Part shown: positions 1-64,000 of the stretch, in pieces
Numbering within the stretch: position 1 is the first letter of the stretch
Layout of the letters: each line of letters begins with the position of its first letter
DNA from: Desulfolutivibrio sulfodismutans DSM 3696
GTDB taxonomy: Bacteria; Desulfobacterota; Desulfovibrionia; Desulfovibrionales; Desulfovibrionaceae
Length of the DNA: 64,000 nucleotides
Direction of reading: 5' to 3'
Assembly (NCBI RefSeq): GCF_013376455.1
Contig: NZ_CP045504.1
Span: forward strand, 310,001-374,000
Position numbers and translations under genes: made by a program
Notes under the pieces: model-generated
Seen by the model: the letters and a program-made list of their open reading frames with translations, nothing else
Databases searched by the model: none
What the model was told of the DNA's origin: nothing

Positions 1-680
1 GGGTCTTGGTGACCACCCTGACCAAGCGCATGGCCGAGGATCTGACGGATTATTTCAACGCCATGGGGGTCACCTCCCGGTATCTGCATTCGGACATCGA
101 CACCCTGGAGCGGGTGGCCATCATCCAGGCCCTGCGCCAGGGGGAATTCGCCGTGCTGGTGGGCATCAACCTGCTGCGCGAGGGCCTGGACATCCCCGAG
201 GTCTCCCTGGTGGCCATCCTTGACGCGGACAAGGAAGGATTTTTACGCTCCACGCGCTCCCTGGTGCAGACCTTTGGCCGGGCGGCCCGCAACGCCGCCG
301 GGAAGGTGATCCTCTACGCCGACAAGGTGACCGGCTCCATGCACACGGCCATGGAGGAGACCAGCCGCCGCCGGGAGAAGCAGGAGGCCTACAACCGGGA
401 GTGGGGCATCACCCCGGCCACCGTGCGCAAGGATATGGAAAACGTCCTGGATTCCCTGTACAGCCAGATTCGCGACGAGACGGCCCAGGCGGCGCGGATC
501 CTGGCCGCCGAGGACACGGGCGAATACGGGGTGACCCCGGCGTCCATGAAACAGACCATCCGCCGCCTGGAGCGGGAGATGCGCGCGGCGGCCAAGGAAC
601 TGGCCTTCGAGCGCGCGGCGGCCCTGCGTGACCGCATCACGGCCCTGCGCGAAAAGCTTCTAAGCCTGGGAGAGGCATGA
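1..680 (+). CDS. uvrB: UvrABC system protein B, C-terminal part (runs in from left edge)
   Basis: About 225 C-terminal residues of UvrB, the damage-verifying helicase-like subunit of nucleotide excision repair. The frame is already open at base 3, so the gene begins outside the window. Helicase motifs V and VI are visible ([14 protein letters not shown] near residues 55-68, then QTFGRAARN near 90-98). A C-terminal UVR coiled coil that contacts UvrC follows (about residues 180-222, [20 protein letters not shown]). The TGA stop overlaps the ATG of the channel gene (ATGA), which implies translational coupling. The family assignment is firm; only the 5' end is missing because of the window edge. 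Confidence 0.97.
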
Positions 681-1717
681 ACTCCATCAAGCTGCGCGGA
701 CGCGTGCTGACGATGCAGCACCGTCTGGGAATATTCTGGCCCATCGTCATCGGCTGCGTGATCATGTCCGCCGTTGTGGCGGCGGGCGTGGCCTCGTATA
801 TGATCATCGAGGGCTGGCCCTTTTTCGATAGCCTCTACCAGGTCATCATCACCCTTTCCACGGTGGGTTTCCAGGAGGTCAATCCGCTCTCCGAGCAGGG
901 GCGGGTGGCCACCATGCTTTTGATCGTGTGCGGCGTGGGCAGCTTCGCCTATCTGGTGGGGTCGTTCACCCAGGTGCTCATTGAGGGACGTCTGCAAGAA
1001 ATTTGGGGGAGGCGGCGGGTGCAAAAAGCCATCGACAAGCTGACCGGACATATCATCATTTGCGGCTGCGGCCGGATCGGGGCCATCGTGACCGAGAAGG
1101 TCTTGGACGAGGGACACGGCGTGGTGGTCATCGAAAAAAATCCCGAGGTGGTGCGGGAGCTTGAGGAAAAGGGCATCCTGCACCTGTCCGGGGACGCCAC
1201 GGACGACGATGTGCTCATCGCGGCCGGGATCGACCGGGCCAAGTCCCTGGTGGCCGCGCTGCACCAGGAGGCGGCCAACGTCTACGTCACCCTCACCGCC
1301 CGGCAGATCAACCCCAGGCTGTTTATCGTGGCCCGGGCCGACACCGCGCCGCACATCCCCAAGCTCAAGCGGGCCGGGGCGGACCAGGTGCTCATCCCGC
1401 ACCTGTTCGGCGGCATCCGCATGGCCCAATCGGTTTTGCGGCCCACGGTCACAAGCTTCCTGGAACTGGCCCTGGGCGGCGGCGACATCGACCTCCAGAT
1501 GGAGGAGCTCCGGGTGGAGGCCGACTCCGAGGTGGTGAACCAGAATCTCATCGAGTCCAAGATACGGCCGCGCTTCGACCTGATCATCATCGGCATCAAG
1601 AAATCGAGCGGGGAGATGGTGTTCAACCCCCAGCCCCAGACCGTGCTCGAGGCCGGGGACACCATGATCCTGGTGGGCAAGGGCGAGGATCTGGACCGGC
1701 TGCGGGAGATTCTGTAG
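677..1717 (+). CDS. Potassium channel family protein with RCK (TrkA-N/TrkA-C) domains
   Basis: A 346-residue inner-membrane K+ channel subunit of the two-helix MthK/Kch type. TM1 lies near residues 20-43 and TM2 near 72-95. Between them is the pore loop with the selectivity-filter-like sequence STVGF (about 62-66). The cytoplasmic part has a Rossmann RCK fold starting at about residue 117 ([13 protein letters not shown], with the acidic IEKNPE end of beta-2) and a C-terminal TrkA-C lobe (about 260-346). The ATG overlaps the uvrB stop by four bases. Ion selectivity and the gating ligand are inferred from family membership; the filter reads TVGF rather than TVGYG. Confidence 0.9.
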
Positions 1718-1850
1718 CCGGAAGGCAGGCACGCCGGTGACGATGGGCCGGGGGATTGTTCCGGAGCTGGAAGGTCTTCGCCCGCAGGATTGTTGTCCCT
1801 GGGACGCGGCCTGCAGTTGCAAGAGCGGATGTGCAGGGCGTCCTTTCCCG

Positions 1851-4683
<2,833 letters not shown>

Positions 4684-4723
4684 TTCCTCTTTTTGTTGGA
4701 CGCGCAGCCGTTTGTTTTTATAA

Positions 4724-4762
4724 GGGATTCCAAAGGGCCAAGGCCCTTTGGCCGCCGGAGGC
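4724..4762 (+). repeat. Dispersed 39-nt palindromic element, copy A
   Basis: A hairpin with arms CCAAAGGGCC/GGCCCTTTGG (4730-4739 and 4742-4751) inside a longer block GGGATTCCAAAGGGC-CAAG-GCCCTTTGGCCGCCGGAGGC. The block recurs at 56093-56131 on the opposite strand with only the four central bases changed. It sits in the 150-base gap between ligA and dapB. No T-run follows, so it is better called a REP-like element than a terminator. Confidence 0.8.
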
Positions 4763-4836
4763 ATCCATCCCGGCCTTGCACTCGGTCGCGGCCGGGCGGT
4801 TTTTCATAGGCACCTTTTTTAACGCGGGAGACGGAC

Positions 4837-5622
4837 ATGAGCGTGTGTGACGTGGTCATCATGGGGGCGCGGGGGCGCATGGGGTCCACCCTGATCCAAC
4901 TGGTCCGGGCCAATCCGGACTACCGGCTGGCGGCCGTGGTGGAGCGGCCGGGGAACGAGGCCGGGCTTTCGGAGTATGGCTGCGTGGCCGGGTCGGACCT
5001 GGCTGCGGTGCTGCCCCAGGTTCCCGGGGCGGTGGTCATCGACTTCACCTCCCCGGCCTGTTCCGTGGCGACGGCCAAGATCGCCGTGGCCGCCGGGAAT
5101 CCGCTGGTCGTCGGGACCACCGGGCTGGACAAGGATCAGCTCGCCGCCGTGGCCCAGGCCGCCACGGCCGGACGGGTGTTTTTTGCGCCGAACATGAGCG
5201 TGGGCATCAACGTGCTGTTGTCCGTGCTGCCCGCCCTGGTGAAGAGGCTCGGGGACGCCTACAACATGGAGGTCATGGAGATCCACCATAACCGCAAGGC
5301 CGATTCCCCCAGCGGCACGGCCATAAAAATCGGGCAATGCCTGGCCGAGGCCGCCGGGCGCGACTTCGACGCCGTGAAGAAATGTTGCCGGGAGGGCATC
5401 ATCGGCCCGCGTCCGGCTAAGGAGATCGGCATTCAGGCCCTGCGCGGCGGGGACGTGGTGGGCGACCATACGGTCTATTTCTTCGGTCCCGGCGAGCGCA
5501 TTGAGGTCACCCACCGGGCCCATTCCCGGGATACGTTGGCCCAGGGGGCGCTTCGGGCTGCGGCCTGGCTGCCGGGGCAGAAGCCGGGACGGCTGTATGG
5601 AATGCCCGATATGCTGGGGTGA
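4837..5622 (+). CDS. dapB: 4-hydroxy-tetrahydrodipicolinate reductase
   Basis: A 261-residue DapB, the NAD(P)H-dependent reductase of the diaminopimelate/lysine pathway. The nucleotide-binding loop GARGRMG is at residues 8-14. The catalytic/substrate motif [13 protein letters not shown] lies at about 149-161 and GTTGLD near 90-95. The length is typical. ATG 4837 follows GGGAGACGGAC at good spacing. It forms a metabolic pair with lysA further along the window (49669), although the two are not adjacent. A diverged copy of its last codons is found 75 bases downstream (see the remnant at 5678). Confidence 0.96.
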
Positions 5623-5643
5623 CGCCGGACAAAAGGATTTTCT

Positions 5644-5673
5644 CCATAAAAAATACATTCGTATTTTTTATGG
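5644..5673. terminator. AT-rich perfect hairpin between convergent genes
   Basis: Inverted repeat CCATAAAAAATAC-ATTC-GTATTTTTTATGG with 13-base perfect arms and a 4-base loop. It lies between dapB (plus) and the histidine kinase gene (minus). The U-run sits inside the stem, so either strand could act as a terminator, but it lacks the usual GC-rich stem. Confidence 0.5.
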
Positions 5674-5677
5674 GGCG

Positions 5678-5712
5678 TTTTGCGGCCTGCCGGACATGTT
5701 GGGCTGACGCCG
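5678..5712 (+). pseudogene. Diverged remnant of the dapB 3' end
   Basis: Bases here read GLPDMLG-stop-CGCCGGA in frame, mirroring the true dapB end GMPDMLG-stop-CGCCGGA at 5602-5630. Five of the six changed codons differ only at the third base (the other is Met/Leu). This suggests the terminal scrap of a homologous dapB allele rather than a chance match or a recent copy. Confidence 0.55.
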
Positions 5713-5766
5713 GAGCCTCGCGCGCTGCGGCCATGATGGACGACCGGCCGCTTGGCCCTGCGGGGG

Positions 5767-7629
5767 TCAGGCGGCCGGAGCCGGTTCGGCGTGCTGGGCC
5801 ATCTTGGCCTTCATATGCTCCAACACCTGCTCCAGGGCCTTTTCCACATCCACCAGGGCGGCGGCGGAGCCTTCCCGGTTCCCCGCCCGGGCCGCCGTGT
5901 CCAGGGCCTTGGCCATGGCGCTTAAGTGCTTGGCCCCCATGGTGGCGGAGGCCCCCTTGAGGGAATGGGCCAGAAAGGCCAGCTTTTCCAGGTCCGGGGC
6001 CGTGGCGGCCTGGCGCATGGCTTCGATCATGCCCGGTTTCTCCTCCACGAAGGCCGTAAACAGCTTCAGCACGAAGGCGGCGTTGCCCCGGGCTTTCTCC
6101 AAAAGCCAGCCGAAGTCCAGAATCTCCGGATCGTCGCAGGGCGGCGCAGCGGGCAGGCGTCCCTTCCGGGCCAGCACCCGCAGAAGGGATGCCGAAATCT
6201 CCGGCAGGCCCACGGGCTTGGGAAGGTAGTCGTCCATCCCGGCCTGCAGGAAGGTCTCCCGATCCCCCTTGTGGGCGTGGGCCGTAAGCGCAATGATGGG
6301 CACCTCGGGGTCGATCCGGCCGTCCGTGGCGCTGCGGATGATCCGGGTGGCCTCCATGCCGTCCATCTCCGGCATCTGGATGTCCATGAGCACGGCGTCC
6401 ACCCGGCTTTTCTCCAGAACCTTGACCGCCCGCAGGCCGGTATGGGCGGCGATCACCGAGTGGCCGCTTTGCTCCAAAAGCTCCCGGATGAACATCTGGT
6501 TCACCGGGTTGTCCTCGGCCAAAAGGATGGTCAGGGGGGGCAGGGCGTTTTCCCAGGCCGCGCCGTGATCCCCGCCTGCGGCCTCGGGCGGAGTCCGCTC
6601 CCCGGCCGGGCGCAGGTTCACCCGGAAGGAAAAGACGCTGCCTTTGCCTTCCTCGCTGGAGACGTCGATCTCCCCGCCCATCATGGTCACGAGTTCCTTG
6701 AAGATCGACAGCCCAAGCCCCGCCCCCCGGTACTTGCGGGTGGGGGAGGGATCGGCCTGGGTGAAGCTCTCGAAGATGGCGTCGAGTTTTCCCGCCGGGA
6801 TGCCGATGCCGGTGTCGCGCACGGTGAACGCCAGACGGGGCGCGTCCGGATGCAAAGACAGGTCGGAGTCCAGGGATACTTCCACCTCGACATGCCCTTT
6901 GTCTGTGAATTTGACGGCGTTTCCCACCAGGTTGATGAGCACCTGGCGCAGACGGATAGGGTCTCCCACGACAATCTTTGGAACCCCGTCCTCGATATGG
7001 GCCGAGAGCGCCAGTCCCTTTTGTTCCGCCAGGGGGGCGAAGACCGTGATGGCGCTGTCCACGGTCTCCCGCAGGGCGAAGGCCGTGGCGGCCAGTTCCA
7101 GCTTCCCGGCCGTGATCCGGGCGCTGTCCAGGATGTCGTTGATGATCTCCAGAAGCGACGCCGCCGAGTGCCGGACCATCTCCAGGTATTCCCGCTGCTT
7201 GCGGCTTAAAGACGTGGCCAGGGTGAGTTCGGTCATGCCCAGGATGCCGATCATGGGCGTGCGCAGTTCGTGGCTCATGTTGGTCAAAAAAACGCTCTTG
7301 GCCGCCTCGGCGGCCTTGGTGGCCGCCCGGGCCCGGCCCATCTCCGCCTCGGCCGCCTCGGCCTGGGACGGGGGAATCATGGCCAGGATCACCTCGCGCC
7401 CCTTGGTCGGCAAGGGAAAAAGGCGCAGGGGACCGGTCCCGGGCAGGTCGAGGATGCTGCCGTCGCGCAAGGGGCCGGGGAAGGGCTTGCCGGCCCCGCC
7501 ACCCAGCAGGGTCCGGGCCCGGGGCCCGGCCTCAAGGATGGTCCCTTCCGGGGCCACGGCGCACAGGGCCGATCCGCACAGGCGTTCCAGTTCGGGGAGG
7601 CTTAGGGGAAATCGTGAGTCGCGGGCCAT
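5767..7629 (-). CDS. Hybrid histidine kinase (HisKA-HATPase-receiver-HPt), BarA/EvgS-like
   Basis: A 620-residue hybrid sensor kinase. A short PAS-like N-terminal region (about 10-100) shows no membrane segment, so it is probably cytoplasmic. A coiled linker leads to HisKA with the phospho-acceptor His in MSHELRTP (about 135). The HATPase has N-box GNAVKFTD, G1 DTGIGIP and G2 GAGLGL. The receiver starts at [11 protein letters not shown] with phospho-Asp in [14 protein letters not shown]-terminal HPt domain ends the protein (AHSLKGAS). ATG 7629 was preferred over an upstream frame that overlaps rtcB. It starts 19 bases after the rtcB stop on the same strand, so the two are probably co-transcribed. 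The signal sensed is unknown. Confidence 0.9.
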
Positions 7630-7648
7630 GGATTCCTCGTTGGCGTCA

Positions 7649-9076
7649 TCAGCCTTTGATGCAGGCCAGGGGGCGCACCCGGGCGGTCTTTGCGGCCAGT
7701 TCCGCCCGGCATGCCGCGTCCGCCACGGCCTCGATGTTTTTGTAGGCCCCGGGGGCCTCTTCGGACAGTCCCCGGAAGTCGTGGGCCCGAACGGCGACAC
7801 CCATGTGCTCCAGGTCTTCCAGTACCGTGCGGGGCTTGAAATGCCGGGCGGCCTGTTTTCGGCTCATGGCCCGCCCTGCGCCGTGGCAGGCCGAGGCGAA
7901 GGCGCGCGTTTCCGCTGCGGCGGTCCCGGAGAGGATGAACGAGGCCGTGCCCATGCTGCCGCCCACCAGCACCGGCTGACCGGCGGCGGCAAGCCCGGGC
8001 GGCAGGTCCGGATGCCCGGGACCAAGCGACCGGGTGGCCCCCTTGCGATGCACGAACAGCAGCCGTGGGACGCCGTCCACCATGTGGGTCTCAGCCTTGC
8101 AGGTGTTGTGGGACACGTCGTAGAGCAGCGCCAACCTGGAGCCGGGAAACATCTCCGCAAACACCTCGCGGACCATGTGGGTGAGGATCTGGCGGTTGGC
8201 CAGGGCGGCGTTGATGCCCGAGCGCATGGCCCCCAGATAGCGTTGCCCCAGATCCGAAGCGATGGGCGCGTGGGCCAGTTCCCGGTCCGGGAAGGACACC
8301 CCGGTTTTGGCGGCGTGGTCGTGCATGCGTTTCAGATAGTCCGTGCCGATCTGGTGTCCCAGCCCCCGGGAGCCGCAGTGGATGGCGACCGCCACCTGTC
8401 CCGGATGCAGGCCGTACAGCCCTGCGGCCGCGTCGTTGAAAATTTCCTCCACCACCTGCACTTCCAGATAGTGGTTTCCGGCCCCCAGGGTGCCCATCTG
8501 GTCTTTCTGGCGGGCCTTGGCGGCCTCGGAAACCATCTCCGGCCTGGCCCCGTCCATACGGCCCCGCTCTTCGATGCGATCCAGGTCGGCCTTTTCTCCA
8601 AACCCCCGGGACACCGCCCAGACCGCCCCCCCGGCCAGCATGGCGTCCAGTTCCCCGGCCGTCAGGCGTACGGCCCCGGTGCTGCCCACCCCGGCCGGGA
8701 TGCGCGAGAACAGCGCATCGGCCAGGGCCGGGACGCGACCGGCCAGATCATCGGCGAAAAGGTTGCTCACCAGGGTGCGCACCCCGCAGGCGATGTCGAA
8801 CCCCACCCCGCCCGCTGAAACGACGCCGGTGTCGGGATCGAAGGCGGCCACCCCGCCGATGGGGAAGCCGTAGCCGGAGTGGGCGTCGGGCATGGCGAAG
8901 CTGGCCGTGACGATTCCCGGCAGGCTGGCCACGTTTTTGACCTGCGCCAACACCGTGTCTTCCATATCCTCAATCAGGCGCTTGTCCGCGTAGATGCGAC
9001 CTGGGACACGCATGGCCCCCGTACGGGGAACCTCCCAGATCCATCCGTCGATGCGTCGAAGTTCGGAAATCCGCAT
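7649..9076 (-). CDS. rtcB: RNA-splicing ligase RtcB
   Basis: A 475-residue RtcB, a GTP- and Mn-dependent ligase that joins RNA 2',3'-cyclic phosphate or 3'-phosphate ends to 5'-OH ends in tRNA or damaged-RNA repair. Family motifs visible are GGVGFDIACGVR, GNHYLEVQ, HCGSRGLGHQ, DVSHN and the guanylylation motif CHGAGR near residue 400. The length matches the long archaeal-type RtcB rather than the 408-residue E. coli protein. ATG 9076 begins the conserved MRISELRRIDGWIWEVP start; an ATG at 9106 would add ten residues. No RtcA or RtcR neighbour is seen. The downstream partner is a hybrid kinase. Confidence 0.95.
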   Translation of the reverse strand: MRISELRRIDGWIWEVPRTGAMRVPGRIYADKRLIEDMEDTVLAQVKNVASLPGIVTASFAMPDAHSGYGFPIGGVAAFDPDTGVVSAGGVGFDIACGVRTLVSNLFADDLAGRVPALADALFSRIPAGVGSTGAVRLTAGELDAMLAGGAVWAVSRGFGEKADLDRIEERGRMDGARPEMVSEAAKARQKDQMGTLGAGNHYLEVQVVEEIFNDAAAGLYGLHPGQVAVAIHCGSRGLGHQIGTDYLKRMHDHAAKTGVSFPDRELAHAPIASDLGQRYLGAMRSGINAALANRQILTHMVREVFAEMFPGSRLALLYDVSHNTCKAETHMVDGVPRLLFVHRKGATRSLGPGHPDLPPGLAAAGQPVLVGGSMGTASFILSGTAAAETRAFASACHGAGRAMSRKQAARHFKPRTVLEDLEHMGVAVRAHDFRGLSEEAPGAYKNIEAVADAACRAELAAKTARVRPLACIKG

Positions 9077-9136
9077 ACGAAACCATCCCATGGGCATGCT
9101 GGCCATGCATCAACCCGCACATCGCCAGCATAGACA

Positions 9137-9167
9137 AGCATAGTCCATGGGGAAGGAATTTTGTCAA
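9137..9167 (-). promoter_or_regulatory. Possible sigma-70 promoter upstream of rtcB
   Basis: On the minus strand a perfect TTGACA box (9162-9167) is followed after 19 bases by TATGCT (9137-9142), about 60 bases before the rtcB start. The spacer is longer than the ideal 17, so this is a candidate only. Confidence 0.35.
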
Positions 9168-9206
9168 GACAATCCTGCGGCGGCGGGACGGTGAGCGCAA
9201 TCCGGG

Positions 9207-10466
9207 TCAGTTGGCGGGGAAGGCCTTGAGAATGGCGTCCACGGCGACGGCGTTGCCGTGGGGGGTGAAGTGGGTGTCCGTGGGCCAATACAGCTCGGCG
9301 GCGTCGTCGCGGCCGACCAGGAGCGGCTCCAGGTCCAGGACCGGAAACCCGGCCTCCTCGGCCGCAGAAACGGCAAAGGCCGTGAGCTGGTTGAAGTTTT
9401 TCACCACCACCGGGGCCTCTTTGGCGAAGGGGGCGTTTTTGTCCAGACGGCTGGCGTCGATGCGCGGGTAGAGCACCTGCAAGGCGGTGGGAATGACCAC
9501 AAAGCGCACGTCGAGCCCGCGTTCCCGGGCGATGCGGGCCATTTCCGCAAAGACCGCCCGCAGTTCCTCCTCTTCCTTGGGGCCAAACCAGGCCATATTC
9601 AACAGGGTGCGGTAGAAGGGGTGAAAGGCATAGGCGGTGTCCGGCGCGGGGGCCTTGAGATGGACCGGATAATATCCCAGGGTCGGGTTCCGGGGCTGGC
9701 CCGGGGTCTGCGAACCGCCCTCCTGGCGTGCCAGGGCGTTGGATTCGCGGAGATATGTGAGGAGGTTGCGGATGGATTCCAGCCACAGGTGCCGGGCCGG
9801 TCCCACCATTTCGTCCTGCTGCCGCTGCCGGTAGACGAGGATGTCCGCCGAGAGATCGTTGCCCAGATAAAGGAGGACATAGACGGTCTTGCCCGAGAAC
9901 CGGTTTTCCGGGCCCAGGCTGTCGCCGGTCAGGGTGTCCAGGAGCCGGGCATAGTGGGCCAGGCCGTAGCCGCCCTTGCAGGCGGCATAGTCGGGAATCC
10001 CGGTCTTTACTTCGAAGAGGCGGTAGATGGTGTTGTCCGTGCCGGAGCCCGCCCCGTAGCAGAAGGAGTCGCCCAGAAAGAGCACCTTGGCTTGGGACGG
10101 GGACTTGTCGTTCCACCACCCCAGGGAGTCCACGGCGGAGAGCTGCACCATGGGGGGGCTCTCCATGGGGACGCCGTAGGCCCGGTAGGTGTCGTCCACG
10201 CTGACCGTGGTCTCCGTCCTCCCGGGTTCATTGACGAAGCCTTTGAGCCAGGGGCGGTAGTCGGGATGCCGGAAGGCGGCGAAAACCCCGTGGGAGTAGA
10301 GGAGCTCCTTCTGGGTGGGGGAGAAAAAGGACAGTTTGGCCCCGAGATGGTACAACAGGACGTCCGTGGTCATCAGAACGGTGTAGCCGAGCAGGCAGAT
10401 CACGGCCAGGGTACGGACGATGGAGCGGATCAGGTCAATGGGACGTCGAGGCGTGGGGGTGGTCAT
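9207..10466 (-). CDS. AlgX/AlgJ-like SGNH-hydrolase-fold membrane protein
   Basis: A 419-residue protein with one N-terminal membrane anchor (about residues 18-38) and a periplasmic SGNH-type domain. The Ser block is FLGDSFCYGAG (about 130-140). The oxyanion Asn block is LYLGNDLS, and the Asp/His block DTHFTPHGN lies near the C-terminus. The DTHFTPHG pattern is typical of AlgX/AlgJ-type polysaccharide O-acetyltransferases and related SGNH proteins. No MBOAT acetyl donor protein is adjacent, so the substrate is unknown. It precedes rtcB on the same strand with a 130-base gap. Confidence 0.72.
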   Translation of the reverse strand: MTTPTPRRPIDLIRSIVRTLAVICLLGYTVLMTTDVLLYHLGAKLSFFSPTQKELLYSHGVFAAFRHPDYRPWLKGFVNEPGRTETTVSVDDTYRAYGVPMESPPMVQLSAVDSLGWWNDKSPSQAKVLFLGDSFCYGAGSGTDNTIYRLFEVKTGIPDYAACKGGYGLAHYARLLDTLTGDSLGPENRFSGKTVYVLLYLGNDLSADILVYRQRQQDEMVGPARHLWLESIRNLLTYLRESNALARQEGGSQTPGQPRNPTLGYYPVHLKAPAPDTAYAFHPFYRTLLNMAWFGPKEEEELRAVFAEMARIARERGLDVRFVVIPTALQVLYPRIDASRLDKNAPFAKEAPVVVKNFNQLTAFAVSAAEEAGFPVLDLEPLLVGRDDAAELYWPTDTHFTPHGNAVAVDAILKAFPAN

Positions 10467-10532
10467 GAAGGATGCCGTGTGGGGCGCGCGGCGCGTCCCG
10501 AAAAGGGAAGCGCGCCGCGCGGCAGACCCGTG

Positions 10533-10964
10533 TTACATGCTGTAGAGGGTGTCGCCGGGGATGATGGTGATGCCGTTTTTCGTGAGCACCTCAATGGCCT
10601 GGTCGGTGCGGTCGAAGCGGAAGATGATGGTGGCGGCCTTGGAGCTTTGCTGCACGAAGGCGTACATGTATTCCACGTTGATGCCCTGGCTGCTCAGCAT
10701 GTTCAGGATGGAGTGCAGGCCGCCCGGCGTATCCGGCACCTGCACGGCCACCACGGCGTTGCGGCCCACGGTGAACCCGCCGTCCTTCAAGGTTTTTTTG
10801 GCCTTTTCGTGGTCGCTGACGATCAGGCGCAGGATACCGAAATCCGAGGTGTCGGCCAAAGACAGGGCCCGGATGTTGATTTTCGCCTCGGCCAGGAGCC
10901 TGGCGACTTCCTCCAGGCGGCCGGCGCGGTTTTCCAGGAAAATGGAAATCTGTTCGGCTTTCAT
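10533..10964 (-). CDS. Tandem ACT-domain protein, partner of the PaaK ligase
   Basis: A 143-residue protein made of two ACT domains (residues 3-68 and 72-140), small-molecule-binding regulatory folds usually specific for amino acids. Family signs are [20 protein letters not shown] and [20 protein letters not shown]. It lies 52 bases downstream of paaK on the same strand. In many anaerobes such an ACT protein accompanies an aryl-acid CoA ligase, where it probably senses aromatic amino acids or their 2-oxoacid products. The role here is inferred from that pairing. Confidence 0.85.
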
Positions 10965-11016
10965 GTGTTACCCCTTTGGTCGCATCGGGCGAACGGACCC
11001 GGTTTGCTGCCGTGCC

Positions 11017-12321
11017 TTACGATGAGTTGCGCATGTCCACGATGCGCTTGGCCTTGCCCTCGGAACGCTGGATGGAACGCGGCTCGACCAGCTTCACCGC
11101 AGCCGTGACACCCAGGAACTCCTTGATATGCTTTTGTATCTTGCCGCCCAGGCGTTGTAAATTCTTGATTTCGTCCGAGAAGATCTTTTCGTCCACCTCA
11201 ACCTGCACCTCCAGGGTGTCCAGGTTGCCCTCGCGCTTGACCAGAAGCTGGTAATGCGGGGTGAGTCCCTGGGTCTCCAGAAGGATGCTCTCGATCTGGG
11301 AGGGGAAGACGTTGACCCCCCGGATGATCAGCATGTCGTCGCTGCGGCCCATGACCCGGTGCATGCGGGCAAAGGTCCGGCCGCACCGGCAGGGGGTGAA
11401 GTTTAGGCTGGTGATGTCCCGGGTGCGGTAGCGGATCAACGGCTGGGCTTCCTTGCACAGGGTGGTGATGACCAGTTCGCCTGTCTCGCCCGGGGGCAGG
11501 GGCTCCTTGGTCACCGGGTCGATGATTTCCAAAAGGAAATGGTCTTCCTGAAGGTGCGCCCCGGCCTGGGCCTCGATGCATTCGATGCCCACGCCCGGCC
11601 CCATGATCTCGGACAGGCCGTAGATGTCGATGGCCTTGATGCCGAGCTTGGTCTCAATGTCCCGGCGCATCTCCTCGGTCCAGGGCTCGGCCCCGAATAC
11701 GCCGATGCGAAGCGGCAGCTCCTTGATGTCGATGCCCGATTCCAGGGCTGTCTCGTACAAAAAGAGGCTGTAGGACGGGGTACAGCAGATCACCGTGGCC
11801 CCGAAGTCGCGCAAAAGGATCACCTGGCGCTTGGTGCTGCCCCCGGACATCGGGATGGTGGTGGCCCCCAGGCGTTCCGCGCCGTAGTGCGCCCCGAGTC
11901 CGCCGGTAAAAAGTCCGTAGCCGTAGGCTACGTGGATGATGTCCCGCTTGGTGGCCCCGGCCGCCACCAGGGAACGGGCCATGAGCGTGGCCCAGTTCTC
12001 CACGTCGCGCTTGGTGTAGCCCACCACCGTGGCCTTGCCCGTGGTGCCCGAGGAGGCGTGGATGCGCACCACGTTGTCCTTGGGAACGGCGAAAAGGCCA
12101 TAGGGATAGTGGTTGCGCAGATCCTGCTTTTCGGTGAAGGGCAGATACCTGACGTCGGCCAGGCTTTGGATGTCCGAGGGGCGTATCCCGGCGTCGTCGA
12201 AGGATTTCCGGTAGAAGGGGACGTTGGCGTATACCCGGTCCACGAGGCCTTTCAGACGCCGAAGCTGGAGGACTTCAAGTTCTTCCCTGGGCAGCGTTTC
12301 CATGTCGTCGTCGAAAATCAT
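11017..12321 (-). CDS. paaK: Phenylacetate-CoA ligase (AMP-forming)
   Basis: A 434-residue adenylate-forming ligase converting phenylacetate or a related aryl acid to its CoA thioester with ATP. Motifs are [14 protein letters not shown] (P-loop-like, about residues 92-105), [11 protein letters not shown] (about 238-248), and the C-terminal domain with [23 protein letters not shown] 12321 has a strong AAGGAGAATCCC site and begins the conserved [11 protein letters not shown] segment; the longer open frame upstream is non-coding. Paired with the ACT protein, it most likely activates or salvages aryl acids from aromatic amino acid breakdown or IOR-type metabolism. Confidence 0.94.
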
Positions 12322-12540
12322 GGGATTCTCCTTGCGAAAAGACCATGGCGTAACCAGCCATTCCTGCCCGAATTTGCGCGGCCGCGTCAAGAAGTGGAAG
12401 GGAAAAAAAGGGCTTGTCCGCAATTTCGCAAGGAAGCGGCCATCCGGCGGGTTTGCGGGAACGTTCCGAATCCGGTAGAACGCCTCCGGTTGAGGTTGCT
12501 CTCCACGTAAAACCTTCGCGGCCTCGGGGTGCCGCCACTC

Positions 12541-12972
12541 ATGCCTACGGATACGAACGACGCCAAGCCCGCGCGCGGGAAAAAGAAAAAAAAGATCGAT
12601 CTGGACACCGTCCGCAAGGCCGTGCTCGTGGCCTCCTGGCTGCACGAAAAAAAGGGCCGGGACATCGTGGCCCTGGACGTCACGGGCTTAAGCCCCATCT
12701 GCGAGGCCATGGTGGCCGTGTCCGCCACGAGCGCCCGCCAGGCCAAGGCCCTGGCCGACCATACGCTGGCCATGTGCGCCGAACGGGGCATCGCCTACCT
12801 GGGCATGGAGGGCTACCGCACCGGACAGTGGGTCTTGGTCGATATGAATGACGTCCTGGTGCACATTTTTCTGGAAGAGACCAGGGATTTCTATAATATC
12901 GAAGGGTTGTGGTCTGAGGCCAAGCCCATTCCCCTTTCTTTTTCCGACGAATCGGGCAAGGGGCCGCAATGA
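12541..12972 (+). CDS. rsfS: Ribosomal silencing factor RsfS (Iojap family)
   Basis: A 143-residue RsfS that binds ribosomal protein L14 and blocks subunit joining when nutrients are short. The Iojap core runs from about residue 20 ([24 protein letters not shown]) to [15 protein letters not shown] near 122. A lysine-rich N-terminal patch (KKKKKK) precedes it. ATG 12541 is chosen over GTG 12529. The TGA overlaps the gpmI ATG (ATGA), so the two are translationally coupled. The 220-base divergent gap to paaK should hold promoters for both directions; none stands out clearly. Confidence 0.93.
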
Positions 12973-14528
12973 ACCGCGCCGCGCCGCTTCTTCTGCTCAT
13001 CCTCGACGGCTGGGGCCTGGCCCCGGCCGGTCCCGGCAACGCCATCTCCCTGGCTCGCACCCCGAACGTGGACCGCCTGAGGCGCGAATTTCCCCACACC
13101 CGGCTGCGCTGCTCGGGCCGGGCTGTGGGCCTGCCGGACGGGTTCATGGGCAATTCCGAGGTGGGGCACATGAATATCGGCGCGGGGCGCGTGATCTATC
13201 AGGACATGACCCGCATCGACATGGCCGTGGAGGACGGGTCGCTGGCCAGTAATCCGGCCCTGGCGGATCTGGCGGCCAAGGTCAAGGCCCGGGGCGGCCG
13301 ACTGCATTTCATGGGCCTTGTGTCCGACGGCGGGGTGCACAGCCATATCCGTCATCTCAAGGCCCTGGCCCTGGCCGCCAAGGCCCTGGGCGCGCCGGTC
13401 CTGGTGCATGCCTTTCTCGACGGCCGGGACACCCCGCCCCAAAGCGGCCGAGGATTTATCGCCGATCTCGACGCCTTTTTGCACGACAACGACTGCGGAA
13501 CCATCGCCTCGATCACCGGCCGGTTCTACGCCATGGACCGGGACAAGCGCTGGGACCGGGTGGGACGGGCCTATGCCGCCCTGACCTCGGGCACGGGCGC
13601 GCCGCTTCTTTCCGCCGACGCCGCAGCCGCCGTGGACGCGGCCTATGCCGCCGGGGAGACGGACGAGTTCGTGACCCCGCGGCTTCTGGCCGTGCCGGGC
13701 GGGGAGGGCGGCCCGATCCCGGACGGTTGCATCCGGGACGGGGACGGCGTGTTTTTTTTCAATTTCCGGGCCGACCGGGCCAGGGAGATCACCCAGGCCT
13801 TCATCCGGCCGGATTTCGACGGTTTTCCCCGGGAGGCGACCCCGGATCTGGCCGGGTTCGTCTCCATGACCGAATATGAGTCCACCTTCGGCATTCCGGT
13901 GGCGTTTGCCCCGGAAAGCTATACGGGCGTCCTGGGGCAGGCCGTGTCCGAGGCGGGGCTTGTGCAGCTGCGGCTGGCCGAGACGGAAAAATACGCCCAC
14001 GTGACCTATTTTTTCAATTGCGGCCGGGAGGAGCCCTTCCCCGGCGAGAACCGCCTCCTGGTTCCGTCCCCGCGCGAGGTGGCCACCTACGACCAAAAGC
14101 CCCAGATGAGCGCCCGGGAGGTCACCGAGACCTTTTTGCGGGAATGGGAGAAGGGTTACGGCCTGTACGTGGTCAATCTGGCCAACCCGGACATGGTGGG
14201 CCACACCGGGGATCTGGCCGCCGCGATCATGGCCTGCGAGGTGGTGGACGAATGCGTGGGGCGCATGGTCCAGGCGGTCCTGGCCTCGGGCGGACGCCTG
14301 TGCCTGACCGCCGACCACGGCAACGCCGAGGAGATGATCGATGCCCATGGCGGAAAGATGACCGCGCATACGCTCAATGAGGTCCCCTTCGTGCTGGCCG
14401 ACCCGGCCCACAGGACGGCCTCGCTGTCGCCGGGCGTGCTGGGGGACATCGCCCCCACGCTTCTGAAACTGCTCGGTCTGGAGAAACCCCGGGAAATGAC
14501 CGGAAAAAGCCTGCTTGGGCATCCGTAA
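12969..14528 (+). CDS. gpmI: 2,3-bisphosphoglycerate-independent phosphoglycerate mutase
   Basis: A 519-residue iPGM of glycolysis/gluconeogenesis, interconverting 3- and 2-phosphoglycerate with two Mn ions. The first metal site is LILDGWG and the phospho-serine is Ser63 in MGNSEVGHMNIGAGR. Also visible are DGRDTPP, the phosphatase-domain blocks NLANPDMVGHTG and TADHGNAEEM, and the C-terminal APTLLKLLGL. Length and motif order are normal. It is coupled to rsfS upstream and nearly abuts the zinc-ribbon gene downstream. Confidence 0.97.
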   Translation: MNRAAPLLLLILDGWGLAPAGPGNAISLARTPNVDRLRREFPHTRLRCSGRAVGLPDGFMGNSEVGHMNIGAGRVIYQDMTRIDMAVEDGSLASNPALADLAAKVKARGGRLHFMGLVSDGGVHSHIRHLKALALAAKALGAPVLVHAFLDGRDTPPQSGRGFIADLDAFLHDNDCGTIASITGRFYAMDRDKRWDRVGRAYAALTSGTGAPLLSADAAAAVDAAYAAGETDEFVTPRLLAVPGGEGGPIPDGCIRDGDGVFFFNFRADRAREITQAFIRPDFDGFPREATPDLAGFVSMTEYESTFGIPVAFAPESYTGVLGQAVSEAGLVQLRLAETEKYAHVTYFFNCGREEPFPGENRLLVPSPREVATYDQKPQMSAREVTETFLREWEKGYGLYVVNLANPDMVGHTGDLAAAIMACEVVDECVGRMVQAVLASGGRLCLTADHGNAEEMIDAHGGKMTAHTLNEVPFVLADPAHRTASLSPGVLGDIAPTLLKLLGLEKPREMTGKSLLGHP

Positions 14529-14538
14529 GGCGCACCCC

Positions 14539-14778
14539 ATGAATCCCAAAAAGCCGCTGACCCCGATCAAACCCATGGGGATGGAGCTGGTCTTCCTCTA
14601 TCCCTGCCCCCAGTGCGGCCAGGCCGTGCCCGTGGCCTCCCCGGTCAAGCCGGCCCTGGCCCAATGCGCCGCCTGCCGGGCCCGGTTCCCCATCGTGCCC
14701 GTGGACGAGCGCACGGTGAATTTCGTCAAGCTCATGACCGCAGGCGGCAAGGCCGCCATTGATCCGGATTTCGTTTAG
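14539..14778 (+). CDS. Small zinc-ribbon protein
   Basis: A 79-residue protein with two CxxC knuckles (CPQC and CAAC, about residues 23-46), suggesting a zinc ribbon followed by a short tail. ATG 14539 follows AAGGCGC at good spacing, 10 bases after the gpmI stop, so it probably belongs to the rsfS-gpmI operon. I do not recognise a named family. A nucleic-acid or protein-binding role is a guess from the ribbon alone. Confidence 0.7.
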   Translation: MNPKKPLTPIKPMGMELVFLYPCPQCGQAVPVASPVKPALAQCAACRARFPIVPVDERTVNFVKLMTAGGKAAIDPDFV

Positions 14779-14937
14779 GGCCGCCCGTTCCCTCACAGCT
14801 CGCTCGGCACGGCGGAAGCGTTTCCCCTTCCGGGGGATGGCGACGCCCGGCAACGCGAAGGCAGGGCGGGCCGTGGACACCGGGGCGGGAATCGGCCATA
14901 GCGGGAGTCGGCTCGACAATCCCAAGGAGGCGTCCCC

Positions 14938-16590
14938 ATGTCCGTGCATCCCCTGGCCGGAAAACCGGCCCCCAGATCCCTTCTGGTCAACGTGCCACGG
15001 CTCGTGGCCGCCTATTTCGCCACCCGCCCCGACCCGGACGACCCGGCCCAGCAGGTGGCCTTCGGCACCTCCGGACACCGGGGCAGCGCCTTTGACGGCT
15101 CCTTCAACGAGGTCCACATCCTGGCCATCGCCCAGGCCATCTGCGATTATCGCAGGATCGCGGGCATCACCGGCCCGCTCTTTCTGGGCATGGACACCCA
15201 CGCCCTGTCCGAACCGGCCTTCGTCACGGTCCTTGAGGTGCTGGCGGCGAACGGGGTGACGGTCATGATCCAGGCCGGGCGCGGCTATACCCCCACCCCG
15301 GTCATCTCCCATGCCATCCTCCGCCATAACCGGACGGCCAAGGGCGGCACGGCCGACGGCATCGTCATCACCCCCTCCCACAATCCCCCGCAGGACGGCG
15401 GCATCAAATACAATCCCCCCTCGGGCGGCCCGGCCGACACCGGCGCCACGAAAGACATCCAGGACCGGGCCAACGCCTTCATCAAGGCCGGGCTGTCCGG
15501 CGTCTCCCGCATCCCCTTCGAAAAGGCCCTGGGCGCGGACACCACCATCGAGCACGATTACGTGGCCCCCTATGTGGACGACCTGGAAAACATCGTGAAC
15601 CTGCGGGCCGTGGCCGCCGCCGGGGTGAAAATCGGCGTGGACCCCCTGGGCGGCTCGGGGATCGCCTTCTGGGAGCCCCTCGCGGCCCGCTACGGCCTGG
15701 ACATCACGGTGGTCAATCCCGTGGTGGACCCCACGTTTTCGTTCATGACCGTGGACAAGGACGGCAAGATCCGCATGGACTGTTCCTCGCCCTACGCCAT
15801 GCAGGGCTTGATCGCCCTGAAGGACCGTTTCGACGTGGCCTTCGGCAACGATCCCGACTACGACCGCCACGGCATCGTCACCCCGGGCGGCGGGCTCATG
15901 AATCCCAACCACTACCTGTCCGTGGCCGTGGACTATCTGTTCCGGACCCGCCAGGGATGGCGCGCCGACGCCGCCGTGGGCAAGACCCTGGTCTCCAGCG
16001 CCATGCTGGACCGGGTGGCGGCCTCGCTCGGGCGGCGGCTGTGCGAGGTGCCGGTGGGGTTTAAGTGGTTCGTGGACGGGCTTCTCGACGGCTCTTTCGG
16101 ATTTGGCGGCGAGGAATCGGCCGGGGCCTCGTTTCTGCGGTTCGACGGCACGGCCTGGTCCACGGACAAGGACGGCATCCTGCTTGATCTTTTGGCCGCC
16201 GAGATCACGGCCGCAACCGGCAAAGACCCGGCCGAGCACTACCGGGAACTCACTGAGCGCTTCGGCGCGCCCATTTATGAGCGGCTGGACGCCCCGGCGT
16301 CAAAGGCCCAGAAAAAGGCCCTGTCGGGGCTCTCGCCGGAAATGGTCGCGGCGGACACCCTGGCCGGGGAGACGATCACGGCCAAGCTCACGGCCGCGCC
16401 CGGCAATGGCGCGTCCATCGGCGGCCTCAAGGTGGCCACGGAAAACGGCTGGTTCGCGGCCCGGCCCTCGGGCACCGAGGATGTCTATAAAATCTATGCC
16501 GAAAGCTTCCTGGGCGCGGACCACCTGAAAAGGCTCCAGGACGAGGCCCGGCAGATTGTGGATGCCGCCTTTGCCGCCGCCGGGGTCTGA
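14938..16590 (+). CDS. pgm: Phosphoglucomutase (alpha-D-glucose phosphate-specific)
   Basis: A 550-residue alpha-phosphohexomutase of the E. coli Pgm type, interconverting glucose-1-phosphate and glucose-6-phosphate for glycogen and envelope sugars. Visible motifs are FGTSGHRG (about 42-49), the phospho-serine loop TPSHNPP (Ser about 146), the metal loop [10 protein letters not shown], the sugar-binding GGEESAG, and the C-terminal phosphate loop [14 protein letters not shown]. The ATG has an AAGGAGGCGTCCCC site. The 160-base gap before it shows no other gene. Confidence 0.96.
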
Positions 16591-16638
16591 TCCCGGGTTC
16601 CTCGCGGCGGCAGGACCACCGGGGTGGGGAGGGGAGGC

Positions 16639-17535
16639 ATGACCGTGTCGCCCACAGGGGCGGTGAAGCACGATGACGCCCGGCAGGCCCGCTCCGAGGC
16701 GGCGGCCCGGCGGCTGTTGCTGTCCCATGCCTACAAGGGGCGGAAGCGGTTTTGCCCCCGTTGCCGGGACGAAACGGTTTACATCCTGGCCGACGGAAGG
16801 CTGCGCTGCGGTGCGTGCCGCTACACCTTCCATGAATTGACCGGCCGGTTCGTCAATGTCGGGGGCTTAAGCTGCCGGGACTGGCTGCGCCTCACCCGGC
16901 TTTTCGCCCGGGAGCTGACCGCCAGCACCATGGCCGAGGAACTGGGGCTGGCCTACAACACCGTCTACCGGGCCGTGACGGTCCTTCGCTTCGCCATCGT
17001 GGCGGCCGCCCCGGACGCCTCCCAGATCCTCTTTGGCGAAACGGGCCGGGCCATGGGCTACGACGGCGGCCGCATCGTCATGTCCCGGGATACGGCCTCG
17101 GAAGGCCCCATCCCGGTCTTCGGGATCATCGAGCGACCGGACTGGACCTTCGTGGACTTGGTGCCGGACATGCGCGTGGAGCATGTCGTCCACTTCAACC
17201 TGAGTTTTTCCCTCAAGGTGGCCCGCCTGGGCAAAGTGGTCTACACCGACCGCTACCAGCATTATGACGCGCTCATGTTCTGCGGCGGCGACGATGTCCG
17301 GCGCTACGCCGACATTCTGGACCGCACGCCGTTTCTGGATACGCGCCGGGGCGGGTTTTGGAGTTTCGCCCAAAGCCGCCTGCGCCGCTTTAACGGCGTC
17401 AGCGCCCGAAGATTCCCCCTGTATCTCAAGGAACTGGAATTCCGCTACAACCATCGTAACGAAGACATCCTCCCGATCTTGCTCACCTACCTCTGCAGTT
17501 TGGTGCCAAAACGCGAACAAAGCGATTTGTTTTGA
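16639..17535 (+). CDS. IS1595/ISXO2-type transposase-like protein, probably inactivated or domesticated
   Basis: A 298-residue protein with the architecture of an IS1595-group transposase. It has an N-terminal zinc ribbon (CPRC...CGAC, about residues 35-60), a helix-turn-helix region (about 85-115), and an ISXO2-like core with VYTDRYQHY and the C-terminal signature RGGFWS...GVSARRF...ELEFRYNHR. The usual first catalytic block, EVDE-like, reads LFGETG, so the first Asp appears to be missing. No terminal inverted repeats or target duplications were found around it. The good ribosome-binding site (GGGGAGGC) and an intact frame argue for retained expression. It lies directly upstream of the formate dehydrogenase locus. 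Confidence 0.7.
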   Translation: MTVSPTGAVKHDDARQARSEAAARRLLLSHAYKGRKRFCPRCRDETVYILADGRLRCGACRYTFHELTGRFVNVGGLSCRDWLRLTRLFARELTASTMAEELGLAYNTVYRAVTVLRFAIVAAAPDASQILFGETGRAMGYDGGRIVMSRDTASEGPIPVFGIIERPDWTFVDLVPDMRVEHVVHFNLSFSLKVARLGKVVYTDRYQHYDALMFCGGDDVRRYADILDRTPFLDTRRGGFWSFAQSRLRRFNGVSARRFPLYLKELEFRYNHRNEDILPILLTYLCSLVPKREQSDLF

Positions 17536-17561
17536 CCATCCCCCGGCCCGAGTCCTACTAG
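17532..17561 (+). promoter_or_regulatory. Possible sigma-70 promoter for the formate dehydrogenase locus
   Basis: TTGACC (17532-17537) overlaps the transposase-like gene's stop codon. It is followed after 18 bases by TACTAG (17556-17561). The predicted start would fall just before the palindrome at 17588-17607. Box quality is moderate. Confidence 0.4.
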
Positions 17562-17587
17562 AATTTAACATCTGTGATTTCAGGTAC

Positions 17588-17607
17588 TTATGTCATTTTT
17601 GACATAA
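17588..17607. promoter_or_regulatory. Perfect 8-bp inverted repeat, likely operator upstream of fdn
   Basis: TTATGTCA-tttt-TGACATAA is a perfect dyad with a 4-base spacer, in an AT-richer patch 280 bases before fdnG and just downstream of the putative promoter. The half-site loosely resembles molybdate/tungstate-type (ModE-like) sites, which would suit a Mo/W enzyme. It could equally be bound by another regulator. The stem is too AT-rich to be a typical terminator. Confidence 0.55.
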
Positions 17608-17641
17608 CGAAGGCACAGATGGGGCGGACAGGGGGAGACTG

Positions 17642-17863
17642 ATGGAAGCACAACGGATCGCTGCGGCGACGGCTTGGGATTCCCTGCCGTTTACCGGCCT
17701 CGGATTCGATCTGGGCATGGTTCGGGCGCGCGCCGAACGGGTGTCCTTTTCCGTGCCGGAGGAGGGGATGGCGGACGCCCCCCGGGCGAATTTCCCCGTG
17801 ACCTGGCTTGCGGCGGGCTACGAACTTCAGGTTCGCCTGGGCCGCGAGATACGCGGGTGTTGA
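17642..17863 (+). CDS. Small ORF with an fdnG signal-peptide-like segment
   Basis: A 73-residue open frame with a strong GGGGGAG site six bases before its ATG, ending 24 bases before fdnG. Residues 17-32 (FTGLGFDLGMVRARAE) match residues 21-36 of FdnG (FGGLGFDLTPVHAKAE) at 11 of 16 positions. The twin-arginine motif is missing, and the rest matches nothing I recognise. It may be a leader peptide or the diverged remnant of a second fdnG 5' end. Translation is plausible, but function is unknown. Confidence 0.4.
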   Translation: MEAQRIAAATAWDSLPFTGLGFDLGMVRARAERVSFSVPEEGMADAPRANFPVTWLAAGYELQVRLGREIRGC

Positions 17864-17887
17864 ACACGTAACCGGTTGGAGGAATCA

Positions 17888-20800
17888 ATGAAATTGAAAC
17901 GCAGGGATTTTCTCAAGCTGACCGGCGGGGCCATGGCCGTCACCGCCTTCGGCGGCCTGGGATTCGACCTCACCCCGGTTCATGCCAAGGCCGAGGCGGC
18001 GAAACTGGCCGGGACCAAGCAGACCACCTCGGTGTGCTGCTACTGTTCCGTGGGCTGCGGGCTCATCGTCAGCACCGCCGACGGCGGCAAGGGCCGCGCG
18101 GTCAACGTCGAGGGCGATCCGGACCATCCTATCAACGAAGGCGCCCTGTGTCCCAAAGGCGCGTCCATCTCCCAACTCGGCGAAAACGACCGGCGTTTGC
18201 AAAAGGTGCTGTACCGCGCCCCGTATTCCGACAAGTGGGAGGAAAAAAGCTGGGATTTCGCCCTGGAGCGCATCGCCAAGCTGACCAAGGAAGCCCGCGA
18301 CGCCACCTTTGAGGTCAAAGACGCCAAAGGCCAGGTGGTCAACCGGGTGAACGGCATCGCCTCCGTGGGTTCGGCGGCCATGGACAACGAGGAGTGTTGG
18401 ATCTATCAGGCCATGCTCCGGGCTATGGGCCTTACGTATATCGAGCATCAGGCCCGTATCTGACACAGCGCTACTGTGGCGGCTCTGGCAGAGTCGTTCG
18501 GACGCGGCGCGATGACCAATCATTGGATCGATCTGGTCAACAGTGATTGCATTTTCATCATCGGCAGCAACCCTGCCGAAAACCATCCCATCTCGTTTAA
18601 GTGGGTCATGCGGGCCAAGGAACGCGGCGGCAAGGTCATCCATGTCGACCCGCGCTTCACCCGCACCTCCCAGCACGCCGACGTCTTCGCCCGTCTGCGC
18701 TCGGGCTCGGACATCGCCTTTTTCGGCGGCATGATCAACTACATCCTGAAGAACAACCTGATCTTCAAGGATTACGTGGTCAACTACACCAACGCAGCCT
18801 TCATCGTAAGCGACAAATACGAATTCAAGGACGGGCTTTTCTCCGGCTTCAACGCGGAAAAACGCAGCTACGACAAGTCCTCCTGGGCCTTCGTGAAGGA
18901 CGACAAGGGCGTCCCCAAAAAGGATCCGACCCTGTCCGATCCCCGCTGCGTCTATCAGATCATGAAGAAGCATTACGAGCGCTATGATCTGAAGACCGTG
19001 TCCAAGATCTCCGGAACCCCGGAAAAGGATCTGGTGGAGGTCTACAAGACCTACGCCGAGACGGGCAAGCCCGAGAAGTCCGGCACCATGCTTTACGCCA
19101 TGGGCCAGACCCAGCATACCGTGGGTGTGCAGAACATCCGGGCCATGACCATCATCCAGTTCCTTCTGGGCAACATCGGCGTGGCCGGCGGCGGCGTCAA
19201 CGCCCTGCGCGGCGAGGCCAACGTCCAGGGGTCCACGGATCAGGGGCTGCTCTATCACATCCTGCCGGGCTACCTGCCGACCCCGAGTGCGGCCTGGCCC
19301 ACGCTCAAGGACTACAACGCGATAAACACCCCCAAGTCCGCCGATCCCAGAAGCGCCAACTGGTGGGGCAACCGGCCGAAATATATGGCCAGCTTCATCA
19401 AGTCCCTGTATCCCGAGCAGGAGCTTGAGGTCGGCTACTCCTGGCTGCCCAAGCTCGAGCCCGGCAAGGACTATTCCTGGCTGTCGCTGTTCGACGCCAT
19501 GCTGAAAGGCGCCTTCAAGGGCTTTTTCGCCTGGGGCCAGAACCCGGCCGCCAGCACCGCCAACGCCAACAAGACCCGCGAGGCCATGTCCAAACTGGAC
19601 TGGATGGTCACGGTGAACCTGTTCGACACCGAGACCGGTTCGTTTTGGCGCGGCCCGGGCATGGACCCCAAAAAGATCAAGACCGAGGTCTTTTTCCTGC
19701 CCTGCTGCGTGTCCATCGAGAAGGAAGGCTCCATCTCCAACTCCGGCCGCTGGATGCAGTGGCGCTACGGCGGACCCAAGCCCCTGGGCGAGTCCAAGCC
19801 CGACGGCGACATCATCTACGAGCTGTTCGAGAAGATTCGCGAGCTCTACAAAAAGGACGGCGGGGCCTTCCCCGATCCCATCCTGAACCTCAACTGGGAC
19901 GTGGCCACCAACCACGCCTTCGACGCGCACAAGGTGGCCAAGCGCATCAACGGCTACTTCCTCAAGGAAAAGACCTTAAAGGTCGGCGACGCGGACAAGA
20001 CCTTCAAGCCCGGCGACCAGGTTCCGGCCTTCGCCATGCTGCAGGACGACGGCTCCACCTGCTCGGGCTGCTGGGTCTACTGCGCCTCTTACACCGACAA
20101 GAACATGGCCGCCCGCCGCGACAAGACCCAGACCGAGATGCAAGCCAAGATCGGCCTGTTCCCGGGATGGACCTGGGCCTGGCCGGTCAACCGGCGCATC
20201 ATCTACAACCGCGCCTCCGTGGATCTCAACGGAAAGCCGTATCAGCCCGAGAAGGCGGTCATCGCCTGGGTGGACGGCAAGTGGGTGGGCGATGTGCCCG
20301 ACGGTCCCTGGCCGCCCATGGCCGACGTGGAAAAGGGCCGGTATCCGTTCATCATGACCACCGAGGGATTTGGCCAGATCTTCGGCCCGGGCCGCAATGA
20401 CGGTCCTTTGCCGGAGTTCTACGAGCCCCTGGAATGCCCGGTGAACGAGCATCCCTTCTCCAAGCAGCTGCACAACCCCACCGCCCTGATCTTTACGGGC
20501 GAGGCCGAGAAACGGGCCGTGTGCGACCCGCGCTATCCGTTCATCTGCTCCACCTACCGGGTCACGGAGCACTGGCAGACGGGCGTCATGACCCGTTGGA
20601 CGCCGTGGCTGCTTGAGGCCGAGCCGCAGATGTTCGTGGAGATGAGCCCCGAGCTGGCCGAGATGCGCGGCATCAAGGGCGGCGAAAAGGTCATCGTGGA
20701 GAACATGCGCGGACAGTTGTGGGCCAAGGCCATCATCTCCGAGCGCATCAAGCCCTTCACGGTGATGGGGGAGACCATCCATCAGGTGGGCATTCCCTGG

Positions 20801-20926
20801 CACTACGGCTGGGTGTACCCCAAGGATGGCGGCGAATCGGCCAACCTGCTCACCCCCTCCGTGGGCGATCCCAATACCGGCATCCCGGAAACCAAGGCCT
20901 TCATGGTCAACGTGCGCAAGGCCTAA
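17888..20926 (+). CDS. fdnG: Formate dehydrogenase catalytic subunit, selenocysteine-containing
   Basis: A 1012-residue Mo/W-bis-MGD formate dehydrogenase oxidising formate to CO2, exported by Tat. The N-terminus has the twin-arginine motif KRRDFLKLTGG, then a [4Fe-4S] site (CCYCSVGCG with ALCPKG, about residues 54-97). The active-site codon is an in-frame TGA at 18461-18463 (residue 192) inside HQARI-U-HSATVAALAESFGRG, the exact context of known FdnG proteins. The frame continues on both sides without shift, so this is selenocysteine, not a broken gene. ATG 17888 has a GGAGGAATCA site. With fdnH and no cytochrome subunit it would form a soluble periplasmic FdhAB enzyme passing electrons to c-type cytochromes. 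Confidence 0.97.
18461..18500 (+). promoter_or_regulatory. Selenocysteine UGA codon and candidate bSECIS hairpin
   Basis: The UGA (18461-18463) is followed at +18 by a small hairpin GGCTCT-GGC-AGAGTC (18481-18495). That is the right distance for a bacterial SECIS element recognised by SelB. A second small stem, CACAG-cgcta-CTGTG, lies immediately after the UGA. Confidence 0.65.
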
Positions 20927-20941
20927 GGAGGGCCGGAAGCC

Positions 20942-21667
20942 ATGAACGGAAAAAGCTTCTTCGTCGATCTGTCCAAGTGCACGGCCTGCCGGGGCTGCCA
21001 GGTGGCCTGCAAACAGTGGAAAAACAAACCCGCCGAAAAGACGGAAAACACCGGCTCGCACCAGAATCCGCCGGATCTGTCCTGGATGACGCTCAAACTG
21101 GTGCGCTTCACGGAAAAAACCATCGACGGCAAGTTCAACTGGCTGTTTTTCCCGGACCAGTGCCGACATTGCCTGGACGCGCCGTGCAAGATGGTGGCCG
21201 ACTCCGAAGTGGAGGGGGCCATCCTGCAGGACGAGGCCACGGGCGCGGTGATCTTCACGGACAAGACCAAGGGCATCAGCATCGACAACGTGCGTCCGGC
21301 CTGTCCCTACGACATCCCCCGGGTCAACCCCGAAACCAAGGTCATGTACAAGTGCGACATGTGCATCGACCGGGTGCAGGCGGGGCTTCTGCCGGCCTGC
21401 GTGCAGACCTGTCCCACGGGGACCATGAACTTCGGGGATCGGGACGAGATGCTGGCTTTGGCTGAAAAGCGGCTGGCCGAGGTGAAAAAGAGGTATCCCC
21501 AGGCCGTTCTGGCCGATCCCAAGGACGTGCGGGTGATCTTTTTGTGCCTGTTCCCTGGGGACAACTACTATAAATACGTCACGGCCGAGGCGGGTGCGCC
21601 CCGGACCATGACCCGTCAGGCGATGCTGGCCAAGCTGGCCAAGCCCTTCGCCCGTATCCTGTCGTAA
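20942..21667 (+). CDS. fdnH: Formate dehydrogenase iron-sulfur subunit
   Basis: A 241-residue ferredoxin-like beta subunit with four Cys clusters in the order expected for four [4Fe-4S] centres: CTACRGCQVACK (residues 13-24), CRHCLDAPCKM, CPYDIPR with YKCDMC, and CVQTCPTGT. It relays electrons from FdnG. It has no C-terminal membrane helix, unlike E. coli FdnH, which supports a soluble periplasmic complex exported in the Tat cargo of FdnG. It lies 15 bases downstream of fdnG with an AAGGAGGG site. No gamma (cytochrome b) subunit follows; a strong terminator ends the operon. Confidence 0.94.
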   Translation: MNGKSFFVDLSKCTACRGCQVACKQWKNKPAEKTENTGSHQNPPDLSWMTLKLVRFTEKTIDGKFNWLFFPDQCRHCLDAPCKMVADSEVEGAILQDEATGAVIFTDKTKGISIDNVRPACPYDIPRVNPETKVMYKCDMCIDRVQAGLLPACVQTCPTGTMNFGDRDEMLALAEKRLAEVKKRYPQAVLADPKDVRVIFLCLFPGDNYYKYVTAEAGAPRTMTRQAMLAKLAKPFARILS

Positions 21668-21697
21668 TCTGGCTCGCCACCCTCGGGCTGGTTACCT

Positions 21698-21733
21698 GCG
21701 GCCGCCGGGAGTATCTTCCGGCGGCCGCTTTTT
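21698..21733 (+). terminator. Rho-independent terminator of the fdn operon
   Basis: GCGGCCGCCGG stem (21698-21708), 9-base loop, CCGGCGGCCGC (21718-21728), then TTTTT. It is a textbook intrinsic terminator 30 bases after fdnH, and it also marks the left edge of the AT-rich islet. Confidence 0.92.
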
Positions 21734-21790
21734 GTTTCGAACGTAACGTATGAATTAATCTGATAATTGCTTATTTTGGAAGAAATTAGA

Positions 21791-24715
21791 TTAGTATTTT
21801 GAGTTGAATTTACGGGGTTTGTACTTGGTCGCCATCGGTTTCTTTAATCCGAGATAGTATTTGTATAAAAAAGCGAAAGAGTACATCTTTCTGCCACCAG
21901 CTTTGTATTTTACAGAAATAATTCCGTTTAACGTTAAATCATTTTCGAATTTCTCCACAGTGTAGCCATTATCAGATAAAGTTTTATTGTTTTTGATAAT
22001 ATAATTGGCAAGTTCCTCAAACTCAGTTTGCAAAAGAGTTGTAATCCTAGTGTTTTGTGGTACTTTATCGTTTCTAATTTCATTTATGATGATTTGTAAA
22101 GGTTCGTTGCCTTCCTCATTGGCTAAGTCCTTTAGGTGCCGTTCCACAGCATAGCTTCGAGCAGCTGCGCTAAAGTATCTCTGGTTAATTGCGGGAAAAT
22201 ACGAAATATTAAAGTTGTTATCATCTTTGGCGCGGTCCAATGCAAACTTTACAAGATCAAGAAATGGACGCAAGCTAATGGTATTGTCAGCATTTTTTAG
22301 ATTTACATAGAACCACTCATATGACTCACCCCATTTTCTAGAACCATCCGGATCTGCAAATTCACCAAAAAAAACTTCAACTAAAGCTTTTATGAAGCAC
22401 GAGTCAGCATTAAATTGATTGTAACTATGTTTTTTTTCAACAACTTTTTTCATTTTATTTATGAAGCTTGTGGTAAATCTGTTATAAGCATGATGATAGT
22501 CGCTTATATAGTTAAAAAAAGCATCGCGAGAGTGTGCAATGATTATTTTAAAGAAAAAATCAAAAATTTCATCTACGCTCCATTCAAGATTGATAGACCG
22601 ATTTTCCAGCTGATATTTGTTGGTAATGTTCCCAAGGCTATTGAATAGATCACGGCGGATAAATAATTTTAACTGAAGACGTTTGAAATTTACAGAAAGA
22701 CAGTAGTTTATCAATGGTGTTATCGCGCTTGACCAGAGGCGGGGTTTGACAATCTTGTCAAGCTGGTCGAATGCAAGTATAAGATTTGAATCTTGACTGT
22801 TCATGTAGTTGTCAAACGACGTCAAGTCATTTTCAATAGAGCAAAATAATTGATCGTCGTAAATGTGTTTTTTAATTAACACGGCAGTCTGTGCATTATT
22901 CCCAATAACAAAAGCTGGAATTGATGGAGTGATGCCGAGTTTATTTCTTGGTTGGAATAATATTGCCCAAATATATACGATCCAGAATCGTTTGTAAAAA
23001 TAATCTTTATCTGGAATGCTGCTTTGATCAAAGTTGTCTATTGAAAAGAAAATATCACTGAGTTTTCCATCGGCTGTCAGCAAAGATGTATACTCAAGTC
23101 GCAAATACTTTGTGTTTAATTTTTGTGAGCGGAGCTTAATATTTTTAAAAAATGTATTATTCTGCAAAGCAAGATACAACGCAGTTTTTCCGGTACCCTT
23201 TCCGCCTAAAAACATAAATTTATCAGGGAGGAAAATGTCTTCCATTGATTTCCGAATATAAAATTTCTTTGCAAGAAAATCATCAGAAAAACAAATATCT
23301 TCCGCATATGGCTCGGGATAATTTTTTGAAAGGTTGTTGAGGATGGCCTCTTTGTTGGGATACTTTGAAAACAATATGTCAGCTGAATTTATAATGCTGT
23401 TTTCAGAAAAGTTTTCATCACTATCATTGTTGGCTACGCTGAGATGTTCATCAGGTTCCTCAACTGCTTCCTCGCAATGAGCTGAACGTGATGTTGGAGT
23501 TGACGATGTTTTATCTTTTGCCATTTTTAAAAGGTATTCAAAGCAATTCACATAATCTGTAGTTGACTTCTTGACAATGACATCTATAAAATCATTTAAG
23601 TCTTCATCGTCTTTGCCAACACATTCTAGTGTGCTGTTATGAGAAAATTGAAATGTTGGTATGGCGGGGATAGAATCAATACTGCTAGGCAAATTCTCAT
23701 TTAAATAGGAATCAATTTTATTTTTAAAAATTTGTAAATTTTTTGAAAATGATCGTGTGGCGATGGCATTAACAAGAATGACAGAGTCGATTTTGCTACT
23801 TTCAATATATGTATCGAGAAAAAAATGTAGTCCGGGTTCATTTTGTACATCAATACCAAAAATTCCTATGGTTGTTGATGAAATATGATTTACTATTGAA
23901 CCAAATATGTCATTTAATCCAGTCCGCGAGTCAATCAGAATTATGTCGGGATTATATGTATCTTCTATTTCACTAATCATATTATATATGCTATTAATGA
24001 ATGCCTCTGATCCAATCAGATCTAATCGAGCTAGCCCAATTATAAAATCATCTCTATCATTTTTTTCGTGAATATTTCCAGCAGACATTACATGTATTGA
24101 ACCAGGTCCAGATATATCTTTTGAAACCTCATATACATATGTTTCATCTAGTGCCGTGCTACTGTCGTATTCTTTATCTTTCAAATACTCTATGACTCCA
24201 TTGTTGAAATTGCCATTTCTGTAAAGTCCATAGAAATTAGTAATTCCTGGGGCTTCAATATCTAGATCAATTATAAATATTTTTTTTCCATGGTTGTAAG
24301 CAGCGTGCGCGCCAAAAAGTGCTAGTGATGTTGTTCTTCCTACACCACCTTTGTAACTATAAAATGATACTATCCATGGTTTAAATTTTTTGGTGGTGCT
24401 GCCATTTGATGAAAAAGAAAATAACGATCTGCGAGCGCCGTAGTCGATTCTTGAAGTCCTTTCGAATAGCGATTTATAATAAGCATCATCGTCAAATTGT
24501 TCAACTGAGATGCACTCTATGTCAAGACGCATGTTTGTCAATTTTTTAAGATCTTTAACAATTTCGCTGCATTGTTCAGTTTCTTGACAAAGTATGTATA
24601 TGTTTGCACCCATGTCAAAATTTAATATAGCTCTAAAATCAGTAATTTTAGATTCATCAATATAATTTGAAAGACTATTTGCAATTGTATTGAGTTCTTG
24701 TGTTGCTTTTAGCAT
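21791..24715 (-). CDS. ParA/MinD-like plus P-loop double NTPase, putative defence protein
   Basis: A 974-residue AT-rich gene unlike its surroundings. The first NTPase has the deviant Walker A YKGGVGRTT (about residues 121-129), a switch region IIDLDIEAPG and a Walker B-like ILIDSRTG. This places it with ParA/MinD/SIMIBI ATPases. After a polar linker (about 400-440), a second P-loop FLGGKGTGKTALYLAL (about 501-516) and Walker B LILAFDQLD (about 650) recall Sll1717-type P-loop ATPases. The last 100 residues look like a winged helix. No membrane segment is visible. Its start shares one base (TAATG) with the end of the HEPN-like gene upstream, so the pair is coupled. Function is unknown; fused STAND-like NTPases with small partners are common in phage defence. 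Confidence 0.75.
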   Translation of the reverse strand: MLKATQELNTIANSLSNYIDESKITDFRAILNFDMGANIYILCQETEQCSEIVKDLKKLTNMRLDIECISVEQFDDDAYYKSLFERTSRIDYGARRSLFSFSSNGSTTKKFKPWIVSFYSYKGGVGRTTSLALFGAHAAYNHGKKIFIIDLDIEAPGITNFYGLYRNGNFNNGVIEYLKDKEYDSSTALDETYVYEVSKDISGPGSIHVMSAGNIHEKNDRDDFIIGLARLDLIGSEAFINSIYNMISEIEDTYNPDIILIDSRTGLNDIFGSIVNHISSTTIGIFGIDVQNEPGLHFFLDTYIESSKIDSVILVNAIATRSFSKNLQIFKNKIDSYLNENLPSSIDSIPAIPTFQFSHNSTLECVGKDDEDLNDFIDVIVKKSTTDYVNCFEYLLKMAKDKTSSTPTSRSAHCEEAVEEPDEHLSVANNDSDENFSENSIINSADILFSKYPNKEAILNNLSKNYPEPYAEDICFSDDFLAKKFYIRKSMEDIFLPDKFMFLGGKGTGKTALYLALQNNTFFKNIKLRSQKLNTKYLRLEYTSLLTADGKLSDIFFSIDNFDQSSIPDKDYFYKRFWIVYIWAILFQPRNKLGITPSIPAFVIGNNAQTAVLIKKHIYDDQLFCSIENDLTSFDNYMNSQDSNLILAFDQLDKIVKPRLWSSAITPLINYCLSVNFKRLQLKLFIRRDLFNSLGNITNKYQLENRSINLEWSVDEIFDFFFKIIIAHSRDAFFNYISDYHHAYNRFTTSFINKMKKVVEKKHSYNQFNADSCFIKALVEVFFGEFADPDGSRKWGESYEWFYVNLKNADNTISLRPFLDLVKFALDRAKDDNNFNISYFPAINQRYFSAAARSYAVERHLKDLANEEGNEPLQIIINEIRNDKVPQNTRITTLLQTEFEELANYIIKNNKTLSDNGYTVEKFENDLTLNGIISVKYKAGGRKMYSFAFLYKYYLGLKKPMATKYKPRKFNSKY

Positions 24716-25185
24716 TATGCGATGGCTCTCTTTTCGATTTCAGTGAATATCAATTTAGAACATTCAAAAAATTTTATATAGCAGTCATGATTGCAGTTGA
24801 TACTGCAGTCATATCGAATCGTTGAACGCCAGCTTTCGTATAGTTTTTTGACTTCTGGTTCAACGTGTATTTGCGTACTAATCAATGGTGCCTGGATGCT
24901 AAAGCGTTTTATAAGTAATTCAAATTTTTTAAACTCATGGTGCTTCAAGTCACGAGCATAAATTATCCCATTCGAATTGAAGTCCTCGACATCACGATTT
25001 CGATCATGTCCATTTAGCGTTATAATTCCGTATTTTACCGAGCATTCGATTATGTATCCTGATAGATAATATAAATTTTTAATTAAATCGTTGCGGTGCA
25101 TGTGCCTTATTTTGATAGCGCTTAATATGTAATCGCATGTATGTAGGTGGCGACGTGCGGCGTTTAAATATTCTTTGAGTAACAT
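24715..25185 (-). CDS. HEPN-like small protein, partner of the double NTPase
   Basis: A 156-residue, mostly helical protein. YLSGYIIECSVKYG (about residues 38-51) is the typical helix of HEPN-fold proteins, followed by RDLKHHEF, which contains an R-x4-H pattern, and later a W-R-x3-RY segment. HEPN proteins are often RNases in toxin-antitoxin and defence systems. Here the catalytic motif is only a candidate. A Cys-rich patch (CSINCNHDC) precedes the C-terminal helix. ATG 25185 was preferred; GTG 25197 would add four residues. The stop codon overlaps the NTPase start as TAATG. Base composition is strongly AT-rich, indicating horizontal transfer with its partner. Confidence 0.6.
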   Translation of the reverse strand: MLLKEYLNAARRHLHTCDYILSAIKIRHMHRNDLIKNLYYLSGYIIECSVKYGIITLNGHDRNRDVEDFNSNGIIYARDLKHHEFKKFELLIKRFSIQAPLISTQIHVEPEVKKLYESWRSTIRYDCSINCNHDCYIKFFECSKLIFTEIEKRAIA

Positions 25186-25197
25186 TTTGAGTCTCAC

Positions 25198-25635
25198 GTG
25201 GACATATAATTGTAATGTAATTTATGAAGTGGTGGGATGTTGCTGTACATAGTTTGAGCGCATCAATTGTTATCGATTTATACTGTTGTTGCAAATCTGA
25301 GTGTAGTTACGATGTGAAATTGAGAAGCAAAGTAATAAATTTTTTGATTATGTCACTTAAATATTTTTTTATTTTACCATGTGACAGTATGTCATGTCAA
25401 TGTTTCATGGTGTTTTGCTCAGTTCATTTTTTTATTTTATATGAACTATTTGCTACTGTCTAGGGTTTGTTACGACTAGATGGATTTCAAATCATTTTCA
25501 TCTGTTATTCGTGAACTCTGCCTCACCTCCCCTCTCCCCCGGAAAACCTTGACGCGCCGCCCCCGTATGTTACCTTTGTGAAAAATAACGCGACACCGCC
25601 CCGCCTGTTCACAAACCGCCTGCAAGGAGCGCGAG
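25198..25635. other. Right flank of AT-rich islet, no convincing gene
   Basis: About 440 bases. Composition stays AT-rich to about 25490 and then switches abruptly to GC-rich. A 79-codon plus-strand frame at 25224 has Cys-rich, low-complexity content and no ribosome-binding site, so it is not called. The upstream region of the minus-strand islet operon and the promoter of the plus-strand sensory operon must both lie here. No direct repeats, integrase or tRNA were found at the edge. Confidence 0.5.
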
Positions 25636-26943
25636 GTGAGCCTCAGTCCACGATGTTTGATCGTATGGGTTCTTGTCCTGCTGGCGTTTTCCATCACCTC
25701 CTGTGAAAAAGACTCCGCCCGGGATGCGGCGGGTCTCATCACCCCCGGGGTCACCGACAACACCATCCTCGTCGGCTCCTCCCTGCCGCTCTCCGGCCAC
25801 GCCAGCTACCTGGGCCTGCAAACCCTTTACGGGGCCATGAGCTACATCAATTACGTCAACGCCACGGGCGGCGTCCACGGCCGCACCATCGAGGTCAAGG
25901 CCCTAGACGACCAGTACGACCCGGCCAAGTGCGTCACCAACACCCAAAAGCTCATTGTCGAGGACAACGTCTTCGCGCTTTTCTGCTACGTGGGCACGCC
26001 CACGACGCTCAAAATCATCCCGCTCATCGATGAGGCCAAGGTACCGCTGGTCGGCATCTTCACCGGGGCCAACGCGCTTCGCGAGCCCTTCAACCGCCAT
26101 ATCATCAACGTCCGCGCCTCCTATTACCAGGAAACCAAGGCCGCCGTGCAGCATCTCGTGGACGACCTGGGCATCAAGCGCATCGCCGTCTTCTACCAGT
26201 ACGACACCTACGGCTTCGACGGCCTCAAGGGCACGGAGCTGGCGCTCAAGGACTACGGACTGGCCCCCGTGGCCCGGGGCACCTACGCCCGGGGCACCAT
26301 GGAGGTGGAGGAGGGCTTAAACCGCATCCTGGAGGCCAACCCCGAGGCCGTGGTCATGATCGGCACCTATGGTCCCTGCGCCCGGTTCATCAAGCTGGCC
26401 GAGGAGCGGGGGGCCAATCCGGTTTTCTACGCCGTGTCGTTCGTGGGCGCGGACGAGATCGCCCGCATCCTGGGGCCGGAAAACAAGGGCGAGGTGATCA
26501 TGTCCCAGGTGGTGCCGCCGCCGGATCTGCCCGAGACGCGCACGCTTTTATGGGGCGTGGTGGAATATTCGGACATGTTGAAAAAGTACTATCCCACGGA
26601 AATGCCCAACACCGTGGGCCTGGAGGCCTACATCAACGCCAAGGTGCTGGTGGAGGGGCTGCGCCGGGCCGGCCGCGACCTGACCCGCAACCATTTCATC
26701 GACGCCATCGAATCCATCCGCGACTATTCCGTGGGCATCGCCAACACCATTTCGTTCAGTCCGGAAAAGCATCAGGGGTTGGAGCGGGTGTATTTCAACA
26801 AGCTCGAAAACGGGAAGTTCGCGCTCATCACCGATTGGACCAAGATTCGAATTCATCGACCCGAGGCCAGGGAAGCGCAGCCTGAATCCGTCGAAGGGAC
26901 GCCGCGTGGTGAAAATGAAGCCGTTCCGGCACGTCAGCCTTAA
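25636..26943 (+). CDS. LivK-like periplasmic binding lipoprotein of a sensory operon
   Basis: A 435-residue type-1 periplasmic binding protein (Peripla_BP_6, the branched-chain amino acid binding fold). A signal peptide ends in a lipobox-like SITSC (Cys about 23), so it is probably a lipoprotein. The mature part starts with GVTDNTILVGSSLPLSG and continues through the two-lobed fold (VIEVKALDDQYDP-type region, then IKRIAVFYQYDTYG). GTG 25636 follows AAGGAG. There are no ABC permease or ATPase genes; instead a histidine kinase overlaps it downstream. It therefore most likely presents a ligand to the kinase rather than feeding a transporter. The ligand is not predictable. Confidence 0.88.
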   Translation: MSLSPRCLIVWVLVLLAFSITSCEKDSARDAAGLITPGVTDNTILVGSSLPLSGHASYLGLQTLYGAMSYINYVNATGGVHGRTIEVKALDDQYDPAKCVTNTQKLIVEDNVFALFCYVGTPTTLKIIPLIDEAKVPLVGIFTGANALREPFNRHIINVRASYYQETKAAVQHLVDDLGIKRIAVFYQYDTYGFDGLKGTELALKDYGLAPVARGTYARGTMEVEEGLNRILEANPEAVVMIGTYGPCARFIKLAEERGANPVFYAVSFVGADEIARILGPENKGEVIMSQVVPPPDLPETRTLLWGVVEYSDMLKKYYPTEMPNTVGLEAYINAKVLVEGLRRAGRDLTRNHFIDAIESIRDYSVGIANTISFSPEKHQGLERVYFNKLENGKFALITDWTKIRIHRPEAREAQPESVEGTPRGENEAVPARQP

Positions 26944-28906
26944 GATCAAGATCTTTCTGAGCACGCTTGGCGTGGTGCTCCTGATCAGCGTGACCATCGC
27001 CATGCTGGCCAGATGGATATTGGTCTCAAGCCTCACCCGCGAGCTGGAGCTGCGCGGCGTGGCCATCGCCCAGAGCATCGCCGAGGGCGGCAGCGGCTAT
27101 GTCCTGGACCAGGACACCCCCAACCTGGTCAGCCTGATCTTCGACGCGGCCCAGCTCGGCGAACGCAAGATCCTTATCTCCTACATCTACATCGTGGACA
27201 TGGACGGCAACGTCCTGGCCAACACCTTCATCAAGCCCTTTCCCCGGGATCTCCTGTCCGTCAACATCCTGCCCCCGGACAAGGACCAGGCCGTGACGCT
27301 CATCCAGGTGGACGGGGAGCAGGCCTACGACATCGCCGTGCCCATCAAGGAGGGCATCTACACCCTGGGCTCGGTGCATGTGGGCCTGAATAAAAACCAC
27401 ATCGACAATCTGGTGGGCAAGCTGCGCTTCACCTTCCTGGGGTTCATTTCGGCCATCGTGGTCATCATCTTTCTCATCGCCCTGCGCCTGTCCAACTACA
27501 TCACCCAGCCCGTCACCCGCTTAACGCGCATCTCCGACGAGATCAGCCGGGGCAACCTGGATTTCCCCATGGCCCTGCTCGACGCCCAGGGCCGCGAACC
27601 CCGGGACTGCCCGGCCTACAACAACACCGACCTGCCGTGCTGGCATTTCGACCAGAACCTCATGGCCGAATCCGAGGCCACGGCGGAAAACGTGCGCACC
27701 TGCAAGGAGTGCGTGTTCTATAAAAAGCGCAAGGGCGACGAGGTGGACCAGTTGGCCGACTCCTTCAACAACATGATCTGGTCCATCAAGCTTTATCGCC
27801 GCAGGCTGCGCGAATCCGAGGAAAAATACCGCTCGCTTTTCGACAGCAACCCCGATCCGGTCTTTGTGGTGGATTTGAAAAAGAAGCGCATTCTGGACGC
27901 CAACCCCCGGGCCGAGGAGGTCTACGGCTATACCAAGCCCGAGCTTCTGGGCCGCCCCATCGCCGACCTGGAGCCGCCCGACGGCATGACCGGCGTCTGC
28001 CGTTTCCTGAACATGCCCCAGGCCGGGGAATGCATCCTCTTTCCCAAAGTGCGGCACATCAAAAAGGGCGGCGTCCCGTTTTTCGTGAACCTGCACGCCT
28101 GCCGCACCCATTACCGGGGCAAGGAGGCGGTGATTTTCTCCACCACGGACATCACGGACATGGTGGAAAAGGACGCCCAGCTCATCCAGGCCAGCAAGAT
28201 GAAGACCCTGGGCGAAATGAGCGCGGGCATCGCCCACGAGCTCAACCAGCCCTTAAACGCCATCAAGATGGGCAGCGATTTTTTAAGCCTCATGGTGGGC
28301 CAGAAACGGGACATCCCCAAGGAACACCTGGGCCGGGTGGTGGGGGAGATCAGCGTCCAGGTGGACCGGGCCGCAACCATCATCAACCACCTGCGGGAAT
28401 TCGGCCGCAAGTCGGACTTGAAAAAAGAAAAGGTGGACATCAACATCCCCATCCGGGGCGTGTTCACCATCATCGGCCAACAACTGGCCCTGCAAAACAT
28501 CGACGTGACCCTGGATTTGTGCGATTCTCTCCCCCAGATTCACGCCCATTCCAACCGGCTCGAGCAGGTGTTTTTCAATCTGGTGACCAACGCCCGGGAC
28601 GCCGTGAACATGCGTCAGAATACCGCTGAAAACGGGTCCGGACCCCGGGAGATATCCATTCGTTCCTGGCTTGAGAACGACCGGGTGGCCGTGACCGTCT
28701 CCGATACCGGGTGCGGCATTACGCCACAGGATCTCCAGAAGATTTTCGAGCCGTTTTTCACCACAAAAACCATGGGGCACGGCATGGGACTCGGACTGTC
28801 CATCTCCTACGGCATCGTCAAGGATTACGGGGGCGATATCGAGGTGGGCAGCGAACCCGGGGAAGGCACCACCTTCAAACTGACGTTTCCCCTGACGGAC
28901 AACTGA
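26912..28906 (+). CDS. Membrane sensor histidine kinase (Cache-like, HAMP with Cys-rich insert, PAS)
   Basis: A 664-residue kinase. TM1 is near residues 12-34, followed by a Cache-like periplasmic domain (about 38-165), TM2 (about 170-192), and HAMP (TQPVTRLTRISDEISRGNLDF). A Cys-rich insert follows (CPAY...CW...CKECVFYK, about 230-275), resembling a two-CW motif. Then come a PAS domain (about 305-420), HisKA with HELNQPLNAIK (His about 443), and HATPase with NLVTNARDAV, DTGCGI and GMGLGLSI. The start overlaps the binding-protein gene by 32 bases; GTG 26906 is an alternative. The cognate regulator follows after 16 bases. The binding protein upstream probably docks on the Cache domain, which is an inference. 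Confidence 0.9.
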   Translation, partial: KMKPFRHVSLKIKIFLSTLGVVLLISVTIAMLARWILVSSLTRELELRGVAIAQSIAEGGSGYVLDQDTPNLVSLIFDAAQLGERKILISYIYIVDMDGNVLANTFIKPFPRDLLSVNILPPDKDQAVTLIQVDGEQAYDIAVPIKEGIYTLGSVHVGLNKNHIDNLVGKLRFTFLGFISAIVVIIFLIALRLSNYITQPVTRLTRISDEISRGNLDFPMALLDAQGREPRDCPAYNNTDLPCWHFDQNLMAESEATAENVRTCKECVFYKKRKGDEVDQLADSFNNMIWSIKLYRRRLRESEEKYRSLFDSNPDPVFVVDLKKKRILDANPRAEEVYGYTKPELLGRPIADLEPPDGMTGVCRFLNMPQAGECILFPKVRHIKKGGVPFFVNLHACRTHYRGKEAVIFSTTDITDMVEKDAQLIQASKMKTLGEMSAGIAHELNQPLNAIKMGSDFLSLMVGQKRDIPKEHLGRVVGEISVQVDRAATIINHLREFGRKSDLKKEKVDINIPIRGVFTIIGQQLALQNIDVTLDLCDSLPQIHAHSNRLEQVFFNLVTNARDAVNMRQNTAENGSGPREISIRSWLENDRVAVTVSDTGCGITPQDLQKIFEPFFTTKTMGHGMGLGLSISYGIVKDYGGDIEVGSEPGEGTTFKLTFPLTDN

Positions 28907-28922
28907 AAAAGAGGATGCACAG

Positions 28923-29678
28923 ATGCGACGGATTTTGGTCATTGACGACGAAAAGCCGACCTTGTCCATGTTTTCGCTCTACCTTGAGGCCTACGGCTTC
29001 GAGCCGCTGACGGCCGAGACAGGGGAGCGGGGGCTGGAAATCTTTCGCGAACACCACCCGTCCATCGTGCTGACGGATATCAAAATGCCGGGCATGGGCG
29101 GGCTGGCGGTGCTCAAACAGATCAAGGAGGAGAGTCCGGACACCGAGGTCATCGTCATCACCGGCCATGGCGACATCGATCTGGCGCTCAAGGCCTTAAA
29201 TCTCAACGCCACGGATTTCATCGACAAGCCCATTCGCCAGGAGGCCTTGGAATCGGCCCTGCGCCGGGCCGAGGAGCGGCTGGCGACCCTGCGCAACAAG
29301 GATGAGGAGATTGCCGTGCGCGAAGTGGGGGGCGTGGCCGCCATCGACATCCGGGGCAACCTCACCTCGCGTTCCGAACCGTATCTGCTCAAGGCCTACA
29401 AGGAGGCCTCCGGTCCCCAGGGGACACGTCCGCTGCTTTTGCATTTCGAACAAAGCGCCTCCATCAACGGGGCCGGGATCGCGGTATTGACCCAGCTTCT
29501 CCTGGAGAGCGACAAACTCGGGCAACCCGTGGCCATCTCCGGTCCCTCGGAGAATTTCACCAAGGTTTTTGAGATCGTGGGCATCACCAAGTTTGTGGAC
29601 ATCTTCGAGACCGAGGAGGCGGCCGTGGCCATGCTGCAAGGCAAGGCACGCGGTTTAACGACAGAGGGAGCGCCATGA
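28923..29678 (+). CDS. Response regulator with receiver and STAS-like output
   Basis: A 251-residue protein. The receiver is at residues 1-120 with acidic pocket IDDE, phospho-Asp in LTDIKMPGMGG, the Thr in VITGHG, and Lys in DFIDKPIR. A C-terminal STAS-like domain (about 137-240) ends in FTKVFEIVGITKFVDIF. Where anti-anti-sigma factors have a phosphorylated Ser in a D-S-S-G motif, this one has SINGAGI, so it is probably not phospho-regulated there. The receiver-STAS pairing suggests output by partner switching rather than DNA binding. It overlaps the next gene by four bases (ATGA). Confidence 0.87.
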   Translation: MRRILVIDDEKPTLSMFSLYLEAYGFEPLTAETGERGLEIFREHHPSIVLTDIKMPGMGGLAVLKQIKEESPDTEVIVITGHGDIDLALKALNLNATDFIDKPIRQEALESALRRAEERLATLRNKDEEIAVREVGGVAAIDIRGNLTSRSEPYLLKAYKEASGPQGTRPLLLHFEQSASINGAGIAVLTQLLLESDKLGQPVAISGPSENFTKVFEIVGITKFVDIFETEEAAVAMLQGKARGLTTEGAP

Positions 29679-30250
29679 CCGGAGGCTGGAAGTGTTGGAC
29701 GCGGCGCCCCTGGGCCTTGGCGATCCTGTGGGGCGCGGCGGCCGTCATGTGGGCAGGCGTGGCGGCGGCCGAATTGCCCGGGGTGGGGGACACGTTGCCG
29801 ACGTTCACCCTGCCGACGCCGGGATCGGCCGAGGACCGGGCCGCGCTCGGGCTGGCGGACAGTCCGACATTCGCACTCGGCGATATGGATGCCCAATGCG
29901 TCCTTTTCGAGGTCATCGGCGTGTACTGTGTGGAATGCCACAAGCAGGCCCCGATTTTCAGCAGGCTGCATGCCCGGCTGGCCAAGGATGAGCAATTGGC
30001 CGGGCGGGTGAAGATGCTGGCCATGGCCGCCGGGGCCACGGAAAAGGAAGTGGAGTATCTGCGGGCCAAGGGAAATTATCCGTTTGTCGTGGTCAACGAT
30101 CCGGACTATGTCGCCCATAAAATCCTTGGCGAACCGAAAACTCCCTTCACCATGATCGTGACCCGGGAGGGCAAGGTGGTTTTTGCCCATCTGGGCGTGA
30201 TCGCGGACACGGCAGCCCTGTTCCGCGAGTTCGAGAAACTGTGTCGATGA
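29675..30250 (+). CDS. Secreted thioredoxin-like (TlpA-type) protein
   Basis: A 191-residue protein with an N-terminal signal or anchor (about residues 12-30, ending AGVAAAE) and a thioredoxin-like domain. It carries GDTLPTFTLPTPG and a CxxC redox pair, YCVECHKQAP (about 89-98). A cis-Pro-like region KTPFTMIVT (about 151-159) precedes the C-terminal strands. It is expected to act in the periplasm on thiols or disulfides, or as a sulfur acceptor for the rhodanese-containing neighbour. It overlaps genes on both sides by four bases. The active-site CVEC differs from the usual CxPC, so its redox potential may be unusual. Confidence 0.82.
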   Translation: MTGGWKCWTRRPWALAILWGAAAVMWAGVAAAELPGVGDTLPTFTLPTPGSAEDRAALGLADSPTFALGDMDAQCVLFEVIGVYCVECHKQAPIFSRLHARLAKDEQLAGRVKMLAMAAGATEKEVEYLRAKGNYPFVVVNDPDYVAHKILGEPKTPFTMIVTREGKVVFAHLGVIADTAALFREFEKLCR

Positions 30251-32016
30251 GCAAGGAAGCCGATTCCACTTCCACCGTACAGCCGCTTTTCTGCCGGGAT
30301 CCGGACGCCGATCCGACGGGAACCCTTGCCCGCCGACTGTTTCAACTGCAGACCCTCAACGAGGCCTCCTTTGAATTGAGCCGTCTGGCCTCGGCGGATG
30401 AGATCGCGGACTCCTTTTTGTTGACGGCCATGGGCGCGCTTGGCGCGGTGCAGGGTTTCGTTCTGGTCATCAGCGCCGCCGGGAGTCGGCGGGTTCTTTC
30501 CGTCCGGGGTTTTCCCGAGGCCGAGACGGAAGGTCTGCGCGGCGATCCTGATCAAATCATGCAGACCTACTGCTCCGCCGTCAAAACGGGACAGCCTGCC
30601 CCCCCGTCGCGTCCGCATATTCTTTTCGCCGGAAGAGGCGGCGGCCCGACGCTTTTCCCCTCAGGCACCGCGATGTTGGTCAAGTGGGTCTTGGATGAGG
30701 AATGCGGTTTTGTCGGTCTTGGGGCGAAACTCAAGGATACCTACACCGGCGATGATCGCGACTTTCTCATTTCGCTGACGACCACCTTTCAGCATTTTCT
30801 GGGAAGGGCGTCGTTTGTCGAGGAAATCCAACGCCTTAACGACGACCTGCAGGCCGGAAATGCGGAATTGCAGGAGTCCCTGGCCGCCTCTCGCCGCCTG
30901 GGAACGGAACTCGACCGCCGCGTCTACCACCTGAAGTCCGTCAACGACACGGTCAATGAATTGAGCGGCCTGCTCGATTCCGGCGAGCTCATGCAGCGTT
31001 ATTTGCTGCTGGCCATGGGGGCGGTGAGCGCTGCCCGGGGATATCTGGCGCTGTTTTCGCCGCCCGGAGATCAACGGCGGCTGGTCTGCCGGGGAATGGA
31101 GGAATCGTCCCTGGCCGAGGCCAGCGGGGCACGCATCAGCCGTCTGGTGACCAGGATGCTCTTTTCGGGCGGCCGGGGGGCCGGAAGCGTCGGCCTGCGC
31201 CTGGGGTTGGCCGAGGATGCGGACATCCTGTCCCAGGCCGGGCTGCCGACGGACATGCCCGGGGTATGGTTCGTGGTGGACGACACCCGGTTCGGGTTCC
31301 TGGGACTGGGGGAGCGTCTGTCGGCCACGGCCTTCGACCCCCTGGAAGGCGACTTTCTTTTGACTGCCACCGGCGCGTTCACCATTTTTTTACGAAATGC
31401 CGGGCTCTACGAAGAAAAAAATCGTCTCATCGACACGCTGGCCTCCCAGAACCGGGAGCTTCAGGAAACCCTGGACTGCCTGACGCGTTCCCGGCAGGAG
31501 GTCGATGTTCTCAAGGCGGCCAAGCAGCGGATCACGGAGCTTGTTCGTTGCGAGATGGACCGGGTGGGACGGGTGTCGGTCATGGATTTCGTGCTCATCC
31601 TGTGCGTGTCGCTGGCCATCGGCATCCTGTTCAATTCCGCCAATCCAAGCGGCGTCAGCCTGTGGCCTGCCGGTTGGAGCCGACCCGCCATCCAGGCAGT
31701 GGATCCCTCCCTGGCCCGGTCCCGGCTGGAGCAGGGCGGAATGATCATCGTGGACGCCAGACCCCGGGAGTTTTTCGAGCAAAAACACATCCCTGGGGCG
31801 GTGAACCTTCCCCTGTCCCTGTTCGACTTCGTGTACGGCATGGAGATGGCCGACCTGGATCCCGCCAGGGAGGTTGTGGTGTATGGGGGCAACATCAGCC
31901 GCCGCTATGACGATGACGTGGCCGCACTGTTGATCGAACGGGGGCACGAGGACGTGAAACTGTTGTCCGGCGGCCTCGACGCCTGGGAAAAACGCGGATT
32001 CCCGGTTACGCCATGA
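30247..32016 (+). CDS. GAF-like sensor membrane protein with degenerate C-terminal rhodanese domain
   Basis: A 589-residue protein. Two similar GAF-like halves (about residues 30-180 and 235-395) are each followed by helical coiled segments (EIQRLNDDLQAGNAELQE and LIDTLASQNRELQE). A single TM helix lies near 447-465, followed by a rhodanese fold (about 488-589). By the positive-inside rule the rhodanese would face the periplasm. Its active-site loop reads VVYGGNISRRYDD, so the catalytic Cys is Gly and sulfurtransfer is unlikely. ATG 30247 overlaps the upstream stop (ATGA), and the 3' end overlaps the MauE/DoxX gene. I know no named family with this exact order. Confidence 0.72.
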   Translation: MSKEADSTSTVQPLFCRDPDADPTGTLARRLFQLQTLNEASFELSRLASADEIADSFLLTAMGALGAVQGFVLVISAAGSRRVLSVRGFPEAETEGLRGDPDQIMQTYCSAVKTGQPAPPSRPHILFAGRGGGPTLFPSGTAMLVKWVLDEECGFVGLGAKLKDTYTGDDRDFLISLTTTFQHFLGRASFVEEIQRLNDDLQAGNAELQESLAASRRLGTELDRRVYHLKSVNDTVNELSGLLDSGELMQRYLLLAMGAVSAARGYLALFSPPGDQRRLVCRGMEESSLAEASGARISRLVTRMLFSGGRGAGSVGLRLGLAEDADILSQAGLPTDMPGVWFVVDDTRFGFLGLGERLSATAFDPLEGDFLLTATGAFTIFLRNAGLYEEKNRLIDTLASQNRELQETLDCLTRSRQEVDVLKAAKQRITELVRCEMDRVGRVSVMDFVLILCVSLAIGILFNSANPSGVSLWPAGWSRPAIQAVDPSLARSRLEQGGMIIVDARPREFFEQKHIPGAVNLPLSLFDFVYGMEMADLDPAREVVVYGGNISRRYDDDVAALLIERGHEDVKLLSGGLDAWEKRGFPVTP

Positions 32017-32492
32017 GCGCATTTGACAGACAATACCTGTGCCGCCTGCATGCCTGGCTGGCCCTGGCCTTCCGGCTCTACATCGGAGGCCTGTTCATCT
32101 ATGCCAGCATCTACAAGATCAATTATCCCGCCGAGTTTGCCGAAACCATCGCCTCCTACCAGGTGGTGCCCTATTTCCTGGTCAATATCACGGCCGTGGT
32201 TCTGCCCTGGATCGAGCTCATTACCGGAACCCTGCTCCTGGCCGGGATTCGGCCCCGGGCCGCCACGGCCATCCTGGGCGGACTGCTGGTCCTTTTTACC
32301 CTGGCCATCGCCTGGGTGCTTTTCCAAGGCGTGCCCATCGGATGCGGCTGCTTTCACACCATTGAGGATCCCATCTCCTGGAAGACCCTGGTCCGGGATC
32401 TGGGCTGGCTGGCCATGACCGCGTACATCTTCGCCTATGACCGGCTTTTTCACCTCGAAGAACAGTTCATGATGAAAATCAAGGAATTGTAA
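32013..32492 (+). CDS. MauE/DoxX-family membrane protein
   Basis: A 159-residue protein with four membrane helices (about residues 15-35, 55-76, 82-104 and 125-142) and the motif GVPIGCGCFH typical of MauE/DoxX-like redox partners. Relatives help form or transfer disulfides with thioredoxin-like proteins such as TlpA/MauD. The two adjacent thioredoxin-like genes fit that. It overlaps genes on both sides (ATGA upstream, TAATG downstream), so it is translationally coupled in the operon. Confidence 0.84.
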   Translation: MSAFDRQYLCRLHAWLALAFRLYIGGLFIYASIYKINYPAEFAETIASYQVVPYFLVNITAVVLPWIELITGTLLLAGIRPRAATAILGGLLVLFTLAIAWVLFQGVPIGCGCFHTIEDPISWKTLVRDLGWLAMTAYIFAYDRLFHLEEQFMMKIKEL

Positions 32493-32818
32493 TGCGATCT
32501 TTCCCTGTGCCGTGGGTCGTGCTCCTGGTTCTCGTGATGGTCGCCTGTGGCCGCTCTTCGCCCGTATCCGGGCACTATGAGGCCTCCTACGGGGAGAGCG
32601 GCCGCGACAAAACCATTGTCTTGGAATTGCGCGAGGGGGGCCAGGGCTCCTGGACGGCGGACGGGGAGAGCATTGCCTTCAAGTGGGACGTGCGGGACGG
32701 GGAGGTTCTGTTGCACACCAAGGCCGGGGGGATCATTCGCGCCGTGGTCCGGGGCGAGGCGTTGACCACGGATCTGCCGGGGGTGGGAAAGCTGGTTTTT
32801 CGCCGTCAGGGGGCATGA
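32492..32818 (+). CDS. Small lipoprotein ending the sensory/redox operon
   Basis: A 108-residue protein with a lipoprotein signal (lipobox VMVAC, Cys19) and a small beta-rich domain rich in Gly, Arg and Glu. No family is recognised. The start shares the A of the upstream TAA stop. The 3' end faces the minus-strand TlpA gene across 22 bases, so this closes the seven-gene operon. Confidence 0.75.
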   Translation: MRSFPVPWVVLLVLVMVACGRSSPVSGHYEASYGESGRDKTIVLELREGGQGSWTADGESIAFKWDVRDGEVLLHTKAGGIIRAVVRGEALTTDLPGVGKLVFRRQGA

Positions 32819-32840
32819 CATCGGCCCATTCGCGGTGTTG

Positions 32841-33398
32841 CTACGGCTCTCGCGGGGTCAGGAAATTGTCAAAGATGGTTCGCAGTTCCTCTTCGCTGTG
32901 CGCCCCTTGCAGCCGATCCACCACCCGCCCGTTTTGAATAAATACCAGCATGGGGATGGGGTTTAAGCCGTAGCGCTCAACACCGGCCTCCCCGACCCAG
33001 TAGACCGGAAATTCCACGCCGAACCTGTTCACCATGGGCTGCATGGCCTGCGCCCCGGCAAAATCCACGCTCACCCCGTACAGCGCCAGACCCTGGCCGT
33101 GGTAGTGTTTGTGGAGCTTGACCAAATGGGGCAATTCCGCTTTGCACGGGCCGCACCAGGAGGCCATGGCCACCAGTACGCCGCGTTCCGTCTGGGCGAT
33201 GAGCGTGTCCAGGTCGCGTAAGGGTACAGGGGTCACGATGGACGGCGGCCCGGCAGAGGCAGGCGGGGCGGCGACGAGGATGGCCCACGCAAGGCCGTAG
33301 AAGACAAGCGTCGCCGCCACGGCCCGGAAATGGGCCACGGCGTGGCGCCAGTCGTCGTAACGAGACAGGGATGGAATCATGGACGTGTTTTCGTCCAT
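32841..33398 (-). CDS. TlpA-like membrane-anchored thioredoxin
   Basis: A 185-residue protein with one N-terminal hydrophobic helix (about residues 27-50) and a thioredoxin fold. The redox site is ASWCGPCKAELPHL, with NPIPMLVFIQNG (cis-Pro region) and a C-terminal helix. It likely acts in the periplasm as a thiol-disulfide reductase. ATG 33398 is the working start; ATG 33380 also fits. The frame further upstream is non-coding in character. It converges with the redox operon and may serve the same MauE/DoxX pathway. Confidence 0.85.
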   Translation of the reverse strand: MDENTSMIPSLSRYDDWRHAVAHFRAVAATLVFYGLAWAILVAAPPASAGPPSIVTPVPLRDLDTLIAQTERGVLVAMASWCGPCKAELPHLVKLHKHYHGQGLALYGVSVDFAGAQAMQPMVNRFGVEFPVYWVGEAGVERYGLNPIPMLVFIQNGRVVDRLQGAHSEEELRTIFDNFLTPREP

Positions 33399-33743
33399 CG
33401 GGGGTTGGTCATTGGCTCGAACTCGTTGGCGTTCCCCATTTCCGCCGACCAAAACGACCGGACGGCATTCGTAAACGGTCCATATTATATCATACCATTC
33501 TCCCTCGGCATGGGCAACGAAGAACACCGGTGCATGGGGACGCCGCTGGCGGTAACATTTGGGGGGAGCGGCCCCGGCGCGGGACACAGCGGTTTCCTTC
33601 ACGGGGGGACAGCTTTTATTTTCAATATGTTGGCCCTTGGTTGTGAAAGAATGCAACCTCTTGTAGGATCACAGGGCGTCGGAGCGGCAGCCTCGCCCAG
33701 CGCCGACGTTTTTTATGGGAGGGCGTGGGCCGTTTTTCCCGTC

Positions 33744-34049
33744 ATGAAAATGAAAACATCACGCGGCATCCTGGGCGACATGTGCCTGTGGGTTTCCATC
33801 CTGGTCATTTACGGTCTTTTGGGATACAGGATATACGTCAGGTATTCCGAAGGGATCTGGCTGGACTGGACCGTGGGCAACGCTCTCCCCGATTCCATGG
33901 TCATGACCGTCATCGGCATGCGGCCGTCGATCCTCAAAACCATGGTGATCTGGCTTTTGTCCCAGGATGTTCTTTTGTACATGCTGCCGTTTCCGATCAT
34001 TCTGGCCGTGTTGGACCGCTGGCCGGGAGGGGATGACCGGGATGCATGA
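33744..34049 (+). CDS. Small membrane protein of unknown function
   Basis: A 101-residue protein with two predicted membrane segments (about residues 12-30 and 69-92) and no recognised motif. ATG 33744 is the first good start; the open frame upstream looks non-coding. The 345 bases between it and the divergent TlpA gene contain no gene I can support. The ribosome-binding site is weak, so the start could be wrong. Confidence 0.5.
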   Translation: MKMKTSRGILGDMCLWVSILVIYGLLGYRIYVRYSEGIWLDWTVGNALPDSMVMTVIGMRPSILKTMVIWLLSQDVLLYMLPFPIILAVLDRWPGGDDRDA

Positions 34050-34125
34050 CTCACGGTGAGGCCGTGCGGTTTTGGCCGGAAGGTGCGTTTTGGTTTGGAG
34101 AGAGCAGGGATCAAGAGGTGTAGCC

Positions 34126-34464
34126 GTGATTCGATTTTTTTTTGCGGTTGTTCTGGCTGTCGTGGGCATTTTGCATGGTAGTTTTGGTCTTGCCGGGGAA
34201 AAGATCGAGACGGCGGTCATTCCGATAACCGTTTTCCTGGATCAAGGCAGTCGGGCCTTTTGCGCCGAGGTGCGGTCGACGCCGGGAGATCGGATGTTTG
34301 TGGTGTGCGACGACGCCACGAGCAAAAAGGTGATGGAAGAGCTTTTTGCCTTGGGAAAAAAGGGGGAGGCCTGCACCGTGGTCGGCGAGGTCGTCGGCCG
34401 TGCCGGAGATATCGACCGCCTGGTGGTCAGCCAACTCCGCCCAGCGGCCAAGGGAAATCCCTAA
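34126..34464 (+). CDS. Small secreted protein
   Basis: A 112-residue protein starting at GTG 34126, which has an AAGAGGTG site. A clear signal peptide (about residues 3-23, ending SFGLAG) is followed by a small alpha/beta domain with two Cys (FCAE and VVCDD) and one more before a C-terminal VVGEVV strand. No family is recognised. It is probably periplasmic. Confidence 0.65.
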   Translation: MIRFFFAVVLAVVGILHGSFGLAGEKIETAVIPITVFLDQGSRAFCAEVRSTPGDRMFVVCDDATSKKVMEELFALGKKGEACTVVGEVVGRAGDIDRLVVSQLRPAAKGNP

Positions 34465-34812
34465 CGTCGCGTTCCCTTTATGATGCGATAAATCTAGAAA
34501 AAGTCATTATTTCAAGTTGTTATAAAAAATTTGCCTGCGCCGTTTCGAGTATACGAGACGAGACTCCTCCCGGGCCAAGCGTGGGGCGTCGTGCCTGGGG
34601 AGCCTAGAGCGTCCGGGGCGCCCGGAGTGGATGCCGCGTCCGCCTTGTCCCCGCGTTTTTTCGTTGTCGCCCGGGATGGACGGCAATGAGCCGCCTGCCG
34701 GGTGATGGGCGCCGACACGGCCGATGGAGGCGTGTGGTGGGCTCATCCGGTGTTCCCGGCCATCCCCCGGGGAGCGCCCGCCGGAGGAAAACTGCGCCAA
34801 ATGGAGGTGCGT
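34465..34812. other. Intergenic stretch with an AT-rich promoter-like patch
   Basis: About 350 bases. The first 80 are AT-rich (34485-34540), suggesting a promoter for the small genes that follow. The rest is GC-rich without a supported gene. A short plus-strand frame starting at 34702 merely leads into the 34813 gene. Confidence 0.4.
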
Positions 34813-35091
34813 ATGGATTCCATGAAGGCCGTTTTGCCGGACATGATCAACGCCCGGGTGGAAGATCTTTACAATGCACAGCTTTCCGATGAAGAAGTCC
34901 TGGCCCACATGGCGGACATGCAACGCAAAGCCGAGCATCTGCTGGAGCTTGCCTCCGAGGAAAACCGGGAATCGGCGGCGCTTGTGCTGCAGGAACTGAT
35001 CGAATTGTCGCATCGCGTCCGGCGAAGCTATGTGGACATGTCGTACCGCCAGGGACTGCGCGACGGCTTCCAACTGCAGACAGACCTGTAA
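34813..35091 (+). CDS. Small helical protein, unknown function
   Basis: A 92-residue, charged, entirely helical protein (VEDLYNAQLSDEEVLAHMADM and following helices) without signal or membrane segment. ATG 34813 has a GGAGGTGCGT site, which decides the start over longer options. No family is recognised. It is followed by another small helical protein, and the two may be partners. Confidence 0.6.
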   Translation: MDSMKAVLPDMINARVEDLYNAQLSDEEVLAHMADMQRKAEHLLELASEENRESAALVLQELIELSHRVRRSYVDMSYRQGLRDGFQLQTDL

Positions 35092-35175
35092 GCCGCGTGT
35101 CGCCCCGTCGGCACGGGATAGGGCGCATGAAATTTCAACCGGAGGGAGGCCCGTCCTCCCCGTTTCGAGAGAGCT

Positions 35176-35379
35176 ATGGCCGCCAAGGATCTCCAAGAGG
35201 TCGAGCATTGCGTCTATATGATCGATCTGGTCATTCGGGAAATCGTCAACTCCCCGAAGATCGCGGATAAACAGTACGCCATGGACAAGATCGTGGACAG
35301 TTTTCGGGATATCTTGCGCCATGAAGGATATTCCGTCACCTCCCCGGGCCTGAAGAAAAAACTCGTCTATCATGAGTGA
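35176..35379 (+). CDS. Small helical protein, unknown function
   Basis: A 67-residue soluble helical protein (HCVYMIDLVIREIVNSPK...YAMDKIVDSFRDILRHEGY). The start codon follows a GAGAGCT sequence. Nothing in it is diagnostic. Its stop lies inside the longest frame of the acyltransferase gene, so the genes are close or overlapping and probably co-transcribed. Confidence 0.6.
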   Translation: MAAKDLQEVEHCVYMIDLVIREIVNSPKIADKQYAMDKIVDSFRDILRHEGYSVTSPGLKKKLVYHE

Positions 35380-35473
35380 CTGCGACGGGAGCCCGCCACG
35401 CGCCCCGGCTTCCGGCTCCACGATTCGGCCTTTCCCCATCCCTGATCCCAATTCCTCCAAAGGAGTACACCGT

Positions 35474-36568
35474 TTGAACACGGCACGACAGACTTCCTGG
35501 GCCCTCGGACCGGCCCTCGATCCCATTGACGGGGACGTTTCCAAACGCATCGACGTGTTGCGCCTGATCCTCATCGCCCTGGTCGTCATCGGGCATGGCT
35601 ACCGCGTCCTCTCCGCCCTGGTTCCCGACCAAAGTCCAGGCATGCGCATAGTCATGGACATCTTCAACAACAACGTCACCCATGCCGCCATACCGCTGTT
35701 TTTCGGCATCTCCGGCTATCTGTTTATGCGGAAGTTCGATCTTTCCATGGACGCCTATGTCTCCATGTGTCGCAAAAAACTCTTTTCCATACTGGTTCCC
35801 TACATCCTTTTCAATCTGATCTGGGTCTTGTGGCTGTATTTTGTGGGCAGCATCGAGATGTTCGGCTCCAAGACCTTTTTATTGCAAGAGGGGATTGTCA
35901 CCAAGCTGTTGGGGATCGGCACGGTTCCGGTCAACTATCCCCTCTGGTTTTTGCGGGATCTCTTGATCGTGTTCATCCTAAGTCCCATTCTGCTGGTTTT
36001 TTACAAGGAAGCCCCCCTGATTGGGGTGGTCACCTTTTTTTCCCTGTGGGTGCTCCTGGCGCCGGAGACCTCCTATTCGCTTATTGGGAATATGTTTGCG
36101 TTCTACGCCGGTGGGCTCGTGTCCCGGTATAACGTCAACCTGCGTGATTCCGGCCCCCTGGACAAATATGTCTTCCCGGGATTTCTGGCATCAACGGTGA
36201 TTCTCATTTTTCATGCGGAACTCGGCATGAAGCATGATATCTATATGCTGCTTTTTAAATGCAACATGCTTTTCGGGGTGGTCTTTTTTTGGTGCCTTTC
36301 CAGGTATTCCTTTATGAAGAACAGCAAGTTCCTGCATATCGGGGCTACCTACAGTTTTTTCATTTATCTGACGCACGAGCCGACCCTCTCCTGGTTTCAG
36401 ACGAATATCCTGTCCGTCTACCAGCCGCACGGCAGCCTATCCCAAATCGTCTATTTTTTTGGGTCCGGCATCGCGACCATGCTGCTGCTGGGAAGCATCG
36501 GGGCCATTCTGTCCCGCATCATACCCGGGACGTATGCCGTGGCCACGGGAGCCCGGAGGCGGCGCTGA
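35474..36568 (+). CDS. Acyltransferase family 3 membrane protein
   Basis: A 364-residue (from TTG) integral membrane protein with about ten hydrophobic segments. It starts with the family pattern SKRIDVLRLILIALVVIGHGYRVL, whose His is the presumed catalytic residue of Acyl_transf_3 enzymes. Later signs are FFGISGYLFMRK and FIYLTHEPTLSW. Such enzymes O-acylate surface glycans or lipids. TTG 35474 has a strong AAAGGAG site. ATG 35372 would add a proline-rich 34-residue leader with no ribosome-binding site. The substrate cannot be inferred from the neighbours. Confidence 0.85.
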   Translation: MNTARQTSWALGPALDPIDGDVSKRIDVLRLILIALVVIGHGYRVLSALVPDQSPGMRIVMDIFNNNVTHAAIPLFFGISGYLFMRKFDLSMDAYVSMCRKKLFSILVPYILFNLIWVLWLYFVGSIEMFGSKTFLLQEGIVTKLLGIGTVPVNYPLWFLRDLLIVFILSPILLVFYKEAPLIGVVTFFSLWVLLAPETSYSLIGNMFAFYAGGLVSRYNVNLRDSGPLDKYVFPGFLASTVILIFHAELGMKHDIYMLLFKCNMLFGVVFFWCLSRYSFMKNSKFLHIGATYSFFIYLTHEPTLSWFQTNILSVYQPHGSLSQIVYFFGSGIATMLLLGSIGAILSRIIPGTYAVATGARRRR

Positions 36569-37044
36569 CAGGAAACCCCGGGGAGGTCCGTCGCTGTGGG
36601 CGTCCCTTCACGGCCGCGAGACGTTCGTTTTGTAATAAAGAGGGAGTGGCTATCGTCTTTTTGTTGGAATTCGTGTATGCGAATTTCATGCGGCATGGGC
36701 CGTGCCCAGGCCACGGGGGAAGGAGCTGGCGGTAGGGCGGCCACGGTGTCGACAGCCGCCGGGGAGAAGGGGAAGGCTGCGGGAGAGGGGTTTTCCAGTA
36801 AAATGATTCCGATTTTTCCGCAAGAATGCGCCTGATGGCCTGTTTTTCGCCCCGGTGACAAAAAACATGCATTTATGTTTCGCCGCTTTGTCCTGACCTC
36901 GCGCCTTGCCCGGGCGGCGGGGCGTCGGAGGCTGGCTGGACGGCATGATTCATGCTGTCATACATTTCTCGGGAGGGTCTGACTGCGCGAGTCATTCATC
37001 TGATGAAGGCCGCCCCCCGGAGACCCTTTTTTAAGGACGATGAC
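36569..37044. other. Intergenic stretch without supported gene
   Basis: About 475 bases between the acyltransferase and the receiver protein. A 79-codon frame at 36596 has a Gly/Ala-rich, non-protein-like composition and no ribosome-binding site. An AT-rich patch at 36630-36690 could be promoter DNA. No RNA structure or repeat was recognised. Confidence 0.4.
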
Positions 37045-37458
37045 ATGTTGACCTCTGTGGCGAGTTCCGAACAATGCTGTATCCGGAATCTTCGCATTCT
37101 CGTGGTGGAGGATGATCCCAACCACCGCAAGCTGGCCCGTCAGGTTTTGGAGGACAATGGGCATGAGGTGCTTTCCGCCGATGACGGCGAGGAGGCCTTG
37201 GCCCTTTTGCTCATCCACGACTTCGACGTGGTGATCTTGGATATGCGCATGCCCGGCATGGACGGGCGGGAATTCATCCGCCGGGTTCGCACCTGTGGCC
37301 GGGAATTTGCCGACATCCCCATCATCGTCATGACCGGTTACGGCATCAGCCAGCACCGGGAGCTTTTTCAGCGCTACCACATCCGCGACTATCTGGACAA
37401 ACCCTACGACTGCGACAATCTCCTGGACCGGGTGGGAAATTACCAGGCCCGGGCCTGA
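37045..37458 (+). CDS. Single-domain response regulator (receiver only)
   Basis: A 137-residue CheY-like receiver. Residues 18-22 read VVEDD, the phospho-Asp lies in VVILDMRMPGMDG, Thr is in IIVMTGYG and Lys in YLDKPYD. No output domain is present, so it must act through a partner. ATG 37045 has an AAGGACG site; ATG 37003 would extend it by 14 residues. No kinase is adjacent. Confidence 0.85.
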   Translation: MLTSVASSEQCCIRNLRILVVEDDPNHRKLARQVLEDNGHEVLSADDGEEALALLLIHDFDVVILDMRMPGMDGREFIRRVRTCGREFADIPIIVMTGYGISQHRELFQRYHIRDYLDKPYDCDNLLDRVGNYQARA

Positions 37459-37697
37459 TGGGCCGTCCTGGCTGCACCCCCCGCCAAGCCGTCCGTCACT
37501 CATATTTCCTATGAAATAGCTCTGATTTTTTCGTCAGGAGGCCGTTCGGCCAGGGGCGCGGCATGCTGGGGCCCGAACCCCGCGCGTCGTGGGCAGGGCG
37601 TATGGACTTTGCCTGCGAAGTTCCGTAAACATTTCAGTTTGCGCGCCGGACGGTAGAGATCGCCCCGGCGGGACATGGAGAGCCAGCGAGGACGCAC

Positions 37698-38465
37698 ATG
37701 CTCATCATCGAAGACCTGCACGTGAAGATCGGCGAACGCGAGGTGCTCAAGGGCATCAACCTGGAAATCGCCGACAACGAGACCTTCATTTTGTTCGGCC
37801 CCAACGGGTCCGGAAAAACCACCCTGCTCATGACGCTCATGGGCTTTGGCAACTACGAGATCACCAAGGGGCGCATCCTGTTTCGCGACCAGGACATCAC
37901 CCACGCCGCCATTTATGACCGGGCCAAGCTGGGCATCGGCATGTCCTTCCAGCGGCCGCCCACCATCCACGGCTTGAAAACCCGCCATCTGGTGTCCATG
38001 TGCGGCCAGGGCCGCGAGGTTCCGGTGGAGGATCTGGCCCGGCGGGTGAACATGGAGACCTTCCTGGACCGGGACATCAATTCCGGGTTCTCCGGCGGCG
38101 AGATCAAGCGTTCGGAGCTGTTGCAGCTTATGGCCCAACAGCCGCACCTGCTGCTCTTCGACGAGCCGGAATCGGGCGTGGATCTGGAGAACATGAAGCT
38201 CATCGGCACCACCGTGCGCGAGCTTTTGACCGGCGCGGCCGCTCCCCAGCCGGACAAAAGCATGAAGGAGCTCAAGGAACTCAAGGCCCGCCGCCGCACC
38301 TCGGGGTTGATCATCACCCATACCGGCTACATCCTGGAATACATCAACGCCGACCGGGGCCAGGTGCTCTACGACGGCCACCTGTGCTGCGAGGCCAATC
38401 CCCGGGACATCCTGGACCACATCAGCAAGTACGGCTACCAGGAATGCGTGCGCTGCCTGAAATAA
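37698..38465 (+). CDS. sufC: SufC-like Fe-S assembly ATPase
   Basis: A 255-residue ABC-type ATPase that energises Fe-S cluster scaffold SufB. Walker A GPNGSGKTTLLMTL (about residues 35-48), an FSGGEIKRSELLQLM signature, Walker B LLLFDEPESGVD and a later His (ITHTG) are present. It lies 16 bases before sufB. Only C and B are present, the minimal ancestral arrangement seen in anaerobes and archaea; sufS, sufU and sufD are not in the window. Confidence 0.93.
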   Translation: MLIIEDLHVKIGEREVLKGINLEIADNETFILFGPNGSGKTTLLMTLMGFGNYEITKGRILFRDQDITHAAIYDRAKLGIGMSFQRPPTIHGLKTRHLVSMCGQGREVPVEDLARRVNMETFLDRDINSGFSGGEIKRSELLQLMAQQPHLLLFDEPESGVDLENMKLIGTTVRELLTGAAAPQPDKSMKELKELKARRRTSGLIITHTGYILEYINADRGQVLYDGHLCCEANPRDILDHISKYGYQECVRCLK

Positions 38466-38481
38466 GACGCGGAGTCCGATC

Positions 38482-39639
38482 ATGAAAGACATCAATCTCG
38501 ACGCCTTCACCTTCAGCGGCATGAACCGGGGGGAGATTCCCGATCTGACCTCCCTGGACGCCGCCGACAAGACCGAGATGCTCATGTCCGGCGTGGATGT
38601 GAGCGGCAAGGGCCGCAGCGGCACCTACCTCCAGATCGACCACGGCAAGGTGCATTGCCGGGCCTCCCAGCCCGGGGTGGAGATCCTGGACATCAAGGAG
38701 GCCCTGGCCAAGTACGACGGCCTGCCGGACTACTTCTGGACCCAGGTGGACAAGGACAAGGACGAATACACCCGGGCCGCAGCCGAGAACCTGCACGGCG
38801 GCTATTTCATCCGCACCGAGAAAGGGGCCAAGATCGCCGATCCGGTCCAGTCCTGTCTGTTCCTCAAAAGCGACATGGTGGGCCAAAACGTCCACAACGT
38901 GGTCATCGTGGAGGAGGACTCGGAACTGCACATCATCACCGGCTGTTCCGTGGCCCACGGCTCCAAGGGCGCGGCGCACCTGGGCATCTCCGAATTTTTC
39001 GTGAAAAAAAACGCCAAGCTGACCTTCACCATGATCCACAACTGGGCCGAGACCACGGTGGTCAGGCCGCGCACCGGCGGCATTGTGGAAGAGGGCGGCG
39101 TTTTTCTCAACAACTACGTGCTGTTAAAGCCTGTTCACGATCTGCAAAGCTACCCCGCCATCACCCTGGCCGGACGCGGGGCCGTGGCCCGCTTCAACTC
39201 GGTCATCGTGGCCCCGACGGGCTCCAAGGTGGATTCGGGCAGCAAGATCCTCTTAAACGCCCCCGATACCCGGGGCGAGATCATCTCCCGGACCATCGCC
39301 TCCGGCGGGACCATCATCGCCCGGGGCTACATCGGCGGGCACAGCGTCCCGGCCCGGGGCCATCTGGAGTGCAAGGGGCTGATCCTGGGCGGCGGGATCA
39401 TCCACGCCATTCCCGAGCTTTTGGGCGCACGCGACGGCGTGGAGTTGTCCCACGAGGCCGCCGTGGGCAAGATCGCCCAGGAGGAAATCGAATACCTCAT
39501 GGCCCGGGGCATGGACGAGGAGGAGGCCACCTCCACCATCGTGCGGGGATTCCTCAATGTGGACATCATGGGCCTGCCTGCGGAACTCAAGGAGGTCATC
39601 GACCGGACCATCCAGGAGACCGAGAAGGACATGTTCTAG
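38482..39639 (+). CDS. sufB: SufB/SufD-family Fe-S scaffold protein
   Basis: A 385-residue SufB/D core protein with the right-handed beta-helix typical of the family (VVIVEEDSELHIITGCSV; later GRGAVARFNSVIVAPTGSKV). The conserved C-terminal helical region is SHEAAVGKIAQEEIEYLMARGMDEEEA. It is shorter than E. coli SufB (495) and matches the single-scaffold SufBC type. It likely receives sulfur and iron and works with SufC. A bidirectional hairpin terminator follows. Confidence 0.92.
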   Translation: MKDINLDAFTFSGMNRGEIPDLTSLDAADKTEMLMSGVDVSGKGRSGTYLQIDHGKVHCRASQPGVEILDIKEALAKYDGLPDYFWTQVDKDKDEYTRAAAENLHGGYFIRTEKGAKIADPVQSCLFLKSDMVGQNVHNVVIVEEDSELHIITGCSVAHGSKGAAHLGISEFFVKKNAKLTFTMIHNWAETTVVRPRTGGIVEEGGVFLNNYVLLKPVHDLQSYPAITLAGRGAVARFNSVIVAPTGSKVDSGSKILLNAPDTRGEIISRTIASGGTIIARGYIGGHSVPARGHLECKGLILGGGIIHAIPELLGARDGVELSHEAAVGKIAQEEIEYLMARGMDEEEATSTIVRGFLNVDIMGLPAELKEVIDRTIQETEKDMF

Positions 39640-39666
39640 GCTGTCGCCGACCTTCAGAAAAAGACG

Positions 39667-39704
39667 CGGGGCGTCCGGGAGTGCATTCCGGACGCCCCGT
39701 TTTT
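39667..39704. terminator. Bidirectional intrinsic terminator after sufB
   Basis: CGGGGCGTCCGG (39667-39678), 9-base loop, CCGGACGCCCCG (39688-39699), then TTTTT. On the minus strand A-rich bases before the stem give a U-run too. It separates sufB from the convergent secreted-protein gene. Confidence 0.9.
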
Positions 39705-39734
39705 CATGGCGTGAAGGTCGTTTGGTCCCGCGCC

Positions 39735-40217
39735 CTATTTCTCGATCTCGAAATAGTCCGCCAGGTCGATGCCCGGGAACTCGAAGAGAAGCGGCGTGCA
39801 GGTGCCGCTTTGGATGACCCGCAGCACGCAGGGCAGGGCGGCCCCGGGCCGGATGCCGTACTTCTCCAGGAACCGGGGGCCGGGAGGCCAGCCGTTGACC
39901 AGAGTCATGGTCTGGACCTTGCCCGCCAGACGGCTGGCCTGGGGCGGCAGGGGGCCGACGGGCGCAAAGGCGTAGGTCACGGTCAGGCCCGGATAGGGCG
40001 GGGTGGGGACGTCTTTGTCCGGCGTCGCCGGGGAAACGGCCAGGATGGTGGCCGTTCCCGGATGGTCGGCGTAGGTGCAGGGGCCGCCCACCCGGATGCC
40101 CATGGGCTCCGGTCTCCCTTTTTCCGGGGGCGGTGAGGCGTTGGATGCGGCAAAAGCCGACGAGGCCGACAGCATGGCGGCAGTCAGGGCGACGGCGGCG
40201 GCAAAGGTTCGCTTCAT
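39735..40217 (-). CDS. Secreted protein of unknown function
   Basis: A 160-residue protein with a clean signal peptide (KRTFAAAVALTAAMLSASSAFA, residues 2-23) and a Pro-rich beta domain containing three Cys (GGPCTY, LPCVLR and GTCTPL). No family is recognised. It lies 13 bases downstream of the J-domain gene on the same strand, so it is probably co-transcribed with it. Confidence 0.75.
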   Translation of the reverse strand: MKRTFAAAVALTAAMLSASSAFAASNASPPPEKGRPEPMGIRVGGPCTYADHPGTATILAVSPATPDKDVPTPPYPGLTVTYAFAPVGPLPPQASRLAGKVQTMTLVNGWPPGPRFLEKYGIRPGAALPCVLRVIQSGTCTPLLFEFPGIDLADYFEIEK

Positions 40218-40230
40218 GGGGTGTCCTCTT

Positions 40231-41037
40231 CTATTTTGAGACGATGCGCAGATACAGATCCCCTTTCCAGGGGCCGAAGCGGCGGCCCATGCCGCGAAGC
40301 CGCAGGGGACGACCCGGGAGGTAGTCGCCGGGCAGGGTCACCTCCACGGTGATGGGTTTTTGGGTGAAGACGCCGTGGCGGATGCCCACCCGGATGCGTG
40401 CGCCGGGCATGAGGCTGGCCCCGGGCACGGTCACGGTCTGCTCATCGTCGAGCTGCGAAAAAAACCAGGACTTGATGTTGCCCCACAGCCCCTTGGTCAG
40501 GTCCAGGGAAAAGGCCCGTTCCCCCCACTTGAAGGTCAACTCCTTTTTCCCAAGCGGGGTCACGCCCCGCCCGGCGCTGCGCACTTGGCGGTAGATGTCC
40601 TGGAACACCTGGCGGGCGAAGGGATCCTTGAGCAGGTCTTGCAGCACCTCCTCGCGTCGAAAATAGAATCCGGTCTGGGCGCCGGAACTTCCGGCCGCCC
40701 GGCGGTAGGCCTCCTGGCCCCGGTGTTTCTGGTAGCCGGGGCTTGGGCCCGTGGCCCCGCCCGGACGCGACTCGGGGCCGGGATCGAAGCGTTGTCCCCT
40801 GGCCTGGGGACCGTCGCCGCCCGGCGGCGGGGGGGAGGTTTCGGGGCGCTCCTGGTGGGCGTGCTTGACCAGGAGATAGGCCTCGTTGAGCTTTTGGAAC
40901 CTGCGTTTGGCGGAAGGGTCGTCGGGGTTTAAGTCCGGATGCAGGGCAAAGGCCTGCCTGCGGTAGGCGGACTTGATCTCCTCGATATCCGCCCGGGGGC
41001 TTACCCCCAGGATGCGGTAGCCTTCGTCAAGCCGCAT
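40231..41037 (-). CDS. J-domain (DnaJ-like) co-chaperone
   Basis: A 268-residue J-protein. The J domain occupies residues 1-65 with YRILGV at the start and the DnaK-stimulating HPD motif (ALHPDLNPDD, about 34-43). A linker rich in Pro, Gly and Arg follows, then a C-terminal DnaJ_C-like beta domain (about 140-268). There is no zinc finger, so it is a type B/C co-chaperone. ATG 41037 is chosen for the MRLDEGYRILG start and overlaps the ykgJ-type gene by 11 bases. Confidence 0.88.
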   Translation of the reverse strand: MRLDEGYRILGVSPRADIEEIKSAYRRQAFALHPDLNPDDPSAKRRFQKLNEAYLLVKHAHQERPETSPPPPGGDGPQARGQRFDPGPESRPGGATGPSPGYQKHRGQEAYRRAAGSSGAQTGFYFRREEVLQDLLKDPFARQVFQDIYRQVRSAGRGVTPLGKKELTFKWGERAFSLDLTKGLWGNIKSWFFSQLDDEQTVTVPGASLMPGARIRVGIRHGVFTQKPITVEVTLPGDYLPGRPLRLRGMGRRFGPWKGDLYLRIVSK

Positions 41038-41581
41038 GGGGGGCGGTTCCCGCAGGTTTCGCCATGGCGTCGGCATCCGTATCGTTCATGACCAGGGCCT
41101 CGGGGGTGTCGGCCTCGCGGCGTTTGTCGGCGCATTTTCCTTCCGATCCTGCGGCGGCCGGGTCGCACGGCCCCGAGCAGCGGCAGATGCCCTGTTCTCG
41201 CAGATAGGCCAGGCCTTGGCGGGCGAATTCCGCATGGGGCACGTCCGGGGCGATGCCGGGACAGAAGTCCTGGGCCATCTCCCAACTGATGGCGTCGATC
41301 AGGTTGCCCCGGAAAAAGGGCCAGGCCCGGCAGATGTCGGGCCGGGCCGGATGCACGCCGCATCCCGTCCCTTCCTGAAAAAACAGGCAATAGCCGTCGG
41401 GACGGCTTTTGATCCGATGTTTGCCGCAGACCGTCGTGACGGCCCGGGCCAACAACTCCTCGCGCGAGAGGCGAAGGTGGTCGCACAGCCGGACGATGTC
41501 GGCCTCGGCAAGCACGATGCCCCCTTCGCCCTGGCAGCAATGGCCGCACAGGCGGCAGGTGAAGGCCGAATTTTCAGACAT
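41027..41581 (-). CDS. YkgJ-family cysteine-cluster protein
   Basis: A 184-residue protein of the YkgJ/Fe-S-binding family. The N-terminal CRLCGHCCQ cluster and CGVHPARPDICRAWPFF motif give the pattern of Cys residues thought to bind zinc or a [2Fe-2S] cluster. Two more Cys (ICRCSGPC) lie near the end. The biochemical function of the family is poorly known. It is in one operon with the CoA-binding protein upstream (9-base gap) and the J-protein downstream (overlap). Confidence 0.88.
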   Translation of the reverse strand: MSENSAFTCRLCGHCCQGEGGIVLAEADIVRLCDHLRLSREELLARAVTTVCGKHRIKSRPDGYCLFFQEGTGCGVHPARPDICRAWPFFRGNLIDAISWEMAQDFCPGIAPDVPHAEFARQGLAYLREQGICRCSGPCDPAAAGSEGKCADKRREADTPEALVMNDTDADAMAKPAGTAPHAA

Positions 41582-41590
41582 GTGGTTGCC

Positions 41591-42004
41591 TTACGCCAGA
41601 AGTCTTTGGTGTTCAACCATGAGGCAGCGATCCTCAACCACGGTGATCGGCCGTCCGGCCAGGATGGCCCGGGCCTCGGGGCTGGCGATCCCCGACTGCA
41701 TCCAGAAGATTTTGGGCGAAACCGCCAGGGCCGCGACCTCCCGGGCATGGGCCGGGCAGTGCTCCGGGGCCCGGAACAGGTCCACGATGTCGATTGGGCC
41801 GGGAACGTCGGCCAGGGACGGATAGGCGGCAAGCCCCCAGACGGTTTTCCGCACGGGATGCACGGGATAGAGCGTCAGCCCGGCCTGGAGCAGATACCGG
41901 CCCACGCCGTCCACCGGGGAACCGGGCCGGTCCTTGGCCCCGACCACGGCCACGCTGCGGCATTGCCGCAGAAGGGCGCGCAGGGCGCTGTCATTTTCCA
42001 GCAT
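41591..42004 (-). CDS. CoA-binding domain protein (YccU type)
   Basis: A 137-residue single Rossmann CoA-binding domain. Nucleotide loop VAVVGAKDRPGSPVDGVGRYL lies at about residues 18-38, then VDLFRAPEHCP, PKIFWMQSGI and VVEDRCLMVEH at the C-terminus. The YccU family binds CoA, but the role is not established. ATG 42004 is decided by an AAGGAGCAGCC site. It heads the three-gene minus-strand operon with ykgJ and the J-protein and is divergent from mqnC. Confidence 0.88.
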   Translation of the reverse strand: MLENDSALRALLRQCRSVAVVGAKDRPGSPVDGVGRYLLQAGLTLYPVHPVRKTVWGLAAYPSLADVPGPIDIVDLFRAPEHCPAHAREVAALAVSPKIFWMQSGIASPEARAILAGRPITVVEDRCLMVEHQRLLA

Positions 42005-42093
42005 GGCTGCTCCTTGGGTTTTCGTCCGTTTGAAAAAGGTGTATCCGCCGGGAAACGCCGCCGCGCCTTCCCGTGCGGCAAAAGGACGCCTCC

Positions 42094-43158
42094 ATGCCAC
42101 ACTCCGCGCCCCCATCCGCTTCCCAGGCCGCGTCCGGCCGCCTGGACGCGTCGGCCGCCGTCCGCCTCTGGGAGGAGGCCGACGTCTTCACCCTGGGCCG
42201 CATGGCCGACGACATGCGCCGACGCCTGCACCCGGGAACCGTCGTCACCTACATCGTGGACCGCAACATCAATTATACCAACATCTGCGCCTGCGGCTGC
42301 CGGTTCTGCGCCTTTTTCACGGCCCCGGGCCAGCCCGGCGGCTACGTGCTTTCCCGGGAGGAACTGGCGGCCAAGGTCCGCGAGACCGTGGAGCTTGGCG
42401 GCTACCAGATTCTCCTGCAGGGCGGCATGCATCCTGACCTGGATCTGTCGTTTTATACCGGCATGCTGGCCTTCCTGAAGACGTCCTTTCCCCAGGTGGC
42501 CATCCATGGCTTCTCGCCTCCGGAGATCGTCTATTGGGCCAAAAAAGAAAAGAAATCCATAGCCTGGATCATCGACGAACTCAAGGCGGCCGGGCTCGAT
42601 TCCATACCCGGCGGCGGCGCGGAGATTTTGGTCGACGCCGTGCGGTCCAAGGTTTCGCCCAACAAGTGTCCGGCCAGCGAATGGCTGGAGGTCATGGCCA
42701 CGGCCCACGGCCTGGGGCTGCGCACCACGGCCACCATGATGTTCGGCATGGGCGAGACCATCGAAGACCGTATCGAGCACCTGGAAAAAATCCGCGTCCT
42801 CCAGGATGCGACCGGCGGATTCACGGCGTTTATTCCCTGGACCTTCCAACCCGCCAACACCAATCTGCCCGCCCCGGAGCTGTCCTCCTGGGAATATCTC
42901 CGTTTCCTGGCCCTAAGCCGCCTTTTCCTGGACAACATCCCGAACATCCAGGCCTCCTGGGTCACCCAGGGCCCCAAAATCGGCCAGTTGGCCCTTTTTT
43001 GGGGGGCCAACGACTTCGGTTCCACCATGATCGAGGAAAATGTGGTGGCTGCCGCCGGGGTCAGCTTCCGGTTGCCCGAGGACGAGCTGCGGCGGCTGGT
43101 GCATACGGCAGGATTCACCCCTATGCGCCGCAACATGGACTACAGCCCCCGGGATTAG
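42094..43158 (+). CDS. mqnC: Cyclic dehypoxanthinyl futalosine synthase
   Basis: A 354-residue radical SAM enzyme of the futalosine menaquinone pathway, cyclising dehypoxanthine futalosine. The [4Fe-4S]-SAM motif is CACGCRFCAFF (about residues 69-79). It is preceded by the conserved INYTNIC and followed by LQGGMHPDLDL, IPGGGAEIL and GMGETIEDRIEHL. ATG 42094 has an AAAGGACG site. The stop codon overlaps the stop of the convergent EamA gene by four bases. mqnA, mqnB and mqnD are not in this window. Menaquinone is expected for respiratory sulfate reducers. Confidence 0.94.
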   Translation: MPHSAPPSASQAASGRLDASAAVRLWEEADVFTLGRMADDMRRRLHPGTVVTYIVDRNINYTNICACGCRFCAFFTAPGQPGGYVLSREELAAKVRETVELGGYQILLQGGMHPDLDLSFYTGMLAFLKTSFPQVAIHGFSPPEIVYWAKKEKKSIAWIIDELKAAGLDSIPGGGAEILVDAVRSKVSPNKCPASEWLEVMATAHGLGLRTTATMMFGMGETIEDRIEHLEKIRVLQDATGGFTAFIPWTFQPANTNLPAPELSSWEYLRFLALSRLFLDNIPNIQASWVTQGPKIGQLALFWGANDFGSTMIEENVVAAAGVSFRLPEDELRRLVHTAGFTPMRRNMDYSPRD

Positions 43159-44045
43159 GACGGCTTCGCCCTCTCCCCGACCGACGTGGTCAGAAAAACC
43201 CCGGCCAGCACGATGCCAGCGGCGGCGTACTGGACGGGGGTCAGGCGTTCGCCAAGGACCAGCCAGGAAAAAAGCAGGGTGAACACGGGGATGAGGTTTA
43301 TAAATACCGAGGCCTTGGCCGCCGGTATCTGGCTGACGCCGTAATTGTAGAGTCCGTAGGCCACGAAGGTGACCCCAAGCCCCAGAAAGACCACGGCCAG
43401 GGTGGGAATCAGCGGGAAGTGCTGGGGCAGGGGGATGAAAAAGAGCGTCGGGGTGAAAAAAATCGTGCCCACAAAGGATTGCACGGCCGTGAGAAAAAGC
43501 GGCTTGTGACGCGCGGAAAGCTTTTTTAAGGTGATGATGTAGCCCACGGCGCAGCACATGGCCAAAAATTCCAGGAAATTGCCCAGAGCCGGGGCCGGGG
43601 CCGATTCGGTGGTGGTCCCCATGGCGCTTAAGACCAAAACCCCGGAGACGGCCAGGATCAGGCCGAAAAGGGTGCGCCGGGTGAGGCGTTCCTTGAGCAC
43701 GAGGGCGGCTGCGGCGGCCACCATGAGCGGCAGCATGGAGGTGACCATGCCTGCCTGGGAAACCTGGGTGAAGCGCAGGGCGTTGGCCTCGAAGATGAAG
43801 TAGAGGCAGGGTTCGCACAGGGCCATAAAAAGGATGGGCTTTATGTCCCGGCGGACATGGGCGAATCCGCCCATGCGCGGCAGAAGCGGTAAAAAGACCG
43901 CCGCCGCCAGGGCCATGCGCCCGAAGACTACGAGCAGGGGCGCAAAAGCGCCCATGGCCAGTTTCATGGCGATAAACGACCCGGCCCACAGGATGGTGGC
44001 CAGGGTCAGGGCCGCAAGGGCTGGCAGCGAGGCGTTTTTTGGCAT
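43155..44045 (-). CDS. EamA/DMT-family transporter
   Basis: A 296-residue inner-membrane permease with ten hydrophobic helices in two EamA repeats (about residues 8-140 and 150-285). WAGSFIAMKLAMG begins the first and LGVTFVAYGLYNYGVSQIPAAKASVFINLIPVFTLLFSWL lies in the second. DMT exporters move metabolites such as amino acids; the substrate here is unknown. It is convergent with mqnC. Confidence 0.9.
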   Translation of the reverse strand: MPKNASLPALAALTLATILWAGSFIAMKLAMGAFAPLLVVFGRMALAAAVFLPLLPRMGGFAHVRRDIKPILFMALCEPCLYFIFEANALRFTQVSQAGMVTSMLPLMVAAAAALVLKERLTRRTLFGLILAVSGVLVLSAMGTTTESAPAPALGNFLEFLAMCCAVGYIITLKKLSARHKPLFLTAVQSFVGTIFFTPTLFFIPLPQHFPLIPTLAVVFLGLGVTFVAYGLYNYGVSQIPAAKASVFINLIPVFTLLFSWLVLGERLTPVQYAAAGIVLAGVFLTTSVGERAKPS

Positions 44046-44162
44046 GGCGCTACGTCACGGGCAGAGTCATTCGGCGGCAGTCCGCCATGTTGGCCGGAAC
44101 GACCGGCGGGGAAGGCCTTATAGGCCGTTTTGCACCGATTGAACAGCGACAAGGGGGCAGGG

Positions 44163-45386
44163 ATGTTTGAGGCTTTGGAACGGTTGCCGGTTTCGGAAAT
44201 GGCCATGCGGCATGCGGCCTGCCGACAGCGCCTGGCCGAGGTCGCGCCCGAGGCCGGGGGCCTTGCGGTGTTTTCGCGCATGGGGATTTACTATCTGACG
44301 GGAACCTGGGGCAACGGCGTGTTGTGGCTGCCGCAGTCGGGCGAGCCGGTATTTTTATGCCGCAAAGGCCTTGAACGCGCCCGGCTCGAGTCGCCTTTGG
44401 GGACCATGCTGCCGTATAAGTCCTATTCGGAACTGCCGGGGCTTCTGGCCGAGGCCGGAAGCCCGCTTTCCCCGGTCGTGGCCGCCGAGATGTCGGGGCT
44501 GACCTGGGCGCTTTCGGATCTTTTGCGGGCGCGCGTGAAAGACGTGCGTTTCGTGCCCGGGGATGCGGCCCTGGCCAGGGCCATGGCCGTCAAATCCGAC
44601 TGGGAGCTTGGCAAGATGCGCCTGTGCGGGGCGCGGCACGACAAGGCCCTGCAGGAGCTTCTGCCGACCATGCTGCATCCGGGCATGACCGAGCGGGAGG
44701 CCGCCCACAAGGCCTGGGAGGCCTTTTTTTCCCTGGGGCACATGGGGCACATGCGCATGAACGCCCACGGCGAGGAGATTTTTTTGGGGCATGTGGCGGC
44801 CGGGGATTCGGGCAACTATCCAAGCGTCTTCAACGGCCCGGTGGGGCTTCGCGGCGAACACCCGGCCCTGGCGCTCATGGGGTGCGCGGGGCAGGTCTGG
44901 AGGCGCGGGGAGCCGCTGACCATGGACATCGGGTTCGTGCTCGAAGGCTACCATACGGACAAGACCCAGGTGTACTGGGCGGGACCGGCCTCGGGCATCC
45001 CGGAGGAGGTCCGAAAGGCGCACGATTTCTGCATCGAGGTCCAGGCCCGTTTGGCCGAGAGCCTGCGACCCGGCGCCGTCCCGTCGGAACTGTACGCCAT
45101 GGCCATGGACATGTCCCGCACGGCGGGCATGCAGGAGGGGTTCATGGGCCTTGGCGGCAACAAGGTGAACTTCCTGGGGCATGGCATCGGGCTGGCCATT
45201 GACGGCTGGCCGGTGATCGCCAAGGGCTTCGACGAGCCGCTGTGCGAGGGCATGACCCTGGCGCTGGAGCCCAAGCACGGCATCCCCGGGGTGGGCATGG
45301 TGGGGGTGGAGAACACCTTCGAGGTCACGGCGTCCGGCGGCGTATGCCTGACGGGGACGCGCTACGACATGCTGTGCGTGGAGTAG
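44163..45386 (+). CDS. M24-family metallopeptidase (Xaa-Pro aminopeptidase-like)
   Basis: A 407-residue two-domain protein. An N-terminal creatinase-like domain (about residues 1-150) precedes the pita-bread catalytic domain. Metal ligands are recognisable as Asp in LTMDIGFVLEGYHTD (two Asp), His in FLGHGIGLAIDGWP, Glu in LALEPKHG, and Glu in VGVENTFEVT. Such enzymes remove N-terminal residues before proline, but related proteins have other substrates. ATG 44163 follows AGGGGGCAGGG and is preferred over 44130. Confidence 0.9.
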   Translation: MFEALERLPVSEMAMRHAACRQRLAEVAPEAGGLAVFSRMGIYYLTGTWGNGVLWLPQSGEPVFLCRKGLERARLESPLGTMLPYKSYSELPGLLAEAGSPLSPVVAAEMSGLTWALSDLLRARVKDVRFVPGDAALARAMAVKSDWELGKMRLCGARHDKALQELLPTMLHPGMTEREAAHKAWEAFFSLGHMGHMRMNAHGEEIFLGHVAAGDSGNYPSVFNGPVGLRGEHPALALMGCAGQVWRRGEPLTMDIGFVLEGYHTDKTQVYWAGPASGIPEEVRKAHDFCIEVQARLAESLRPGAVPSELYAMAMDMSRTAGMQEGFMGLGGNKVNFLGHGIGLAIDGWPVIAKGFDEPLCEGMTLALEPKHGIPGVGMVGVENTFEVTASGGVCLTGTRYDMLCVE

Positions 45387-45563
45387 GCGGCGAAAGCGGC
45401 CCGGGCGGGCCTGGACCGGGCGGCCGGGTTCTTGCCCTTGGGCTCGTTGGCGTGTACCTTTCCGCACTGCCCGCATGTCGCCATGCGGCGGGCGCGGACT
45501 GTTCCCGGTCGGCACTCCGTCTGCGGCGCAGGCCGACGGAAAATTACGAAAAAAGGCGCACCC

Positions 45564-46076
45564 GTGAAAAATGAAGTTCTGTGGGCTCCCTGGCGCATGC
45601 AGTACATTCTCGGCCCCAAGGCCGACGACTGCGTTTTCTGCATTCCCACGGACACGGGCCAGGACAGGCAGCGCCTGATTCTGGCCCGGGGACCGCACAC
45701 CTTCGTGATCATGAACAAATTCCCCTACAACAGCGGGCATCTCATGGTCACTCCCTACCGGCACACCAGTTGCCTGACGGAACTGACCCCGGAGGAGATG
45801 TTCGAGGTGTCGAATGGGTTGGCCTTTTGCACGGCGGCTATGAAAAAGGCCTTCAATCCCCAGGGCATAAATATCGGCTTGAACATCGGCGAGGCCGCCG
45901 GGTCGGGCATCGCGGCCCATCTGCATTTCCAGATGGTGCCCCGCTGGAACGGGGATTCGTCGTTCATGGCGGTTTTCAGCGAAACCCGGGTGGTGCCGGA
46001 ACTGCTTTTGTCCACCTATGACCGGATCAAACCCCTGTTTGCGGACTATCCCCAACGCGGCGATGCGGCCTGCTGA
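45564..46076 (+). CDS. HIT-family nucleotide hydrolase/phosphorylase
   Basis: A 170-residue HIT protein. The histidine triad is AAHLHFQMVPRW (about residues 112-123). A single CxxC-like part (DDCVFC) follows the conserved LWAPWRMQYIL start, and PYNSGHLMVTPYRH lies in the core. It fits the Ap4A phosphorylase/ADP-sulfurylase-like branch. GTG 45564 with AAGGCGCACCC is the start; the frame upstream is non-coding. Confidence 0.9.
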   Translation: MKNEVLWAPWRMQYILGPKADDCVFCIPTDTGQDRQRLILARGPHTFVIMNKFPYNSGHLMVTPYRHTSCLTELTPEEMFEVSNGLAFCTAAMKKAFNPQGINIGLNIGEAAGSGIAAHLHFQMVPRWNGDSSFMAVFSETRVVPELLLSTYDRIKPLFADYPQRGDAAC

Positions 46077-46160
46077 CCACGGGGGGCGGATCGTTTCTCG
46101 ACGGACTTTTTCCAGCGGCCGACGGCGGCGCCGGTTGCTCAAACCAGGGAGGAAAAGACC

Positions 46161-46649
46161 ATGCGTGTTCTGAAGGTGCTTTTGCTGATTCTCTTTTTCT
46201 TTTTCTGCATGATCTTTTTCGTGCAGAACACGGCCATCCTGTCCACGCCGCTTTTACTCAAGATGGATGTCTTCTCCCTGTCGTTCACCTCGCCCGAGGT
46301 TCCGTTCTACGTGGTGCTGCTGCTGGCCTTCGTGGTGGGCGGGATATTTAGCCTGTGCTATTTCGTGCTGGAAAAGATGCGCATGGCCGGGGTGATCAAG
46401 ACCCAGGCCGCCCGCATCGCCTCCCTGGAGAAAGAGCTGGCGGCCTCCAAGAGCTATTCCGGGTTGTCCACGGGAACCGCTTCTTCGTATTCTGCCTCGA
46501 CCTACGAGACGACCTCGACCCCGGGTTCGGAATCCAGCGACTCCATGTCCGGCGGGATGTCCGGCTCCGACGCGTCCGCTGAGACGCCCGATGCGTCCGA
46601 TGCGTCCGATGACGCGGGGTACGCCAGGGACAAGGCGGAAGAGAAGTAG
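46161..46649 (+). CDS. LapA-domain membrane protein
   Basis: A 162-residue protein with two membrane helices (about residues 4-22 and 49-72) separated by the LapA-type stretch FFVQNTAILSTPLLLKMDVFSLSF. A short coiled coil (about 80-96) follows. The final 65 residues are low-complexity Ser/Thr/Asp/Ala. LapA (YciS-like) proteins take part in LPS assembly control in some bacteria, where they pair with LapB; no LapB is adjacent. The ATG has a GGAGGAAAAGACC site. Confidence 0.82.
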   Translation: MRVLKVLLLILFFFFCMIFFVQNTAILSTPLLLKMDVFSLSFTSPEVPFYVVLLLAFVVGGIFSLCYFVLEKMRMAGVIKTQAARIASLEKELAASKSYSGLSTGTASSYSASTYETTSTPGSESSDSMSGGMSGSDASAETPDASDASDDAGYARDKAEEK

Positions 46650-46757
46650 GGACGTGACAGCCCGGTCCTGGTCCGCTGCAATAGCGGCCTTCCCGATGTG
46701 TTCCCGAAGCGGGGGAACTCCCTCCGACGGACGCGCCACGAGGTGAACGCCCCCGGC

Positions 46758-49655
46758 ATGAACGGCGTCAAACTTACTCCCATGCTGGAGCAGTACCTCC
46801 GGGTGAAGTCCGAATATCCGGATACGCTCCTTTTTTACCGCATGGGGGACTTCTACGAGCTTTTCTTCGAGGACGCCGTCACGGCCTCCCGGGAACTCCA
46901 GATCACCCTGACCTCGCGCAACCCCGGGGCCGCCTCTCCCGTGCCCATGGCCGGGGTGCCGCACCATGCCGCCGACGGCTACCTGAGCCAGCTTTTGGAG
47001 AAGGGCTTCCGGGTGGCGGTCTGCGACCAGATCGAGGACCCCAAGCTGGCCAAGGGGCTGGTCAAGCGGGCCGTGACCCGGGTCTTGACCCCGGGCACCA
47101 CCGTTGAGGACGCCAGCCTTCGGGCCAAGGAACACAACTATCTGGCGGCGCTTTTCTGGGACGAGCGGGAAAAGGCCGGGGGGCTGGCCTGGGCGGACTT
47201 CTCCACCGGGGAATGGTCGGGGCTTTTCTCCCGGGATCAGGCCCGGCTGTGGCAGTGGGCCATCAAAATGTCCCCCCGGGAGCTGCTTTTGCCCGACGGC
47301 TTCGAGCCTCCACGCCAGATCGCGGCGGTGGGGCTGCAGATCAGCCGCTACCCGGCCCGACCCCATTTCGACCTGGCCCCGGCCACCCAGCGCATCCTCG
47401 CCGCCCAGGGCGTGGCCGACCTCGCCGTTCTGGATGTGGCCGACAAGCCGCCCCTGGTGCGGGCCATGGGCGCGATCTTAAGCTATCTCATCCAGACCCA
47501 GAAGCAGGACATCACCCATCTGTCCCCGTTTCGGCCGGTCAACCTCTCAAAGCACATGCTGCTCGACGAGGTCACCGAGCGCAACCTGGAGATCTTTCGC
47601 CGCCTGGACGGCAAAAAGGGCCCCGGCACCCTGGTCCACGTCCTGGACCGGACCATCACCCCCATGGGCGGCCGGTTGCTGGAGTCCATGCTGCGCCAGC
47701 CCTGGCTGGAGTCCGCCCCCATTCTGGCCACCCAGGAGGCGGTCAGCCTTTTCGTCACGGACGGGGCGTTGCGCGACGCGGTGCGGTGCGCCCTGGATTC
47801 GGTCTACGACCTGGAGCGGCTGGCGGCGCGTATCTATCTCAACCGGTGCGCCCCCAAGGACTTCGTGGCCCTGCGGCAAAGCCTTTTTGGGCTTGCGGCG
47901 CTGCGTGCGGCCCTTTTGGCCGTGCCCGGGAACGCGCCTGCCTCGGACGCTTGCCGTGCGGATGACGAAAACCCAGAGCCCGCCTCGGTTGGCGTCATGT
48001 CTAGCGACGAATCGTGCAACGTATTGAGTGACGTTTCCGGAGACGTATCGAGCGGCGTGTCTGGCGACGTTTTTGGCGACATTTCTGGCCTGGATTCGGC
48101 CCTGGGGAGGGCCGACGGCCCATACGCGCCAGACTCGCCTGTCACGCCCGACTCGCCGGTCACCCCGGCCTCCGGGGCCTTGGCCGGGCTTGCGGCGGTC
48201 CTGGCCCAGTGGGACGATCTGTCCGACATCCGTGATCTTCTGACCCGGGCCTTTGTCGATGCGCCGCCGCCCCTGGTCACCGAGGGCGGGCTGTTTCTGC
48301 CGGGCTACCGTCCCGAACTCGACGAGCTGATGGAGCTGACCGAGCACGGGGAGGGCAGGCTCAAGGAGCTTTTGGCCGAAGAGCAGCAGGCCTCGAACCT
48401 GCCGCGCTTAAAACTGGGGTTCAACCGGGTCTTCGGCTATTATTTCGAGCTGACCAAGTCCGGCGGCTACGTGCCCGAACACTTCGAACGCCGCCAGACC
48501 CTGGCCGACCGGGAACGCTACGTGACCCCCCGCTTGAAGGAGCTGGAAGAGCGGCTCATGGAGGCCGGGGAGAAGCGCAAGGCCCTGGAATACAGCCTGT
48601 TTAGGGAAGTGCGGGAGACCGTGGCCGCCTGTCGGCAGCGCCTGGCGTCCATGGCCGGGGTGGTGGCCCGCCTCGACGTCTGGCAGGGGTTGGCCGAGGC
48701 CGCCGTGCGCTGGGACTGGACCAGGCCGCAGATCCACGAGGGCCTGGCCATGGAGATCCGGGCCGGACGCCATCCCGTGGTGGAGGCCGCCGCCGGGGGC
48801 GACTACATCCCAAACGACCTGACGCTCGACGACGACCGCCGGGTGCTGTTGATCACCGGCCCGAACATGGCCGGAAAATCCACGGTGCTCAGGCAGACCG
48901 CGATCATCGCCGTCCTGGCCCAGATCGGTTCCTTCGTGCCTGCCGCGTCGGCCCGGGTGGGGCTGGTGGACCGGGTGTTTTGCCGGGTGGGGGCCTCGGA
49001 CAACCTGGCCATGGGCCAGAGCACGTTCATGGTGGAGATGAGCGAGACGGCCCGCATCCTGCGCCAGGCCGGGAAGCGGTCCCTGGTGGTCTTGGACGAG
49101 ATCGGGCGCGGCACCAGCACCTTCGACGGGCTGGCCCTGGCCTGGGCCGTGGCCGAGGCCCTGGCCGACCGCGAGGAGGGCGGGGTGCGCACGCTCTTCG
49201 CCACCCATTACCACGAACTCACCCGCCTGGAAGGCGTGCTCCCCGGGGTGCGCAACTATAACATCGCCATCAAGCAGTGGCGCGGGGACATCATCTTTTT
49301 GCGCCGCCTGGTGCCGGGCCCGGCGGATCGCAGCTACGGCATCGAGGTGGCCAGGCTGGCCGGGGTGCCCCGGGCCGTGGTGCGCCGGGCCGGGGAGATA
49401 TTGGAAGAGCTGGAGAAGACCCGCGACGCCGCCGCCGGGGAACGGGCCGGTCATGGCCCGAAGTCCGCCGGGCAGCCAGCCCTGCCCGGGATCTTCGCCA
49501 ACCCCGGGACCACGGGGGAGACGTGCCTGCCCTGCACGGCCCACCCCCTGTCCCTGGAACTGGCGGCCCTGGACGTGGACCGCATCACGCCGCTTGAGGC
49601 CTTGCGGATGCTGGGGGATTTCAAATCACGCTACGGCGGGGAAAACGCATCGTAA
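46758..49655 (+). CDS. mutS: DNA mismatch repair protein MutS with a low-complexity insertion
   Basis: A 965-residue MutS that recognises mismatches as a dimer. The Phe-Tyr-Glu wedge sits in FYRMGDFYELFF (about residues 30-41). The ATPase has Walker A TGPNMAGKSTVLRQTA (about 701-716), Walker B LVVLDEIGRGTSTFDG and ATHYHELT. It is about 100 residues longer than usual. The excess is an Asp/Ser/Val/Gly-rich insertion at about residues 395-475, between the connector and lever regions. Its repeats read DVSGDVSSGVSGDVFGDISG, followed by PDSPVTPDSPVTP. ATG 46758 starts the conserved TPMLEQY region; GTG 46743 is an alternative. mutL is not in the window. Confidence 0.95.
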   Translation: MNGVKLTPMLEQYLRVKSEYPDTLLFYRMGDFYELFFEDAVTASRELQITLTSRNPGAASPVPMAGVPHHAADGYLSQLLEKGFRVAVCDQIEDPKLAKGLVKRAVTRVLTPGTTVEDASLRAKEHNYLAALFWDEREKAGGLAWADFSTGEWSGLFSRDQARLWQWAIKMSPRELLLPDGFEPPRQIAAVGLQISRYPARPHFDLAPATQRILAAQGVADLAVLDVADKPPLVRAMGAILSYLIQTQKQDITHLSPFRPVNLSKHMLLDEVTERNLEIFRRLDGKKGPGTLVHVLDRTITPMGGRLLESMLRQPWLESAPILATQEAVSLFVTDGALRDAVRCALDSVYDLERLAARIYLNRCAPKDFVALRQSLFGLAALRAALLAVPGNAPASDACRADDENPEPASVGVMSSDESCNVLSDVSGDVSSGVSGDVFGDISGLDSALGRADGPYAPDSPVTPDSPVTPASGALAGLAAVLAQWDDLSDIRDLLTRAFVDAPPPLVTEGGLFLPGYRPELDELMELTEHGEGRLKELLAEEQQASNLPRLKLGFNRVFGYYFELTKSGGYVPEHFERRQTLADRERYVTPRLKELEERLMEAGEKRKALEYSLFREVRETVAACRQRLASMAGVVARLDVWQGLAEAAVRWDWTRPQIHEGLAMEIRAGRHPVVEAAAGGDYIPNDLTLDDDRRVLLITGPNMAGKSTVLRQTAIIAVLAQIGSFVPAASARVGLVDRVFCRVGASDNLAMGQSTFMVEMSETARILRQAGKRSLVVLDEIGRGTSTFDGLALAWAVAEALADREEGGVRTLFATHYHELTRLEGVLPGVRNYNIAIKQWRGDIIFLRRLVPGPADRSYGIEVARLAGVPRAVVRRAGEILEELEKTRDAAAGERAGHGPKSAGQPALPGIFANPGTTGETCLPCTAHPLSLELAALDVDRITPLEALRMLGDFKSRYGGENAS

Positions 49656-49668
49656 AAGGAGACGCGTC

Positions 49669-50919
49669 ATGAATCATTTCACCTACCGGCAGGGTGAGCT
49701 TTTCGCCGAGAACATCCCGGTGGCCGATCTCGCCGCGCGCCACGGCACGCCGCTGTACATCTACAGCGCGGCCACCCTGCGCCGCCATTTCGAGGCCTTC
49801 GACTCGGCCTTCGACGGCCTGCCGCACCTGACCTGCTATTCGGTCAAGGCCAACTCCAACCTGTGCGTGCTGGGGCTTCTGGCCGAATGCGGCGCGGGCA
49901 TGGACATCGTCTCCGGCGGGGAACTGCACCGGGCCCTGTCCGCCGGGGTGGACCCGCAAAAGATCGTCTATTCCGGGGTGGGCAAGCGCCCGGCGGAGAT
50001 CGAGCAGGCCCTGGCCACGGGCATCCTCATGTTCAATGTGGAGTCCATGGGGGAACTGGACCGCATCAGCGCCATTGCCTCGCGCATGGGAAAAACCGCG
50101 CACATCGCCCTGCGCATCAATCCCGACGTGGACCCCAAGACCCATCCCTACATCTCCACGGGCATGAAGAAAAACAAGTTCGGCCTGGACATGGACAATT
50201 CGCTTCGGGCCTACGAGCGGGCCATGGATCTGCCCGGCATCGAACCCGTGGGCATCGACTGCCACATCGGCTCCCAGCTCACCAGCATCGAGCCCTTCCT
50301 GGAGGCTCTGGACAAGATCGTCAGCTTCGGGGACAAGCTCATGGCCCGGGGCGTGCCGCTACGCTATCTCGATCTGGGCGGCGGCCTGGGCATCACCTAC
50401 AACGAAGAGGAGCCGCCGCATCCGGCCCAGTTCGGCGAGGCCCTGTCCGCCGCCCTGGAGAACCATCCCATGACGCTCATTCTCGAACCCGGCCGGGTCA
50501 TCGTGGGCAACGCAGGCATCCTGGTCACCGAGGCCACGTATACCAAAAGCACGCCGAGCAAGGATTTCGTCATCGTGGACGCGGCCATGAACGATCTGGT
50601 GCGCCCGGCCCTGTACGATTCCTACCACGCCATCGGCGAGGTCAAAAAACACGGACGGCCGGAGAAAAACGTGGATGTGGTGGGCCCCATCTGCGAATCC
50701 AGCGACTTTCTGGCCCGGGGGCGGGAGCTTCCGGAAATCGAACCCGGCGAACTACTGGCCGTGTTCTCGGCCGGGGCCTACGGGTTCACCATGTCCTCCA
50801 ACTACAATTCCCGGCCGCGCGCGGCCGAAATCCTGGTGGACGGGGATGTGGCGGTGGTGGCCAGAAAACGCGAGACCTACGAGGATTTGATCGCGCTGGA
50901 ACGCGACTGCATCGAATAG
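49669..50919 (+). CDS. lysA: Diaminopimelate decarboxylase
   Basis: A 416-residue PLP fold-III decarboxylase making L-lysine from meso-diaminopimelate. The PLP lysine lies in YSVKANSNL (about residue 60). GGGLGITY, EPGRVIVGNAG, CESSDFLARGR and the C-terminal FSAGAYGFTMSSNYNSRPR motif are all present. ATG 49669 has an AAAGGAGACGCGTC site, 13 bases after the mutS stop, so the two are probably co-transcribed. It works in the same pathway as dapB at 4837. Confidence 0.95.
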   Translation: MNHFTYRQGELFAENIPVADLAARHGTPLYIYSAATLRRHFEAFDSAFDGLPHLTCYSVKANSNLCVLGLLAECGAGMDIVSGGELHRALSAGVDPQKIVYSGVGKRPAEIEQALATGILMFNVESMGELDRISAIASRMGKTAHIALRINPDVDPKTHPYISTGMKKNKFGLDMDNSLRAYERAMDLPGIEPVGIDCHIGSQLTSIEPFLEALDKIVSFGDKLMARGVPLRYLDLGGGLGITYNEEEPPHPAQFGEALSAALENHPMTLILEPGRVIVGNAGILVTEATYTKSTPSKDFVIVDAAMNDLVRPALYDSYHAIGEVKKHGRPEKNVDVVGPICESSDFLARGRELPEIEPGELLAVFSAGAYGFTMSSNYNSRPRAAEILVDGDVAVVARKRETYEDLIALERDCIE

Positions 50920-50954
50920 CCCATGCCGCCTGACGGGTTCCGGGGACAGGCCAC

Positions 50955-50988
50955 AAAAAAAGGCGCGGGGATCGCTCCTCGCGCCTTT
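50955..50988 (-). terminator. Intrinsic terminator of the tRNA-Ser/SRP RNA transcript
   Basis: On the minus strand AAAGGCGCGAGGA-GCGA-TCCCCGCGCCTTT forms a stem followed by a run of T, immediately after the SRP RNA. The GC stem and the T-run make this convincing. It also lies downstream of lysA and could act in part on that side. Confidence 0.85.
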
Positions 50989-50989
50989 G

Positions 50990-51077
50990 ATGGAAACCGG
51001 ACACCCGGCAACAACCGTTACCGCTGCTTCCTTTCGGACCTGACGGGGTTGGCGGCGTCGCCGCCGCCCGGCTTCCG
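50990..51077 (-). ncRNA. ffs: Signal recognition particle RNA (4.5S type)
   Basis: The minus strand contains the conserved SRP core GTCAGGTCCGAAAGGAAGCAGC (written in two parts: GTCAGGTCCG, then AAAGGAAGCAGC) flanked by complementary arms (GCCGGGCGGCGG... and ...TTGCCGGGTGTCCGG). This makes the short hairpin that binds Ffh. Ends are approximate; the 5' end is near 51073-51077 and the 3' end just before the terminator. Confidence 0.92.
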
Positions 51078-51087
51078 TCGTTGTCAT

Positions 51088-51178
<91 letters not shown>

Positions 51179-51189
51179 GAAAGCTCGAA

Positions 51190-51218
51190 ACTCTAGACGC
51201 GCCTCCCGAAAAAGGCAA
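51190..51218 (-). promoter_or_regulatory. Sigma-70 promoter for tRNA-Ser and SRP RNA
   Basis: Minus strand TTGCCT (51213-51218), 17-base spacer, TAGAGT (51190-51195), ending about 11 bases before the mature tRNA 5' end. Position and spacing fit transcription of both RNAs as one unit to the terminator at 50955. Confidence 0.6.
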
Positions 51219-51481
51219 GCGAAATGTTTGGCGACCCGCCCGCGAGATTGTTTGACGGCGGCGTTAATGACACTTGAAAATGGCCCATTTCGGGAACGCA
51301 CGAATTGGCTGAACGCCTGGGGCTGCTCAAGGGAGCTGCGGCGGACTCCTTGCCGCCCCGCAAGGATGGGGGGCGTGGCGGCATGGAGCGTGACAAGGCG
51401 CATTGGGGCATTATATGCTTTCAGTCGTCTGCAACGGCAAACTGCCCGCGTGTCCCTCATACGCCTCATCAGGAGCACCCC

Positions 51482-52600
51482 ATGGACCCCGTAACCCATG
51501 TGGCCAGCGGCATTCTGGTCGGCCAGGCCGTGCGCGACCGGTATCCGCGCGGCAGATGGCTGATTTTCTTCACGGTCCTTTGCGCCTGGATTCCGGATAT
51601 CGACAACCTCGTGACCTACCTGGGGCCCGAGGCCTACATGCGTCATCATCGGGGCCTGACCCATTCGATCCTCGGCGGGGCGGCCATGGCCGTCCTTTTG
51701 GCCGCCGCGTTTCGGCCCCTGTCGCGGGGGGCGTCCTTCGCCAAAGTCTTTGCCCTGGCTTACGGCTGCATCCTTTTGCATGATTTCCTGGACGTCATCA
51801 CCACCTACGGCACGCAGATTTTTCTGCCCTTTTCCGACGCGCGCATCGGGCTTCCGGCGGTTTTCATCGTGGATCCCATCTATACCGGGGTGATGTTGGT
51901 GGCCGTGATTTTGGGCTTTTTCATGAAGCCCCGGGCAAAGGCCGTGGCCGCCCTGGCCCTGGGCTGGCTCTTTCTCTATCCGGCGGCCAGCCTGGGGCTG
52001 CGGGAGATCGTGGCGGCGGCCCAGGAGAAACGCCTGGCGGCCGAGGGCCTGCCCCGGGCTGTGGCCCATGTGACCACGGACGCCCTAAGCCCTTTTTTCT
52101 GGAAGGTGGTGGTGGACGACGGCGAGAGCTACCGGGTGCGCGGGGCCAGCCTTCTGGAGCCCTCCGGCGGACCCGATGTGGCCGTGCGCGAAAAAGCCGA
52201 CCGCAGGGAACTGCGGCGGCTGGGCCGGGACGCCCCGATCCTGGCCACCTACGACTGGTTTGCGGAATTTCCGGCCGTCAGCAGCGCCGCAGGCCCGACC
52301 GCTCCGACCTCCACGGCCGCTCCCAGCCCAGGCGACGGCCTCATTCCTGCGGCCCAGGCCGGGCAGGCCGCGACATCAGGCGACACATCCCCCCGGATAT
52401 CCGCACCTGCCCGGACCTTGATCTTTTCCGACATGCGGTTTCTGGGCACGAGTCCGATTCTGCCCGAGGGCTGGCGCAATCCTGATCATCCGACCTTTTC
52501 CATGCGGGTGGAACTCGATGCGGCGGGGCGTCCGGAGCGGGTGTTTTTCAACCGGGGCGGGCGACCCGAACCGGTTTTCCCGGTTCCTTCCACCCCGTAA
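51482..52600 (+). CDS. Membrane-bound metal-dependent hydrolase (YdjM/DUF457-like)
   Basis: A 372-residue protein whose first 190 residues are a four-to-five helix membrane domain with YdjM-type metal motifs: DPVTHVASG, WIPDIDNLVTYLG, HHRGLTHSI and LHDFLDV. The C-terminal half is soluble, with a Ser/Ala/Pro-rich linker (about residues 275-310). ATG 51482 has an AGGAGCACCC site. The substrate is unknown; some relatives are annotated LexA-regulated. Confidence 0.88.
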   Translation: MDPVTHVASGILVGQAVRDRYPRGRWLIFFTVLCAWIPDIDNLVTYLGPEAYMRHHRGLTHSILGGAAMAVLLAAAFRPLSRGASFAKVFALAYGCILLHDFLDVITTYGTQIFLPFSDARIGLPAVFIVDPIYTGVMLVAVILGFFMKPRAKAVAALALGWLFLYPAASLGLREIVAAAQEKRLAAEGLPRAVAHVTTDALSPFFWKVVVDDGESYRVRGASLLEPSGGPDVAVREKADRRELRRLGRDAPILATYDWFAEFPAVSSAAGPTAPTSTAAPSPGDGLIPAAQAGQAATSGDTSPRISAPARTLIFSDMRFLGTSPILPEGWRNPDHPTFSMRVELDAAGRPERVFFNRGGRPEPVFPVPSTP

Positions 52601-52663
52601 CTCCTCAATGTAAGTCACCCCCCTTTCATCCACTCCCCCCCATCCCCTCCTTCCATCCCCCGG

Positions 52664-52700
52664 CGGTCTGTTCCGGACGCAGCGCGCCCGGAACAGACCG
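52664..52700. repeat. Perfect 13-bp inverted repeat between convergent genes
   Basis: CGGTCTGTTCCGG-11 nt-CCGGAACAGACCG lies between the hydrolase (plus) and the DUF255 gene (minus). No T-run follows, so termination would rely on structure alone. It may belong to the repeat cluster continuing to 52760. Confidence 0.6.
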
Positions 52701-52710
52701 ACGATACATG

Positions 52711-52760
52711 GGGTGCAGGGGCCTTAGGCCCCTGCCGGGGGCGTGGGGGCAGCGCCCCCA
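52711..52760. repeat. GC-rich double-hairpin element overlapping the DUF255 gene end
   Basis: Hairpins GCAGGGGCC-TTA-GGCCCCTGC (52715-52735) and TGGGGGC-AGC-GCCCCCA (52744-52760). The minus-strand gene's stop lies at 52724, so part of this element is translated as its Gly/Ala/Pro tail. A related layout (GGGGC...GCCCC with CCCCG) occurs at the end of the glycosyltransferase gene at 63785-63815. Confidence 0.6.
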
Positions 52761-54799
52761 CTTATCCCCTCTCCCAATATCCCCTCCAACTCCTCAACAC
52801 TCCCCACGGGCGGCAGGCAGGTCCGGTCGCGGCACAGGCTGACCTTTGCCGGTTCGGCGTCCGGCACGAGGGTGACGAGCAGTCCCGGCGCGCCTGCCCG
52901 GCGCAGGGCCGCCAGGAGCGCCATGGTGTCCGGCGCGTCCGGGTCGCCGGTGACCGTGGCCAGGGCGTCCGGGCCGGTGGCGAAGGCCAGGGCGGACAGG
53001 AAGTGCGTGAAACCGGCGGGATAGTCTGCGGCCAGGGGGGCCAGGGCCGGGATGACCGTGCGGGCCGCGTCTTCCAGGTCCGGGCGATGGGCCAGGCGTC
53101 CCAGGGCGGTCAGAAGGAACAGGGCCACGGCATTGCCCGAGGGCACGGCGGCGTCGAAGAGGTCTTTGGGCCGAAGCGCCAGGGATTCGGCGTCGTCGGC
53201 AGTGAGGAAGAAACCACCGCGTTTTGGGTCGGCGAACCGGGCGGCCAGGATGTCCGCCAGGGCCAGGGCGGCGTCCAGGTGGCCGGGGTCCAGGGTGGTC
53301 TGGTGCAGCTCGAAGAGCCCCCAGGCCAGGAAGGCGTAGTCGTCGAGGAACCCGGACACGGCGGCCTGGCCGTCGCAGAAGCGGTGCAGCAGGCGGCCGT
53401 TGCCGTCGCGCATGTGCGTTAGGACGAAATTGGCAGCGGCCTGGGCGCGTTCGGCCAGCCTGGGCTGATCGAGTCGCCGGGCGGCCCGGGCCAGGGCGGC
53501 GATGGCCAGCCCGTTGGTGTCGGCCAGGATCTTTTCGTCGCGGCTTGGATGCACGCGCAGTTCGCGCACGGCGAAAAGCCGCTGCCGGATAGCCTCGGCC
53601 CGGTCGGCGGCGGCGTCGGGATCGAGCCCCCGGGCGGCGGCCCATTGCCGGACGGGCTGGGTCAGGTGCGGGATGTTGGCCCCGGTTTTTCGACGGGTCG
53701 ACTCGTCGTGGAAATTGCCGTCCTCGGCGAATCCGTAAAGGTCCATGAAAAATGCCGCGTCGGACTCCGGCAGGACGGCGCGTATTTCATCTGCCGTCCA
53801 GACGTAGAATTTTCCCTCCACGCCTTCGGAATCGGCGTCCTCGGCCGTGAAAAAGCCGCCGTCCGGGGCGGACAGGGCGCGGTCCATGTAGCCCGCCAGA
53901 TCAAGGGCGGCCTGGCGGTGGAAGGACCGGGAGGCGTCGTCCGGCGCGGCATGGGCCGTTTCGGCATGGGCCAGGAGCAGCATGGATTGGTCGGAGAGCA
54001 TCTTTTCGAAATGCGGCACGAGCCAGTCGGCGTCCGTGGAATAGCGGTGGTAGCCGTGGCCGATGTGGTCGTGGATGCCGCCCAGGGCCATGGCCGTCAG
54101 GGTGCGTTCGGCCATGGCCCGGGGGGCCGGGTCGCCGGTACGCGCCGCCTGATCCAGGAGAAAAAGCAGGATGTGCGGCGAGGGAAACTTCGGAGCCGGG
54201 CCGAACCCGCCGCGTGCGGCGTCGAAGCTGCGGCTGAGTTGGTCCAGGGCCGTTTTGAAGATGTCCGGGCCTGGGATGTCGCCCTGGGCGGCGGCGCTGT
54301 CGCGCAGATGGTCCAGGATGCGGCCCGTGGCGCTTTCCAGTTCGCCTCGGCGGCCGTTCCAGGCCTGTCTGGCGGCGGCCAGGATGTCCAGGAGACCGGG
54401 GCGGCCGGGCGCGCCGACCTTGGGCAGATAGGTTCCGGCGAAAAAGGGACGGCCGTCCGGGAACATGAGGATGGTCAGCGGCCAGCCGCCCCGGCCGGTC
54501 AGGGCCTGGCAGGCGGCCATGTACACGGCGTCCACGTCCGGGCGTTCCTCGCGGTCCACCTTGACGGCCACGAACCCGTCGGCCAGGGCCTTCGCCACCT
54601 CGGCGTCCTCGAAGGACTCGTGCGCCATGACGTGGCACCAGTGGCAGGTGGAATAACCGATGGACAAAAACACGGGCTTGTCCTCGGCCAAGGCCTTGGC
54701 AAAGGCCGCATCTTCCCAGGGATACCAGTCCACGGGGTTTGTGGCGTGCTGGCGCAGATAGGGGCTGACCTCGGCGGCGAGACGGTTTTCTCCGGCCAT
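52724..54799 (-). CDS. DUF255 thioredoxin-domain protein (YyaL/SSP411 type)
   Basis: A 691-residue protein. The N-terminal thioredoxin-like domain has the family start [29 protein letters not shown] (beginning at residue 5) and redox motif [14 protein letters not shown] (about 50-63). It is followed by an (alpha/alpha)6-barrel-like region resembling N-acylglucosamine epimerases. The family role is unproven. ATG 54799 has a perfect AAGGAGGACGC site. The last residues derive from a GC-rich repeat (see 52711). Confidence 0.9.
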
Positions 54800-54884
54800 G
54801 CGTCCTCCTTGGGCTTGTCTGTGGATGTAAGCATAAGACACAAAAGAGCAAGGAACGGCCGGGAAAACGCCCGTCTATGGAAAA

Positions 54885-56051
54885 TTATTTTCCGAAGAAT
54901 CGGTCGAGTCTGTCGAAGGCCTCGGTCAGTTCCGCCTCATCCGCGCCGAACGACAGGCGAAGCGACTGTTCGCCGCCGGGGCCGAAGGCGTCGCCCGGGA
55001 TGGTGATGACGTGCGCCTCGCGGATGAGCCGCACGGCCATGTCCATGGGCGGCGCGTCGCCCCGGTAGCGGGCCATGATGTAGAAGGCCCCGGCCGGGCG
55101 CACGTAGGAGAGATGCCCGGACAGGGCGTCCAGGCGGCGGCAGGCCAGATCGCGCCGGGCCGAAAGGGCGGCGGCGAACCCGGCGAAGACGTCCTGCGGG
55201 CCGGTAAGGGCGGCCAGGGCCGCGATCTGGCCGGGCATGGGGGCGCAGATGGCGGCGCAGTCGTGCACCTTGAGCATCTGGTCCATGATGGGGCGTGGGG
55301 CAAACGCATAGCCCACGCGCCAGCCCGTGAGCGCGAACCGCTTGGAGAAGCTGCCCACGGCCACCATGCGCTCGCGAAGCTCGGGAAACATTGCCAGGCT
55401 TGTGGCCGGGGCGTCGTAGGACAGGCTGTCGTAGGTGTCGTCGCAGATGACGGTGAGGTCATGGGCCACGGCGATCTCGGCCACGGCCCGAAGGTCGGCC
55501 TCGGCAAAGACCGCGCCTGTGGGGTTGTGCGGCGAGGTGATGATGACGGCCCGGGTCTTTTCCGTCACGGCCCGGGCCACGGCCCCGGGGTCCAGGCTGA
55601 AATCGGGGCGAAGCGGCGCAAAGACCGGACGGCCGCCGGAGAGGAGCACCTGCTCCACATGGGAGGGATAATACGGCGCGGGTACGATGACCTCGTCGCC
55701 CTCGTCGACCAAGACCAGCATGGCCGCCAGAAGCGCCTCCATGGCCCCGACCGAGATGAGGATTTCGCTGTCCGGGTCGGCCGTCAGACCCTTTTCCCGG
55801 GCGAAAAGCCCGGCCACGGCCCGGCGCAGGGCAGGCAGGCCCGGTTGCAGCGAATACTTCCCGGCGGCAGGGTCGCGGCGAAGGGCGTCGCAGACTGCGT
55901 CGGCCACGAAACCCGGGGTGGCGAAAGACGGCACGCCCTGTCCCAGCGACACGCAGCCGCCCACCTCGGCGGCGAGCATGGGCATGAGCTTGGTGGCCGA
56001 TATTTTGATGCGTCCGGCGCGGCGGCTGAAACGGGGCGTCTGTGCGGGCAT
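54885..56051 (-). CDS. Class I/II pyridoxal-phosphate aminotransferase
   Basis: A 388-residue fold-I aminotransferase. SLGQGVPSFATP begins the substrate domain, and SPHNPTGAVF, ICDDTYDSLSYD, and the PLP lysine in GSFSKRFALTGWRVGYA (Lys about 236) are visible. The C-terminal Arg that binds the carboxylate lies in SLRLSFG. It fits the AspB/aspartate aminotransferase-like group; the exact amino acid cannot be stated. Confidence 0.9.
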   Translation of the reverse strand: MPAQTPRFSRRAGRIKISATKLMPMLAAEVGGCVSLGQGVPSFATPGFVADAVCDALRRDPAAGKYSLQPGLPALRRAVAGLFAREKGLTADPDSEILISVGAMEALLAAMLVLVDEGDEVIVPAPYYPSHVEQVLLSGGRPVFAPLRPDFSLDPGAVARAVTEKTRAVIITSPHNPTGAVFAEADLRAVAEIAVAHDLTVICDDTYDSLSYDAPATSLAMFPELRERMVAVGSFSKRFALTGWRVGYAFAPRPIMDQMLKVHDCAAICAPMPGQIAALAALTGPQDVFAGFAAALSARRDLACRRLDALSGHLSYVRPAGAFYIMARYRGDAPPMDMAVRLIREAHVITIPGDAFGPGGEQSLRLSFGADEAELTEAFDRLDRFFGK

Positions 56052-56092
56052 GGCGTGGTCCTTTATGGGTGTGGCCGGTGTGGTTGGGGGAA

Positions 56093-56131
56093 GCCTCCGG
56101 CGGCCAAAGGGCGTGCGCCCTTTGGAATCCC
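56093..56131 (-). repeat. Dispersed 39-nt palindromic element, copy B
   Basis: On the minus strand GGGATTCCAAAGGGC-GCAC-GCCCTTTGGCCGCCGGAGGC, identical to copy A at 4724-4762 except for the four central bases. It lies 40 bases upstream of the aminotransferase start and 147 bases before the second eamA. Confidence 0.8.
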
Positions 56132-56277
56132 GTCACGGGTTCGAGGCGTTGTCGCTGGCCGTGGCCGATTGGAACGGCCGTGTCGGCGTGTCCGGGCTTG
56201 CGTCGCCAGGTGGCCTTGGGTATGCCCGTGACCCCGGGTCGTCAAGATGCTTCCACGGCCCGGCAAGGAGCGTCACC

Positions 56278-57171
56278 ATGCTTCGCGGGGTGCTTTACGT
56301 ACTCGGGTCGGCCGTGTGCTACGGCGTGGGGCCGATCATCTTCAAGTCGGGCATGGCGGCGGGGCTTATGCCGCTGGATTTGCTCATGTGCCGGTTCTCG
56401 GTGGCGGCCGTGATCGTGGCCGTTATCCTGCTCGTAAAAAATCGGGGGCGGCTGCACATTCCCAGGCGGACCATGCTCCGGGCGGCGGTCGTGACCCCGG
56501 TTTTCAACTGCTCCCAGACCTTTCTCTTCGTCACCGCGCTGACGTACATCCCGGCGGCCACCAATTCGCTGATCCTGTACTTCTATCCCCTGGCCGTGGC
56601 GGTGCTGTCGCGGATTTTTTTCGGGTTTACGGCCGGTCGCGATTTCGTGGTCTCGCTTGGGTTGGTTTTGGCCGGGAGTGTGTTCGTCTCCGTGGATGCC
56701 TTCTCCTCGGCCGCTCCGCTGCCGGGGATTGCGGCCTCGATGGGGGCCATGCTGGTTTTTTCGGCGAACCTTATGGTGTTGCAACGGTTTTTAAAAAACG
56801 ACAACCCCATGGAGTTCACCCTGTGCATCTTCGTGATGGCGGCGGTGATCTTTGCGGCCATGCGGGGACCGACGGCGGTTTTGGTCTATACGCCGGAGCA
56901 GGTGGTGTTCGCGCTTCTGGCCGGAATCGTGCCCACGGCGCTGTCCATGCCGCTTTTGTACGCCGGGGTGGCGCGCATCGGCAGCGCCTACGCCTCGATC
57001 TTTTCGTCTCTGGAGTTGGTGGTGACGGTGGTCTTGTCGTGGCTGGTTCTGGGCGAGGCCGTGTCCCTTGGGCAGGTGGCGGGCATGGGGTGCATCCTGG
57101 CCGGGGTGATTTTGCCGAATGTGGTGCTTATGCGGCGCTATCGGGATGTGCGGCGAGGCGGTAATCCGTAG
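56278..57171 (+). CDS. EamA/DMT-family transporter
   Basis: A 297-residue permease of ten helices in two EamA repeats (first from LYVLGSAVCYGVGPIIFKSGMA, second from IAASMGAMLVFSANL). The last repeat has VVLSWLVLGEAVSLGQVAGMGCILAGVIL. The ATG has an AAGGAGCGTCACC site. A diverged copy of its last 50 codons lies beyond the toxin-antitoxin locus at 57918-58066. The substrate is unknown. Confidence 0.9.
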   Translation: MLRGVLYVLGSAVCYGVGPIIFKSGMAAGLMPLDLLMCRFSVAAVIVAVILLVKNRGRLHIPRRTMLRAAVVTPVFNCSQTFLFVTALTYIPAATNSLILYFYPLAVAVLSRIFFGFTAGRDFVVSLGLVLAGSVFVSVDAFSSAAPLPGIAASMGAMLVFSANLMVLQRFLKNDNPMEFTLCIFVMAAVIFAAMRGPTAVLVYTPEQVVFALLAGIVPTALSMPLLYAGVARIGSAYASIFSSLELVVTVVLSWLVLGEAVSLGQVAGMGCILAGVILPNVVLMRRYRDVRRGGNP

Positions 57172-57199
57172 ACCAGGAGTTCGAGTCTCTGGGCAATCT

Positions 57200-57556
57200 T
57201 CATAAAAATCGAGCCCATGGCGCATTGAGCGCTTCCCCGAGCTTTCGGGCCATCTCCTTGCCGATGCCGCGCCTGCCGCACTCCATGTCGCTGATGTTTT
57301 GCGCCGTGACGCCAACCAGTGCGGCGAGTTTGGCCTGGGTCAGCGCCTCGCGGTAACGGTAGCCGCGCAACGCCCGTGCGGGAGACGATGGGCCGAAGGC
57401 CTCTTCAGGGGTGACATACCCGGCGCTGTCATCCTGTTCGTCGTCCTCAAGCAGCGCCCGCATGACCCGCTTGACCATCTCCGCCTTTTTGACCGGGACG
57501 CGATACGACAGGTCAACACATCCGTTCGTAATCCGCTCCCTCGTGGGCGCCGACAT
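57200..57556 (-). CDS. XRE-family HTH antitoxin (HigA-like)
   Basis: A 118-residue protein with a C-terminal HTH of the XRE/Cro type (LTQAKLAALVGVTAQNISDMECGRRGIGKEMARKLGEAL, about residues 73-111, ending at the C-terminus). An acidic N-terminal half is of the kind that wraps the toxin. It lies downstream of the toxin gene in toxin-first (HigBA-like) order. Its ATG lies inside the 3' part of the ancestral toxin frame. It probably binds the palindrome at 57801-57821 to repress the operon. Confidence 0.85.
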   Translation of the reverse strand: MSAPTRERITNGCVDLSYRVPVKKAEMVKRVMRALLEDDEQDDSAGYVTPEEAFGPSSPARALRGYRYREALTQAKLAALVGVTAQNISDMECGRRGIGKEMARKLGEALNAPWARFL

Positions 57557-57803
57557 AGCTCTCCTCCATCGTGTCTTTTTCGATCATGCGTCAGATGACC
57601 ACATAGGTGGGGCGGCCTTTTTTGACATGGCAATGGTGGCAATTCGGCCTTCCCGTGATCTTGCCGTAGTTCGGCCACCCGTTCTGGATCGGCCCGTCAA
57701 GCTCAAGATCGGCCACCAACTGGGCCACGGCGTCCAACACGACGGCAGGCAATCTCCGGGCCTGCTTGGCGACGCGCTTGGGTATGAGAACCGTCCAGGG
57801 CAT
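57513..57803 (-). pseudogene. RelE/HigB-like toxin interrupted by an in-frame TGA
   Basis: From ATG 57803 the frame encodes MPWTVLIPKRVAKQARRLP and the RelE-like core ...HCHVKKGRPTYVVI, then stops at TGA 57591 after 70 residues. Reading through the TGA in the same frame gives RMIEKDTMEESYVGAHEGADYE, which matches the normal end of the family (conserved Y-x-G-T-H-E-x-A-P-Y). The stop sits where homologues have a conserved Trp (TYV-x-V-W), so a TGG to TGA change is likely. The extended frame ends at 57513, overlapping the antitoxin start by 44 bases. Other starts in frame reach 57845. It is a truncated, presumably inactive toxin with a live antitoxin, unless the TGA is read through. Confidence 0.7.
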
Positions 57804-57821
57804 GAGTAGTGTGTACTCATG
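57801..57821. promoter_or_regulatory. Palindromic operator at the toxin start
   Basis: CATGAGTA-gtgtg-TACTCATG is a perfect 8-base dyad that includes the toxin ATG. It suits autoregulation by the HTH antitoxin binding at the promoter/start region. Confidence 0.6.
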
Positions 57822-57917
57822 GTGTGGGTATGCGTCAAGAGACATCGGAAAGATCGCCCCTCATCTCTCTCCTTTGGGGATTGAGCATCCCGGCGCAGGC
57901 GCTCAGGGCGAATGTGC

Positions 57918-58066
57918 GTGTGGTGATGGCGGGGTTGTCGTGGCTGATGCTGGGCGAGGCCGCGTCACTTGGACAGGTGGCGGGGACGGGGTGCCTCCTG
58001 GCCGGGGTGATTTTGTCCAACATGGTGCTGGCGAGGCGCATGCGGGACGTGCGGCGCGGGGCGGCG
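57918..58066 (+). pseudogene. Diverged remnant of the EamA transporter 3' end
   Basis: The frame encodes VVMAGLSWLMLGEAASLGQV...GCLLAGVILSNMVLARRMRDVRRG, aligned closely with the final residues of the intact eamA at 56278-57171 (differences at both synonymous and non-synonymous sites). There is no start codon in context and no upstream portion. The toxin-antitoxin locus lies between the intact gene and this fragment. Confidence 0.85.
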
Positions 58067-58083
58067 AGCGGCCACGCGACGGA

Positions 58084-59463
58084 TCACCCGCCAGCGCCTT
58101 TTTCGGTACGCGTACTAACTCCTATCCAGTCCAGGACGGCCTGCGAGGTCGGGAAGGCCCGCTCGGTGTCGGCCATGGCCTGGGCGTAATGCCTGGTCCG
58201 TTCCGTGTAGCGCGGCGTCTCCAGCACCAGCCGGATGGTTTCTTTCAGCCCGTCCACGGTCAGGTTCCCGGCCGAAAGCATTTTCCCCACACCGATGCGT
58301 TGCAGCCGGGTGGCGTTGTCCGGCTGGTCGTAGCAAAACGGCAGCAGGATTTGGGGAACCCCGGCCCGCAAAGCGTCGGCCGAGGTGCCGATGCCGGCGT
58401 GATGCACGATCAGCCGCATGTGCCTGAGGAGCTCCGGCAGCGGTTCGAATTCCAGATGAATGATGCTGTCCGGAAGTCCGGCGGGGATGTCCGCGCGGGT
58501 TCCGGAAAGGAATACAGCGGGCTGGTTCAGGTCCAGGCAGGCCCTGGCGGCCAAACGGAAGAGGTCATGGTTGTGACTTTTTTGCGAACCGAAGGTGAAA
58601 AGAATCGGCGCGTCAGGCGTCGTCGCCATGAACCGTTGGAACGTCTCTGATGTGGCCGCGTTTGGCCGCATAAGCCTGGGGAAGCTTGAGAGGGCAACGT
58701 TTGGCGGCCAGTCCGGCTGGACGGGAGCGAACCATTCGGGGAAAAGGCCCACCGCCAGGTCCGGCGAGAAGAGGTAGTCCTCGAAGTAACGCGTCCGTTC
58801 CGGAAGCCCCAGGCCACGCCGGTAGCGGTTCAAAAAAGCGGCGCACTGGAAATCGGATGTCCGGATGTAGGCCTCGCTGAAGAGGCGTTTCCTGAAGGCG
58901 GAACGGTTGATTCCCACATAGGAGCGCGGATTTTCCCGGGGCGGGCCCATCAAAAGCCAGTCCAGCCCGCCAAGCATCCGGAAAAACAGCCGACTCCGCC
59001 ACGATTGTCCAAGCCCCGTGAAGTCGATCCGGGGCAGGGCCGGGGGACGTACCCGGCTTGGGAAAAAAACGGGATAGGGGCACAGGGTGGCCAGCCGAAA
59101 CGGGGTCGTCTCCCGGGCGATGCGCGCCCCCATGGCCAGGACCGAGGCCAGGACGCAGGTGTTTTCCAGGTCCAGGGAGGTCACGAACCTGAAGACCGGG
59201 TCCACGAAGGGGATGATCAGATCCGAAAAGAAGCTGTTTGACCCTTTGGCGATGTCCCAGGAAAAACGGTTCCGGGTGAAGTCGTCCAGCAGGCGTCCGT
59301 CGCACAGCGGCGCGAAATCAAGCCCCAGGGAGGCGGCTGTTTCCTGGTATTGGGGCAGGGTGGCGACTGCGACGTCATATCCCCTGTGTTTGAGTTCCTG
59401 GCCCACGGCCAGAAAGGGGTAGACATCGCCAAGGGTTCCGTACGCCACAAGCGTCAGTTTCAT
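58084..59463 (-). CDS. Glycosyltransferase family 1 (UGT/sterol-glucosyltransferase-like)
   Basis: A 459-residue GT-B fold protein. The N-terminus MKLTLVAYGTLGDVYPFLAVG is the typical acceptor-domain start. The C-terminal donor domain has ILFTFGSQKSHN, LEFEPLPELLRHMRLIVHHAGIGTSADALRAGVPQILLPFCYDQPDNATRLQRIGVG, the nucleotide-sugar signature of MGT/UGT enzymes. It would glycosylate a lipid or small molecule. It is followed on the same strand (upstream) by a GT2 gene, suggesting a shared surface-glycan job. Confidence 0.9.
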   Translation of the reverse strand: MKLTLVAYGTLGDVYPFLAVGQELKHRGYDVAVATLPQYQETAASLGLDFAPLCDGRLLDDFTRNRFSWDIAKGSNSFFSDLIIPFVDPVFRFVTSLDLENTCVLASVLAMGARIARETTPFRLATLCPYPVFFPSRVRPPALPRIDFTGLGQSWRSRLFFRMLGGLDWLLMGPPRENPRSYVGINRSAFRKRLFSEAYIRTSDFQCAAFLNRYRRGLGLPERTRYFEDYLFSPDLAVGLFPEWFAPVQPDWPPNVALSSFPRLMRPNAATSETFQRFMATTPDAPILFTFGSQKSHNHDLFRLAARACLDLNQPAVFLSGTRADIPAGLPDSIIHLEFEPLPELLRHMRLIVHHAGIGTSADALRAGVPQILLPFCYDQPDNATRLQRIGVGKMLSAGNLTVDGLKETIRLVLETPRYTERTRHYAQAMADTERAFPTSQAVLDWIGVSTRTEKGAGG

Positions 59464-59602
59464 CGGTCATCCGGCAAGCGCGGGGAAGGGCGTGCGCAAG
59501 GCCGCCACCCCGGATCATGGGCCACGGCGGGACATCGCCTCGGGAATCCGCCGCCTGCCTGGGCGGATCCGACGGCCTGGGGTTCCAAGCAAAACAATCC
59601 CA

Positions 59603-61306
59603 TTAGCGGCAAACCTCCCGTAACGCCTCGTTTTTGTCCTGCAAATCCTTCCACAGCACGGCGTAATTCTCGCTGCACAGCCTGCCGATATCCGCGTGCG
59701 CCAGCGCGCCCTCGAGCTTTAACTTGTTGCCCGCCACATGCGCCGACTGGGCCGTGGTCTTGGCCCGGGCCAGACTCGAGGTCTGCACATGATGCACCAC
59801 GCAGCGACCCTCGTAGACCGCCGGAAACCCTGCCAGCCAGGAGCGCATGTCCCGCTCCAGGTCGTCGAACTGGGTGGGCGTGAACCGGATGTCGAAGGGT
59901 CCGGCCGCTCGCACCGCCGCGTTTGCGATCAGATGGCAGCAGCCCGACACCGACAGGGCCGGACGCCGGTAGCGGTACATCCCGAAATCGAGTTTTCCGG
60001 CGCAGGTGTCCATGACGAAGATGCGTTCGGGAACCTCGGCCAGAAGGCTCTGGCCGGTCTCGGGCGGCAACAGGTGGTAATCCGCCGATTGCAGCCGGTG
60101 CGGCGCGGGAATGTCCGCCACGGCGCAGCCCACGGCCCCGGCCTGGGGATTGGCCCGGGCCGCGTCCAAAAGGAGCGTCAGCCAGTCCCGGGGCGGCCGG
60201 GCGTCATCGTCCACAAAGGCCGCATACCGGGCGCAGCGCACCGCAGGCAGAGACAAAAGCCAGTTGCGGGCCGCAGGCGCGCCCACGTTGACCGGCAGGG
60301 TCACCGTCGAAAACTGCCCCGGCGCAAACTGCATGGCGGCCTGGGCGAGCACCTGCGGGGTGTCGTCGGTGGAGCCGTTGTCCAGGACGATCACCGGCGC
60401 GGGGCCAAGCCGGGTGCGGGCCAGATTTTCCAGGGTGTCGCGGAGAAAACCGGCCTTGTTCCAGGTGTAGAGCAAAACCGCGGCCTCGCCCGGGTGTATG
60501 TCCCCAGGCGACGGCGGCGCGGCGGGCCGGGGACCGCAGGCCAGATCATGCCGGACAAGCGTCAGGTTCACATGCCAGGGCATGGCCCGGCCAAGCGGGG
60601 CGAGAAAGCCCAGGGCCGCGCCGGTATCGCCCTCCCGGGCCAGGAGGGCGGCGGACAGCGCATCGGCGAGGTGCCCCCACAACTCCCGCTCCAGCCGGGA
60701 AAGACGCCGCAGGGCCTTGTCCGGCGATTCGCAGAAAAAGGCCGCCTCGGCGCACAGCCGTTCCAGAAGCGGCGGGAAATCGCGTATCGGCGAGCCTGCG
60801 AGCACCCGCAGCAAGCGGCCCATGTCCCCGGCATCGATGAGCGCCCCAAGTGCCTTGCGCAGCCGGAAAAGCCCATGGGCCGGATCGGCCGTGGCCTTGT
60901 CCAGGTAGACCCGGACCATGTCCGCATCGTCGCAGGCCGCCACGGCCTCCCACAGATCCGGATCGGCCGGGACCGCCAGCCGGGGAAGCAGCGCGGCCGC
61001 CAGGGCCCGGGCCGGGGCGGGCAGAAAGGGCATGGCCGCATCCAGTTCCAGGAGCGCCGACGTGACTTGTGGGTCCAGGGGGTCTTCCTGCCAGGCCCAG
61101 AAGAGCGACCCGGCCACGGCATGGGCCAGCCCCCGGTCCAGGGGCTTTCGGGACAAAAGCGATCGGACCATGGACAGCCGCACACCGGCGTGTTCCGAGG
61201 AGACGGCCCATACGGGCATGGCCGTCGCCAGCCGGGACAGGATGTCCGGCGGCAGTTCGGGCAGCGGGGGCAGGGGCCCAGGGGGCGCGGAAACGGTTGC
61301 TGTCAT
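59603..61306 (-). CDS. Glycosyltransferase family 2 protein with N-terminal helical domain
   Basis: A 567-residue protein. About 270 N-terminal residues are helical, Leu/Ala-rich and unrecognised. A GT-A domain starts at about 281 (AAVLLYTWNKAGFLRDTLENL), has VIVLDNGSTDDT, and the metal-binding D-x-D-like YAAFVDDDARPP. A C-terminal acceptor region ends near 500 with FTPTQFDDLERDMRSW. ATG 61306 (MTATVSAPPG) is chosen over 61360. It may glycosylate a protein such as flagellin or a cell-surface polymer, but no flagellar gene is adjacent. Confidence 0.85.
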   Translation of the reverse strand: MTATVSAPPGPLPPLPELPPDILSRLATAMPVWAVSSEHAGVRLSMVRSLLSRKPLDRGLAHAVAGSLFWAWQEDPLDPQVTSALLELDAAMPFLPAPARALAAALLPRLAVPADPDLWEAVAACDDADMVRVYLDKATADPAHGLFRLRKALGALIDAGDMGRLLRVLAGSPIRDFPPLLERLCAEAAFFCESPDKALRRLSRLERELWGHLADALSAALLAREGDTGAALGFLAPLGRAMPWHVNLTLVRHDLACGPRPAAPPSPGDIHPGEAAVLLYTWNKAGFLRDTLENLARTRLGPAPVIVLDNGSTDDTPQVLAQAAMQFAPGQFSTVTLPVNVGAPAARNWLLSLPAVRCARYAAFVDDDARPPRDWLTLLLDAARANPQAGAVGCAVADIPAPHRLQSADYHLLPPETGQSLLAEVPERIFVMDTCAGKLDFGMYRYRRPALSVSGCCHLIANAAVRAAGPFDIRFTPTQFDDLERDMRSWLAGFPAVYEGRCVVHHVQTSSLARAKTTAQSAHVAGNKLKLEGALAHADIGRLCSENYAVLWKDLQDKNEALREVCR

Positions 61307-61475
61307 GAGGCGGCCTTTGCCCGTCAGGGCCGATGGTGCTACAGCAAAGATATGGTGCATCCGGCGTGATCCGTACGATCAGGCTTGCCGGGGAAGCATG
61401 CGGCCTTTTGGGGGCAGTGATGGCCGATGCCCGGCGATTTGTAAAGAACGGGGCGTCGAATCGAGGGAAATCATC

Positions 61476-62141
61476 ATGAATTGCGGTCTGGTTCCCGTGG
61501 CGGACCTTGAAGGGGCGGGCGACGTCCTGCGCCGGGGCGGGGTGTGCGTCTATCCCACGGAGACCTATTTCGCCCTGGGCGCGGCCGTTTCTTTTCCGCA
61601 GGCCCTGGCCCGGGTGGCGGGCATCAAGGGGCGTCCGGCGGGCAAGCCCCTGCCGCTTCTGGCCGCCGACATGGAACAGGTGCGTGGCGTACTGTCCCCG
61701 GGTTTTACGGCCTCGGCGGCCTTTGCGGACATGCTGCGTTTGGCCCGTGATTTCTGGCCGGGGCCGCTGTCCCTGGTCGTTCCCACCCGGGAGGATCTGT
61801 CGCCATTGGTGAAAGACGCCCAGGGCCGTACCTCCATCCGGGTGACGCCCCATCCCGTGGCCGCCGCCCTGTGTCGTCTGGCCGACTCTCCCTTGGCCGC
61901 CACCAGCGCCAACATAAGCGGCCGACCTCCGGCCGCCAATCCTGCCGATCTGGATGCGGATTTGTGCGCCCTGGCCGACGCCGTGGTCGTGGCCCTGCCC
62001 GATCCTGCCGGAGGCCCGGCCTCCACCGTGGCTGTGCCAGGCGGCGGCGGCCGGTTGACCGTGGTCCGGCCGGGGGCGGTGACGGCCGAGGCCCTGGTTG
62101 CGGCGGGATTCGTATTGACCTTCGCGGCTCCCCAGTCGTAA
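61476..62141 (+). CDS. tsaC: L-threonylcarbamoyladenylate synthase (Sua5/YrdC/TsaC family)
   Basis: A 221-residue YrdC-domain protein making threonylcarbamoyl-AMP for the t6A37 modification of ANN-decoding tRNAs. Signs are GGVCVYPTETYFALG (about residues 18-32), KGRPAGKPLPLL, PGPLSLVVP, SIRVTPHP and SPLAATSANISG. The start at ATG 61476 has GAGGGAAATCATC upstream. There is no C-terminal Sua5 domain. A diverged copy of its last codons lies past the two genes that follow (63688-63750). It is divergent from the GT2 gene. Confidence 0.92.
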   Translation: MNCGLVPVADLEGAGDVLRRGGVCVYPTETYFALGAAVSFPQALARVAGIKGRPAGKPLPLLAADMEQVRGVLSPGFTASAAFADMLRLARDFWPGPLSLVVPTREDLSPLVKDAQGRTSIRVTPHPVAAALCRLADSPLAATSANISGRPPAANPADLDADLCALADAVVVALPDPAGGPASTVAVPGGGGRLTVVRPGAVTAEALVAAGFVLTFAAPQS

Positions 62142-62177
62142 TTTCGCCAAGCGCGTGAAAAGCCTTCGGAACATGGC

Positions 62178-62960
62178 ATGCAAGACAAAAAACAATCCCC
62201 CCCGCAACCCGCGCCCCGGGCGAAGCTGATCGTTTTGGCCCTGGCCGTGGCCCTTTTGGGAGGCTGGGCGATGTTTGCCGAAATGAAAACCAAAGACCAC
62301 GCCGGGCCGCCGCTTCTCGTCTACGGCCCCGGCGGGCCGTATCTGCCCATGCGCGAATGCGCCGAAGCCTTTTCCCGGGAGTTTTCCATCCCGGTTCAGG
62401 TGGTGAAAGGGCAGCCGGAGCAGATCGCCGGACGCGTGGCCACGGATGGCGACGTTTATTACGGCGGCGCGCCTTACATGATGGAGGATTTCATCCTGGA
62501 TTATCCCGGGGTGGTGGACGAGGCGACCGTGCGCCAGCTTTTTCCCCGCCGCATCGGGATCATCGTGCGCCGGGGAAATCCCAAGGGCATCCGGGGGACG
62601 GCTGACCTGTCCCGGCCCGGAGTGTCCATTCTGGACGTGGGTCTGGAGAACATGGAGGCCTTTCGCGGGGATGCGCCGGGCGGGACGAAAAATGTCGGCC
62701 TGCACGTGACCTCCGGCGAGGAGGGATTTGCGGCCTGGACGGCGCATCCCGAACTGGACGCCTGGGTGACCTACCGGTCCTGGTTCGTGCGCCTGACCGG
62801 CGGGGAGGCGTTTGTGCCCATCGACGGCCCAGGCGGGCTTCGCGGCACGCCCGTGGCCCTGACCCGGCGCACCAAGCGTCCCGACGAGGCCAGGGCCTTT
62901 GTGGATTTCCTTGGCACGGACGCGGCCCGTCGCATCTTTCAGAAACACGGCTGGGAGTGA
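62178..62960 (+). CDS. AcfC-like periplasmic solute-binding protein
   Basis: A 260-residue protein with an N-terminal anchor or uncleaved signal (about residues 15-36) and a type-2 periplasmic binding fold. PLLVYGPGGPYLPMRECAEAF matches the start of the AcfC/ModA-like group, with GRVATDGDVYYGGAPYMM and a C-terminal FLGTDAARRIFQKHGW helix. The ligand may be an oxyanion such as sulfate or molybdate, by analogy only. No ABC permease is adjacent. It lies 36 bases after tsaC. Confidence 0.78.
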   Translation: MQDKKQSPPQPAPRAKLIVLALAVALLGGWAMFAEMKTKDHAGPPLLVYGPGGPYLPMRECAEAFSREFSIPVQVVKGQPEQIAGRVATDGDVYYGGAPYMMEDFILDYPGVVDEATVRQLFPRRIGIIVRRGNPKGIRGTADLSRPGVSILDVGLENMEAFRGDAPGGTKNVGLHVTSGEEGFAAWTAHPELDAWVTYRSWFVRLTGGEAFVPIDGPGGLRGTPVALTRRTKRPDEARAFVDFLGTDAARRIFQKHGWE

Positions 62961-63021
62961 TCCGCGCCGCAACCATGGTAGGCCGGAGCATGCAGCCGGG
63001 GCCGCCGAAACGGAGGGCGAC

Positions 63022-63684
63022 ATGAGGATTCTGGGTATCTGCGCCAGCCCCAACGGCAAAAAGAGCCAGACCCGGCGGTTGGTCCAGGGGGTTTTGGACG
63101 GCGCGGCCTCCTGCGGCGCACAGGTGGAATTCGTGGACCTGTGCAGACTTAAAATCGAATTCTGCATCGGCTGCCGCAAGTGTTTCGATACGGGGTCGTG
63201 TTTTTTTAAGGACGACTATCAGGGGCTTTTGGACAAGATGCTGGCCGCCGACGGCATGGTCTGGGGTTCGCCCAACTATTCCTTCTGCGTCAGGGCCCAG
63301 ATGAAGGCCTTGATCGACCGCATGGCCGATGTGATCCACCTGCAGTCCTTCGACGGCAAATACTGTTGCGCAGCGGCCACGGGCGGCCGCGACGACACGG
63401 TCATCACCCGCTACCTGTCCATGAATTTCCTGGATTTCGGGGCCTACGTCACCGGCACGGTGGGCGCGGTGGTGACCCAGGGGCCGCAGGCCGTGGAGGC
63501 GGCGGAACAGACCGCCACCACGCTGGGCCAGGCCCTTTTTGCGGACATCCGCGACAAGCGCGCCTATTTCGACCAGCGCAAGGACATCGACAAAAACCGC
63601 CATGAGTTCCAGGCCAAGATACGGGCCGCCAAGGACGTGTGGCGCAACCAGTACGCCTATTGGGAGGCGCGCGGCTGGCCGTGA
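63022..63684 (+). CDS. Flavodoxin-like NAD(P)H-dependent oxidoreductase (iron-sulfur flavoprotein type)
   Basis: A 220-residue flavodoxin-fold protein. The FMN loop is ICASPNGKKSQTRRLVQ (residues 5-21) and the compact Cys cluster FCIGCRKCFDTGSC (about 48-61) marks the iron-sulfur-flavoprotein-like subgroup. GSPNYSFCVRAQMKALIDRM is the second FMN-binding segment. It presumably reduces quinones or other acceptors in the cytoplasm. ATG 63022 has a CGGAGGGCGAC site. Confidence 0.85.
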   Translation: MRILGICASPNGKKSQTRRLVQGVLDGAASCGAQVEFVDLCRLKIEFCIGCRKCFDTGSCFFKDDYQGLLDKMLAADGMVWGSPNYSFCVRAQMKALIDRMADVIHLQSFDGKYCCAAATGGRDDTVITRYLSMNFLDFGAYVTGTVGAVVTQGPQAVEAAEQTATTLGQALFADIRDKRAYFDQRKDIDKNRHEFQAKIRAAKDVWRNQYAYWEARGWP

Positions 63685-63687
63685 GGC

Positions 63688-63750
63688 GGCCGTGGCGCGG
63701 CGGGGAGCGGTGACGGCCGAGGCGTTGATGGCGGCGGGATGTGCGCTTGT
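63688..63750 (+). pseudogene. Diverged remnant of the tsaC 3' end
   Basis: The frame reads RRGAVTAEALMAAGCAL, aligned with PGAVTAEALVAAGFVL near the tsaC C-terminus (62070-62120). Codons differ at several third positions (for example gcc/gcg, ctg/ttg). No start or upstream part is present. The two accessory genes lie between the intact end and this scrap. Confidence 0.65.
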
Positions 63751-63756
63751 CCGGGA

Positions 63757-64000
63757 TCAGGGGGTCCGGGGGAAATGATTTTCCCCGGGCGGGGTTCGGG
63801 GCGGCAGCCCCGACTTCTTCAGGGCCTCATGCACCCGCTCTACGCTGACACCGGTCAGACACGGCGGCGACACGGGGCAGCCCGGCGCGAAATCCCCTGA
63901 AGTCACCTGCACGCACGGGCTGCATGGCATGTCCGCCGTGACCACGGCCATGCCCTCCGGCGCCCATTGTCGGGGCGAGGTGGGCCCGAACACCGACACC
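63757..64000 (-). CDS. Glycosyltransferase family 9 (heptosyltransferase-like), C-terminal part
   Basis: About 80 C-terminal residues of a gene running out of the right edge. SVFGPTSPRQWAPEG followed by PCSPCVQ, a Cys near GCPVSPPC, and GVSVERVHEAL is the usual end of GT9 ADP-heptose:LPS heptosyltransferase relatives. The last 20 residues are encoded by a GC-rich repeat (63785-63815). The rest of the gene lies outside, so its donor and acceptor cannot be judged. Confidence 0.8.
   Translation of the reverse strand, partial: VSVFGPTSPRQWAPEGMAVVTADMPCSPCVQVTSGDFAPGCPVSPPCLTGVSVERVHEALKKSGLPPRTPPGENHFPRTP
63785..63815. repeat. GC-rich palindromic element overlapping the GT9 gene end
   Basis: Two G-rich/C-rich arms (CCCGGGCGGGG, then TTCGGGGCGGCAGCCCCGA) with the hairpin CGGGGC-GGCA-GCCCCG at its centre. 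It contributes the Pro/Gly/Arg-rich tail of the minus-strand protein and resembles the element at 52711-52760 in layout. Confidence 0.5.

Follow-up and report, generated by a model that had tools for sequence, protein, structure and literature searches.

An AT-rich two-gene cassette in Desulfolutivibrio sulfodismutans encodes a fused double NTPase and a predicted HEPN-fold partner: a candidate phage defence system related to PDC-M28

The inserted cassette and its genes

The window analysed here (64,000 nucleotides from the genome of D. sulfodismutans DSM 3696) contains, with an ordinary gene on either side, an AT-rich cassette with two minus-strand genes, which overlap at TAATG and are flanked on the left by the terminator of the fdn operon. 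The following features were delineated:

21698–21728, plus strand: fdn operon terminator (14-pair stem, then a T run), host sequence at the left edge of the insert
21733–25540, no strand: AT-rich inserted cassette of about 3.8 kb (sister-genome comparison and GC content)
21791–24715, minus strand: gene of the 974-aa fused NTPase (NCBIfam, PADLOC profiles, AlphaFold2)
24715–25185, minus strand: gene of the 156-aa HEPN-fold protein, with an alternative GTG start at 25197 (AlphaFold2 and structure comparison)
25371–25400, minus strand: promoter-like site TTGACA-18-TAAAAT upstream of the operon, with TG before the second hexamer (11 of 12 matches)

The GC content falls from about 0.62 to 0.33–0.35 at ~21.73 kb and rises again at ~25.5 kb. 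The 3808-bp insert has 33.9% GC vs 64.5% in the remainder of the window, in which the lowest value of any other 3808-bp stretch is 56.6%. Its edges, at about 21733 and 25540, were placed by comparison with sister genomes: in one of them (G007) the counterparts of window positions 20501–21732 (96% identity) and 25541–27000 (93%) are only 49 bp apart, and in another (G010) the same gap is filled by a different gene; the fdn terminator is found in both. As the site is unoccupied in G007 and occupied by a different gene in G010, and as the cassette occurs in 1 of the 297 genomes of the class, it is a mobile islet acquired by horizontal transfer. Searches around the cassette revealed no direct repeats on its flanks from which an integration mechanism could be named, no recognised defence genes or integrase adjoining it in the window, and no Rfam families in the cassette region. 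The promoter-like site is a consensus match, of a kind found 24 times against 16.4 expected in shuffles (sd 4.6).

The first-pass annotation of this locus had described an abrupt drop of GC content behind the fdn terminator, two minus-strand genes for 974 and 156 residues joined at TAATG, two separate P-loops in the larger product (YKGGVGRTT and GGKGTGKT) and a HEPN-like fold in the smaller one. All these descriptions hold, and the comparison of occupied and empty sites, which it had proposed as a check, gave the result reported above.

The double NTPase and its relationship to PDC-M28

The 974-aa protein comprises an N-terminal α/β region (aa 1–95), a MinD/ParA-like KGGVGR domain (aa ~111–404), a disordered linker (aa 404–449) and a C-terminal half (aa ~453–957), in which a Sll1717-like P-loop domain is combined with a helical part that includes a likely winged helix. 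Comparison with NCBIfam identified AAA_KGGVGR (E-value 5.8e-35) and ATPase_Sll1717 (3.5e-14). The AlphaFold2 model has a mean pLDDT of 81, and its residues 111–404 match MinD, FleN and ParA chains with Z-scores of 19–23. The C-terminal half is likely Sll1717-like according to the profile matches; the list from the whole-model fold search was filled by matches to the MinD/ParA domain, and the PDB sequence search with this half returned no convincing relative. Both nucleotide-binding sites are conserved in the alignment:

24317–24364, minus strand: first Walker A region, FYSYKGGVGRTTSLAL, residues 118–133
23174–23206, minus strand: second Walker A, GGKGTGKTALY, residues 504–514

Among 26 aligned sequences, F118, Y119, S120, Y121, K122, G123, G124, G126, R127 and T129 are invariant in the first region, as are G504, K506, G507, G509 and K510 of the second P-loop together with D650 and D653 of the Walker B motif (FDQLD, aa 649–653). 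The first P-loop exhibits arginine (R127) in place of the usual lysine in all aligned relatives, a replacement that argues for weak or absent hydrolysis.

PDC-M28 is a phage defence candidate of three genes (A, B and C) in PADLOC-DB 2.0.0, and the 974-aa protein shows significant similarity to two of its profiles, PDC-M28B (PDLC04559, E-value 1.3e-27, aa 113–291) and PDC-M28C (PDLC04561, E-value 3.2e-16, aa 483–831). The initial view that the layout corresponds to no recognised named system has to be revised, since the cassette appears to be a fused form of this candidate. Common to both are a HEPN-type A, a KGGVGR ATPase B and a Sll1717-type ATPase C in the same order, but B and C, separate genes in PDC-M28, form a single fused polypeptide in the window and in close relatives. 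In two relatives in which they are split (L034 and L063), the three genes match PDC-M28A, B and C. The PDC-M28A profile does not match the 156-aa protein from the window, which is too divergent, and matches 11 of 36 aligned members of its family; a comparison of the small-protein family profile with PDC-M28A-type proteins by hhalign gave a probability of 97.7% (E-value 1.4e-12). Because B and C are one gene here, in place of three separate adjacent genes, the cassette is, judging from the profiles, a fused two-gene variant of PDC-M28 and not a standard member. A full-text literature search (bioRxiv being outside its scope) returned no papers for KGGVGR, PDC-M28 or Sll1717, and no published function of PDC-M28.

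The HEPN-fold protein and its putative active site

The 156-aa protein was modelled by AlphaFold2 with a pLDDT of 94.2, and comparison of the model with VIA-align identified HEPN domains as the best solved structures (Z-scores 12.4, 11.4 and 11.1; 7.5 for AbiV). The closest folds include 4nqf (Z 12.4) and AF_0298 (2hsb, Z 11.1) from the HEPN-T and MNT-HEPN group; identity is only 9–12%, and the partner in the MNT-HEPN toxin-antitoxin systems is a minimal nucleotidyltransferase, whereas in the window it is a double NTPase. Foldseek also ranked HEPN first, with non-significant E-values, and the Pfam HEPN models gave a weak match in 1 of the 36 family members. Because the PDB sequence search with the family profile gave no HEPN match, the assignment rests on structure comparison, and the model has a HEPN fold.

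Within the family, E47, R124 and Y125 are invariant (33/33) and H83 is present in 31 of the 33 sequences. In the model, E47 belongs to the helix 31–57, H83 precedes the helix 85–95 and R124 follows the helix 110–118. The R-x4-H motif suggested initially as catalytic (R78...H83) is present in the sequence, yet arginine occupies the R78 column in only 3 of 33 members; the canonical Rx4-6H RNase motif, which would be built on R124, is found in only 2 of 33. At the sequence level, E47, H83 and R124 match the alternative, non-canonical site described for the AbiV and AF0298 HEPN proteins, in which the arginine is retained without the following histidine, a second conserved histidine is located N-terminally in an insert between helices 2 and 3, and helix 2 provides an acidic residue (PMC3710099). 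AbiV, the abortive infection HEPN protein from Lactococcus lactis (9bj6 in the PDB), also has a HEPN fold, which superposes over 128 residues with Z 7.5, rmsd 4.1 and about 10% identity; like the family studied here, it possesses the arginine, lacks the canonical histidine and has an alternative conserved histidine before the motif. AF_0298 is likewise an alternative-histidine HEPN protein.

Conservation of the pair and genomic neighbourhood

The survey of genomes, suggested earlier as a check on conserved pairing, identified the small gene directly upstream of the NTPase in 32 relatives from at least four phyla (the pair occurs in Thermodesulfobacteriota, Pseudomonadota, Bacteroidota, Fibrobacterota and Cloacimonadota); 13 of these 32 small genes lie outside the profile seed, with scores of E <= 1.2e-15. 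Five divergent relatives have a weaker match at the same upstream place, and one relative (L004), which follows a truncated metF, has no HEPN gene. The identities of the HEPN and NTPase proteins are correlated (r 0.76, n 23, Mantel p 2e-4), a value inflated by shared ancestry. A scan of viral contigs from the HEPN side, carried out with a smaller HEPN alignment, found 3 loci, with the NTPase as the next gene in 3/3.

Three full-length relatives are carried by temperate phages: one in a Mu-like phage, between the lysozyme and Mor/GemA genes (L121, NTPase 42% identical), one in a lambda-type prophage, between the integrase and the tail-tip J gene (L085), and one between tail and integrase genes (L084). 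The analysis of genomic neighbourhood also supported the expected association with defence islands in some relatives, L029 being accompanied by type I R and a PLD/DUF3427 helicase and L034 by a DISARM DrmD-like helicase. The phage collection contained no matching record, and the DNA search of E. coli genomes gave no match. Of 35 more distant KGGVGR loci, 7 have a gene for a TIR protein directly upstream of the ATPase. A relative is also encoded on a Pantoea plasmid, which has a separate AAA/ParB pair of its own.

Predicted function

We consider it probable that the cassette is an anti-phage system acting by abortive infection, in which an NTPase gates a HEPN RNase; the defence role of the family is that of a candidate, as is the role of PDC-M28 itself. 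In the proposed scheme, a MinD/ParA-type nucleotide switch with the lysine-to-arginine replacement in its P-loop is joined to a second, Sll1717-type P-loop domain, and the large protein would hold the small one inactive. Upon sensing an infection cue, the NTPase would release or activate the HEPN protein, which would cleave or block RNA via the E47, H83 and R124 site, so that translation would stop and the infection would be aborted. In this scheme the RNase activity, the control of the effector by the sensor, the trigger and the targeted RNA are predicted elements. The idea that the NTPase senses and the HEPN protein acts, put forward in the first-pass annotation, gains from the analogy with the KGGVGR ATPases that have TIR partners, which share the ATPase motif and the effector-like gene directly upstream, the effector being TIR and not HEPN.

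More tentatively, the KGGVGR ATPases might be a general immune switch, whose MinD-like domain, with arginine replacing the P-loop lysine, binds the nucleotide and normally does not hydrolyse it, and which gates interchangeable upstream effectors (AbiV-type HEPN, TIR and others), the Sll1717-type domain supplying a further ATPase that would serve in sensing or remodelling; the protein from the window would then be the one-polypeptide form. PDC-M28 acquires a predicted anatomy, with a HEPN fold and an AbiV-type alternative site in A, with B and C that can be fused, and with carriage by temperate phages, and its link to the wider KGGVGR ATPases with a possible TIR partner suggests one nucleotide switch with different effectors. 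Mutagenesis of H83, R124, K122/R127 and K510 may help to address these predictions.

Or perhaps the HEPN protein is a non-catalytic adaptor or an RNA-binding subunit, while the fused NTPase is the active component, e.g. by remodelling or polymerising on phage nucleic acid in a nucleotide-driven manner? Because the canonical Rx4-6H motif is absent, the HEPN protein could indeed be non-catalytic, and HEPN domains that lack it are regarded as RNA-binding (PMC3710099); both P-loops and the Walker B motif are invariant as well. However, the almost complete conservation of E47, H83 and R124 is expected of a site in use, the arginine in the first P-loop speaks for weak or absent hydrolysis there, and at other KGGVGR loci the corresponding upstream position is taken by TIR effectors, so that we regard this alternative as unlikely.

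We attach similarly little credence to a stand-alone toxin-antitoxin system, with a HEPN toxin and a ParA-like antitoxin serving self-maintenance or stress, and defence as a side effect. A dyad of HEPN and ParA/Soj genes, MAE_18760, has been proposed to be such a system (PMC3710099), and it resembles the cassette in having the HEPN gene in an operon with an ATPase of the MinD/ParA class; also the toxin-size first gene, the gene overlap and the mobility of the cassette would fit. However, the HEPN protein of that dyad, accompanied by a ParA/Soj-like ATPase, retains Rx4-6H (PMC3710099), which the family in the window lacks, and the Pfam search gave no match to the MAE_18760 family. Besides, the partner, with its 974 aa and two conserved ATPase domains, greatly exceeds a plain antitoxin in size, and the neighbourhoods with phage and restriction genes, together with the replacement by TIR, favour defence.

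Both this reading and that of a ParA-type partition remnant (plasmid or chromosomal) or another housekeeping ATPase operon rank below the NTPase-gated HEPN defence system; the latter is most improbable, for the MinD/ParA fold of aa 111–404 speaks in its favour, whereas no ParB gene or centromere-type repeats were found in or beside the cassette, scores against partition models fall far short of the cut-off, R127 replaces the KGGVGK lysine in all aligned relatives, sister genomes lack the cassette at the same site, and the Pantoea plasmid has its own AAA/ParB pair in addition to the relative.

Cassette and insertion site

The cassette is an insertion, flanked by the fdn operon on one side and a branched-chain-amino-acid-type receptor gene on the other. 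Its 3808 bp have a GC content of 33.9% vs 64.5% in the rest of the window, where no other stretch of that length falls below 56.6%, which agrees with the abrupt composition change noticed in the first-pass annotation. It comprises two overlapping genes:

21791-24715, minus strand, 974-aa protein (large protein, fused double NTPase)
24715-25185, minus strand, 156-aa protein (small protein), upstream of the 974-aa gene, TAATG overlap

The comparison of occupied and empty sites suggested in that annotation was carried out with two sister genomes. In G007, homologues of window positions 20501-21732 (96%) and 25541-27000 (93%) lie 49 bp apart, while in G010 the intergenic slot between the same flanks is filled by an unrelated gene whose product carries the conserved domain DnaJC28 (L107:1369-1974), which suggests that insertions may recur at the gap behind the fdn terminator. 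Within the class, a single genome out of 297 carries the small gene. The cassette is mobile; no integrase, transposase or flanking repeat was found at it in the window to show the route of arrival.

In the neighboring formate dehydrogenase alpha gene, an in-frame TGA (18461-18463, EHQARI-TGA-HSATV) occupies the usual selenocysteine position, which puts the start of this gene well ahead of the GTG ORF at 18476.

Relationship to PDC-M28 and conservation of the pair

The large protein matches both PDC-M28B and PDC-M28C, components of a three-gene phage defence candidate already catalogued in PADLOC, whereas the first-pass annotation recognised no named system with this exact two-gene layout. The small protein from the window gave no match to the PDC-M28A profile, which matches 11 of 36 aligned members of its family; profile comparison identified the two families as homologous (97.7%, E 1.4e-12). 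Because of the PDC-M28B and C matches, this homology, and the three adjacent genes matching PDC-M28A, B and C in relatives L034 and L063, we assign the cassette, on sequence grounds, to candidate PDC-M28 as a fused two-gene variant, with the B and C components in one protein, whereas L034 and L063 have three separate genes. No description of PDC-M28 function was found in the literature searched, which omitted preprints and most subscription papers. The system is real and coherent but the candidate was already catalogued; our analysis adds the HEPN assignment with an alternative site, the fusion, phage carriage and a link to TIR-paired ATPases.

Relatives were scanned in one genome per species, and the pair was counted in the best 80 of them, in viral-contig relatives and in two plasmids. 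This survey, also proposed in the first-pass annotation, revealed the small gene directly upstream of the NTPase in at least 32 loci (E < 1e-10), of which 19 seeded the small-protein profile and the other 13 score E <= 1.2e-15. Five divergent loci (L029, L033, L034, L042, L063) exhibit a weaker match at the same position; at L024 and L086 the contig ends within the locus. With the small protein as query, a search of viral contigs yielded three loci, and in each the NTPase gene follows downstream. Identity values for the small and the large protein are correlated (r 0.76, Mantel p 2e-4, n=23), a value inflated by shared descent. The pair is thus conserved nearly always, with one true exception among the matches listed, L004. 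There a truncated metF-like ORF (L004:310-874) precedes the NTPase, making it the only listed relative without a HEPN gene; recombination at the locus or an assembly error would explain this. Three strong HEPN relatives lie on other contigs of that genome.

Small protein

None of the library profiles recognises the window protein itself. The AlphaFold2 model, built from 32 sequences, is confident (pLDDT 94.2) and shows a HEPN fold, as the first-pass annotation had predicted. Among solved structures, HEPN domains score best (4nqf, Z 12.4; sacsin 3o10, 11.4; AF_0298 2hsb, 11.1), with AbiV (9bj6, 7.5) among the matches, although Z scores of helical bundles may come near 13 by chance. The assignment is based not on Z itself, but on the consistency of HEPN names on top, plainly unrelated structures starting only at Z about 7 and below. 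In Foldseek alone HEPN domains also take the top ranks, though their E-values exceed 0.05.

An alignment of 33 sequences keeps Y40, G43, Y44, E47, R124 and Y125 without exception, and H13, C17, H83 and W119 almost without exception. The R-x4-H motif (R78-H83) favoured at first is without conservation among the relatives, and the canonical R124-x4-6-H occurs in 2 of the 33 sequences. The conserved E47/H83/R124 set has the layout that Anantharaman et al. 2013 (PMC3710099) reported for HEPN domains of the AbiV and AF0298-like kind, where it may serve as an alternative RNase site.

Large protein and proposed mechanism

Residues 111-404 exhibit the MinD/ParA/FleN fold (structure comparison, Z up to 23.4) and score 5.8e-35 against the KGGVGR variant family of NCBIfam; R127 stands in for the P-loop lysine throughout the 26 aligned sequences, while the signature lysine K122 is retained. 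From about residue 453 on follow a second P-loop (G504-K510), an FDQLD Walker B and a conserved LFxRxDL stretch. The match of this C-terminal half to Sll1717-type ATPases is weak in the window and strong in relatives (e.g. L029, 3.6e-42), and a helix-helix-strand-strand unit at the end of the model looks like a winged helix. The two halves are connected by a linker (404-449) predicted as disordered, which is consistent with a gene fusion.

We infer that the NTPase would restrain the HEPN protein, a putative RNase, and free it on infection. Among 35 more distantly related KGGVGR loci, the gene at the upstream position encodes a TIR protein in 7 (L056, L060, L065, L067, L071, L074, L076; TIR_2 matches, named by reading the FxSY sequence start) and an MqsA-antitoxin-like protein in 5 (L039, L041, L047, L051, L087; all but L039 named from the CxxC start). 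These replacements favour a reading in which the ATPase is the switch and the upstream gene supplies an effector or regulator that can be exchanged; KGGVGR ATPases may make up a larger family of switches whose effectors are swapped. The annotation of one KGGVGR protein, from Sinorhizobium (L108:2989-5193), gives it a TIR domain of its own.

Phage, plasmid and defence contexts

The survey for defence association, likewise suggested at first, found three full-length viral-contig relatives in temperate-phage surroundings: between lysozyme and Mor/GemA of a Mu-like phage (L121), between a lambda-type integrase and the tail-tip J gene (L085), and between tail and integrase genes (L084). A type I R gene and a PLD/DUF3427 helicase lie on either side of L029, and L034 follows a DISARM DrmD-like helicase. 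A PADLOC scan of 126 pooled neighbours revealed type I specificity subunits, a mad5 match and WYL regulators, which are supportive only. Plasmid copies are carried by Pantoea (near an integrase gene) and Pseudomonas; in the Pseudomonas putida copy (L003:8001-8732) the NTPase is truncated, with mer and Tn3 transposon genes after it.
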